Virus record (IMG/VR): IMGVR_UViG_3300043425_000453
Span: 1-34,073 of that record
Source: a virus
Length of the DNA: 34,073 bases
Reading direction: 5' to 3' (one strand)
Shown: one piece after another, positions 1-34,073 of the stretch
Layout of the letters: every line of letters starts with the position of its first letter
How positions within the stretch are numbered: the stretch's first letter is position 1
Made by a program: the position numbers and the translations under genes
The notes under the pieces: model-generated
Told to the model about the DNA's origin: nothing
Database searches by the model: none
The model's input: only the letters and a program-made list of their open reading frames with translations

Positions 1-86
1 GCGATTCGCTCGCGTTCTTGCAGCGCATCCGTCACGCCCCCGACCGCGCCAAGGGCAGCGCGAAGGGCGGTAAGTCCTCGGGCCAT
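1..86 (-). CDS. Partial gene (N-terminus only), possible ejection or internal virion protein
   Basis: The first 28 codons are visible and the rest lies beyond the window edge. The ATG overlaps the TAA stop of the next gene upstream in TAATG form, and a GAGGAG Shine-Dalgarno lies about 7 bases before it, so the start is well supported. The visible peptide begins MARGLTALRAALGAVGG and continues with a charged stretch. It is alanine, glycine and leucine rich and could be amphipathic. Its place after two low-complexity virion protein genes suggests another virion component, but the fragment is too short to name. Confidence 0.7.
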   Translation of the reverse strand, partial: MARGLTALRAALGAVGGVTDALQERERI

Positions 87-2155
87 TATTGGAACTCCTC
101 AGTCGGCGGAAGGGTCTGTTGGCGTCCAGTCGGTGCCCAGCTACTGCCCGTCCAGTACACTTCTGCGCCACCAACGTAGGCGTTCTGGCCGGGATACGAT
201 CCGGGGGGCAGGTTGTAATTTGCCGCCAGATTATACGATGAGGGGATAAACGTGTCGATGGTTCGATTCCTTATTTCTTCACCGCCTTCACCGCCTCCAC
301 CGCCTCCGCCGCCACCGCTCCCATCAAGTCCTCCGCCTCCACCACCGCCTCCTCCGCCTCCACCACCGCCTCCTCCGCCAAGGTCTTGGTTGAAGTTAAA
401 GTCACTCTTCAACTTCCCTTCCTTGATCGCGTTGGCGATGATCGTTTCAATTGCCAGACGTTCGCGCTGGAAGCCGAGATCGTTCCTCTGGAGTGCTGCT
501 CGCAGCGACCGCTCCAGCTCCGACTCACCGCGCTGGAAGCCCTGCTCTTCTCTCTGAAGTGTTTGACGTAGCGTCCGCTCCAACGCCGACTCGCCACGCT
601 GGAACGCCTGTTCGTTGCCCTGAAGCGTAGTGCGAAGCTGCCGCTCCAGCAGTGACTCCCCGCGCTGGAACCCCTGCTCGCTGGTCTGCATCCGCTCCCG
701 CAACGCCCGATCCAGCGCCGATTCCGACACGCCGGTCTGGCGCGTAGCAATCGCTTCGTTGATGCGCTGCTGTTCCAGATTATTCTGCGCCTGCGCTCGC
801 GTCTCTTCCGAACTCAACTGGCGACCGAACTGCGCGTTCTGATTGATGATCCGCTGCTGCTCCAGCCCCAACTGCTGCGTCGAGATCCCGAACTGCTGGA
901 GACGCGCATCCCGATCCTCCGACAAGCGCAGCCCGAACTGGGACGCCTGCTGGTTAATTCGCTGCTGTTCGAGGGAGTTCTGCGCGAGGTTCTGCGCTTC
1001 CTGTAGCGTGAGCTGACGGCCTTCCAGTGTCCCACGCTGCTGGATCTCCTGTGCCCGGAGCGCAAGCTCCTGCCCAGACAACCCGAACCGCTGCGCCCGT
1101 TCGGCCTGCTGCTCGGTCAGGTTGAGCCCAAACTGCTGGGCCTGCTGCGCGATGCGCTCGCGTTCGATGGTATTCGACGCGGCGTTCTGCGCTTCCTGTA
1201 TGGACATCTGCCGCCCTTGCAGCGCCGCCTCCTGCTGCAACTGCTGCGTCCGCAGGCCGATCTCCTGCTGCGACACGCCGAACTGCTGGAGGCGCTGGGC
1301 CTGCTGTTCCGCCAGTGACAGCCCGAACTGGGATTCCTGTGCCGTCTGCTGGCGCTCCTGCAAGCCGAGCCCACCCAATCCCAGCACCTGCCGCAGTCCC
1401 TGCTCAATCCCAAACTGGGACGCGCCCTGTTCCGCCTGTGCGCCACGGAACGCCTGATCGACGCCCGACTCGTACTGCTGCTGACCGAACTGCGCGGCGC
1501 GGAGCTGGTTCTCGAACTCCGCCGCCTGCCCCACACGGTTCGCTTCGAACTGCTGGAGATCCTGTGATCCCGCCAGTTCCGCAAAACCCTGTCCCGCTTG
1601 CAGCAACTGCGCCCGATCTGCCGCCTGCGTCTCTGCCGCCTGCTGGAGCAGTCGCGCATCCAGATCGGCCAAGGCGCGGGCCTGCTGCCCAGCCAGATCG
1701 CCCATGCGCCCACCGCCCACGGAGGACGCCGACAACCCCCGTCGAGCGAGGTCTTCGTTGAGCGCCTTCTGCTGGGCCTGATATTCGGCCTGCAAGTTGG
1801 CCGACTGTGCCCCACGGATCTGCTGGAACGCCTGCGTATCAAACCGCGACGGCGCTTGCCCGAACTGCTGGAGCTGTTGCTGCAACTGCTGGCGCATCTG
1901 CTGCGCCTGCTGCGATCCGCCGAACTGCTGGAAGGTCCGAGCCTGTGGTGCAGCGGGGGCAGGGCGAGCCATGCCCTGCTGCTGCATCTGCGCAAAGGTC
2001 TGCGCGGCCCGAGGCTGGGTGGTCGTCTGCTGTTGCTGGGTCTGCGTCCCCTGCGGGGTGTACGTCTGCTGCTGGCCACCGCCCGTCGTGTTGGTGGTGC
2101 CCAGCATCTCGTTGTAGCCGGGGAGGCTGCCGAACGCGGTGTTGTAGGTGGCCAT
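86..2155 (-). CDS. Repeat-rich coiled-coil virion protein, candidate ejection protein
   Basis: This 689-residue protein is very rich in Gln, Ala, Arg and Glu. Residues 1-100 are Gln/Thr-rich low complexity. Residues 276-470 are three head-to-tail copies of a 65-residue unit, each opening with QFGL and containing GRQ near its middle. Residues 493-580 are four copies of a 22-residue unit built around GFQRGES and LER. Two glycine runs follow, 17 residues at 593-609 and 9 at 614-622, then a Tyr/Pro-rich tail. The repeats should form long helices or coiled coils. No enzyme motif is visible. Similar Gln-rich helical proteins occur at the end of tail gene clusters in many phages, often as unnamed virion or internal proteins; a role in DNA ejection is inferred from position. 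The start ATG at 2155 lies 9 bases after the previous stop and has no clear Shine-Dalgarno. Confidence 0.85.
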   Translation of the reverse strand: MATYNTAFGSLPGYNEMLGTTNTTGGGQQQTYTPQGTQTQQQQTTTQPRAAQTFAQMQQQGMARPAPAAPQARTFQQFGGSQQAQQMRQQLQQQLQQFGQAPSRFDTQAFQQIRGAQSANLQAEYQAQQKALNEDLARRGLSASSVGGGRMGDLAGQQARALADLDARLLQQAAETQAADRAQLLQAGQGFAELAGSQDLQQFEANRVGQAAEFENQLRAAQFGQQQYESGVDQAFRGAQAEQGASQFGIEQGLRQVLGLGGLGLQERQQTAQESQFGLSLAEQQAQRLQQFGVSQQEIGLRTQQLQQEAALQGRQMSIQEAQNAASNTIERERIAQQAQQFGLNLTEQQAERAQRFGLSGQELALRAQEIQQRGTLEGRQLTLQEAQNLAQNSLEQQRINQQASQFGLRLSEDRDARLQQFGISTQQLGLEQQRIINQNAQFGRQLSSEETRAQAQNNLEQQRINEAIATRQTGVSESALDRALRERMQTSEQGFQRGESLLERQLRTTLQGNEQAFQRGESALERTLRQTLQREEQGFQRGESELERSLRAALQRNDLGFQRERLAIETIIANAIKEGKLKSDFNFNQDLGGGGGGGGGGGGGGGGGLDGSGGGGGGGGGEGGEEIRNRTIDTFIPSSYNLAANYNLPPGSYPGQNAYVGGAEVYWTGSSWAPTGRQQTLPPTEEFQ

Positions 2156-2164
2156 AGGTCGTCG

Positions 2165-2905
2165 TTACCCGTTCAAGTAGCCGCGCAGGGCGGGGGAATA
2201 CTGCTCGATATACGGCGCGAGGAGACGGCGAGTCATCTCAGATCGCGCCTCACGGATGCGGCGCTCTTCGTCCATCTGGCCCTGCTCCATCGCCAGCCGC
2301 TGACGGGCCGTCTCGGCGTTCATCAGCGCCGCCTGATCAGGCTGTTCGGGCAGCGCCATCTGGATACCCTTCACGCCAGCGCCGATCAGATCCTTGTTCT
2401 CGCGGACGCCCTTGAGCAGCCCGCTGAGAGAACTGCCGCCACTAGGCTTCGCGCCACGCAGGGCGTCCATCGGATTGGCACCAGCCCCACCAGCGCTGGG
2501 GAAGAACCCACCGCCCTGCCCAACGGCCTGCTGTGGAGCGAGTGGGCCAGTCGCCCCTGCGGCTCCCTCACCGCCCATGCCAAACGGCAGACGGTTGTAA
2601 TTCTTCATCGCGCCACGTAGCCCTTCCATCGCGGTCATGTTGCTCTTGAGGCCACCCGTCAACAACCCTTTGACGCCTGCCCCAGCCATGCCCGTGCCGT
2701 AGCCTGCGGCAGCGCCCTTCGCGGCTTTGCCAAGGTCTAGCCCGATGCCGCTCTTCCCTTCTCGGTCCAAGCCGCTCATCAGGCCACCAAGGACTGCGGC
2801 CCCAACGCCACCCGTCAGCGCCCCAGCCACTCCCGTGGCCAGCGGCTTGATGATGTTCTTGTTGCGGTCCCAGATGCCCGCCAACCCGCCACGCTTTCGT
2901 GCCAT
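2165..2905 (-). CDS. Gly/Ala-rich putative internal virion (ejection) protein
   Basis: The protein is 246 residues long. The N-terminus is basic (MARKRGG). From about residue 20 to 90 it is dominated by Gly, Ala, Val and Leu, with weakly hydrophobic stretches that could insert in a membrane (around residues 21-45 and 65-85). Residues 105-160 are Gly/Pro-rich and flexible. The last 60 residues are charged and helical. This pattern, a glycine-rich possibly membrane-active half plus a helical tail, recalls small internal virion or ejection proteins of podoviruses, but no family signature is visible. A GGAG lies 6-7 bases before the ATG and overlaps the stop of the upstream gene. Confidence 0.8.
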   Translation of the reverse strand: MARKRGGLAGIWDRNKNIIKPLATGVAGALTGGVGAAVLGGLMSGLDREGKSGIGLDLGKAAKGAAAGYGTGMAGAGVKGLLTGGLKSNMTAMEGLRGAMKNYNRLPFGMGGEGAAGATGPLAPQQAVGQGGGFFPSAGGAGANPMDALRGAKPSGGSSLSGLLKGVRENKDLIGAGVKGIQMALPEQPDQAALMNAETARQRLAMEQGQMDEERRIREARSEMTRRLLAPYIEQYSPALRGYLNG

Positions 2906-2907
2906 CG

Positions 2908-3102
2908 TTACTCCGTGGCCACCGGGGCCGGTTGCTGGACGTACTGCGCCTTGAAGATGTCAAACCGCCAGCCGTCCGCTGGATCCAACCCCGCGTCCTT
3001 CAGCGCCACCGCCGCCAACTGCTCGACCTCGGCATTGAAGCGCGACAGGATCTGGTTAATCAGGACTTGCACGGCGGGGCCAACGGGCTTCGTCATCGAC
3101 AT
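2908..3102 (-). CDS. Small hypothetical protein in the virion operon
   Basis: The protein has 64 residues from the first ATG; a second in-frame ATG lies two codons later. It is helical and acidic to neutral, with a central stretch FNAEVEQLAAVALKDAGLD and a C-terminal FDIFKAQYVQQPAP. No good Shine-Dalgarno precedes either ATG; the leader is pyrimidine-rich. The stop codon overlaps the ribosome-binding site of the next gene, so it sits properly in the operon. Function unknown. Its size and site fit a minor virion protein or a chaperone-like helper of the neighbouring candidate ejection proteins. Confidence 0.65.
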   Translation of the reverse strand: MSMTKPVGPAVQVLINQILSRFNAEVEQLAAVALKDAGLDPADGWRFDIFKAQYVQQPAPVATE

Positions 3103-3140
3103 AACAGAGAGGGAAAGAGGGACAGAAGGCTCCCCGTAAT

Positions 3141-3311
3141 TTAGTACGAGGAGGACTTTCGAGCGGCGGCGGCGTTATCCACGAGATTCGGATACGGTCG
3201 TCCTGCCGCCTTCGCACTGGCCTTGGCGCTGGCCTTGGCCTTCGGGGAGAGCTTCGTAGGCTTGTCGTCCTTCGGGGCGGGCTTCCGCCAGAACGCGACT
3301 TTCTTGGGCAT
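3141..3311 (-). CDS. Small Lys/Ala-rich basic protein
   Basis: The protein has 56 residues from the ATG at 3311, chosen because AGGAG lies 6 bases upstream; a start five codons earlier lacks such a site. After MPKKVAFWRKPAPKDDKP comes a repeated KAKASAKASAKAA stretch, histone-H1-like in composition. The Shine-Dalgarno overlaps the TAG stop of the previous gene, showing tight coupling. The strongly basic composition suggests nucleic acid or capsid-surface contact, but this is inference from composition only. Confidence 0.7.
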   Translation of the reverse strand: MPKKVAFWRKPAPKDDKPTKLSPKAKASAKASAKAAGRPYPNLVDNAAAARKSSSY

Positions 3312-3319
3312 CGCTGCTC

Positions 3320-3751
3320 CTACCACGCCGGGATGTAGCGCGTGGTGCCGTTGTCGTTAATGGTGATCCACTTGGTCGGGTTGCCTGCGACCGGCGCATT
3401 GGTCAGGGTACCCGTTGCCGCCCCCGCCCCGTTGGGCAGCGTGACCGGCGAGGACAGCCCGGACGACAAGGCGCGGAGATAGCCGAACGCCACCCACGCC
3501 GATCCGGTGTCGTACCACCACGTCACTTCGCCCGTGTTCGTCGTGGCCCACAGGCGACCCGCCACGCCTGCCGCTGGACGGCTGGCCAGCGTGGACGACT
3601 GCACATGGATCGTCGCGTCGGCATCGTGGGCGTTGAACGCCACGCCCGTGATGTTGTCGTTGGTCCGCACGATGTTGGCGTCCACCGTCCCGGCGCTGGT
3701 GTTGACCGGGGCGGTGAACGTCTTGATCGTGTGGCGGGGGACAGTGCTCAC
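3320..3751 (-). CDS. Short paralogue of the tail fibre N-terminal domain
   Basis: The protein has 143 residues. Residues about 22-90 match residues about 22-90 of the large tail fibre encoded just upstream in the operon: both share DAN.VR.NDN, the DADxxIHVQSSxLASRP block, AGxAGRxW, and a Trp-containing WWYD or LWFD strand. The rest is a short Gly/Thr/Asn-rich beta-like tail ending in RYIPAW. It looks like a second, much shorter fibre or an attachment-domain protein that docks at the same place as the fibre. It is read in one operon with the fibre and is separated from it by one small gene. The start ATG at 3751 is 6 bases beyond the previous stop. Confidence 0.8.
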   Translation of the reverse strand: MSTVPRHTIKTFTAPVNTSAGTVDANIVRTNDNITGVAFNAHDADATIHVQSSTLASRPAAGVAGRLWATTNTGEVTWWYDTGSAWVAFGYLRALSSGLSSPVTLPNGAGAATGTLTNAPVAGNPTKWITINDNGTTRYIPAW

Positions 3752-3757
3752 GGATGC

Positions 3758-4000
3758 TTACGGCGCAGGGGCGACGGCCACGCTGACATCCGCGACGGGC
3801 ACGTTCAGCGCCGTGGCGACCGCAGCACAGAGGTCAGCGTCCGTCCAGTCTGGCGCAAGGTCCGTGGACTGGAGCGACACGCTGGTGCCGACGTAGGTCG
3901 TGCCGATGGACAGCACCGTCGTTTCGATGCTGCACTGGCAGTCGGTGGTGCCGCTGGTGTAGTTGATGACGGCGGTCGAGATGGTGACAGGGGTTGGCAT
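3758..4000 (-). CDS. Small putative virion protein between two fibre genes
   Basis: The protein has 80 residues, rich in Thr, Val, Ser and Ala, with a predicted beta-strand pattern in the first 50 residues and a final helix (DADLCAAVATALNV). AAGGAG lies 7-8 bases before the ATG and overlaps the stop of the fibre gene. No family is recognised. The composition matches small phage structural or decoration proteins. It lies exactly between the large fibre and its short paralogue, so a fibre accessory role is possible but unproven. Confidence 0.75.
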   Translation of the reverse strand: MPTPVTISTAVINYTSGTTDCQCSIETTVLSIGTTYVGTSVSLQSTDLAPDWTDADLCAAVATALNVPVADVSVAVAPAP

Positions 4001-4012
4001 GTGATGCGCTCC

Positions 4013-6406
4013 TTAGGCGTTAGCGATGGTTGTGACGGTGCCTGATGATCCACGGTACTTGAGTGCGCCTGCTTCGACGTACAATACGCCGCCGCCCGTT
4101 GGGTTAGCGGTCGGGACCGTGGCGTTCGCGAGATGCAGCGTTCTGGCGCTGGAGGTGGCGATTGCGGTCATACCAACCAGCAAGTTGCCAGCAGTATCAA
4201 AACGAGCACGTTCCGTGCCGCTGGTCACAAACGTCATCGACGTGCCCGTGCTTGGCCCAATTGACACACGTTTATCTGTTGACGCAGACCCAGTAACAGA
4301 TACTTGAAAGTCCGCGTCAACTTCATTCGTACAGTTGAAGTACGAATAGATAGAGGATCCGGTCGTATTCGATGCCTTGAGGCGCAACCTTTCGACGAGC
4401 GTTGTGGTGCCGACGCCAAGGTTTCCACTGGCATCCAGCGTCATGCCTCGCGTGAACGAGATGGTGTTGCCCGCCGTGCCAGATGCCGCCGTGCTCCACC
4501 GATGCTCGCCCAACACTTGCTGATACAACGTCGATGCAGCCGTTGCCTTGTACGTGTAATTGCCACCAGTCGCAACAAACGCATTCGCCGCGATAGACGC
4601 TTCGGTCGCCGTGGTCGAGCCGAAGAACGATGCGCCACGCATGTCAAGCGACGAGTATGCCGACGCCCACGCACTCGGCGTCACGCCAAGGCCGAGGTTG
4701 CCAGCGGCGTCCAAGCGCATCCTCTCGACGTTGTTCGTAAAGAGGAAGAACGGGTCGTTACTGATAGTCCCAAGAGAGGCCGCGCCGACACCAGCAAACG
4801 ACGCCACCGTCGATCCGCCAGCTCCCGTATTCTGCAACTTCCAGTTCAACGTGGACGCCGACGCCATGTGTAGAATGGAGTCTGGGACTGTCGCGCCAAT
4901 GCCAAGACGGCCAGACGAGTCCAAGCGCATCCGCTCCGTAGCAGCGGTGCTGAAGCTCATGTACCGGCTGCTCCCGACGTTGATGTCGAGATAGGTGGTC
5001 GTCGACCACAGGTACGCGCTATTCGTGCCGCCGGTGCCGAAGCTAATGATGGAATCCGTTGGACCGTTCAACGAAATGCTGCCGCGATTGCTTGCACCGT
5101 TGAATCCCGAAGTCGTACCAATCAGCAGGTTGGCCGTGTTGCTGCTGCCATTGGCCCGCATCACTTCTGCCCATGTGATCGTGGACCCAGCCGTCCCAGA
5201 CGCAGCGGTACGCCACACATGCTCGCCGCCTGTCTGGCGATACTGCGAGGCACTAGCCGTCCCGATGTACTGCCATGCCGTATTGAACGTGGCGTTGCTG
5301 TTCAAGTACGATTCGGTCGCCGACCCCATAAAGCCAGAGATCGCCCCGACCTGTACCACATTCCCGCCGTTGTTCGTGCTAGGCGTGACACCAATGCCGA
5401 GATTGCCGCTATTGTCCAGCCGCATCCGCTCGGCTGTGGCAATGCGGAACCGGAAATCAAGCGCATCAAACACCAGCGGTGTGTAGGCGCTATTGGCATT
5501 GTTGACCGCCTGCAAAAGTGTCCCACCGCCTGCGGTCTGCGGGGAGACAATTAGGCGATCATTGCCCGCTGCGGACAGCGTAGCCGATCCGAGTGCCGCC
5601 TGTCCTGTGACCGTCAGCGTCGAGAGCGTCCCGACACTGGTGATGTTCGGCTGCGCGGCGGTGGTCAGCGTTCCGGCCAGCGAGGAGGCCGTGATCGCCC
5701 CCGCACTGAAGTTGCCTGACCCATCACGCAGCACCACCGTGGACGCCGTATTCGTAGACGCTTCCACGATACGCGGGGCGCTGAACTCGACATAGACCAC
5801 GCCGTTCGTCGCATTGGCGCGAAGCACGAACGCTACGGGCTGATAGACGCCGCTGGTCGGCTTGGTCGTCGTGAACCCACCCGTCGTGTTGGGATACAGG
5901 ATATTGCCCACGGCAAACGCCGCCGTGTCGATGTCCTGCAACGTGCCCGTGTTGATCGCGTAGCCCATCGTGTTGATGGTGGCGTTGGCGGTCATCACGG
6001 CAAACGCGATGTCGCTACTGCTGGCGACCTTCGCCACTTCTGGCAGATCCTGCCCGTTGTTCCAGCCGACCACCTTTACCACATCGCCCTTGTTCAGCGC
6101 GGTGGTGCAGAGGACCGTCAGCGCCACGGCTTCGCTGGAGACCGGATGCCAGTTCACGCCATCGTCAAACCAGAGCGTGTAGACGCCCGACTCTTCGGTG
6201 ATCCACTTCCGGCCTGCGGTCCCGGCAATCGGGCGAGACGCGAGGTTCGAGGACTGGACATGGATGCCCGTGTCGGCGTCATGATCGACATACGCCAACC
6301 GGACGGTGTTGTCATTGCTGCGGACGGTGTTCGCATCAATCGGCGTGGTGCCGTTGATGGGGCTGGTAAACGCCGCCACGCTATGTTGTCCAACGGTCGT
6401 CGCCAT
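4013..6406 (-). CDS. Tail fibre protein with repeated RMRLD/GNLGIG motifs
   Basis: This 797-residue protein probably binds the host surface. Residues 1-90 form an N-terminal domain shared with the short paralogue nearby. Residues about 95-210 look like a beta-rich domain, and 210-275 have shaft-like [18 protein letters not shown] strands. From 320 on there are five copies of the motif ERMRLDxxGNLGIG, at about 326-340, 490-504, 560-576, 653-667 and 731-745, typical of phage fibre beta-helix or shaft segments. The C-terminus ends with [19 protein letters not shown], a common fibre ending. No peptidase or sialidase motif and no C-terminal chaperone domain is seen. Codon use in the distal two thirds is less GC-rich than in neighbouring genes, as expected for exchanged fibre ends. 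GGAGA precedes the ATG. Confidence 0.9.
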
Positions 6407-6409
6407 CGT

Positions 6410-7936
6410 TTATCTCCGACTCAGGGCAAACGCTTCCAAGGTAAAGCGCGAGAAGATGGGCAAGGCCGCGCCAGAGTCGATCACGCTGATATCGACGTAG
6501 TAGCCCGTGCCACCCATCTGAATACGATACGAGCGGCTGCCAGAGCCACCCCATGTGCCGGTGCCCCAGACCGTGCCCGTGCCACCCCACGCTTCGTCCG
6601 TGGAGGGCGGCAACGACCATGAGCCATAGGACTCGCCCGTGTTCCACTCCACACGGGTCTGGTTAGAGCCGCGCAACTGGGCGGTCAGGTAGCCAAAACG
6701 CAACGACTTCGCCAACGCATCATCGTTGCAATACATGCGGTGGAGTTGCAACGTCAGCGCGTAAGTTTCCCCGCCCGTGCCTGCGGCGGCGACATTGTCG
6801 AGGAAGACTCCCGGCGCATCGCAGAGCGTCACCCAGCCCGACGCATCGCCCTTGAGCACCACCGGCAGCCCATCGGCGTTCAGCGTCTCAAAGAGCGAGG
6901 TCGTGGCCGGATCGACATAGCCGCCATCCCACGGGCCGGTCCATGCGTTCAGCACGGTGTGGTAGACAAAGCAGCCGAAGGTGGGGATCGTGATCCACAG
7001 CTCCTTCGTGGCCCGATTCAGCACGGCGCGGATCTTGTCAAAGTCCGCATCGGTCAACTGACGAATGATCGGAAGCAACGGGTCGGGCGTTTCGGCGGTG
7101 CCGACTGACGCGACTTCCGCTTCGTTGCAGCGATACAGCCCGCGCTCACTGACAAAGAACGCCACGTTGCCAGACGCCACAATGCTGCCGGGGGCAATCG
7201 TGCCAACGTCCGCCGTCACCGCCTGCGGGGCGACCGTCAGATCGTCCTGCCCGTAGCCCGTGATGCGCGAGATACCGCGCCGATGGAAGAGCAAGAGCGA
7301 AGTGTTGACTGACGCCAGCCCGACCAGCACTTCGTCGCTGAAGGTGCGGACGATGATCTGCCCCCCGCCCGAAGACGCATTGCCCAGCGAGTCGCCGTTG
7401 TTCAAGTCCGAGTAGAACACGCTGTCGGGGAAGGACGTACTGCCCACGCCCCACAGCCGTTCGTTGTGGACCGTGATGCTGGCCACCGCTTCCGTGTTGG
7501 CGATGTTCGTGGTCAGCGTGGTGCCGTTCCACTTATTCAGCAACCCCCCATCCGCGATGTACACGACATCGTTCACGCTGCCATCGCGGAACTTGGCAAA
7601 CGTCGGATACGCGGTGGTAGACAACACCCCCGTTCTGGCCGTCCATGTCCACGGGAAGGCGCCGTAGGTGGTGGTGTACAGCGTCCCGTTGCTGATCGCC
7701 ATGATCTCGGGCGAGCCGGTGTCCTTCGTCCACGTAAACCCGTTGGTCACGGGGTTGGCGGACGCCACGGCGGTCGAGACGCGCCGAGTCCCACCACGCT
7801 TGGTGGCTGCGCCGTAATCCGTCAAACGGGCGTTAATCGCCCGACGCAACTGGTTGGGCAGGAGCGCGATGTCGTCCGAGACATCATTCAGCCCGCCGTC
7901 CATCTTGGGCTGCTGGTCTTGGAGCCGCTCCGCCAT
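6410..7936 (-). CDS. Putative tail nozzle/hub protein (podovirus beta-propeller type)
   Basis: The protein has 508 residues. It opens with a conserved-looking stretch around residues 14-50: DGGLND, DIALLPNQL, NARLTDYGAATKRGG. This is the pattern of podovirus tail nozzle or DNA-stabilisation proteins that follow the adaptor. The body is a succession of beta strands with recurring Trp and Gly, consistent with a propeller. Its ATG overlaps the stop of the adaptor gene in TAATG form, so the two are translationally coupled. The tail fibre gene follows 3 bases after its stop. It probably closes the end of the short tail and carries the fibres. The fold assignment is from family memory and gene order, not from a structure search. 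Confidence 0.75.
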   Translation of the reverse strand: MAERLQDQQPKMDGGLNDVSDDIALLPNQLRRAINARLTDYGAATKRGGTRRVSTAVASANPVTNGFTWTKDTGSPEIMAISNGTLYTTTYGAFPWTWTARTGVLSTTAYPTFAKFRDGSVNDVVYIADGGLLNKWNGTTLTTNIANTEAVASITVHNERLWGVGSTSFPDSVFYSDLNNGDSLGNASSGGGQIIVRTFSDEVLVGLASVNTSLLLFHRRGISRITGYGQDDLTVAPQAVTADVGTIAPGSIVASGNVAFFVSERGLYRCNEAEVASVGTAETPDPLLPIIRQLTDADFDKIRAVLNRATKELWITIPTFGCFVYHTVLNAWTGPWDGGYVDPATTSLFETLNADGLPVVLKGDASGWVTLCDAPGVFLDNVAAAGTGGETYALTLQLHRMYCNDDALAKSLRFGYLTAQLRGSNQTRVEWNTGESYGSWSLPPSTDEAWGGTGTVWGTGTWGGSGSRSYRIQMGGTGYYVDISVIDSGAALPIFSRFTLEAFALSRR

Positions 7937-8622
7937 TAGCCGCCGCTCCAGTCATACTTCTGGTCGGGGTACGCCATTCGCGTCGGGTTGATCGTGCGGC
8001 GGCGGAGATCGTCCAGCAGCGATTGGCGCTCCTCGTTGGCCAGCGCCCGGAAGTTGTTGGCCGCCCCGACTTCCGCGCCACCCTTGAGCAGCAGCTTGGC
8101 GGCTGCGGTCGAGACGATGATCGCCTCACTGTTCGCCGGGAACGTGATCGTCGCCGCCGTGGACGACAGATCGTTCAGCGAGGTGGGCTTGTAGTTGACC
8201 GCGATGTACAAGCTGACGCCTGCGCCGACTGGCAGGATCTGCACCGCCTCCCCAACGAGGTAGTACATGCGCGGGTAGGTCGGCAGGTAGTTCGTCGTGG
8301 TCGCCAGCGGGACGTACTGGAACTGCGTCTCGTCGTACAGGACGTTGCCGTCACTGACTGACAGGATGCGATAAAAGTTCTGCTGGCTATCCCCGCCGCC
8401 CGTATTCAGCGCCGAAAACGGGATCTGCCCGTTGGCGTCCGTCGTCACGCTCAACTGCTGAAACGTGTAATACGGGGCGGCATTGAGGATGTTCGACCAC
8501 TCTTCGTCGTAGGACTGCGACAGCGCGGTGCGGATCGCCGTGTCAGACCAGCGGGTCGAGCCAACCGCGTCCATGTACTCGCGGGTCTGTTCAATCAAAG
8601 TGGCGACACTGACGCTGGGCAT
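7936..8622 (-). CDS. Putative head-tail adaptor (gp4/gp11-like)
   Basis: The protein has 228 residues. The N-terminal half has the pattern of podovirus adaptor proteins: a helix SVATLIEQTREYMD, then WSDTAIRTALSQSYDEEWSNIL, followed by beta strands carrying YYTFQQ. The C-terminal part is again helical with AKLLLKGGAEVGAANNFRALANEERQSLLDDLRRR and ends in YDWSGG. Adaptors of this kind sit below the portal ring and are followed in the operon by the nozzle, as here. AGGAG lies 6 bases before the ATG. Confidence 0.75.
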   Translation of the reverse strand: MPSVSVATLIEQTREYMDAVGSTRWSDTAIRTALSQSYDEEWSNILNAAPYYTFQQLSVTTDANGQIPFSALNTGGGDSQQNFYRILSVSDGNVLYDETQFQYVPLATTTNYLPTYPRMYYLVGEAVQILPVGAGVSLYIAVNYKPTSLNDLSSTAATITFPANSEAIIVSTAAAKLLLKGGAEVGAANNFRALANEERQSLLDDLRRRTINPTRMAYPDQKYDWSGG

Positions 8623-8655
8623 ACCCGCTCCTACGCTGAAGACGAAAGACGCACG

Positions 8656-9105
8656 TTAGCTAACCTTGCGAGGACGCCCACGCTTGCGAGGCGCATCCAT
8701 GATACTGGACGGGTCCGACCGATCCAACACCTCGCCAATCGCGGAATCCAGCGCCTCTTGGATGTTGCCCGTGTTCCAGTTGGCCATCGCATCCGACATC
8801 CGCTGGATGTCTTCGCGGGGGAACGTGCGGAACGTGCGCTCCAGATACGGGGCCGCTTCGTCCGGGCCGCAGCTCATCGGGAGATACCCGATAATGTCGA
8901 AGGTCAGATGCGGATCATACGCGCCTTCTTGGACGGTGGCCCAGCGCCGATCCTCCGGCTGCCATGCCATACAAATGGCCCAGTGTTCGCCCGCCCCAGC
9001 AACCCACCGGAGCGACAGCCCCGTGTGGATCGCCGTGAGCCGCCGCGACACTTCTGGCGACGGCTCAGGACGACCTAGCGCATTGAGCAGGAGTACCCCG
9101 CTCAC
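8656..9105 (-). CDS. Hypothetical protein with C-terminal AT-hook-like tail
   Basis: The gene is taken from a GTG at 9105 that overlaps the TGA of the gene upstream (GTGA); the longer frame reaching to 9408 is an out-of-frame overlap with a real gene. The 149-residue product has a mixed alpha/beta body with several Trp residues (LSLRWVAGAGEHWAICMAW, EDRRWATVQEGAYDPHLTFDI), a conserved-looking CGPDEAAPYLERTF stretch, and a C-terminus KRGRPRKVS that matches the AT-hook core RGRP flanked by basic residues. A minor-groove DNA-binding tail is unusual in a gene lying between the decoration and adaptor genes. Body function unknown; it could link capsid or connector to packaged DNA. Confidence 0.7.
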   Translation of the reverse strand: MSGVLLLNALGRPEPSPEVSRRLTAIHTGLSLRWVAGAGEHWAICMAWQPEDRRWATVQEGAYDPHLTFDIIGYLPMSCGPDEAAPYLERTFRTFPREDIQRMSDAMANWNTGNIQEALDSAIGEVLDRSDPSSIMDAPRKRGRPRKVS

Positions 9106-9542
9106 GCCTGTACCAGCAGTTCGACGTTGACCATCAGATCCGCCGCCGCCGTCGTCACCGTGTTGTTCGTCGTCACGACAAACCGCACGGTGTCGCCGAC
9201 GTCCAGCGTCTTCTGGGCGTCCGTCAGCGTAGAAAGCAGGGCGACCGCCGTGCCTTCGTGCGCCGTCAGCGCCTCCAGATCGACGTTGCCAGTCAAGGCG
9301 ACCGCCGCATCCGCTGACGCATCGTACTTCTGCAACACCCCAAGGATCGTGCCGCTCGTCGCGGCGGGCACCGTCGCGGCGGACACCACGGCTCGGTTGA
9401 CCACACACACCGCCGGATGCCCACCAAAGCTGTAGGTGGTCGTGGTGTTATTGCCAATCGCCGCATCGCAGCGACCGACCAGTAGGTTGGGCATGGTCCC
9501 CAACCGTCCCGGCACTGGCGCAAAAATGTTGCCTACGCTCAT
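9102..9542 (-). CDS. Putative capsid decoration / head fibre-like protein
   Basis: The protein has 146 residues, rich in Ala, Val and Thr with beta-strand character (TTTTYSFGGHPAVCVVNRAVV, TVRFVVTTNNTVTTAAADLMVNVELLV). Its place, after the capsid gene and separated from it only by an inserted endonuclease gene, is the usual site of decoration proteins. The central ASGTILGVLQKYDASADAAV resembles the repeated GVL turn of phage head proteins, but the match is weak. GGAGA lies 7 bases before the ATG. Before the endonuclease insertion this gene probably followed the capsid gene directly. Confidence 0.7.
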   Translation of the reverse strand: MSVGNIFAPVPGRLGTMPNLLVGRCDAAIGNNTTTTYSFGGHPAVCVVNRAVVSAATVPAATSGTILGVLQKYDASADAAVALTGNVDLEALTAHEGTAVALLSTLTDAQKTLDVGDTVRFVVTTNNTVTTAAADLMVNVELLVQA

Positions 9543-9544
9543 GC

Positions 9545-9574
9545 GAGTCTCCGTTTATGTGAGTCCACGTTTAT
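9545..9574. repeat. Two 14-base near-direct repeats at the end of the endonuclease gene
   Basis: The plus strand reads GAGTCTCCGTTTAT at 9545-9558 and GAGTCCACGTTTAT at 9561-9574, with 12 of 14 bases equal and 2 bases between. The left copy contains the endonuclease stop and the Shine-Dalgarno of the decoration gene; the right copy is the last coding part of the endonuclease. This could be a duplicated boundary left by the insertion. Confidence 0.6.
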
Positions 9575-10175
9575 TTAAGACGCGGAACTCTTGGTAAAAA
9601 CGCTCATGCAGTAACTGGCGCTTTTGCGTTGCTGGCGTTCCAGTGTATTGCGTATATCGCTGAAACCGCCTTCCAAGTTTTGCTTGAGTTCGTTTAGTCC
9701 GTATGTACGGCCAAACTGCATCTAAACAAGACAAGGCTTTGTTTGCGGCAACTCTCCAGTGCCACTTCTCTTTTGCGTTTCGACTTGGGTTCGCCTTCCC
9801 ATATGAGACGCTACCACCAAATCGCTGCTGCAACCACTGTATCATCCCGTGATCCGTATTGGTAAGCTCAACCATCAAGGTGTATTGACCTTGGCGAAAG
9901 GTTGTGCCTCCATGCAATCCACGGCTTGTAATCCGGATACAGCCCTCTCCGTCGATCAGCCCAGCCGCATAAGCTCTATCTACATCAGATAAATCTACAG
10001 GCTGGTTTTTTCTTTTTTGATCTTTAATTCGCCGAGAGGCTTTGAGAAGTGGTCCGTACTTCTCTTGGTACCGCTGCTGCATGTCTTTCTTTATGCACTT
10101 TTTGCAGCGGACTTTCGAATTACGGTAAAACTCCTGATCGCCACCAGACAAACCACAATACTTGCACGTTGGCAC
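9555..10175 (-). CDS. LAGLIDADG-type homing endonuclease with N-terminal zinc finger
   Basis: The protein has 206 residues. An N-terminal four-cysteine zinc finger uses C4, C7, C24 and C27. A basic linker (KASRRIKDQKRKN) follows, then a single clear LAGLIDADG motif, AAGLIDGEGCI at residues 70-80, and a fold segment with ELTNTDHGMIQWLQQRFGG. Homing endonucleases of this class cut a long site in the gene that lacks the insertion and so spread by repair. One motif suggests it acts as a dimer or has a degenerate second motif. The gene is free-standing between the capsid and decoration genes. It is markedly more AT-rich than both neighbours, with AAA, TTT and ATT codons, a sign of separate origin. 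Its stop lies in one of two 14-base near-repeats. Confidence 0.9.
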   Translation of the reverse strand: MPTCKYCGLSGGDQEFYRNSKVRCKKCIKKDMQQRYQEKYGPLLKASRRIKDQKRKNQPVDLSDVDRAYAAGLIDGEGCIRITSRGLHGGTTFRQGQYTLMVELTNTDHGMIQWLQQRFGGSVSYGKANPSRNAKEKWHWRVAANKALSCLDAVWPYIRTKRTQAKLGRRFQRYTQYTGTPATQKRQLLHERFYQEFRVLNKRGLT

Positions 10176-10183
10176 TGACTACC

Positions 10184-10229
10184 CCTAGGTGAGTGATATC
10201 TCAATATAACGAGATACCACCCACCTAGG
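10184..10229 (-). terminator. 19-base-pair hairpin between capsid and endonuclease genes
   Basis: On the plus strand the arms are CCTAGGTGAGTGATATCTC (10184-10202) and the near-complement at 10211-10229, with an 8-base AT loop. In minus-strand RNA the two differing positions become G-U pairs, so all 19 positions pair. It starts 7 bases after the capsid stop and ends before the endonuclease ATG. No uridine run follows, so it may be an RNA-processing site, an mRNA-stabilising end or a leaky attenuator that keeps capsid mRNA high and downstream expression low, rather than a classical terminator. Confidence 0.6.
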
Positions 10230-10236
10230 AAAGTGG

Positions 10237-11547
10237 TCAGATGTGTGAGTATCTCACCGTGTCCGTATATCCGGTAATCGATCCATGCGCGTTCCGGGCC
10301 AAACATGCGAGATTCCCGTACCAGCCATAGGTCGTTTCGAACGCATCGCGGCCCGAGAGCCAACGCCACGGACCCGCGCCCTCGAACTCCACGAAGCCCC
10401 AGTCCTTCGCATCCACCCACGCGAGCGAGGGGATGTGGAGGAGGTAGATCGTGCCAGCCGGGACGTAGTAGTCCGTCACGCACGGGATGCCGCAGACTTC
10501 CACGGCCTTGTAGCCACCCTTGATCGTGGTCGAGAACTCGCCCGCCGTGAAGCGGCGCTGGCCGACCATCGACTCCATCAGCTTCTTCGCCACACCCGGC
10601 GTGGTCAGCATCAGGAAGTCCTTCGGACGGGTCATGGCGTCCTTGCCGCTACGACCCGAGATGCGCTGGATCAGATCCCAGATGTCCGACTCGGTCGGCT
10701 GGGTCGCATCCGGCGTATCCGTGCCCGCCACCATGCGCGTCGAATCCCAGATCGAATAGGTCGAAGCGTTGATGTTGTGCAGGGTGCCGTAGCTGCCACC
10801 ACGGTTCGTGATGTTGATGAGGCCGTTCATGGCGTTGCCGAACGAGGTATCGCTCGCCGTCGCCTTGACGATCTTGTCCGTCGCGGCCATGCCCGTGATG
10901 GCCGTGCCCAGCGTCAGCGTGGCGTTGTCGCCGCTGTTGCTGATCGCCGTGATGGCCGAGCGCCCCAGCACCGCATCCGCCGCCGACGTGTCAAGGACGG
11001 CGATGTAGTCACCCACCGAGAGGAGGAGGGCACCCTGACCGGCGCTGCTGAGGCCGTAGGGCGACGACACGATGATGGAGGTTGTGGTGGACGCCGTGCC
11101 GATCAGCGCCACGACGCCGTCCGGCTTGTTGTGGAGCGCCTGCTGCATGAGCAGGGTGGAGGCGTCCTTGATTTCTTCCATCGTCTTCTTGGCGATGGTC
11201 GTGAAGGCCGCATCCTTGGACTGGGTGCCGACGAACGCCAGACCGTCGACCTGACGGGTCGTGTAGGCACGGACCACGCCGACGTTGCCCTGCACTTCCG
11301 TGGCCGTGGTGTCAGGCGGGAAGTAGCCACCCTGCGAGAACGTGGCACCGGCCGGACGACCGACCACCACATCGAAGAACACGTTGTTGCCACCCCAGCG
11401 CATGTTGCGCGGGCCACCGGCACGGCCCTTGTCGAGCTGGGCAAGGAGGGGGGTGACGAGATTCTGGACCTTCTCACGGAACTGGCTGTAGACGTTCTTC
11501 AGCAGCCCAGTGAGTTCCGCATCGGTAATGACTGTTGGAGCAGGCAT
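10237..11547 (-). CDS. Major capsid protein
   Basis: The protein has 436 residues. It is placed directly after the scaffold gene, the normal order portal, scaffold, capsid. The sequence has features common in HK97-fold capsid proteins of podoviruses: an N-terminal helix region (TGLLKNVYSQFREKVQNLV), a central region with IKDASTLLMQQALHNKP, an insertion-like beta region (about 150-240), and a C-terminal part with LMLTTPGVAKKLMESM, GGYKAVEVCGIPCVTD and WVDAKDWGFVEFEG. There is no long N-terminal delta domain or protease gene, consistent with a separate scaffold. GAGG lies 6-7 bases before the ATG. Codons are strongly GC-ending, as expected for a highly expressed gene in this genome. Confidence 0.88.
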   Translation of the reverse strand: MPAPTVITDAELTGLLKNVYSQFREKVQNLVTPLLAQLDKGRAGGPRNMRWGGNNVFFDVVVGRPAGATFSQGGYFPPDTTATEVQGNVGVVRAYTTRQVDGLAFVGTQSKDAAFTTIAKKTMEEIKDASTLLMQQALHNKPDGVVALIGTASTTTSIIVSSPYGLSSAGQGALLLSVGDYIAVLDTSAADAVLGRSAITAISNSGDNATLTLGTAITGMAATDKIVKATASDTSFGNAMNGLINITNRGGSYGTLHNINASTYSIWDSTRMVAGTDTPDATQPTESDIWDLIQRISGRSGKDAMTRPKDFLMLTTPGVAKKLMESMVGQRRFTAGEFSTTIKGGYKAVEVCGIPCVTDYYVPAGTIYLLHIPSLAWVDAKDWGFVEFEGAGPWRWLSGRDAFETTYGWYGNLACLARNAHGSITGYTDTVRYSHI

Positions 11548-11562
11548 GTTGGCCTCGAAATA

Positions 11563-12639
11563 TTAGGGTCGGATGGACGAAAGGATTGAGCTTAACGCGC
11601 TATCCACGGCATCATCTACGGTCGTCGGTTTGGCAGCCGCTTTCGGTCGGTCTTGCGTCGTCACCGTCGAACCGACCGGCTTCAACTTCTGCCCGACCAT
11701 GCGCTTGGCCTTCTGCGCTTCGACCTGTGCCCGTTCCAGTTCAGCGTTGGCCTTCGCCGCCTGCGCTGGCTGAGTGCGTCGGACATGGGCCGCTTGCGCC
11801 CACAACGCGAGATCCTCGACGATGTACTTGCGGATGGCGTCATAGCGTGACGGGGAGACATAGGGTACCCCATTCGGGGCCACTTCCGCGTGCGCCTGTA
11901 AGGCCATCTCGATCTTGGCTTCCAGTTCCTCAACGGAGACGGTGGGCAGTGCATCCGTAATCATGCGGATGGCTGGCACGACTTCGTTGTCATAGAACCG
12001 CTCGCCACTCTGACTAATAGTCTGCATTTCGTGCTGCACACGCAAGTTCGCAATCTCTTGCTCCGCGCGTTCAGCCCGACGTTCGGGTGAGGTTTCCGCG
12101 AGGTAGGCTTCGTACACCCGTTCGCGGTACTCTTCGTCAGACAACAGGCGTTCCATCTGCGCTTCGCGCTCGGCCAACGCCTGCTCGTACTGCGTGATCT
12201 GCTGCTGGACTTCCGTCTGGAGCTTCTGTTCGCGCTCCTGATTGTAGACGCCCCACTGCGCCAGCTTGACGACCTGATCTAGCCGGTCCTGTCGGACCTT
12301 GCCGTTGGCCTTGTACTCGACGATCAGCGCCGGGACTTCGACTTCCCCATGCTCGTCGCGCAGGGTAAACTCGGTCGCCAGCCCTTCGCTGACGGACGGC
12401 ACGGCGACAAAGCCGTCAGGCAACACCACCTCAGACGGGGCTTCGTCCTCCGCCGTCTCGTCTACGGGCGCGTCGGCTTCTTCCTCGACGGGCGCATCAG
12501 CGACGTCCTCTGGCGCGTCCGGTTCCTCAGCGACGGGGGCCTCAGGGGTCGGCTCAGGGGGTGACACCTCGGGCGCTGGCATGGCGGCAGAGACCGCGTC
12601 ATTGATGGCGTCCGAGATGTCGACAACGGGAGCAGGCAT
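11563..12639 (-). CDS. Capsid scaffold protein
   Basis: The protein has 358 residues from the ATG at 12639, chosen because AGGAG lies 5 bases upstream; a GTG one codon earlier is less likely. The N-terminal 75 residues are Pro/Glu/Ala/Asp-rich and disordered. Residues about 130-205 are a long charged coiled coil (EREQKLQTEVQQQITQYEQ and following), and more helix follows to a basic C-terminus (KAKRMVGQKLKPV) of the kind that contacts the capsid shell. The charge pattern and the position between portal and capsid are typical of scaffolds. It should direct procapsid assembly and then leave. The ribosome-binding site overlaps the stop of the portal gene. Confidence 0.85.
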   Translation of the reverse strand: MPAPVVDISDAINDAVSAAMPAPEVSPPEPTPEAPVAEEPDAPEDVADAPVEEEADAPVDETAEDEAPSEVVLPDGFVAVPSVSEGLATEFTLRDEHGEVEVPALIVEYKANGKVRQDRLDQVVKLAQWGVYNQEREQKLQTEVQQQITQYEQALAEREAQMERLLSDEEYRERVYEAYLAETSPERRAERAEQEIANLRVQHEMQTISQSGERFYDNEVVPAIRMITDALPTVSVEELEAKIEMALQAHAEVAPNGVPYVSPSRYDAIRKYIVEDLALWAQAAHVRRTQPAQAAKANAELERAQVEAQKAKRMVGQKLKPVGSTVTTQDRPKAAAKPTTVDDAVDSALSSILSSIRP

Positions 12640-12648
12640 CACAACTCC

Positions 12649-14892
12649 TTATTGCTGGCGAGACAGTATATCGGCCTGCCGTGCGGCAGCCTCCTCGTCC
12701 GGAACGCCCGCCAGCGACTGCTGCATCAGCGGGGCGACTCCAATCGGGGGGTTACTGGCGGCGAGCGGTAGCTGGCTCGGTGGCATAGATGGCACACTGG
12801 CTGCGGCAGGTCCGCTTTGGGGGCCAGCCCCCGGCGCAGGCGGAGCGCCCGGAGGCATCCCGCCCTGCTTCTGCATCGCTTGATTGGCCAAGGCGGTCCA
12901 CCGTTCTTGGGCCATCGCGATAATCTGTGGGTCGAGATCGTCCTGAAGCAGGATCTCCCGCTCCAGCACATCCTGATGGATCGCTTCGTTGTCCTGCCAC
13001 CGGACTTCCGGCACGGGGGTGCCCATGCGGATCGCATCGGCTACGCGCTTGGCACGGGCTTCCTGATCCTCGTCGGGAGACTGGATATCCTTGGCCATCG
13101 CAAACATCTGGCGACGGCGGTATTCCTTGAGGTCGATCACGCCCGTCTGGAGCCAGTTGTCCAGCAGGTACAGGCGGAACGCCATCGGCATCGGCATCAT
13201 GGACGCCGGTTCGACGCGGACATCGCTCTGCCCGTCAAAGTCGCTGGCACTAATGGCGCGGGCGAGATCCGGACGGCCCTTGCCCACCGCGCCGAGCGAG
13301 CGGGGGACATCATAGCCCCACGCCATCCCAGCCAGCGTCACCTTGGCCCAGTCCGTAAACGCCATCGCCATCGCGGCAATGACCGGCGAGAAGACGCGCT
13401 CCAACTGTTCACGAGTGGCAATAATGGCACGGCCCGATTCGCCCGTGGTCTGGCCACGGCTGATCTGGTTCCAGCCGCTCGCGTTCTCAAACGCCTGCCG
13501 TTCCAGCGCCAAGGCTTCCTTTACGTCCGCCCCCACGGAGAACCCGTTGACCGGCTGGATGGAATCGCCCATGCTGCCAGCGCCACGGACTTCGATCATG
13601 GAGGTCACGCCGCCCATGAATGTCTCGGTGGCAATGGCATTGGGGCGCGTCAGGAAGCGCCCACCCGCGTTGACGCGGATGTTCTCGACCCACTTGGACA
13701 GCAACGCATTGACGCGCATCTGGTGGTCGATCCACTGCTCCATGATCGGCCGGGGGTAGTACGACGGGTCACTGGAGCCATCGCGCACGTCCACCACGGG
13801 GATCACGCCCCAGAGCAATGGGGCAGGGCCAAACACCACTTCGTTCCCCACCACGACCATCTGCAAGCCTTCCGGCAGGACATCGGCGTGAGGGGCGAGG
13901 TAGACCGTGAACCGCTCGGTCACATCCTCGTTCCGGAGGCGCTGCCCTTCGCCAATCGTCGTCTGCGTCAGCACCCATGCGCCGATGCCTTCCGACCCGG
14001 AATACGTCGGCCCGTTACCCGTGGCCAGCGACATATCCGCCGCATCCAGCCCGGACACGCCGTAGCGGTACGCCGCTTCCTGACGGGAGATCACCTCGCG
14101 GATGACCACCCAATTCGGCTTTTGACTGGCCGTCGCATTGGGCGACACCCGCACCTGTTCGACGCGCAGCGTTTGACAGCCGATGTCCCCAAGCGGCTTC
14201 TTCTGACCGGGGCGCTCGCCAAGGCGCTCATCCCACGGACCACGGTCGGCATCCCAGTACAAGTGCCAGAACGAGACGCCATCGGTCTGCGACCAGAACG
14301 CGGCTTCGCGGGCAATGCGGATCATCTGGAGCTGCTCGTACTGGTACTCTAGCGCCAACTGCTGCGCCTGCGCCTTGCGCTTGTCGTCCGGGTCGTTGGT
14401 CGTCGGCGTGACGGCAAACCCCGGCTTCTGATCCATCATGATCTGGAGCCGCTGATCCAGCGCCTTGTCCGTCATGTTGTAGACCACGCGGGCCGCATCC
14501 CGAGGACGGGACGGCTCACGCCACGGGCCGAGACCCTGCGCCGAAATCCACTGCTGGCCTGCGCGGAAGAGGCGATTGCGCTCGACAAGATGGAGGTGCA
14601 TCTGCACCGCTTCCCGGCGCGAATCCCAGAGCGAGGACACCCATGACGCCCACGCCTGTGCGGTCGGTTCGCCATCATCGGCCAACGGACAGTCCGAGCC
14701 GTACAGCGCCCGGATCAGCGCCTGCTGGCGTTCCTGCATCGGCTCGTCCGTCTCCTCTGGCGGATTCGGTGCGACCTGCTCGTTGGGACCAAGCGGGTTG
14801 TTAGACAGCCCTTCGAGCAAACGGGCCATCTCGTCTTCCAGTACCGCGCCCGTGAAGGCCGGATCTTCGTCAGCGCCAAAGGGCATCGTCAT
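12649..14892 (-). CDS. Portal protein
   Basis: The protein has 747 residues, in the size range of P22-type portals. It forms the ring at the capsid vertex through which DNA enters and leaves. Recognisable portal-like parts are WISAQGLGPWREPSRPRDAA and VYNMTDKALDQRLQIMM near residues 110-155, a helical region VALEYQYEQLQMIRIARE-like near 185-200, the PYYPRPIMEQWIDHQMRVNALLSKWVENIR-like stem region near 375-405, and a helical barrel-like C-terminus rich in Glu, Arg and Met. The last 80 residues are Pro/Gly/Gln-rich. Its ATG overlaps the stop of the membrane-anchored small gene upstream (ATGA). Confidence 0.88.
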   Translation of the reverse strand: MTMPFGADEDPAFTGAVLEDEMARLLEGLSNNPLGPNEQVAPNPPEETDEPMQERQQALIRALYGSDCPLADDGEPTAQAWASWVSSLWDSRREAVQMHLHLVERNRLFRAGQQWISAQGLGPWREPSRPRDAARVVYNMTDKALDQRLQIMMDQKPGFAVTPTTNDPDDKRKAQAQQLALEYQYEQLQMIRIAREAAFWSQTDGVSFWHLYWDADRGPWDERLGERPGQKKPLGDIGCQTLRVEQVRVSPNATASQKPNWVVIREVISRQEAAYRYGVSGLDAADMSLATGNGPTYSGSEGIGAWVLTQTTIGEGQRLRNEDVTERFTVYLAPHADVLPEGLQMVVVGNEVVFGPAPLLWGVIPVVDVRDGSSDPSYYPRPIMEQWIDHQMRVNALLSKWVENIRVNAGGRFLTRPNAIATETFMGGVTSMIEVRGAGSMGDSIQPVNGFSVGADVKEALALERQAFENASGWNQISRGQTTGESGRAIIATREQLERVFSPVIAAMAMAFTDWAKVTLAGMAWGYDVPRSLGAVGKGRPDLARAISASDFDGQSDVRVEPASMMPMPMAFRLYLLDNWLQTGVIDLKEYRRRQMFAMAKDIQSPDEDQEARAKRVADAIRMGTPVPEVRWQDNEAIHQDVLEREILLQDDLDPQIIAMAQERWTALANQAMQKQGGMPPGAPPAPGAGPQSGPAAASVPSMPPSQLPLAASNPPIGVAPLMQQSLAGVPDEEAAARQADILSRQQ

Positions 14893-15191
14893 GCGTCATC
14901 TCTCCGGCCCACGCCCATCGACGCGCGGACTCTATTCCAATCATGGTAGGTTTCGTACCGCTCACGGATGACACGCATGAGTTCTTCCTGCGCCCACGGC
15001 TCGTTTTCCTGCATCGCCACCGCCACCAAGTCGTCTGGCACATCCGCGTTAGAGACCGCCGCGACGACTGGTGCGTCCGGTCCCTTGACCCACACGGCTC
15101 GCCCCAAACGGACGGCCTCACGCACGGTATAGAGCGCCACCCCAGCCCAGAGGCTGTGGGTCAGCAGCGAGACGAGCGGGGTCGCGTCCAT
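14889..15191 (-). CDS. Small protein with N-terminal hydrophobic segment, before portal
   Basis: The protein has 100 residues from the ATG at 15191, which overlaps the upstream TGA (TGATG). Residues about 5-22 (LVSLLTHSLWAGVALYTV) are hydrophobic and could be a membrane segment; the rest is charged and helical with EPWAQEELMRVIRERYETY. Overlaps on both sides show tight coupling to the portal gene. No family recognised. A role in portal or connector assembly at the membrane is conceivable but only inferred. Confidence 0.7.
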   Translation of the reverse strand: MDATPLVSLLTHSLWAGVALYTVREAVRLGRAVWVKGPDAPVVAAVSNADVPDDLVAVAMQENEPWAQEELMRVIRERYETYHDWNRVRASMGVGRRDDA

Positions 15192-15550
15192 CAATTCATC
15201 AGGTACGTCTTGCCACGGATCGCCACGGTGGCGACCACGCTGGCTCCAGCCGCCCCGACCGTCACCGTCGCGGCGTTGCCGGTGGTGATGGCAATGGGCG
15301 GCACGAAGTTCGTGATGATCGGCGCGGTGTTCGCGGCAGGGATCTGGTAGCGTTCGAGGACCGTCGCGCCGTCACGGACTTCGACCACCACGGCGGCAGC
15401 GGGAGCCGCGCTAAAGCTGATCGACACGCCGGTCACAAAGTGCTGCCGGTTGGTTGCGCCTGCGCGGGTGGCCGTGGCCGTGGCGTTGGTCTGCGTATCG
15501 ACCACGCTCCACTGCGTCGGCTCCCACGCCTTCTGTTCGATGCTGGCCAT
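15191..15550 (-). CDS. Putative small virion protein (beta-rich)
   Basis: The protein has 119 residues from the ATG at 15550, preferred because AGGAG precedes it by about 8 bases. It is beta-strand rich with Ala, Val and Thr: GVSISFSAAPAAAVVVEVRDG followed by ATVLERYQIPA and VTVGAAGASVVATVAIRGKTYL. The pattern resembles small jelly-roll-like decoration proteins. Its stop overlaps the next start. Function not known; virion surface or collar is the best guess. Confidence 0.7.
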   Translation of the reverse strand: MASIEQKAWEPTQWSVVDTQTNATATATRAGATNRQHFVTGVSISFSAAPAAAVVVEVRDGATVLERYQIPAANTAPIITNFVPPIAITTGNAATVTVGAAGASVVATVAIRGKTYLMN

Positions 15551-15551
15551 C

Positions 15552-16298
15552 TCAGTCTCCTGATTTCCGAAGCGTGACCGTGCCACCGCCCCCGCCGCCA
15601 CCCGTCACACTGGGAGCAACGGCCAGCAACCGCAGGGTCGCGGCTGGCACAAGGATAAAGTTCTGTACTTGTGGCGCAACCGCAAGCAACCGCAGCACCC
15701 CAATTTGCGGCGTCAGCGTTCGCGTTCCCGGCACCACGGTCGGGGCCACCGCAATATCGCGCACCGCCACCGCTGGCACCGTGAGCGTCCGCGTCGTGGT
15801 GCGGGCGGGAGCGACGGCGTTGAGCGTGATCCGAGACGACGGCACCGCCACCTGTGTGGCCTGCGACACGGCAGGCGCGTTGGCGACCAGCCGGATCGTG
15901 GTCGGCGGGGCCGTCACCGGCGCTGACCCCGGCACGACGGCAGGGGCGACCGACAGCATCCGCAGGAAGACCGCAGGCACCAACACTGTGACGATGGTTT
16001 CGATGCCCACCGGCATGGTGAGGTGCCAGCCTTCGGTCTGGTTGTTGCCAAACGCTCGGGTGAAACGGTTGACGGGGGCGCTGCCTTTGCTCGCTCGCCA
16101 GCGCATACGGATAGAGCGATCGAGCATGTTGAACGATCGCAGTGAGCTGTCTATAAATGCGGATTCTGATGCATTAGGAGAACCTACACTTGTCCAACTA
16201 GCTGACGCCGGGTTTGCCGTAATAACGGTGAACGGGTTAAGGTCACGACCCGGTGCGTTGTTAACACCAAATTGTACAACTCTTCCAGTGACCAGCAC
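15552..16298 (-). CDS. Virion protein with tandem VAPxV repeats
   Basis: The protein has 248 residues, starting at a GTG that overlaps the TAG of the upstream gene. The first 100 residues look like a globular beta domain (WHLTMPVGIETIVTVLVPAVF). From residue 110 to 235 there are six copies of a 20-24 residue unit, consensus (I/L)R(L/M)hxVAPxV followed by a Pro and a short polar stretch. A run of eight glycines (about residues 229-238) precedes the C-terminal TVTLRKSGD. The repeats suggest a beta-solenoid or extended fibrous part. Bases 16140-16260, covering the first 50 residues, are more AT-rich than the repeat region, hinting at different histories for the two halves. Confidence 0.75.
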   Translation of the reverse strand: MLVTGRVVQFGVNNAPGRDLNPFTVITANPASASWTSVGSPNASESAFIDSSLRSFNMLDRSIRMRWRASKGSAPVNRFTRAFGNNQTEGWHLTMPVGIETIVTVLVPAVFLRMLSVAPAVVPGSAPVTAPPTTIRLVANAPAVSQATQVAVPSSRITLNAVAPARTTTRTLTVPAVAVRDIAVAPTVVPGTRTLTPQIGVLRLLAVAPQVQNFILVPAATLRLLAVAPSVTGGGGGGGTVTLRKSGD

Positions 16299-17536
16299 TA
16301 GCCAGCCACCGTGCGAAGAAACGCCGTCACATTACCAGTGCTGGTGCCGTTTGGCAGCACAAAGAACGTTAAGAACCCAAGCTGCGAATCCGTGCCAACC
16401 ACCAGCTCCGTCAGGCCGTCAATCTGCACCGTCGAATCGCGCTCGACGTACACGCTGGCACCGACGCCGGGGAGGAAGTGCAACGGGCGGTAGATGTAGA
16501 GATTCAACACGCCAGCGCCCATCGCGGCAGAGAACTGCACGTTCTGCACGGACTGCACCCCAATATCGCCTGCTTGCAAGCCCATGTACGGGCCAAGCAA
16601 TACCGGCTGCAAACGTCCGACAATGGCGCTCGTGGTCATGGCCGTCGCTGATGATGCGCGACTGCCCGTGCCTGCCGAGTTGGTGTAGCTCGTCACCGTC
16701 AAGTTGCTAGCCGTCGCGCCAAGTGCCGTCGTCACTTCAAACGTCAGCAGGTTGCCCGCACTCGCCGTGCCGGTATAGCGCGTCAATGCCGTGGTGTTGA
16801 CTGTCTGCGAGGTATTGACGTTGGCGTTAATGCTGCCTGCCGCCACCAGAATGTCGGCAAGGATCAGCATGTTCAACGTCGAACTCGACGTAAATCCGAC
16901 CGTCAACAGATACTTCAGATCCGTGCCACTGGGATTGCTCAAGCCTGCGGACAACGCGCCCGTCGTGGCTCGGCTGGTTGCGGTGCCGCCGGGAATCGCC
17001 GCAGGCGCAAACACGCCAGCAGGAAACTTTGAGTTGGAATTGATAATGCTGTGCCATTGCGTAGCCACGCTGGTCTGCGTTGCTGCAAAAAACGTATCGT
17101 CGTCCGCTTTCCCGTTGGCGCGGCCGTTGATGATGCCATCGTAGTTCGTGATCGCGCCCGCAAACACCGGCAACGACAGCAGCGCATCGGCCATCCCGAG
17201 CGCCCCGAGCTTTGCGCCGAGCAGGATCGACGCCGCGCCAATCGCCATCCGCTCACGGCCCCCGAACGCCTCGACCGCCTTCATCGCCAGCGTCTTCTCG
17301 TAGACGTAGGGGATCGGCTTGGTGATGCCGAGCGACTTGAGGTCGGACGCCAGCGCCACGCCACGCCCCGGCAACACGCGGCCAAGATTCTCGCCTTGTG
17401 TGCCCGTAAACCCGTGGGCGATCTTGGCTCCGTCCCACGACGGCGGCATGTGCTTTGCCAGTGACGCGACTCGCGCAATCTCAGCGGCGACGACATCCAC
17501 GTCATACGGCGTCTTGGCTACCAGCGGTGCGGTCAT
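16298..17536 (-). CDS. Putative virion structural protein
   Basis: The protein has 412 residues. The N-terminal 120 residues are helical (VDVVAAEIARVASLAKHM, YVYEKTLAMKAVEAFGG); the remainder is beta-rich with many Thr, Ser, Ala and Asn and repeated hydrophobic strands ending in LGFLTFFVLPNGTSTGNVTAFLRTV. This composition is typical of phage head or tail surface proteins. It lies in the operon between small head genes and the VAPxV repeat protein. The start overlaps the previous stop in ATGA form. No family is recognised, so the exact place in the virion is open. Confidence 0.75.
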   Translation of the reverse strand: MTAPLVAKTPYDVDVVAAEIARVASLAKHMPPSWDGAKIAHGFTGTQGENLGRVLPGRGVALASDLKSLGITKPIPYVYEKTLAMKAVEAFGGRERMAIGAASILLGAKLGALGMADALLSLPVFAGAITNYDGIINGRANGKADDDTFFAATQTSVATQWHSIINSNSKFPAGVFAPAAIPGGTATSRATTGALSAGLSNPSGTDLKYLLTVGFTSSSTLNMLILADILVAAGSINANVNTSQTVNTTALTRYTGTASAGNLLTFEVTTALGATASNLTVTSYTNSAGTGSRASSATAMTTSAIVGRLQPVLLGPYMGLQAGDIGVQSVQNVQFSAAMGAGVLNLYIYRPLHFLPGVGASVYVERDSTVQIDGLTELVVGTDSQLGFLTFFVLPNGTSTGNVTAFLRTVAG

Positions 17537-17739
17537 GGGAAGGTCAGTTGGTCAGGGGGCACCACCCACTGGACTTCGTCGGCCTGCTGGGTGATGAGAT
17601 ACAGCGGGTGCGTGTAGTTCGTCACATCGCCGTTGGGCGTCTGGGTACACCACGACTCGCCCACCGGGACCTGAATCGCCCAGACCGCGACGGTGCCGTT
17701 CCATGTGGCGACGACGGTGCCTGCTGGTTGATAGGGCAT
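17533..17739 (-). CDS. Small hypothetical protein
   Basis: The protein has 68 residues with many aromatic and beta-forming residues (TVVATWNGTVAVWAIQVPVGESW), overlapping both neighbours (TAATG at its start, ATGA at its end). The single domain is likely a small beta barrel or a subunit accessory to the 412-residue protein that follows. No family recognised. Confidence 0.65.
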   Translation of the reverse strand: MPYQPAGTVVATWNGTVAVWAIQVPVGESWCTQTPNGDVTNYTHPLYLITQQADEVQWVVPPDQLTFP

Positions 17740-18203
17740 TAGACCGTCGAGAACTGGATGATGCCTTCCGCGTCGAACGTGAACGCGATATCCCCGCCGT
17801 TGGTCGGCGTATCGGTCACGTCGAGGTACGCGATGAGGCGCGAGGTCGTATCGTTTGAGACGCCTTCCTTAATCACGATCATGGCAGCAATCGTCGCGCC
17901 CGTGCCTAGCGTGGTCCACGTCAGGTTGGCGGCACTAAATTCAGCGCGATTGTTGGCCTGATCGACCACGACCACCTTCGTGCCGAGCGACTTGCGCCCG
18001 CTGCCACCCCAGCCACGGGTATAGCCAGTCACGTTAATCTCGGCGTCCACGGGGTCGTTTGCGCCACCGGCATCGACCACCAGATCTGTGCGAGCGGGAG
18101 AATACTGGCTCGTCACCAGCATTGTCTTAATCGTGTCGGTGAGCAGGTCAATCGTCCCGTTGGCCAGCTCTTCCGCCGCTTTGTTGTACACAAAACTCGG
18201 CAT
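17739..18203 (-). CDS. Phage virion protein of a common small structural family
   Basis: The protein has 154 residues. The opening FVYNKAAEELANGTIDLLTDTIK, then TMLVTSQYSPARTDL, VTGYTRGWGG, a WTTLGTGATIAAM strand and AYLDVTDTPTNGGDIAFTFDAEGIIQ match a recurrent phage protein pattern: an N-terminal helix, a KxxLVT strand, an ATIxAxVIY-like strand and a C-terminal W/F-x-A-EGIL ending. Such proteins are often detected in virions but have no assigned role. GAGAG precedes the ATG; the gene follows the upstream stop by 2 bases. Confidence 0.75.
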   Translation of the reverse strand: MPSFVYNKAAEELANGTIDLLTDTIKTMLVTSQYSPARTDLVVDAGGANDPVDAEINVTGYTRGWGGSGRKSLGTKVVVVDQANNRAEFSAANLTWTTLGTGATIAAMIVIKEGVSNDTTSRLIAYLDVTDTPTNGGDIAFTFDAEGIIQFSTV

Positions 18204-18205
18204 CG

Positions 18206-18547
18206 CTACTCTCGTCCGTTCAAGGTGTACCGGCCATCAGCACGGCGCGTCAAATCCGCCTTGGCCACCGTCAATTCGGATTTGACGGCACGGCCATCTA
18301 CGGCAATTTCTCGGAAAAACCGCACCAACTCGCCTTCTTCCCGCGCTTCCGTCCAGACATAGCCCCGAAATTCAAGCATCCGGCGCGGCACGTCGGGCGC
18401 AGCGGGTGTGACCGGCGCCACCGGCGCACTCGGCATGTTGATCACCGAGACGGGCGTCGGGAGCGGCGGCATATCGCGCTCGGGCGTGTACCAGACCAGC
18501 GCCCACCAGCGCCGGAGCGGCTCGAACAGGTTACTCAGCAGTCCCAT
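18206..18547 (-). CDS. Small hypothetical protein, Pro-rich centre
   Basis: The protein has 113 residues. It begins with an amphipathic aromatic segment (LLSNLFEPLRRWWALVWY), continues with a Pro/Val/Ala-rich linker (residues 27-55) and ends with a charged domain (RRMLEFRGYVWTEAREEGE and following). It overlaps the previous gene by 13 bases in another frame. No known family. The hydrophobic Trp-rich start might bind a membrane surface. Confidence 0.65.
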   Translation of the reverse strand: MGLLSNLFEPLRRWWALVWYTPERDMPPLPTPVSVINMPSAPVAPVTPAAPDVPRRMLEFRGYVWTEAREEGELVRFFREIAVDGRAVKSELTVAKADLTRRADGRYTLNGRE

Positions 18548-18804
18548 GCGCGGAGGCTCTTGTTAATGCGGGAATTAGGGTCGTTCGCCGTCTTGGCGCT
18601 GGTCAGTTTGCGCTTCATGCCCGACATGCGCTTACAAAATGCGACCCGACGCTTGGCTTTTTCGGGGGACGCCGCCGCTTCTGACGCTTTGACGGGCGGT
18701 TTGATGTCTTTCCCCTGCGCGCGCAGTGAGGCCCGACCCTTCGCGTTCAATCCGCCGTCCGGATCCTGCCCAGCCTTGCGTTGCCATGCCGGGGACTTCG
18801 CCAT
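18535..18804 (-). CDS. Small basic protein, KSPAWQRKxG family (DUF6321-like)
   Basis: The protein has 89 residues from the ATG at 18804, which overlaps the upstream TGA. It opens MAKSPAWQRKAGQDPDGGLN, continues AKGRASLRAQGKDIKPPVKA, and then has a Cys/Arg/Lys-rich stretch RRVAFCKRMSGMKRKLT. This KSPAW...G(L)N(A/R)KGR...PPV signature recurs in small phage proteins encoded beside structural or terminase genes; I associate it with DUF6321 from memory. Role unknown; it is basic and may bind DNA. Confidence 0.75.
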   Translation of the reverse strand: MAKSPAWQRKAGQDPDGGLNAKGRASLRAQGKDIKPPVKASEAAASPEKAKRRVAFCKRMSGMKRKLTSAKTANDPNSRINKSLRAWDC

Positions 18805-19139
18805 CAGTCCTCGTCCTCGTCCATTTCCTCGTCGTCCATCGCCTCGTCGTCCTCGCCGCCCTTGAGGAGCGCGAGTTCCGCTTGGAGATAGCCGATCTTC
18901 TCTTCGAGCGCGGCGATTTTCTGCGCCTTGGACAGGCCCTCGCCCTTCGACGCGTCCAATTCTTCGCGCATGGACGGCTTGTCGTCCATCTCGCCCATCC
19001 TCGGCTTCGGCTTGCCAATGGCAATCATGATCGCCACGCCCGGACCCTTGCCTTTCCGCTGGAGCGCGGCCTTGCGCGGGCGCTCTGACGCACTGCTCTT
19101 GGCGATGACCGCCTCCATGCCACGCTTCTTTGCCGCCAT
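18804..19139 (-). CDS. Small protein with acidic coiled-coil end, next to terL
   Basis: The protein has 111 residues from the ATG at 19139, which overlaps the stop of terL (TGATG). The N-terminal half is basic (MAAKKRGMEAVIAKSS, RPRKAALQRKGKG). Residues about 68-95 form a leucine-rich coiled coil (KIAALEEKIGYLQAELALLKG), and the last 16 residues are nearly all Asp/Glu/Met. The bipolar charge and coiled coil suggest a small scaffold or adaptor protein. No family recognised. Confidence 0.7.
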   Translation of the reverse strand: MAAKKRGMEAVIAKSSASERPRKAALQRKGKGPGVAIMIAIGKPKPRMGEMDDKPSMREELDASKGEGLSKAQKIAALEEKIGYLQAELALLKGGEDDEAMDDEEMDEDED

Positions 19140-20476
19140 CACCAGCCTCCGGGTAGTTGCGACACAAAATCCCCAATCATGGGCGGATTTCGGTCGGTGC
19201 CATTGTGGTTCTCTGGTATATTCGGGTCATCGCCCAGCAATCGCAACCCCGGCGGGGCTTCGGGCACCACCCCCTGCACCCGATCCCAGCCATACAGGGC
19301 CAGCGCCAGCGCCATCACGCCGTCATCATGCTCCCCCGGCGGCGCTTCGTACTTGACGCCCGTCGCGGTGTAGGTGAATTCGAACGCTTCTAGCTCGGCG
19401 ACCAACCATTTGGCGTTGGAAGCGTCAGAAATCCGCAGTTCGTCGCCCTGAAATGCCGCCACCAGCCGCTGCATCAGGCGCAATTTGGACGGTTGGGTGA
19501 AGACATGGGGCGTCACCGACACGCCCATCATCTGCAAATCCGCCACAATCGCATCGCCGACGCCTGTGGCGTCCGCCACAATCGGGGTTGACCCGACCAT
19601 GTCGCGCACTTTCTGCTTCGTGACCGCCCACGGCGCTTGCCAGCGGTCGAGCGTCACAATACGACGGTAGGCATCCAGTCCAACGACCACGGTATAGTCC
19701 AGTGATCGGGCGAGATCGACACCGTAGACGACCGGCTCGGTGGGGACCAGACGGTCATCCGACTGGACGGCGCGGCGGATGGCGTCGAGACCGAACGGGT
19801 TTGCGCCATCATCTGTCGGAACGCCCTCGAACTCCTGCGCGAAGACCTCTGGTGGCAATTCGCGGCGAGCGATTTCCACCTCTTCTGCCGGTATATAGGG
19901 GTTTTGTAGCGTTGAGGCCCGGAAGCTCTGCCAATCTTCATCGTTGGACAGCCCTCGGTTAAAGAGCGTGATAAAGCCGTGGCGTCGGCCTTTGGGTGTC
20001 CCAAGAAACAGCGCCTTCCCTGAAAGGTCTACAAGAGTTGGGCGGATCGCGGCTTGCCACACTTCAAGCAAATCTCGAACAATCCCAGATTCGTCGATAA
20101 TAACCAACTTGTATTTACGACCACGAGCAGGGTCTGGCGTGTCCAGCGTCCACACTTCAATAACGCCACCCGTTACTAGTTCTAACCGCTTGTCCTGTTC
20201 AGACATGCGCGATGTTATTGGGGCGAGACGATTTACCAACTCACGCCATGCCTCTAGGGCAATTTTATAACTTGCCGCAAACCATCCAACTGGCTGCCCA
20301 GCAATAGCCGCATCACACGCTTCTCGAATGCCAAGTTGCGTTTTCCCAAACCGACGACCGCACATCACCACTTTAAATCGTGCGTTGTGCTCTGAGATAA
20401 CCTTTTGCCCCGGATGCCGCGTTGGCAATCGGACTTCTGCAACCGTCGAAGTATTCGGTTTGCGCGGCGCAGCCAT
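19139..20476 (-). CDS. terL: Terminase large subunit (ATPase and nuclease)
   Basis: The protein has 445 residues. It packages DNA into the procapsid and cuts it. ATPase motifs: Walker A CGRRFGKT at 39-46, Walker B LVIIDES at 124-130, and the coupling motif LFLGTPKG at 156-163. The RNase H-like nuclease has its acidic residues at D254 (GVDLA), D302 (ADATG) and D384/D385 (EHDDG). Length and motifs are complete, so it looks active. The start overlaps the stop of an HNH endonuclease gene (TAATG), so translation is coupled to that nuclease. Codon use changes inside the gene: roughly the first 190 codons (bases from about 19,900 to 20,476) use many AT-ending codons, like the endonuclease, while the rest is GC-ending like the other virion genes. 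Confidence 0.95.
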   Translation of the reverse strand: MAAPRKPNTSTVAEVRLPTRHPGQKVISEHNARFKVVMCGRRFGKTQLGIREACDAAIAGQPVGWFAASYKIALEAWRELVNRLAPITSRMSEQDKRLELVTGGVIEVWTLDTPDPARGRKYKLVIIDESGIVRDLLEVWQAAIRPTLVDLSGKALFLGTPKGRRHGFITLFNRGLSNDEDWQSFRASTLQNPYIPAEEVEIARRELPPEVFAQEFEGVPTDDGANPFGLDAIRRAVQSDDRLVPTEPVVYGVDLARSLDYTVVVGLDAYRRIVTLDRWQAPWAVTKQKVRDMVGSTPIVADATGVGDAIVADLQMMGVSVTPHVFTQPSKLRLMQRLVAAFQGDELRISDASNAKWLVAELEAFEFTYTATGVKYEAPPGEHDDGVMALALALYGWDRVQGVVPEAPPGLRLLGDDPNIPENHNGTDRNPPMIGDFVSQLPGGW

Positions 20477-20976
20477 TAGCTAGCCTTCACGCTTTTCCAC
20501 GTTTTTCCTGACACGGCATAGTGCATAGTAGGAACACTTACGCCATACTCTTGAGCCATTTTTGTCAACGTCTCGCCACTTGCATATCTGGCTCGCGCTT
20601 GCGCTACAACTGCTTCAGTTAACACCGCATATACATGTTGCGACCCCTTTTGCTGTCGGTTTTTTGCCACCATGTCTGCGTTGTTGTCTGCCTTTGTGCC
20701 TTCAGACAGATGCAAGGGATTTACGCAGCTCGGAGTATCACATGCATGCATGAGGATTTTTCCGGGTGCGACAGGACGTTGGTGGTAAAACTCAAACGCA
20801 GCACGATGGGCCTGCACTAAAGTGTAACTCTTAATCTTAAAAGCCCCATACCCTTTAGGATATTTTGCGGCAGTCCAAAGAACACATTCTCCAGACACGG
20901 CCAGTTTATCCACAAAACGCTGTGGAGCATTTAAGAACAAGGCCATCAGATCGGGAGACAACGCAGTCGGTTGCAT
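20476..20976 (-). CDS. HNH homing endonuclease with C-terminal HTH, upstream of terL
   Basis: The protein has 166 residues from the ATG at 20976; a GTG eight codons earlier lacks a Shine-Dalgarno. The fold matches HNH_3-type nucleases: H57 in AHRAAFEF, then HACDTPSCVNPLHL with H77, C79, C84 and H89, followed by the GTKADNNADM stretch. Residues about 120-162 look like an HTH DNA-binding tail (LTKMAQEYGVSVPTMHYAVSG). Free-standing nucleases of this kind often sit next to terminase or capsid genes and spread by cutting the allele without them. It is AT-rich with poor codon match to the phage. It has its own candidate promoter and a flanking inverted repeat upstream. Confidence 0.9.
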   Translation of the reverse strand: MQPTALSPDLMALFLNAPQRFVDKLAVSGECVLWTAAKYPKGYGAFKIKSYTLVQAHRAAFEFYHQRPVAPGKILMHACDTPSCVNPLHLSEGTKADNNADMVAKNRQQKGSQHVYAVLTEAVVAQARARYASGETLTKMAQEYGVSVPTMHYAVSGKTWKSVKAS

Positions 20977-21041
20977 GCAAGTTCTCTTTGGTAAATACAC
21001 GGGAGTTAAAGCTTAATATAACCATGTATTTAGAACTTGCA
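20976..21041. repeat. Bulged inverted repeat spanning the HNH start codon
   Basis: TGCAAGTTCT (20976-20985) pairs with AGAACTTGCA (21032-21041), and AAATACA (20993-20999) pairs with TGTATTT (21025-21031), leaving a 7-base bulge on one side. The first arm touches the nuclease ATG and its weak Shine-Dalgarno, and the second arm overlaps the candidate -35 box. It may hide the start codon in longer transcripts, or mark the border of the mobile gene. Confidence 0.6.
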
Positions 21042-21042
21042 A
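21015..21042 (-). promoter_or_regulatory. Candidate sigma70 promoter for the HNH nuclease and terL
   Basis: On the minus strand TTGCAA (21037-21042) and TATATT (21015-21020) lie 16 bases apart in an AT-rich gap. Transcription would start about 30 bases before the nuclease ATG. It would let the nuclease, and terL coupled to it, be read independently of the upstream operon. Confidence 0.4.
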
Positions 21043-21061
21043 TCCCCTTTTGCGCTGGCCA

Positions 21062-21376
21062 TCAGCCGAATCGCTCCCGCATCCGGGCACTGGCAATGGC
21101 ATCGCAAATGGCTTCCACAATAGCTGCCTCCATTCCGTTGGATAAGCCCGAATCATCTAGCGCCACATGGCAGAGTTCGTGGAACAAGACCTTCCACTGG
21201 TGGCGCTTCGTGGCCGTCCTGTCCAGCGTAATGGTGCGGATCGACTCGTCCCAGATCCCCCAGCACTCGCTGCCATCAGGGTGCTTGATCTTAGGCGACA
21301 GGACCACCGTGACTTCCCCTCCCGGCGCAGACACGGTCTTGGGGAGCGGCGGGAAACTGACACGACGAGCAGCCAT
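21062..21376 (-). CDS. Small HExxH metallopeptidase-like protein
   Basis: The protein has 104 residues from the ATG at 21376, which lies 4 bases after the stop of the phosphoesterase gene; a longer start at 21436 would overlap it by 56 bases and is less likely, though no start has a clear Shine-Dalgarno. Residues 66-70 are HELCH, a zinc-binding HExxH motif, followed by a helix with Glu residues (GMEAAIVEAICDAI) that could give the third ligand. The preceding WDESIRTITLDRTATKRHQWKV fits the strand and helix arrangement of small zincins of the ImmA/SprT kind. ImmA-like peptidases cleave repressors, but that function cannot be claimed here. It might also act in virion maturation. Confidence 0.75.
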   Translation of the reverse strand: MAARRVSFPPLPKTVSAPGGEVTVVLSPKIKHPDGSECWGIWDESIRTITLDRTATKRHQWKVLFHELCHVALDDSGLSNGMEAAIVEAICDAIASARMRERFG

Positions 21377-21380
21377 CGAC

Positions 21381-22472
21381 TTAGACCGGTTGAGCGCGGA
21401 CGGTTTTGCCAAGCGCCACGATTGACGCCTGTCCATGCACCACGTTCACCAACTCCACCCCGTAGACTCCCGGCTCCTCGTTGTGACTGACAATGGCAAA
21501 GCCATTCGTCCAGTTGGGGGCCGAGACATAGCTGGGGTTCAAGTCGCACATGCAGCCAATTTCGTATGCGCGACGGACCTGTTCTGGCCGAAGCCCCACG
21601 GCGGGGATGCGCTCCAAGCTACTGCCCATCCGGTGCGTATGGCTATGCATCACGCTGCTGTGCCACTTCTCGGCATGGCCACGGGCCGAATACGCGGCGT
21701 GTTTGCGGACCATATCGCCGTGAATGACGAGCAGTTCATGCGCGATCAGCGCATGGTCTTCCAGCCGGATCGGGCACCATTCAGGGTAGAACCATGTCTC
21801 GTAGTTTAGCAGTTCTTGCGCCTTGGGGTGGCCGTACAACACCGGCACCCGATCCGACAGGTAGCGATGCCAGCGGGACGCCGTGCCGTTGCCGCTGTGG
21901 TTGGCCTCGGTTTCCACAATGTCCATGTTCCACGCGGCACTGACGCTGCGGACCATGTGCAGAAAGGCATGGAACGCTGTGACTTCCTGCCGCAAATCCC
22001 ACGTATGGCGCTGGTCCTTGGGATACCGGCTGACGGCCAGCAGATCGACCGTATCGCCGTTCAGGATGAGACGCTGGGGGCGCAACTCCGCTATGGTTTC
22101 TAGCAGGATCGCAATAGTGTCCTTGCTTTCCATCGGGAAATGAAAATCCCCGGCGACCAGCGTGTAACCGTTGGGTTCTGTCCGGCGCTCAGGGATGGCC
22201 GGAGCGGGCAGCGCCACGGGGCGCAACTGTTCCAACCATTCGGGGATCTTGTCGTGGACCGTCTCGGCCCCCGGCTGCGGCATCGTGTCCAGCGCCTCCC
22301 AACTCACGCCGTCCCGAAAGCTACGGACGGAACCGATGCCTAACGACGCCTGCTTGTTGTGGATAGACGGCAATGACCGCTCCATGCGCTTGGCAATCTC
22401 CGCGATGGTGAGGCGGTCTCGGGTCAGCGCCTTAATCAGCGCAATGTCTTCGGCGGTCCACGGTCGGGCCAC
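21381..22472 (-). CDS. Metallophosphoesterase with N-terminal HTH domain
   Basis: The protein has 363 residues from a GTG at 22472, chosen because TAGGAG lies 5 bases upstream and overlaps the stop of the small gene before it. Residues 1-45 form a Myb/GcrA-like helix-turn-helix (WTAEDIALIKALTRDRLTIA). The calcineurin-like phosphoesterase motifs follow in order: D109 and H111 (AGDFHFP), GDTVD at 139-143, NH at 191-192, H251 (VIHGD), and HSHTHR at 276-281. All metal ligands appear present. Such enzymes cut phosphodiester or phosphomonoester bonds; the HTH suggests the substrate is DNA. It is placed between the tRNA and terL, in a packaging operon, so DNA end processing is possible. Confidence 0.88.
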   Translation of the reverse strand: MARPWTAEDIALIKALTRDRLTIAEIAKRMERSLPSIHNKQASLGIGSVRSFRDGVSWEALDTMPQPGAETVHDKIPEWLEQLRPVALPAPAIPERRTEPNGYTLVAGDFHFPMESKDTIAILLETIAELRPQRLILNGDTVDLLAVSRYPKDQRHTWDLRQEVTAFHAFLHMVRSVSAAWNMDIVETEANHSGNGTASRWHRYLSDRVPVLYGHPKAQELLNYETWFYPEWCPIRLEDHALIAHELLVIHGDMVRKHAAYSARGHAEKWHSSVMHSHTHRMGSSLERIPAVGLRPEQVRRAYEIGCMCDLNPSYVSAPNWTNGFAIVSHNEEPGVYGVELVNVVHGQASIVALGKTVRAQPV

Positions 22473-22479
22473 AACGCTC

Positions 22480-22644
22480 CTAGTCACGCACTGGCGGTGG
22501 GCCAGTATTGGGGACAGGCACAAACGCTTCGCCACACTTCGTACAATACGGCCCAGCCGGACGCCCCCACTCCCCGCACCACGCACAGCGATGCAGGGTT
22601 TCCGAGCGATATCGCCCGTCGTGGGAGGGATATACGGCCGTCAT
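22480..22644 (-). CDS. Small zinc ribbon protein starting right after a tRNA
   Basis: The protein has 54 residues. It carries two CxxC pairs, RCAWCGEWG and YCTKCGEAF, about 11 residues apart, a classic zinc ribbon, then a Pro-rich tail. Its ATG is only 2 bases after the last base of the tRNA (3 after the acceptor pair), so there is no room for a Shine-Dalgarno. If the tRNA 3' end is trimmed, the mRNA would be nearly leaderless. The stop overlaps the Shine-Dalgarno of the phosphoesterase gene (TAGGAG), which supports it being a real, coupled gene. Function unknown; zinc ribbons bind nucleic acid or protein. Confidence 0.75.
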   Translation of the reverse strand: MTAVYPSHDGRYRSETLHRCAWCGEWGRPAGPYCTKCGEAFVPVPNTGPPPVRD

Positions 22645-22646
22645 AT

Positions 22647-22717
22647 AGCGGGGGTGGGAATCGAACCCACGGCCTGCGGCGTATGAAGCCGCCGAGCTAC
22701 CACTGCTCCACCCCGCG
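22647..22717 (-). tRNA. tRNA with CAU anticodon, initiator-like
   Basis: The 71-base gene folds as a full cloverleaf: acceptor CGCGGGG, D arm GAGC/GCTC with a 7-base loop, anticodon stem GCGGC/GCCGC with loop TTCATAC, a 5-base variable loop AGGCC, and T arm GTGGG/CCCAC with loop TTCGATT. The first 15 bases, CGCGGGGTGGAGCAG, match those I recall for E. coli tRNA-fMet. The features G2:C71, C3:G70, G4:C69 and A11:U24 plus an unpaired C1/U72 are initiator traits. However, the anticodon stem ends in C31:G39 in place of the third initiator G:C pair. CCA is not encoded. It could be an initiator variant, elongator Met, or Ile (CAU). Confidence 0.9.
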
Positions 22718-22720
22718 CCT

Positions 22721-22744
22721 TGATCTCTAGATCCCTAGAGATCA
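22721..22744. repeat. Perfect 10-base inverted repeat just upstream of the tRNA
   Basis: TGATCTCTAG (22721-22730) and CTAGAGATCA (22735-22744) are separated by 4 bases. In minus-strand RNA it is a hairpin with a GGAT loop ending 3 bases before the tRNA 5' end. It might guide processing of the tRNA precursor, or serve as an operator. Confidence 0.7.
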
Positions 22745-23121
22745 TGTGCGCTGTGTTTACACAGTTCATAGTTCATGAACTCTATACATAATCCTGTGCG
22801 TTAGCACAGAACAAGCGTAGCGCGTTAGAGCTTACTCAGTTAACTCATAAACTCGTTAACTACAGTATATATGTTGACATGTACACATCACAATGTTGCT
22901 TTCGTTAAACGTTTACTGCGCTTTGCGTTAACTGATTGTAACAGGGACTTGACAGGTTTTTCCGCTAGTCAATAGTACCGCTGTTCCTATTTGCTGTGGT
23001 TCTGCGCTCCAAACCGCCAGATCGGGCAAGCCCGATGGTCTTAGAACCATGCCATAGGTCTAGAATGCGCGAGAGTGAGGGTTTTAGCGCAGATCCCCAT
23101 GCTATCCGACCCATTACAGCA
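22745..23121. other. AT-rich, palindrome-dense gap between terS and the tRNA
   Basis: No gene of either strand is convincing here. It holds perfect palindromes: CTGTGTTTACACAG (22751-22764), AGTTCATGAACT (22770-22781), CTGTGC with GCACAG around 4 bases (22794-22809), AAACGTTT (22907-22914), and GTTAAC three times (22839, 22855, about 22927). Further right, TGGTTCT (22997-23003) pairs with AGAACCA (23043-23049) around an inner hairpin ATCGGGCAAGCCCGAT (23021-23036). It is the best candidate in the window for a packaging site, operator cluster or structured RNA. Confidence 0.6.
22864..22893 (-). promoter_or_regulatory. Candidate promoter for the tRNA-terL operon
   Basis: On the minus strand TTGTGA (22888-22893) is followed after 18 bases by TATACT (22864-22869, 5 of 6 consensus). 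It would start transcription about 140 bases before the tRNA. The flanking GTTAAC copies could be operator sites. Confidence 0.4.
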
Positions 23122-23150
23122 CCCCGCCAGACTTTCGCGCTCTGACGGGG
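23122..23150 (-). terminator. Hairpin terminator after terS
   Basis: Arms of 10 bases (23122-23131 and 23141-23150) pair with one G-U wobble in minus-strand RNA around a 9-base loop. It starts 27 bases after the terS stop. No uridine run follows on the minus strand; on the plus strand ATTTG follows. It probably ends or attenuates the terS message in front of the structured gap. Confidence 0.5.
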
Positions 23151-23176
23151 ATTTGTGTGGATTCTGGGCTTTCGCG

Positions 23177-23734
23177 CTATTCGTCGGCGTCTTCGGACGG
23201 ATTCAGCGCCACGGGCTGGACGGCAGGTAGGCTCAAGATGACCGGCGTGGTCATTGCCGTCGCTATCGCGTTCCCGATTTGTTCCGCCGCCTTCGGGTTG
23301 CGGATCGGGGCGTCATCCTCGACGATCTTGACCTGTAGCGTCTGTGCGCCTTGGTGTTCCACGGTCTGCTTCTCGCCGTACTCGCTTGGGTTCGCCTTGG
23401 CTGCCGCCCACTTCAGCGTGTCGATCAGTACCCGATCCAGCGCCGTGCTGCTCGTCGTGGACTCCCGCGCAATGTGCAGGGCTTCCTCCGCGAACGCCTG
23501 CCCCAACAGCCGCTTCATGCGCTGGTACTGCACGAACTGGGTCTCGTCCTCCACGACCCAGCGGCGCACCTGTCCCTGCGTGAGGACCGCGTCCCCGGTC
23601 TTCCCCGCCTTCCGCTGCTGTCGCGCAATATCCCGCACGGTATCGGCCAGCGTCTTCCCCTCCGCCATGCCGTCTAGCACCAGCTCCACCGCTTCCCGCC
23701 GCTCCGCCTCGCTCCATTTGCTCACCCGCGCCAT
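23177..23734 (-). CDS. terS: Terminase small subunit
   Basis: The protein has 185 residues from the ATG at 23734, preceded by AAGGAGG at 4-5 bases; the frame extends further upstream but without support. The N-terminal 60 residues include an HTH-like DNA-binding part (KWSEAERREAVELVLDGMA, AGKTGDAVLTQGQVRRWVV). The middle has the small-terminase pattern: QYQRMKRLLGQAFAEEALHIA, then ALDRVLIDTLKWAAAKANP, then EYGEKQTVEHQG. The C-terminal 50 residues are hydrophobic and acidic. It recognises the packaging site and recruits the large subunit. It is transcribed from the control region and is separated from terL by about 2.7 kb that contains the tRNA and four other genes, an uncommon arrangement. 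Confidence 0.9.
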   Translation of the reverse strand: MARVSKWSEAERREAVELVLDGMAEGKTLADTVRDIARQQRKAGKTGDAVLTQGQVRRWVVEDETQFVQYQRMKRLLGQAFAEEALHIARESTTSSTALDRVLIDTLKWAAAKANPSEYGEKQTVEHQGAQTLQVKIVEDDAPIRNPKAAEQIGNAIATAMTTPVILSLPAVQPVALNPSEDADE

Positions 23735-23781
23735 CTGGCCTCCTTGCAAAGTGTTGCTCAAACGTACTGCATCCTGCTGCC

Positions 23782-23818
23782 TTGACAAGTACCCACTGGC
23801 TGCTCGTTGACTTGTACC
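23782..23818. promoter_or_regulatory. Two TTGACwwGTACC repeats upstream of terS
   Basis: TTGACAAGTACC (23782-23793) and TTGACTTGTACC (23807-23818) are direct repeats 25 bases apart, about 48 and 73 bases before the terS start. An inverted copy of TTGACAAGTAC lies at 24401-24411, in front of the divergent plus-strand operon and in the same orientation relative to its gene. This suggests a common regulator site. Confidence 0.5.
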
Positions 23819-24371
23819 AGTGCGATCTGGCCGTGTGAGGGTGGTATAGCAATCCTGACGGACGCCGCCGGGGGACACCCCCCCACCCCCCCCCCTCGAT
23901 CTCTCACCACTAAGCCTCACACCGCCCACATGCTCACCGCTGGCCCACTCACCGCTGAGGCTGTGCTTCACTCGGTCACAATGACCGAACGCACTGTCCG
24001 GAAATCGGTCACTCTAGTGAGACGCGCGCGGTGGGGTGTGTCGTTATGACACAGGTGGAGCCTCTGCCTAACCTATGCCTAGCCTCCGTGGTGCTGCCTG
24101 CTCGCCACATATGGCCCCGTGTCCACAGTGCCCGAAAGCCGATCACTCAGCGCCCGAAAAGCGGACATAGCCCTACAACCGCGTAATTGCCCCGCTGAGC
24201 CACTTACCCCTACTTTCGCTACAGGTGTATGGATTCCCTGCCGATCGTGTCACTGGCGCGATTTTTGGGTTGTCTTCGGGAACATCGCCAAGTGCCGAAA
24301 TGGAGGGCGGTTAGCTCACCGACGGCTACATATAGATGTGGGAGTCGATCGAAACATGAAGAACAATTAAC
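23819..24371. other. Divergent control region without genes
   Basis: No supported coding frame is seen. The region holds a GGGGG run (23870-23874) followed by C7 and C10 runs (23878-23895); a 7-base inverted repeat TCGGTCA/TGACCGA (23972-23988) with a third half-site TCGGTCA at 24005-24011; CTCACCGCTG repeated near 23932 and 23949; TCACTCTAGTGA (24010-24021); and TGTGTC/GACACA around 5 bases (24037-24053). The TCGGTCA cluster looks like an operator set. A role as replication origin or integration site is possible but not shown. Confidence 0.5.
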
Positions 24372-24411
24372 TTGTGTAGTTTCGTGATGGGGTGTACTAT
24401 GTACTTGTCAA
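24372..24411 (+). promoter_or_regulatory. Promoter and overlapping operator for the first plus-strand operon
   Basis: TTGTGT (24372-24377) and TACTAT (24395-24400) are 17 bases apart. The sequence GTACTTGTCAA (24401-24411), the reverse complement of the motif before terS, sits where transcription would start, 38 bases before the first ATG. A protein bound there would block or control the promoter. Confidence 0.45.
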
Positions 24412-24448
24412 CCGCAGCACGTTTCCCACTAGTCCAGAGAGGCCCGCC

Positions 24449-24676
24449 ATGATGCGCTACAAGGTCACTGTTACCGTCCAGTATCCGGCATGGGATGAAC
24501 GTGATGGTATCGTGTTTTACGTGGAGGCGAGCAGCAAAGCGGCGGCGATTAAGGCCGCTCGCCGGGAGAATGAAATTGGCGGACAGATTCACCGGGAACA
24601 TGGCCGCGCAACGTGGCGAGCGGTAGAAGATGGCTCAGTGGAATACTTCGCCCCACTTGACCTTACGTGGTACTAA
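24449..24676 (+). CDS. Small protein of the first plus-strand operon
   Basis: The protein has 75 residues. The start is taken at the first of two adjacent ATGs, because the leader CCAGAGAGGCCCGCC before it matches the leaders of the next genes. The fold is probably beta-alpha-beta: YKVTVTVQYP, then VFYVEASSKAAAIKAARREN. The FYVEA + Ala-rich helix pattern recurs in the 80-residue protein at 25096, so the two may be distant paralogues. Function unknown. First gene after the control region, so it should be an early protein. Confidence 0.8.
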   Translation: MMRYKVTVTVQYPAWDERDGIVFYVEASSKAAAIKAARRENEIGGQIHREHGRATWRAVEDGSVEYFAPLDLTWY

Positions 24677-24686
24677 ACAGACCCAC

Positions 24687-24712
24687 GGGGGCCGGTACTC
24701 TGCCGGTCCCCC
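24687..24712 (+). terminator. GC-rich hairpin between the first two plus-strand genes
   Basis: GGGGG and CCGG (24687-24695) pair with CCGG and CCCCC (24703-24712) with a one-base bulge and a 7-base loop. No T run follows, so it may be a partial terminator or a shield for the upstream message. Confidence 0.5.
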
Positions 24713-24737
24713 CACCCCCTCAGAGGAACCCCGCCAA

Positions 24738-25031
24738 ATGTCCAAGCGCATCACGAAGTCCGACCTTACCGCCCTTGTGAGCTATCTGAACACTATCACG
24801 AACAACCCCGCCGACCCGTATACGAAAGGGGACGATGGAACGTATCGGGCCAACCTCGGGAATTATCACCTTTCGGGAGCCTACGGGGGACACGCCTTGC
24901 ACCAGATGGCGAACGACGGGGGTGGCATTCGGGACGTGCTACACTCGGGCCATGTCCCGGCTCGGGATCTCTACGACCGGATCCACGCCTACATTCGCGG
25001 CATAGAATACGCGGAAACTGCCCGCCGCTAA
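24738..25031 (+). CDS. Early phage protein of a common uncharacterised family
   Basis: The protein has 97 residues, starting at an ATG with CAGAGGAACCCCGCC just before it. The pattern KSDLTALVSYLNTITNNP, PYTK, NLGNYHLSGAYGGHALHQM, GHVPARDLYDRIHAYIRG is one I recognise from many unrelated phages, always as a small protein of unknown role. The fold is likely alpha plus a short beta core. It lies in the operon with other short early proteins. Confidence 0.8.
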   Translation: MSKRITKSDLTALVSYLNTITNNPADPYTKGDDGTYRANLGNYHLSGAYGGHALHQMANDGGGIRDVLHSGHVPARDLYDRIHAYIRGIEYAETARR

Positions 25032-25064
25032 CCGCCCACACGGGTGCCAGTATCCCCGCTGGCC

Positions 25065-25362
25065 CCTTCCCCCCTACCGAACCAGAGATCATCCCATGCG
25101 CTTGCACATTTCGACCGACGACGCCCGCACGTTCTACGTTGCCACGGACCTTACCCGCGCCCTTACGAACGGGTTGATCGGCAACACGTACCTCGTGCGA
25201 TTCCACGAACGGCCCATGTACACGTTCTACGTGGAAGCTGAAACCGTTGATGAAGCCCATGCACGGGCCGTGGCGGTTATTCGTGACGGGAAGCCGAGTC
25301 GGCTACGGCAGACGGGCGCCACCATCATCCCGCAGTAATCCTTCCCCCCTACCGAACCAGAG
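25065..25362 (+). repeat. Identical 23-base leaders in front of two genes
   Basis: The 23 bases at 25065-25087 and 25340-25362 are identical and contain CTACCGAACCAGAG. They lie 8-11 bases before the starts at 25096 and 25374. Shorter versions (CAGAGGAAC-like plus CCGCC) precede the genes at 24449, 24738 and 26850. Confidence 0.8.
25096..25338 (+). CDS. Small early protein, FYVEA type
   Basis: The protein has 80 residues with ATG at 25096 after the repeated leader. It begins with MRLHISTDDARTFYVATDLT and has RFHERPMYTFYVEAETVDEA and an Ala-rich helix, then a basic C-terminus (DGKPSRLRQTGATIIPQ). Part of it resembles the first gene of the operon (FYVEA plus helix). No function known. Confidence 0.75.
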   Translation: MRLHISTDDARTFYVATDLTRALTNGLIGNTYLVRFHERPMYTFYVEAETVDEAHARAVAVIRDGKPSRLRQTGATIIPQ

Positions 25363-25373
25363 GAACCCGCCTA

Positions 25374-25640
25374 ATGCAGATCCATTCCGTTTCAGACTTT
25401 CGTCGTGCCGTTCGTATTGGTCCGTATGCTTGGCCCGGCGGTTATGCCGTTCTGTTTCTGACAGATGACGGTGGACAAATCTGTCACAAGTGCGCCGAGA
25501 AAGAACGTCGACTAATTGCCGATAGCATCGGCAGCAAGTCGAATGACGGGTGGAGGGTTGTAGGCGCTTTTACGCTTGCCGATTGTGACGGTGGAGAATT
25601 TTGCGACAATTGTAGCGCATATTTCCCAAACGAGGAATAA
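25374..25640 (+). CDS. Small zinc ribbon protein
   Basis: The protein has 88 residues from the ATG after the repeated leader. It has two CxxC pairs: ICHKC (about residues 36-40) and FCDNC (about 76-80). The pattern PGGYAVLFLTDDGGQICHKC, then an ERRLI helix, DGWRVVG and the second pair, is common to a small phage protein type with zinc-binding ends and an open role. It is more AT-rich than its neighbours. Possibly a nucleic-acid or host-polymerase binder. Confidence 0.8.
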   Translation: MQIHSVSDFRRAVRIGPYAWPGGYAVLFLTDDGGQICHKCAEKERRLIADSIGSKSNDGWRVVGAFTLADCDGGEFCDNCSAYFPNEE

Positions 25641-25643
25641 TAC

Positions 25644-25781
25644 GTGATCGCCCTCTTAAACGACCCCATAATCCGCGCTGAACTCGTCAGCGCGTTCGGC
25701 ACCACGCTGTTCGCGGTGCTCGGCTTGTCGCTGGCCTACGCGCTCGTGTCACTGGTCCGCCATTGCCGTAAGCGCCCCTAA
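25644..25781 (+). CDS. Small single-pass membrane protein
   Basis: The gene encodes 45 residues from a GTG at 25644; GAGGA lies 7 bases before it. Residues about 15-36 (VSAFGTTLFAVLGLSLAYALVSLV) are a clear membrane helix, and the C-terminus RHCRKRP is basic and should stay in the cytoplasm. It follows the zinc ribbon gene by 3 bases and is the last gene of the operon before the terminator. A holin-like role is possible but the position among early genes argues against it. Confidence 0.7.
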   Translation: MIALLNDPIIRAELVSAFGTTLFAVLGLSLAYALVSLVRHCRKRP

Positions 25782-25816
25782 TCGCCCGCCTGTCGCCCGT
25801 GCTCGCGTTCGCCTCA

Positions 25817-25841
25817 CCCCTACCCTATCCGGTAGGGGTTT
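25817..25841 (+). terminator. Rho-independent terminator of the first plus-strand operon
   Basis: CCCCTACC (25817-25824) and GGTAGGGG (25831-25838) form a perfect 8-base-pair stem around CTATCC, followed by TTTCGCGGTTCT. It lies 35 bases after the last gene and just before the end of the convergent HNH gene. Confidence 0.75.
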
Positions 25842-25855
25842 CGCGGTTCTAGGGC

Positions 25856-26404
25856 CTATTCTTGCGGCGTCGGCTGCTCTGGCGTCACTTTCGGGCGGCG
25901 ACGAATCCGGGGCGCATCACTGGCCGGTACGGCAAGATCCCCGGCGGCGAGTGCGGCCGCTTTCTGGCGATAGGCTTTCGCCTGTTCCCGATAGTCACGC
26001 GCCATCATGATGGCCCGTGTTTCGTCATCCATTGGGATATTGGGAGTGCGTTTCATCGTGTGAACTACGCCGTGACACGAGCGACAGAGGACCCGCAAGT
26101 CCTCCACTTGCTCCGCACCGACGCGCATATAATCGACGTGGTGCACCTGCGGGCGGTCGGTCGGCTGCTCGCACATGGCGCAACAACCATTCGCGCGGCG
26201 GAGTGCCCCATCGCGCCGTTGCTTCCACGCATTGGAAAGCAGATAGCGCTTATATCGCGCGCGCCATCCTTCGATCCCTTGACTCCACCCATCGCGGAGG
26301 TAGCGCTTCCACCCATCCGGCGGCGCTTTCTTGTGAAACAGAAACGTGGATTCCCACCGCTGGAGATCGCGCTTGCGCTGCTTCGCCTTAGAGACGGTTC
26401 GCAT
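25856..26404 (-). CDS. HNH endonuclease, convergent to the early operon
   Basis: The protein has 182 residues with a zinc-type HNH core: C75 and C78 (CCAMCEQ), HHVDY at 88-92, then LRVLCRSCHGVVH with C107, C110 and H111. The N-terminal 60 residues are basic and Trp-rich (RWESTFLFHKKAPPDGWKRYL), the C-terminus is basic and Pro-rich. GC content is like that of the phage, unlike the other two endonucleases, so it may be long resident. It may take part in DNA end cutting or act as a homing nuclease. The start is uncertain: the ATG at 26404 has no strong Shine-Dalgarno. Confidence 0.88.
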   Translation of the reverse strand: MRTVSKAKQRKRDLQRWESTFLFHKKAPPDGWKRYLRDGWSQGIEGWRARYKRYLLSNAWKQRRDGALRRANGCCAMCEQPTDRPQVHHVDYMRVGAEQVEDLRVLCRSCHGVVHTMKRTPNIPMDDETRAIMMARDYREQAKAYRQKAAALAAGDLAVPASDAPRIRRRPKVTPEQPTPQE

Positions 26405-26769
26405 AGATATGACTCGCCCTTTTTCTCCGGCGGTAGTACCCGCCCGAGAATGCCGACTGCTAAACCCTCTGGCACACTTGTTTCGATAGGGACGGTGCTT
26501 ACCCGCTTGTCATCGCGGAGCTGCTCCGGCACAATGCCGTCCGAATCCGGGCCGTGGATCACCCGCCCAACACGTTACCGGGACCGCCGACCACGAGAGA
26601 CAGGGGCGCGTCAGCTCGTGGATTTATTTACCGTGGTAACGATTCATCCCGTTGTTTACTCGGGCAGAGGGGATGCACGAGCGGGAAACGGTGTCAGAAT
26701 CCCGCTCCTATTGTACGTGCCCGCGCCCGTTCGCGCAACTTTCGTCAAGAACTATTTTCGATTGCCCTA
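26405..26769. other. Gap with no sure gene; a minus-strand frame and inverted repeats
   Basis: Read on the minus strand from a GTG at 26562, one frame gives a plausible peptide (MIHGPDSDGIVPEQLRD, then VPEGLAVGILGRVLPPEKKGESY) that runs into the HNH gene in another frame. It may be a small gene broken by a frameshift, or chance. The gap also holds CCACGAG/CTCGTGG (26591-26597 and 26615-26621) and TTACCGTGGTAA (26628-26639). Confidence 0.4.
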
Positions 26770-26798
26770 TTGACAAGGCATACGGCAATCCATACTTT
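26770..26798 (+). promoter_or_regulatory. Candidate promoter of the long plus-strand operon
   Basis: TTGACA (26770-26775) is followed after 17 bases by TACTTT (26793-26798), a weak -10. The 13 bases CCTATTGACAAGG are shared with the much better promoter at 31960. Transcription would begin about 45 bases before the GTG at 26850. Confidence 0.45.
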
Positions 26799-26849
26799 CG
26801 TATCACGTTCCCGCGCCACTTCCCTGATAAACCCCGAGGATTCCCGCCA

Positions 26850-27056
26850 GTGTCCAGAACCGCCGCCGACTGCATCATCTGCGCAATCGAACCCGCCACC
26901 GATCACTTCGGATGGTGCGACGAGTGCGCCCGCCTGTATGACCAGCCGGACGACCAACTTGTTGACCGCCCTGACGACCCGGAAGACCGGCTGTTGGTGG
27001 ATCAACTCCTGACGCACCTGTTCAACGCCACGCACACGGGGAGGGTGTGGGTATGA
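26850..27056 (+). CDS. Small zinc ribbon protein, acidic
   Basis: The protein has 68 residues from a GTG at 26850. The frame is open further left, but the leader GAGGATTCCCGCC matches those of the first early operon and a candidate promoter lies inside the longer frame, so the short form is preferred. CIICA and CDECA give two CxxC pairs near the start, about 16 residues apart; the rest is Asp/Leu-rich and helical. Function unknown. Its stop overlaps the next ATG. Confidence 0.7.
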   Translation: MSRTAADCIICAIEPATDHFGWCDECARLYDQPDDQLVDRPDDPEDRLLVDQLLTHLFNATHTGRVWV

Positions 27057-27232
27057 GCATGAACTATGACTACGACGCCGAAGCGGCATATGATCGGTGG
27101 CTGGATTGGAAGTTGGCCCAAAAGCGTCACGCGACCGCCACCGGCGAGTGGCTACACCTCGGGGAGGATGACCCGCCAGAGGATGACGAACCGACCGACG
27201 AACCCGAACCCGACGAGGAGGCCGACGCATGA
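27053..27232 (+). CDS. Small acidic protein
   Basis: The protein has 59 residues, ATG overlapping the previous stop (ATGA). The N-terminal half is aromatic and helical (MNYDYDAEAAYDRWLDWKLA); the last 20 residues are almost all Asp, Glu, Pro and Thr. Such tails can mimic DNA or bind basic proteins, but the role is not known. Confidence 0.7.
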   Translation: MSMNYDYDAEAAYDRWLDWKLAQKRHATATGEWLHLGEDDPPEDDEPTDEPEPDEEADA

Positions 27233-27501
27233 GCCGGACGATACGCACCACCGTGATTCACGGCCCTACGGGACAGATCGCCGTGGTGAGTTCCGTGCGG
27301 GATTCCCGCCTGTTGCCGGTGCGCCACACGGTCGGCCGGGTGCTCACCCGCGCCTGTCTGCCGGTGGCCGTCTTTCTCGACCACCCGCGCCCGACGGATG
27401 TGGCGATTGGGTCGGCAGCCGCCTTTAAGGGCACGTTTGCCGATGCGGTGGCCTTCGCGGAGGCAATGGTGGCCGATCCGGAGGCCGCGTGTCCCCGCTA
27501 G
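27229..27501 (+). CDS. Small hypothetical protein
   Basis: The protein has 90 residues, ATG overlapping the previous TGA, with GAGGAGG 8 bases upstream. It is basic in the first half (VRDSRLLPVRHTVGRVLTRA) and ends with an Ala-rich helix (AFADAVAFAEAMVADPEAA-like). No family recognised. Confidence 0.7.
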   Translation: MSRTIRTTVIHGPTGQIAVVSSVRDSRLLPVRHTVGRVLTRACLPVAVFLDHPRPTDVAIGSAAAFKGTFADAVAFAEAMVADPEAACPR

Positions 27502-27845
27502 CGTGGGGGATCGTGCTCCTCGGGGGCGCGTGGGGGATCGTGTGGGCGTGGGTGGCGTTTCGTGCCCCTGAGCCTCCGCCAGCGCCTTCCACGCTCCCCG
27601 CGCCGGACTACCCGGACGACCCGTGGGCCGTGTGGGAACTCTGGGGGGATGCGCCCGACGTGCCCGACGCGGCCGGGATACAGCAGCGCATGGACGACAT
27701 CGAACGCATCGCCGACCGGGACGGGTTGCAGTGTGGCGTGTGCCACAACCCCGCGCCGTACCTGTATTACATCCCTCTGCACGACGACGGCACCCTGTGC
27801 TGTGCTGTCTGTGCCCAACTCTTAGACGCGGGAGCCCTCGAATGA
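27489..27845 (+). CDS. Membrane-anchored zinc ribbon protein
   Basis: The protein has 118 residues from a GTG at 27489 with GGAGG 5 bases before. Residues 4-24 (LAWGIVLLGGAWGIVWAWVAF) form a membrane helix. A Pro-rich linker follows, then a Trp-rich acidic stretch and a zinc ribbon with CGVCHNPAP and CCAVCAQLL (about residues 82-110). It overlaps both neighbours. A membrane-bound zinc ribbon is unusual in such gene clusters; function unknown. Confidence 0.75.
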   Translation: MSPLAWGIVLLGGAWGIVWAWVAFRAPEPPPAPSTLPAPDYPDDPWAVWELWGDAPDVPDAAGIQQRMDDIERIADRDGLQCGVCHNPAPYLYYIPLHDDGTLCCAVCAQLLDAGALE

Positions 27846-28231
27846 ACACGCTTGCCTCAGCCATCCTGTCGGCGTTGCAGGACACGCGAGACGCGGGATA
27901 CACCATCGAAGAACGCGCCGAGGCCATCGTTGTTGCTGTTCGCAGGCATCGCCGGACCAGTGAGCCGAACGCCATCGCATTGCTGCGAGAAGGGGTGTTC
28001 GTGCCGAACGCAGTTGACTGCGACCACATCCTCGCCGCCTACGACGCCATCGTGGCCGAGCGGGACGAGGCAATCGCTGCTGTCCGCGAAGCGTATCGGG
28101 AAGGTTGGGTGACGGCGGCTGAACGCGGCGACTTGGACGAGTACGGCGAATACACGCACCACCAGACGCTTGAGCCAGAGGACTTCCTGCACTCTAGAAC
28201 GGCGGATGTTATCAGGAGGGTTATGCCGTGA
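27842..28231 (+). CDS. Helical hypothetical protein
   Basis: The protein has 129 residues, ATG overlapping the previous TGA. It is helical and charged with TIEERAEAIVVAVRRHRRTS and AAYDAIVAERDEAIAAVREA, the latter a likely coiled coil. No family recognised. Confidence 0.75.
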   Translation: MNTLASAILSALQDTRDAGYTIEERAEAIVVAVRRHRRTSEPNAIALLREGVFVPNAVDCDHILAAYDAIVAERDEAIAAVREAYREGWVTAAERGDLDEYGEYTHHQTLEPEDFLHSRTADVIRRVMP

Positions 28232-28542
28232 GAGATCAGCAACAGAACCGATCGGCTGTGCTTCTGGAGTTTGGGTTTCTCTGGGATAAAATGGCCGACG
28301 AGATCGTGCGTCTGCGCGAAGCCCTCGCCAACTATCCGGAAATGCCGGAGCGTTCGACGCACGTGACGGACAAGGTGGTGGAGGCGGCGGATTACTTCTG
28401 CTCGTACCAAGGCACGGCAAGCGAAGGCGAGAAGTATGCCGCGCTCAATGCGGCGCTTGACGACTACCGCGCCGCCGTCGCCGCCGAGACGTGTGAGCGC
28501 AGCTCACCGATCACCGCAGGTGATACGCAGGGGGACAAGTGA
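28228..28542 (+). CDS. Helical hypothetical protein with duplicated C-terminal end
   Basis: The protein has 104 residues from a GTG at 28228 preceded by AGGAGGG. The body is helical. The last 20 residues, AAETCERSSPITAGDTQGDK, recur inside the protein at 28965 (AAETCARSAPITAGDTQGER), encoded by DNA that is 55 of 58 bases equal (28478-28535 and 29551-29608). The shared segment looks copied between genes. Confidence 0.75.
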   Translation: MRDQQQNRSAVLLEFGFLWDKMADEIVRLREALANYPEMPERSTHVTDKVVEAADYFCSYQGTASEGEKYAALNAALDDYRAAVAAETCERSSPITAGDTQGDK

Positions 28543-28685
28543 GCAACGCGAAATTCTGCTTCGTTCTGTCGGCGATCTTCTTTGCGCCGTCAATGAGTGA
28601 CGTACTGCGCTCGATCTTCGCCATCGGATTCACGGTGGCGGCGCTGGTGAATTGGTGGGACGAAGCAAAGCGAGGTGTCTCATGA
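28539..28685 (+). CDS. Small membrane protein
   Basis: The gene encodes 48 residues from a GTG overlapping the previous TGA (GTGA), with GGGGGA just before. Two hydrophobic stretches, FCFVLSAIFFAPSM and VLRSIFAIGFTVAALVNWW, suggest one or two membrane passes, followed by a charged end DEAKRGVS. The next gene overlaps its stop. Role unknown. Confidence 0.65.
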   Translation: MSNAKFCFVLSAIFFAPSMSDVLRSIFAIGFTVAALVNWWDEAKRGVS

Positions 28686-28972
28686 GCCACACGCACGACT
28701 GGTGGACCCGTGTATCAAACGGAGAGCCGCTCACCGATCTCGACATGCTGGAGTGGGTCCGCGCAGAGATCGAACAGATGCCTGATGGCGGGCTGCGTCG
28801 CTGGTGCCGCGAGATGGGCGGGATTTCTTCCGGGCAGGTGTCGCTCTGGCTGAACGGAAAGACGCTGAGCTGTCCACCCGCCGTGTACGAGGCGTTGGGG
28901 TTGGAGCGCCGGGTTTTGTACGTGCCATCTTCTGCCGCCACCATAGCGCCAAAGGGAGAGAACGATGCGTAA
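28682..28972 (+). CDS. Cro/XRE-like HTH regulator
   Basis: The protein has 96 residues from the ATG at 28682 that overlaps the previous stop; GAGG lies 8 bases upstream. Residues about 43-75 have the helix-turn-helix arrangement of Cro-type regulators: GGLRRWCREMGGISSGQVSLWL then NGKTLSCPPAVYEALGL. It may bind the operator repeats in the control region, but this is inference. Confidence 0.7.
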   Translation: MSHTHDWWTRVSNGEPLTDLDMLEWVRAEIEQMPDGGLRRWCREMGGISSGQVSLWLNGKTLSCPPAVYEALGLERRVLYVPSSAATIAPKGENDA

Positions 28973-29756
28973 CGCTTTGTTTAGTGGACGCGGAAAGATT
29001 CCCGACCAAGCAAGTCTGCTCGACACTATGACGTTCGCATCCGGCGCAAACGAACCTGAGAGCGGCCAGATGTGCGTGATGGAAGCCGCCGCGTATATCG
29101 CCGGTGAGCCGTGGGGCGATCACCCGCAGTGTGTGTCGCCGGTGATCGCCGCATTCCTCCGGTCGTGGAATGACGCGCTCCCAGACGAGACGCGCACCGC
29201 GCTGCTTCGTCCGCTGCTGCCACTCGTGATCGGGACACGCACGACCGACGCCGACGAGGAGACACGCGCTTGGATGGCTACGGACTGGCTGGTGCGTGTG
29301 CATACCCCTGCTTGGCTGCGACTTGCTGGGCTTACGGATCACGCGCAGGCGCTGGAGTCATTAGCGCGGATTGCTGACGCAACGGTGGCAGGAAATGCGC
29401 AACGAACGATTGATGCCGCACGGGATGCCGCAGGGTATGCCGCACGGGCTGCCGCACGGGATGCCGCAGGGGATGCCATCGCGCCAACGGTCACCATGTT
29501 ACAGGCGGCGGCGTGTGACTTGGTGCGCGAGATGTGCGCGGTGGGGCGCGTCGCCGCCGAGACGTGTGCGCGGAGCGCACCGATCACCGCAGGTGATACG
29601 CAGGGGGAGAGGGATGAACACGCTGCGCTGAGTGCTTCCGCCGATGCGGACACGGAGAGCATGGGCGCGTTCATGCGTGAGATGTTCGGCAAGTACCCCA
29701 ACGCAACCCGCGTAGACGCCACCCCAACCCCTCACGCGGGCGGGACGGATGCCTAA
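28965..29756 (+). CDS. Phage protein of a widespread uncharacterised family
   Basis: The protein has 263 residues with GGGAGAG 5 bases before the ATG. The pattern SGQMCVMEAAAYIAGEPWGD, HPQCVSPVIAAFLRSWNDAL, PLLPLVIGTRTT and ATDWLVRVHTPAWL is one I recall in phages and actinobacterial genomes, without known function. After it comes a low-complexity Ala/Arg/Asp part made by a 12-base tandem repeat (29412-29477), and then the segment duplicated from the gene at 28228. The C-terminal tail is polar and disordered. Confidence 0.8.
   Translation: MRNALFSGRGKIPDQASLLDTMTFASGANEPESGQMCVMEAAAYIAGEPWGDHPQCVSPVIAAFLRSWNDALPDETRTALLRPLLPLVIGTRTTDADEETRAWMATDWLVRVHTPAWLRLAGLTDHAQALESLARIADATVAGNAQRTIDAARDAAGYAARAAARDAAGDAIAPTVTMLQAAACDLVREMCAVGRVAAETCARSAPITAGDTQGERDEHAALSASADADTESMGAFMREMFGKYPNATRVDATPTPHAGGTDA
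29412..29477 (+). repeat. 12-base tandem repeat inside a coding region
   Basis: Five and a half copies of GATGCCGCACGG or GATGCCGCAGGG lie head to tail with few changes. In frame they encode DAAR/DAAG units, so the repeat can grow or shrink by 4 residues without breaking the frame. Confidence 0.9.
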
Positions 29757-29928
29757 CCCCGGCAGCGACGACGCCGTGGCGCAGGGCTGCACCTGCCCCG
29801 TGATGGACAACGGGCGCGGGCGTGGCGGGTACGATTTGGGCACCGGACCCCTGTACTGGATCGCGTTTGGCTGTCCCGTGCATCACCAACCGGAACCGGT
29901 GCGGGCCATCGACGAGGAGGAGACATGA
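29749..29928 (+). CDS. Small cysteine-containing phage protein, MPNPGS type
   Basis: The protein has 59 residues from the ATG at 29749, overlapping the previous stop. It begins MPNPGSDDAVAQGCTCPVMD, followed by NGRGRGGYD, WIAFGCPVHH, an acidic end and overlap with the next gene. The N-terminal signature with CxC and a later CPxH is one I recognise from many phages; cysteines and His could bind a metal. Role unknown. Confidence 0.8.
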   Translation: MPNPGSDDAVAQGCTCPVMDNGRGRGGYDLGTGPLYWIAFGCPVHHQPEPVRAIDEEET

Positions 29929-30188
29929 TCGGCTACAACGCGCACATCACGGACACTACGACCGGCGAGACTCGCGTGGTGTTTATGGACTTGGAGTGGG
30001 ATGATGGCTCAGACTTTTGGTGGAGCGAAGGCAACTTCGGATGTGACTGCAATCGTGGGAACGAGTACCACAGAGGCGGGGAGAACCCGTGCGGAGATGG
30101 GCGCTACACCGTGCGGTGTGTGAGCATCGACGGAGTGACGTTATACGAAGACGCAAAACAGGAGCAGACCAATGGCATGGATCACTGA
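29925..30188 (+). CDS. Small phage protein, MIGYNAHITDTTTGE type
   Basis: The protein has 87 residues; ATG overlaps the previous TGA and GAGGAG precedes. The pattern MIGYNAHITDTTTGETRVVF, then WDDGSDFWWSEGNFGCDCNR, then CGDGRYTVRCVSIDG, is familiar from phages. It has aromatic residues and a CDC(N)R pair plus a CGDGRY box, suggesting a small metal-binding or beta-sandwich domain. Role unknown. Confidence 0.8.
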   Translation: MIGYNAHITDTTTGETRVVFMDLEWDDGSDFWWSEGNFGCDCNRGNEYHRGGENPCGDGRYTVRCVSIDGVTLYEDAKQEQTNGMDH

Positions 30189-30546
30189 TCCACCGATCAC
30201 CCTGCTGTCCCCGTCGAGCTATCACGTTCCCGGCGCTGGGACATGGGCACGACTGGAGGGCGTCTTGATCTGGCAGGACGACGACGGCACGGCGCATATC
30301 GTGCCCGATCAATACATCTGGAATGGCTCGTCCATCCCGCGCCTGTTGTGGGGCTGGATCGGGCACCCGTTTCGCAACCGCTACCTCCGCAGCAGTGCGC
30401 TCCACGATTGGCAGTGTCGCGAACGGCGAGACCCGTCCAGCGTGGTGCATCGGCGCTTCTATGCGGGGCTGCGAGCGGATGGGGTGTCATGGCTAGAGGC
30501 GCAAGCCAAGTGGCGTGGGCTGCAACTGGGAGGGCCACGCTGGTGA
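30172..30546 (+). CDS. DUF1353-like phage protein
   Basis: The protein has 124 residues. The pattern IVPDQYIWNGSSIPRLLWGW, then a hydrophobic stretch, SSALHDWQCRERRDPSSVVH, RRFYAGLRADGVSWLEAQ and a basic Trp end match the DUF1353 layout (a (F/Y)xx(D/N)xxSxP motif, then a conserved LHD, then helices). Proteins of this domain are found in many phages, often near tail or lysis genes, with no assigned reaction. It overlaps the previous gene by 17 bases. Confidence 0.8.
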   Translation: MAWITDPPITLLSPSSYHVPGAGTWARLEGVLIWQDDDGTAHIVPDQYIWNGSSIPRLLWGWIGHPFRNRYLRSSALHDWQCRERRDPSSVVHRRFYAGLRADGVSWLEAQAKWRGLQLGGPRW

Positions 30547-30632
30547 TCACCTTTGTCTTAGGCATCATCGTCGGCTTGCTCCTGTCCATCGCCGTCGAAG
30601 AACTCAGCGACTACATGGACGACGACACATGA
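30543..30632 (+). CDS. Very small membrane peptide
   Basis: The gene encodes 29 residues from a GTG that overlaps the previous TGA, after GGGAGG. A membrane helix (ITFVLGIIVGLLLSIAVEEL) is followed by an acidic end DYMDDDT. An ATG at 30489 in the same frame would give 47 residues but would overlap the DUF1353 gene by 58 bases. Confidence 0.6.
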   Translation: MITFVLGIIVGLLLSIAVEELSDYMDDDT

Positions 30633-30835
30633 GCGAGCGACTGCTCAAGAAGCTGCGCCTCATCGCGCAACACGCCGAGACGGTGAGTGCCATGTGTCGG
30701 CGCGTCGAACGGGAAGTGTCCAGCGCCATGTCACTGGGCGAGCCCGTCAACGAGGACAAGGTGCAGCGAAAGATCACCGCCATCGAAACCCGGGCGATTG
30801 GATTAGCCCGAGAGGTGGGAGTGCTTGGCCCGTGA
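30629..30835 (+). CDS. Small helical protein
   Basis: The protein has 68 residues, ATG overlapping the previous stop. It is helical and charged (LLKKLRLIAQHAETVSAMCR, VEREVSSAMS), with no recognised family. It precedes the tandem-wHTH gene by overlap. Confidence 0.7.
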   Translation: MSERLLKKLRLIAQHAETVSAMCRRVEREVSSAMSLGEPVNEDKVQRKITAIETRAIGLAREVGVLGP

Positions 30836-31368
30836 CGTTTCAGCCAAACGATTACGTGAGCTACCGCGACCCGCAGCCCGAAGCCCTGTCCGCCGTCGTC
30901 ATCCGCTTGCTCAAGGACACCCCCGGTCTGACCGCGCCAGATGTCGCCGTCAATATCCGCCGCTCTCCGCATCAAACCAGCAACCTGCTGGTGCATCTGG
31001 AGAAACACGGATGGGTCATCGCCAAGAAGCAGCGCGTCCACGGGCCGGGGACCCGAGCGATTCGGTGCTGGTACCTCACCAAACGCGCCCAGAAAGAACC
31101 GTATCAGTCCCGTGCCTACACCGACACCGCCGATCTGGTGAAGGCGCTGTTGGAGACGGGGGCGTACACCCTGTCCGAAGTGGCCCAGCACATTGACCGC
31201 CCTTACGACACCATCCGCAGTGCCATCCGCTCCCTGCTCAACCGGGGCGTCATCGAACGCTACGACGGCCCGGACGGCGTGACGTATGCCGTGGTTGAAG
31301 ACGACGGGTGGACCCCCCAACCGTTTGTGTCCAGTGTTCGTGCCTCCTTCCACCCGCCCCGCCCATGA
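30832..31368 (+). CDS. Tandem winged-helix DNA-binding protein
   Basis: The protein has 178 residues from a GTG at 30832 that overlaps the previous TGA. Two winged HTH domains are visible: residues about 18-83 (LSAVVIRLLKDTPGLTAPDV and HQTSNLLVHLEKHGWVIAKK, with a wing of basic residues) and about 98-154 (ADLVKALLETGAYTLSEVAQ, IRSAIRSLLNRGVIERYD). The C-terminus is Pro-rich. It may act as a transcription regulator or a replication-related DNA binder; the gene lies upstream of the DNA-metabolism operon. Confidence 0.8.
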   Translation: MTFQPNDYVSYRDPQPEALSAVVIRLLKDTPGLTAPDVAVNIRRSPHQTSNLLVHLEKHGWVIAKKQRVHGPGTRAIRCWYLTKRAQKEPYQSRAYTDTADLVKALLETGAYTLSEVAQHIDRPYDTIRSAIRSLLNRGVIERYDGPDGVTYAVVEDDGWTPQPFVSSVRASFHPPRP

Positions 31369-31664
31369 CGCCGACCGATCCGAAACCCCGCCGCCTCTAC
31401 CTCTCCAACGGCAACAAGTACCGGCTGGAGCTGGTCAGCGGCCACACGACCAAAGGCATCTGGAACGCCGACAAGTTCTGCTGGATGACGAGCTTGGGGC
31501 GGAACCGGACGCCCGTCGAACAGGTCCGCCGCGTCTCGGTGATCGACAGCACCGTCACCGAACGCTCCAGTAACTACGGCTGGTTCTTTACCCATCAGGT
31601 GTTTCTCGACAAGTGGGACACCAAGCCGACCAAGTGGGTTCACCCCTACACCCGTACCCGATGA
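31365..31664 (+). CDS. Hypothetical beta-rich protein
   Basis: The protein has 99 residues, ATG overlapping the previous stop. Basic and aromatic: RRLYLSNGNKYRLELVSGHT, WMTSLGRNRTPVEQVRR, SNYGWFFTHQVFLDKW. It could be a small nucleic-acid-binding domain, but no family is recognised. Confidence 0.7.
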   Translation: MTPTDPKPRRLYLSNGNKYRLELVSGHTTKGIWNADKFCWMTSLGRNRTPVEQVRRVSVIDSTVTERSSNYGWFFTHQVFLDKWDTKPTKWVHPYTRTR

Positions 31665-31963
31665 CTGACCGGATCGACCCCCGTGACCCCGAGGTGCGCG
31701 TCACGCCGCTGCCGCCGATTGTGGCCGCACCCCGGCCCCCGAAGTTCGTGCGGAAGGCGGGCGACATCCGCAAGGACATCATCCGCGCCTATCTCCGGAA
31801 TGGGATCACCGACCCGGCCAAGATCGGGAAGGCCGAGAAGTGTACGAAGGAGCTGATCCTGTACTATGCCCGCCGCATGGACGATGTGGTGGTGGAGATT
31901 TACCAGCCCGCGCCGGGCATCCGCTCGAAAGCCCGCATTATTTGGAAGCCTGTCACCTATTGA
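31661..31963 (+). CDS. Hypothetical basic protein, possible HTH
   Basis: The protein has 100 residues, ATG overlapping the previous stop. After a Pro-rich start there is IRKDIIRAYLRNGITDPAKI and CTKELILYYARRMDDVVVEI, a helix pattern that could be an HTH, then a basic end (RSKARIIWKP). No family recognised. The next promoter overlaps its end. Confidence 0.7.
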   Translation: MTDRIDPRDPEVRVTPLPPIVAAPRPPKFVRKAGDIRKDIIRAYLRNGITDPAKIGKAEKCTKELILYYARRMDDVVVEIYQPAPGIRSKARIIWKPVTY

Positions 31964-31988
31964 CAAGGTTGACAAGAGAGGCTAGACT
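31960..31988 (+). promoter_or_regulatory. Strong sigma70-type promoter for the DNA-metabolism operon
   Basis: TTGACA (31960-31965), a 17-base spacer and TAGACT (31983-31988). A second TTGACA (31969-31974) lies inside the spacer. The start would be near 31995, about 30 bases before the ATG at 32026. The 13 bases CCTATTGACAAGG are shared with 26770. Confidence 0.75.
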
Positions 31989-32025
31989 GTAGGTCCGCAG
32001 GTTCACTTTCACGTCATGAGGATGT

Positions 32026-32484
32026 ATGCCGATTCACAAGCTCGCCACCGGCCCGATCACGCTGAACCCCGTTACCGCCGTCGAAACCGCTGAGGGCAAC
32101 TTCGGCCCCCAGATGGTCTTCAAGGGCAACGCCGATGATCTCGTCTTTATCTCGGAGATGAGCGGGGCGAAGGGGCTGGCCCGTCTTAACCTGACGCCGG
32201 AGACGGTGATCGGGAAGGCGATCACGCTGGAACAGATCAAGAAGGACGGCAAGACGTTCACCAATCTCCATCTGGCCGGTGGGGCGTCCGCGCCTGCCGC
32301 TGCGCCGGTCGCCCGTGCGTCGGCTCCAGCGATCACCGTGGCCGATGCGGCGGCGGTGTACGCCGAGTGTGTGGCCCAAGCGATGGTGACGCTCGGCGCT
32401 CGCTGCGAAGAGGCGGGGATTCCGATTGATGCCGCCGCCATCCAGTCGGCTGCCGCCACGCTCTTTATTCGGGTGATGCGCTAA
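32026..32484 (+). CDS. Putative ssDNA-binding-like protein
   Basis: The protein has 152 residues with GAGGATGT before the ATG. The first 70 residues look like an OB-type barrel (ITLNPVTAVETAEGNFGPQM, FKGNADDLVFISEM), followed by a disordered Ala/Pro/Val-rich linker (about 86-105) and a helical C-terminus. In phages, a gene of this kind directly before a RecB-like nuclease is often an ssDNA-binding protein; this is inference from position and composition, not a family match. Confidence 0.6.
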   Translation: MPIHKLATGPITLNPVTAVETAEGNFGPQMVFKGNADDLVFISEMSGAKGLARLNLTPETVIGKAITLEQIKKDGKTFTNLHLAGGASAPAAAPVARASAPAITVADAAAVYAECVAQAMVTLGARCEEAGIPIDAAAIQSAAATLFIRVMR

Positions 32485-32705
32485 TGGGGGACATCACGCT
32501 GACCTTCACGCCGATGGAACACGCCACGCTGGTGTCCCTCACGGCGCTCGGCATTGCCATCATGCAGTCCGACGAGGAGCGGGGGCGGGAGCATATCGCC
32601 ATCCTGTCGTCCCCCGGCGTGGAAGCCGCCGCACAGGCGTTGATTGCCAAGCTGGTGGCCCCGCTGGAAGGGCCGTCCACGCCATCGCCGCTGGTCCTAG
32701 AGTAA
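32484..32705 (+). CDS. Small hypothetical protein
   Basis: The protein has 73 residues. The ATG overlaps the previous TAA by one base. It has a beta-like start (GDITLTFTPMEHATLVSLTA), a central helix with EERGREHIAIL, and an Ala/Pro-rich end. No family recognised. Coupled on both sides, so it may assist its neighbours. Confidence 0.7.
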   Translation: MGDITLTFTPMEHATLVSLTALGIAIMQSDEERGREHIAILSSPGVEAAAQALIAKLVAPLEGPSTPSPLVLE

Positions 32706-33535
32706 TGGCGACCTTTACCAACGTGCATGGCTTGCCACAGAGTATCGTGGCAGCCGTGACGGCGGACCCGTATGTCGGTGGGGGTGACATCAGCGTCACC
32801 AAGCTGATCGACGCGCCACAGGTCCGTACCCTGATGGCGAAGCACCGAGACGCGATCACGACCGATGTGTCGGAGCGCATCTGGTCGCTCCTCGGGCAGG
32901 CCGTGCATACCATTCTGGAACGGGCGGCACTCCGGCAGGAAGGGATGGTCGCCGAAGATCGGCTCTACGCCGAAGTCGCGGGATGGCAGTTGTCCGGCCA
33001 GTTCGATGTGATGCATCTCGAAACCGGCGTCCTCAGCGACTACAAGGTCACGACCGTCTACAAGCTCCAGAACACGGATGCGTGGACGCAGCAGCTCAAC
33101 GTGTTGCGGTGGCTGGCCCATAAGAACGGGATCACCGTCAACACGCTGGAGATCATCGCCATCTTGCGCGACTGGAAGAAGGGGGAAGCCGAGCGCAAGC
33201 CCGAGACGTACCCCCAGACGCCGATCACGCGGGTAGAGATTCCGGTGTGGTCGCTGGAGGACACCGAGGAGTACATTCTGGATCGCGTCCAGTTGCACCA
33301 GTTCTCCCAGAAGGGGGGACGGGTGGACTGCACCGACGAGGAGCGGTGGTACACCGGCACCCAGTTTGCCCTGATGAAAGACGGGGGCAAGCGGGCCGTG
33401 AAGCTGTTCAGCGAGCGCCCGACCGAGATCCCCGAGGGGCACCATATCGAAGAGCGTCCCGGCGAATACCGCCGCTGTGCCTCGTACTGCGAGGTGCGGG
33501 CGTTCTGTGCTCAAGCCCAAGGAGGTGCCGCATGA
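32705..33535 (+). CDS. RecB/Cas4-like PD-(D/E)XK nuclease with Fe-S cysteines
   Basis: The protein has 276 residues. Nuclease core: H68 in GQAVHTILERA, an acidic residue near E89, D101 in GQFDVM, and D112-Y113-K114 (SDYKVTT), followed by the QLNVLRWLA helix. Four cysteines lie as in the iron-sulphur-bound nuclease group: C209 (VDCTDEERW), then C258, C262 and C268 near the end (RCASYCEVRAFC). These nucleases trim DNA ends in recombination or replication. The gene is in one operon with the possible ssDNA-binding-like protein and the replication-like protein. Confidence 0.85.
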   Translation: MATFTNVHGLPQSIVAAVTADPYVGGGDISVTKLIDAPQVRTLMAKHRDAITTDVSERIWSLLGQAVHTILERAALRQEGMVAEDRLYAEVAGWQLSGQFDVMHLETGVLSDYKVTTVYKLQNTDAWTQQLNVLRWLAHKNGITVNTLEIIAILRDWKKGEAERKPETYPQTPITRVEIPVWSLEDTEEYILDRVQLHQFSQKGGRVDCTDEERWYTGTQFALMKDGGKRAVKLFSERPTEIPEGHHIEERPGEYRRCASYCEVRAFCAQAQGGAA

Positions 33536-33735
33536 CCGAGTCGATGGCCCCCTTGACGCCCGAGGAACGGCGCACCATTGTGGCCTCCCTCTATGCTGAA
33601 GGGCTGACCACGCGCCAGATCGCGGCGCAGCTCAACGTCAGCTACCAAGCCGTCCACCAGATGTTGCAGCGTCTCGACATCCCGCGCCGCCCCCGTGGCG
33701 GCAACATGGGCAGCCACTCCAGACGGAAGAAATAA
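33532..33735 (+). CDS. Small HTH protein
   Basis: The protein has 67 residues with AAGGAGG 7 bases before the ATG that overlaps the previous TGA. Residues about 12-45 (ERRTIVASLYAEGLTTRQIA, LNVSYQAVHQMLQRL) are a clear helix-turn-helix of the homeodomain/resolvase kind, with a basic Gly/Arg/Lys tail. It may regulate the operon or load at a replication site. Confidence 0.75.
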   Translation: MTESMAPLTPEERRTIVASLYAEGLTTRQIAAQLNVSYQAVHQMLQRLDIPRRPRGGNMGSHSRRKK

Positions 33736-33739
33736 CCCG

Positions 33740-34073
33740 ATGCCGAACCCCGCCACCACCGCCAGCCCGTTGCGCCAGTACGGGAATACCCGGAAGGACC
33801 AACTGGCCTTTGCCAACCTGCTCGTTGGGGATATTCACGCGCTGTACCCCAATCGGGATACACCCCATCCCCATGTCCCGACCCGCACCGCCGTGCTGGA
33901 TTTGCTCAAGGCCGGGGTGGAACCGCTGGACCTGATCCGAGCGGCACGGAACTACGCCGCGTACTGCGAGAAGGAAGGGACGCCGCCCAAGTACCGGATC
34001 GGCTCCACCCGCTTCTATCGGGACGGCATCTGGCAGCAGTTCAATCTCGTCACCGTGCATGGTCGGACCCGTA
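33740..34073 (+). CDS. Replication or helicase-loader-like protein (3' end beyond window)
   Basis: The first 111 residues are seen. After a low-complexity start come QLAFANLLVGDIHALYPNRD, then RTAVLDLLKAGVEPLDLIRA, then ARNYAAYCEKEGTPPKYRIG and the STRFYRDGIWQQF end. The last pattern is typical of the C-terminal part of many phage replisome organiser or helicase-loader proteins. The start has no good Shine-Dalgarno. The rest lies outside the window, so its length and further domains are unknown. Confidence 0.6.
   Translation, partial: MPNPATTASPLRQYGNTRKDQLAFANLLVGDIHALYPNRDTPHPHVPTRTAVLDLLKAGVEPLDLIRAARNYAAYCEKEGTPPKYRIGSTRFYRDGIWQQFNLVTVHGRTR

Follow-up and report, generated by a model that had tools for sequence, protein, structure and literature searches.

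In animal mitochondria, excision of tRNAs frees leaderless or nearly leaderless mRNAs, an arrangement called tRNA punctuation. Leaderless mRNAs are also known from lambda and P2 genes and from mycobacterial genes, and in mycobacteria a leaderless RTG at the mRNA 5' end is both necessary and sufficient to start translation (PMC4633059). Here we analyzed a phage locus whose layout would work most like mitochondrial tRNA punctuation. As in mitochondria, the tRNA abuts a start codon, end processing would make the mRNA 5' end, and no Shine-Dalgarno (SD) sequence is present. Unlike in mitochondria, the locus belongs to a bacterial virus with SD-led neighboring genes, has a single tRNA junction, and depends on assumed bacterial RNase P and RNase Z activities and a predicted cleavage. 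The locus resembles the known leaderless mRNAs of bacteria and phages in that the start codon is predicted to lie at or beside the mRNA 5' end and lacks an SD. In those described in PMC4633059 transcription starts at the codon, whereas processing would be needed here, and one U precedes an AUG that the strict mycobacterial rule wants at +1. No earlier phage or bacterial case of tRNA punctuation was found in the open-licence literature.

The window, the whole stretch of DNA analyzed here, is a 34-kb virus record (34,073 nucleotides). Terminase, head and other genes identify it as a tailed phage, and the phage family carrying the junction is uncultured and apparently aquatic. ARAGORN and Rfam (RF00005, 63.4 bits) identify one tRNA gene on the minus strand, a tRNA-Met(CAU). 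The features of the locus are, from upstream to downstream:

22864 to 22893, minus strand: candidate promoter-like sequence TTGTGA-18-TATACT upstream of the tRNA, from the promoter scan.
22724 to 22745, minus strand: inverted repeat GATCTCTAG/CTAGAGATC immediately 5' of the tRNA, a possible leader hairpin, from the sequence and the precursor fold.
22646 to 22717, minus strand: initiator-class tRNA(CAU), CCA not encoded, from ARAGORN, Rfam, comparison with metZ, metT and ileX, and relatives.
22645, minus strand: spacer base U74, directly 3' of the discriminator A73; T in 12 of 12 distinct family tRNAs.
22480 to 22644, minus strand: ZnR, a 54-residue zinc-ribbon protein (CxxC...CxxC) with an ATG start, no SD and the stop codon TAG at 22482-22480.
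21381 to 22472, minus strand: metallophosphoesterase (MPE) with an N-terminal HTH-like segment and a GTG start, from phrog_221 (E 9e-26) and relatives.

The tRNA 3' end reads CCCCCGCTA, followed by T (22645) and the ATG at 22644-22642. Both genes thus share a strand, the gap between tRNA and start codon is no wider than two bases, and the single intervening base claimed in the earlier note is confirmed. That note reported the finding as 22644-22717, which adds the spacer and the A of the ATG to the tRNA itself. An RNase Z cut site is predicted between 22646 and 22645.

The promoter scan, which covered both strands of the region, gave three promoter-like sites, compared to 0.6 expected. Only part of the inverted repeat, an AGAG-like block, is seen again in relatives. 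The AT-rich intergenic region at 22720-23000 contains many palindromes (this repeat, GTTCATGAAC and CTGTG..CACAG) and a plus-strand TTGACA-16-AATAGT, and appears to be regulatory DNA or an origin that separates divergent gene blocks. Elsewhere in the window, an ORF among the major capsid-side genes (9555-10175) has a LIDGEGCI motif and resembles a LAGLIDADG homing endonuclease. A 689-residue ORF (86-2155) has long poly-glycine runs at its end and coding DNA rich in G/C homopolymers.

Sequence comparison indicated that the tRNA is of the initiator class, as the earlier note had claimed. It is 80% identical to the E. coli initiator metZ, compared to 56% for elongator Met (metT) and 57% for Ile2 (ileX), and initiators are its top scorers among the CAU tRNAs in the fetched DNA. 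The first 15 bases, given in that note as those of E. coli tRNA-fMet, are identical to metZ at 15 of 15 positions. The C1xU72 mismatch, G2:C71, C3:G70, G4:C69, A11:U24 and A73 are all present as described; all relatives with a full tRNA have C:U or U:U at 1:72. A11:U24, G2:C71 and C3:G70 are named as formylation elements (PMC7949028). Among the three anticodon-stem G:C pairs of initiators, the tRNA has two, G29:C41 and G30:C40, and the third position is C31:G39 as previously noted. Paired 1:72, Y11:R24 and overall similarity to elongators are not seen; the percent identities and the 1:72 and 11:24 elements rule out elongator Met or Ile2. The anticodon loop UUCAUAC, which resembles that of some elongator Met tRNAs, is the sole elongator-like trait. 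The tRNA thus shares with cellular tRNA-fMet the 1x72 mismatch, A11:U24, two G:C pairs and CAU, and differs from it by the absence of the third G:C pair, C38 in place of A38, U74 and the lack of an encoded CCA. It probably supplies an fMet-type initiator during infection.

Two traits that had been considered odd are not specific to the phage. The short D loop is present (seven bases), but more than 100 cellular initiator tRNAs have it, and C1xU72 or U1xU72 and A73 are likewise frequent in cellular initiators (Chloroflexota, Bacteroidota, Bacillales). Both candidates for a phage oddity were rejected. A host call from tRNA similarity was rejected too, because the same D-arm type occurs in all three of these groups. 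The terL gene gave no host call, its relatives all being below 60% identity and spanning many hosts.

The junction is highly conserved. A junction-blind search with the ZnR protein or profile as query identified 12 related contigs, one of which (L012) begins inside the tRNA. The junction A73-T-ATG-AC is found in 12 of the 12, so comparison with related phages, proposed earlier as a check, returned the same arrangement. Because every contig from a search blind to the junction shares it, the one-base spacing appears to be beyond chance. In the alignment no position varies from the T arm through T74-A75, in contrast to divergent sequence in the 5' leader and at the N-terminus of ZnR. T74, present in all distinct family tRNAs, is found in only 5 of 111 cellular and 9 of 161 other viral initiator-type tRNAs (14/272 together), most of which have C74 (105/111 and 151/161, respectively). 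CCA is not encoded in any of the family tRNAs. According to PMC7479834, RNase Z cleaves just 3' of the discriminator and is inhibited by a C at that position. The B. subtilis enzyme is stimulated about 200-fold when a U lies within two bases (PMC10100781). With T74 and no CCA, the family therefore has what RNase Z prefers; these features would be permissive for tRNA 3' cleavage.

Short junctions are also found outside the family. In L197 (1681-1754) and L336 (11725-11799), an initiator-type tRNA is followed by two bases and the ATG of a 197- and an 86-residue ORF, respectively. L258 and L232, with doubtful starts, and L228, with a doubtful ORF, were left out of the abutting cases. Chance is enough to explain the two junctions, 161 viral tRNAs having been screened.

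The start of ZnR supports the claim that this gene has no ribosome site of its own. The SD duplex energy before its ATG is +0.3 kcal/mol, compared to about -3 to -8 kcal/mol for most other window genes; some others also lack a clear SD. No alternative in-frame ATG, GTG or TTG is found in ZnR before the first CxxC. A leaderless mRNA made from a promoter at the junction was considered and rejected as unlikely. The positions expected for a -10 box (-7 to -12 relative to the ATG) hold CCCC-rich sequence and nothing like such a box, and the promoter scan found none at the junction. The mRNA 5' end would thus have to arise by processing. The MPE start reads TAGGAG-CGTT-GTG (22470-22484), and the ZnR stop codon TAG lies inside its TAGGAG SD. 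This overlap suggests translational coupling between ZnR and MPE, and the two frames overlap further in other lineages.

We propose the following mechanism. The initiator-class tRNA and the ZnR and MPE genes would be on one transcript, and host RNase P would trim the tRNA 5' end. With U74 as a stimulus and no CCA in the way, RNase Z would cleave after A73. This one cut would both finish the tRNA, with CCA added later, and make the ZnR mRNA 5' end, 5'-P-UAUGAC. Ribosomes would initiate at the almost leaderless AUG without an SD, and translation of ZnR would continue into MPE through the SD overlapping its stop. The basis of this proposal is the layout and its conservation, the selection on ZnR described below, the invariant T74, and the absence of an SD and of a junction -10 box; from these we infer that the genes are co-transcribed, that the cut takes place, that initiation is leaderless and that translation is coupled to MPE. 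The earlier note had likewise suggested that trimming of the tRNA frees a nearly leaderless mRNA. Its initiator class, missing SD and near-leaderless geometry stand, and its reliance on the D loop and C1xU72 as unusual does not. The central step, a cut by RNase Z after A73 that completes the tRNA and releases an mRNA whose one-base leader carries a 5' phosphate, has in our estimate an even chance of being correct. Against it, other window genes mostly use SDs, and L197 and L336 carry C74 instead of T74. In addition, the one-base spacing was inherited within one phage family and so amounts to one event in evolution, and such spacing can arise by chance where genomes are compact.

The strongest alternative is that the abutment reflects genome compaction and plays no role in processing. 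ZnR would then be translated at a low level without an SD from unprocessed or 5'-trimmed RNA. The window genes other than ZnR without a clear SD are consistent with this, as are the two-base junctions in two unrelated viral contigs, which indicate that short gaps occur occasionally in phages. Base pairing of the AUG is also incomplete in the predicted fold of the precursor. However, in uncut RNA it would abut the folded acceptor stem, and the one-base gap, T74 and ATGAC have been kept across many diverged lineages. An SD took over where the start codon was lost, which also argues against compaction alone. We consider this explanation possible, on the doubtful side.

That replacement was found in a second search, with the MPE protein as query, which revealed further junction states. 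Five contigs (L034-L036, L039 and L040) read tRNA-TAGGAGACC(C/A)TTG-ATG, with a normal SD and a 13-base spacer. TATGAC of the one-base phages aligns with their TAGGAG, and their new ATG is about a dozen bases downstream. Two contigs have lost the ZnR gene, and several have no tRNA. In L045 (3907-3978) and L046 (1152-1223), a degenerate CAU tRNA that scores below the Rfam cut-off and has almost no D arm left is located two bases before the MPE ATG. Its acceptor stem is intact and its T arm is that of the window tRNA; it might have been retained to direct processing. One related phage, L013, has an additional tRNA-Pro(GGG) at 12220-12292.

In the MPE protein tree, the one-base state is on at least five branches, and the clade with the SD and gene-loss states (98/97 support) is nested among them; the basal forks are weak. 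For this reason the one-base junction is the simplest ancestral state of the group, within the limits of those weak forks. The nested clade reads as a later switch, in which the old start codon turned into an SD and initiation moved to a new ATG. Replacement of ATGAC by AGGAG together with gain of a new ATG suggests that the old ATG was a working start. Relatives with a normal SD spacer, named in the earlier note as counter-evidence, thus exist, but as a single nested clade.

A second alternative is that the tRNA serves chiefly as a nuclease-resistant initiator, with the junction a bystander. The unusual features of the phage tRNA are C38 and the non-G:C 31:39 pair. C38, found in the window loop, is present in 12 of 12 distinct family tRNAs, and their 31:39 pair is C:G, U:A, A:U or U:U, never G:C (0/12). 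G31:C39 and A38 are present in 118 of 118 unique cellular initiators, selected by a pattern that left positions 31, 38 and 39 free. According to PMC4105405, the bond that enteric VapC cuts in tRNA-fMet joins A38 to C39, and both bases flanking this bond differ from cellular fMet in all 12. Phage tRNAs tend to have anticodon-loop changes at tRNase sites, for which evasion of host nucleases was proposed (PMC10264068). The change at a known anticodon-nuclease site is similar here. In contrast, van den Berg 2023 (PMC10264068) notes that phages generally do not encode tRNA-fMet in cases where it is a VapC target, and here it is encoded with both A38/C39 bases changed.

Other observations weaken this explanation. 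In some bacteria, elongator Met tRNAs ordinarily have a UUCAUAC loop. Variants of the three G:C pairs are common in other phage initiators (31:39 varies in 26 of 141 and 29:41 is not G:C in 53), so relaxed constraint could explain the changes at C38 and 31:39. Position 38 varies in 18 of the 141. The third-pair change was therefore rejected as unique on its own. In the same viral set (L176-L361), 30:40 is G:C in 134 of 141, and some of these tRNAs could be the host's own, lying beside prophages. We regard a chiefly anti-nuclease tRNA as rather unlikely. As a lead and not a result, C38 and the altered 31:39 may make the phage tRNA VapC-resistant. Among initiators, which phages reportedly avoid encoding, it stands out as a clear candidate for resistance to toxins that cut at A38/C39.

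Translational coupling across the tRNA gene is very unlikely. A short frame through it is open and ends at ATGA in 8 of 8 one-base junctions examined, which would allow ribosomes to restart at ZnR. However, its sole shared start, a GTG, belongs to the D arm of the tRNA, and the GGAG that goes with it is badly spaced; tRNA function dictates both, and translation would need to unfold a stable tRNA.

That ZnR is not a gene can practically be dismissed: although the frame is short, lacks an SD and has weak Pfam zinc-ribbon matches, its pairwise dN/dS is mostly 0.15-0.6 (pooled pS 0.53, pN 0.24), which rejects a spurious ORF, and the alignment has an in-frame indel after a conserved Met-Thr and invariant cysteines. 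These values indicate purifying selection on ZnR.

Combining the RNase Z cut with the altered anticodon arm leads to a broader and tentative picture. The initiator tRNA would act as processing punctuation: cleavage by RNase Z would yield both a nuclease-resistant initiator and a leaderless mRNA fit for 70S initiation with this type of tRNA, tying phage expression to tRNA maturation. If the cut is real, the locus would provide an mRNA made by tRNA punctuation in a virus of bacteria, a case not found described in the literature searched. It would also be a testable case of translation controlled by tRNA maturation, for which the SD-bearing relatives are natural, ready-made controls for the abutting start.
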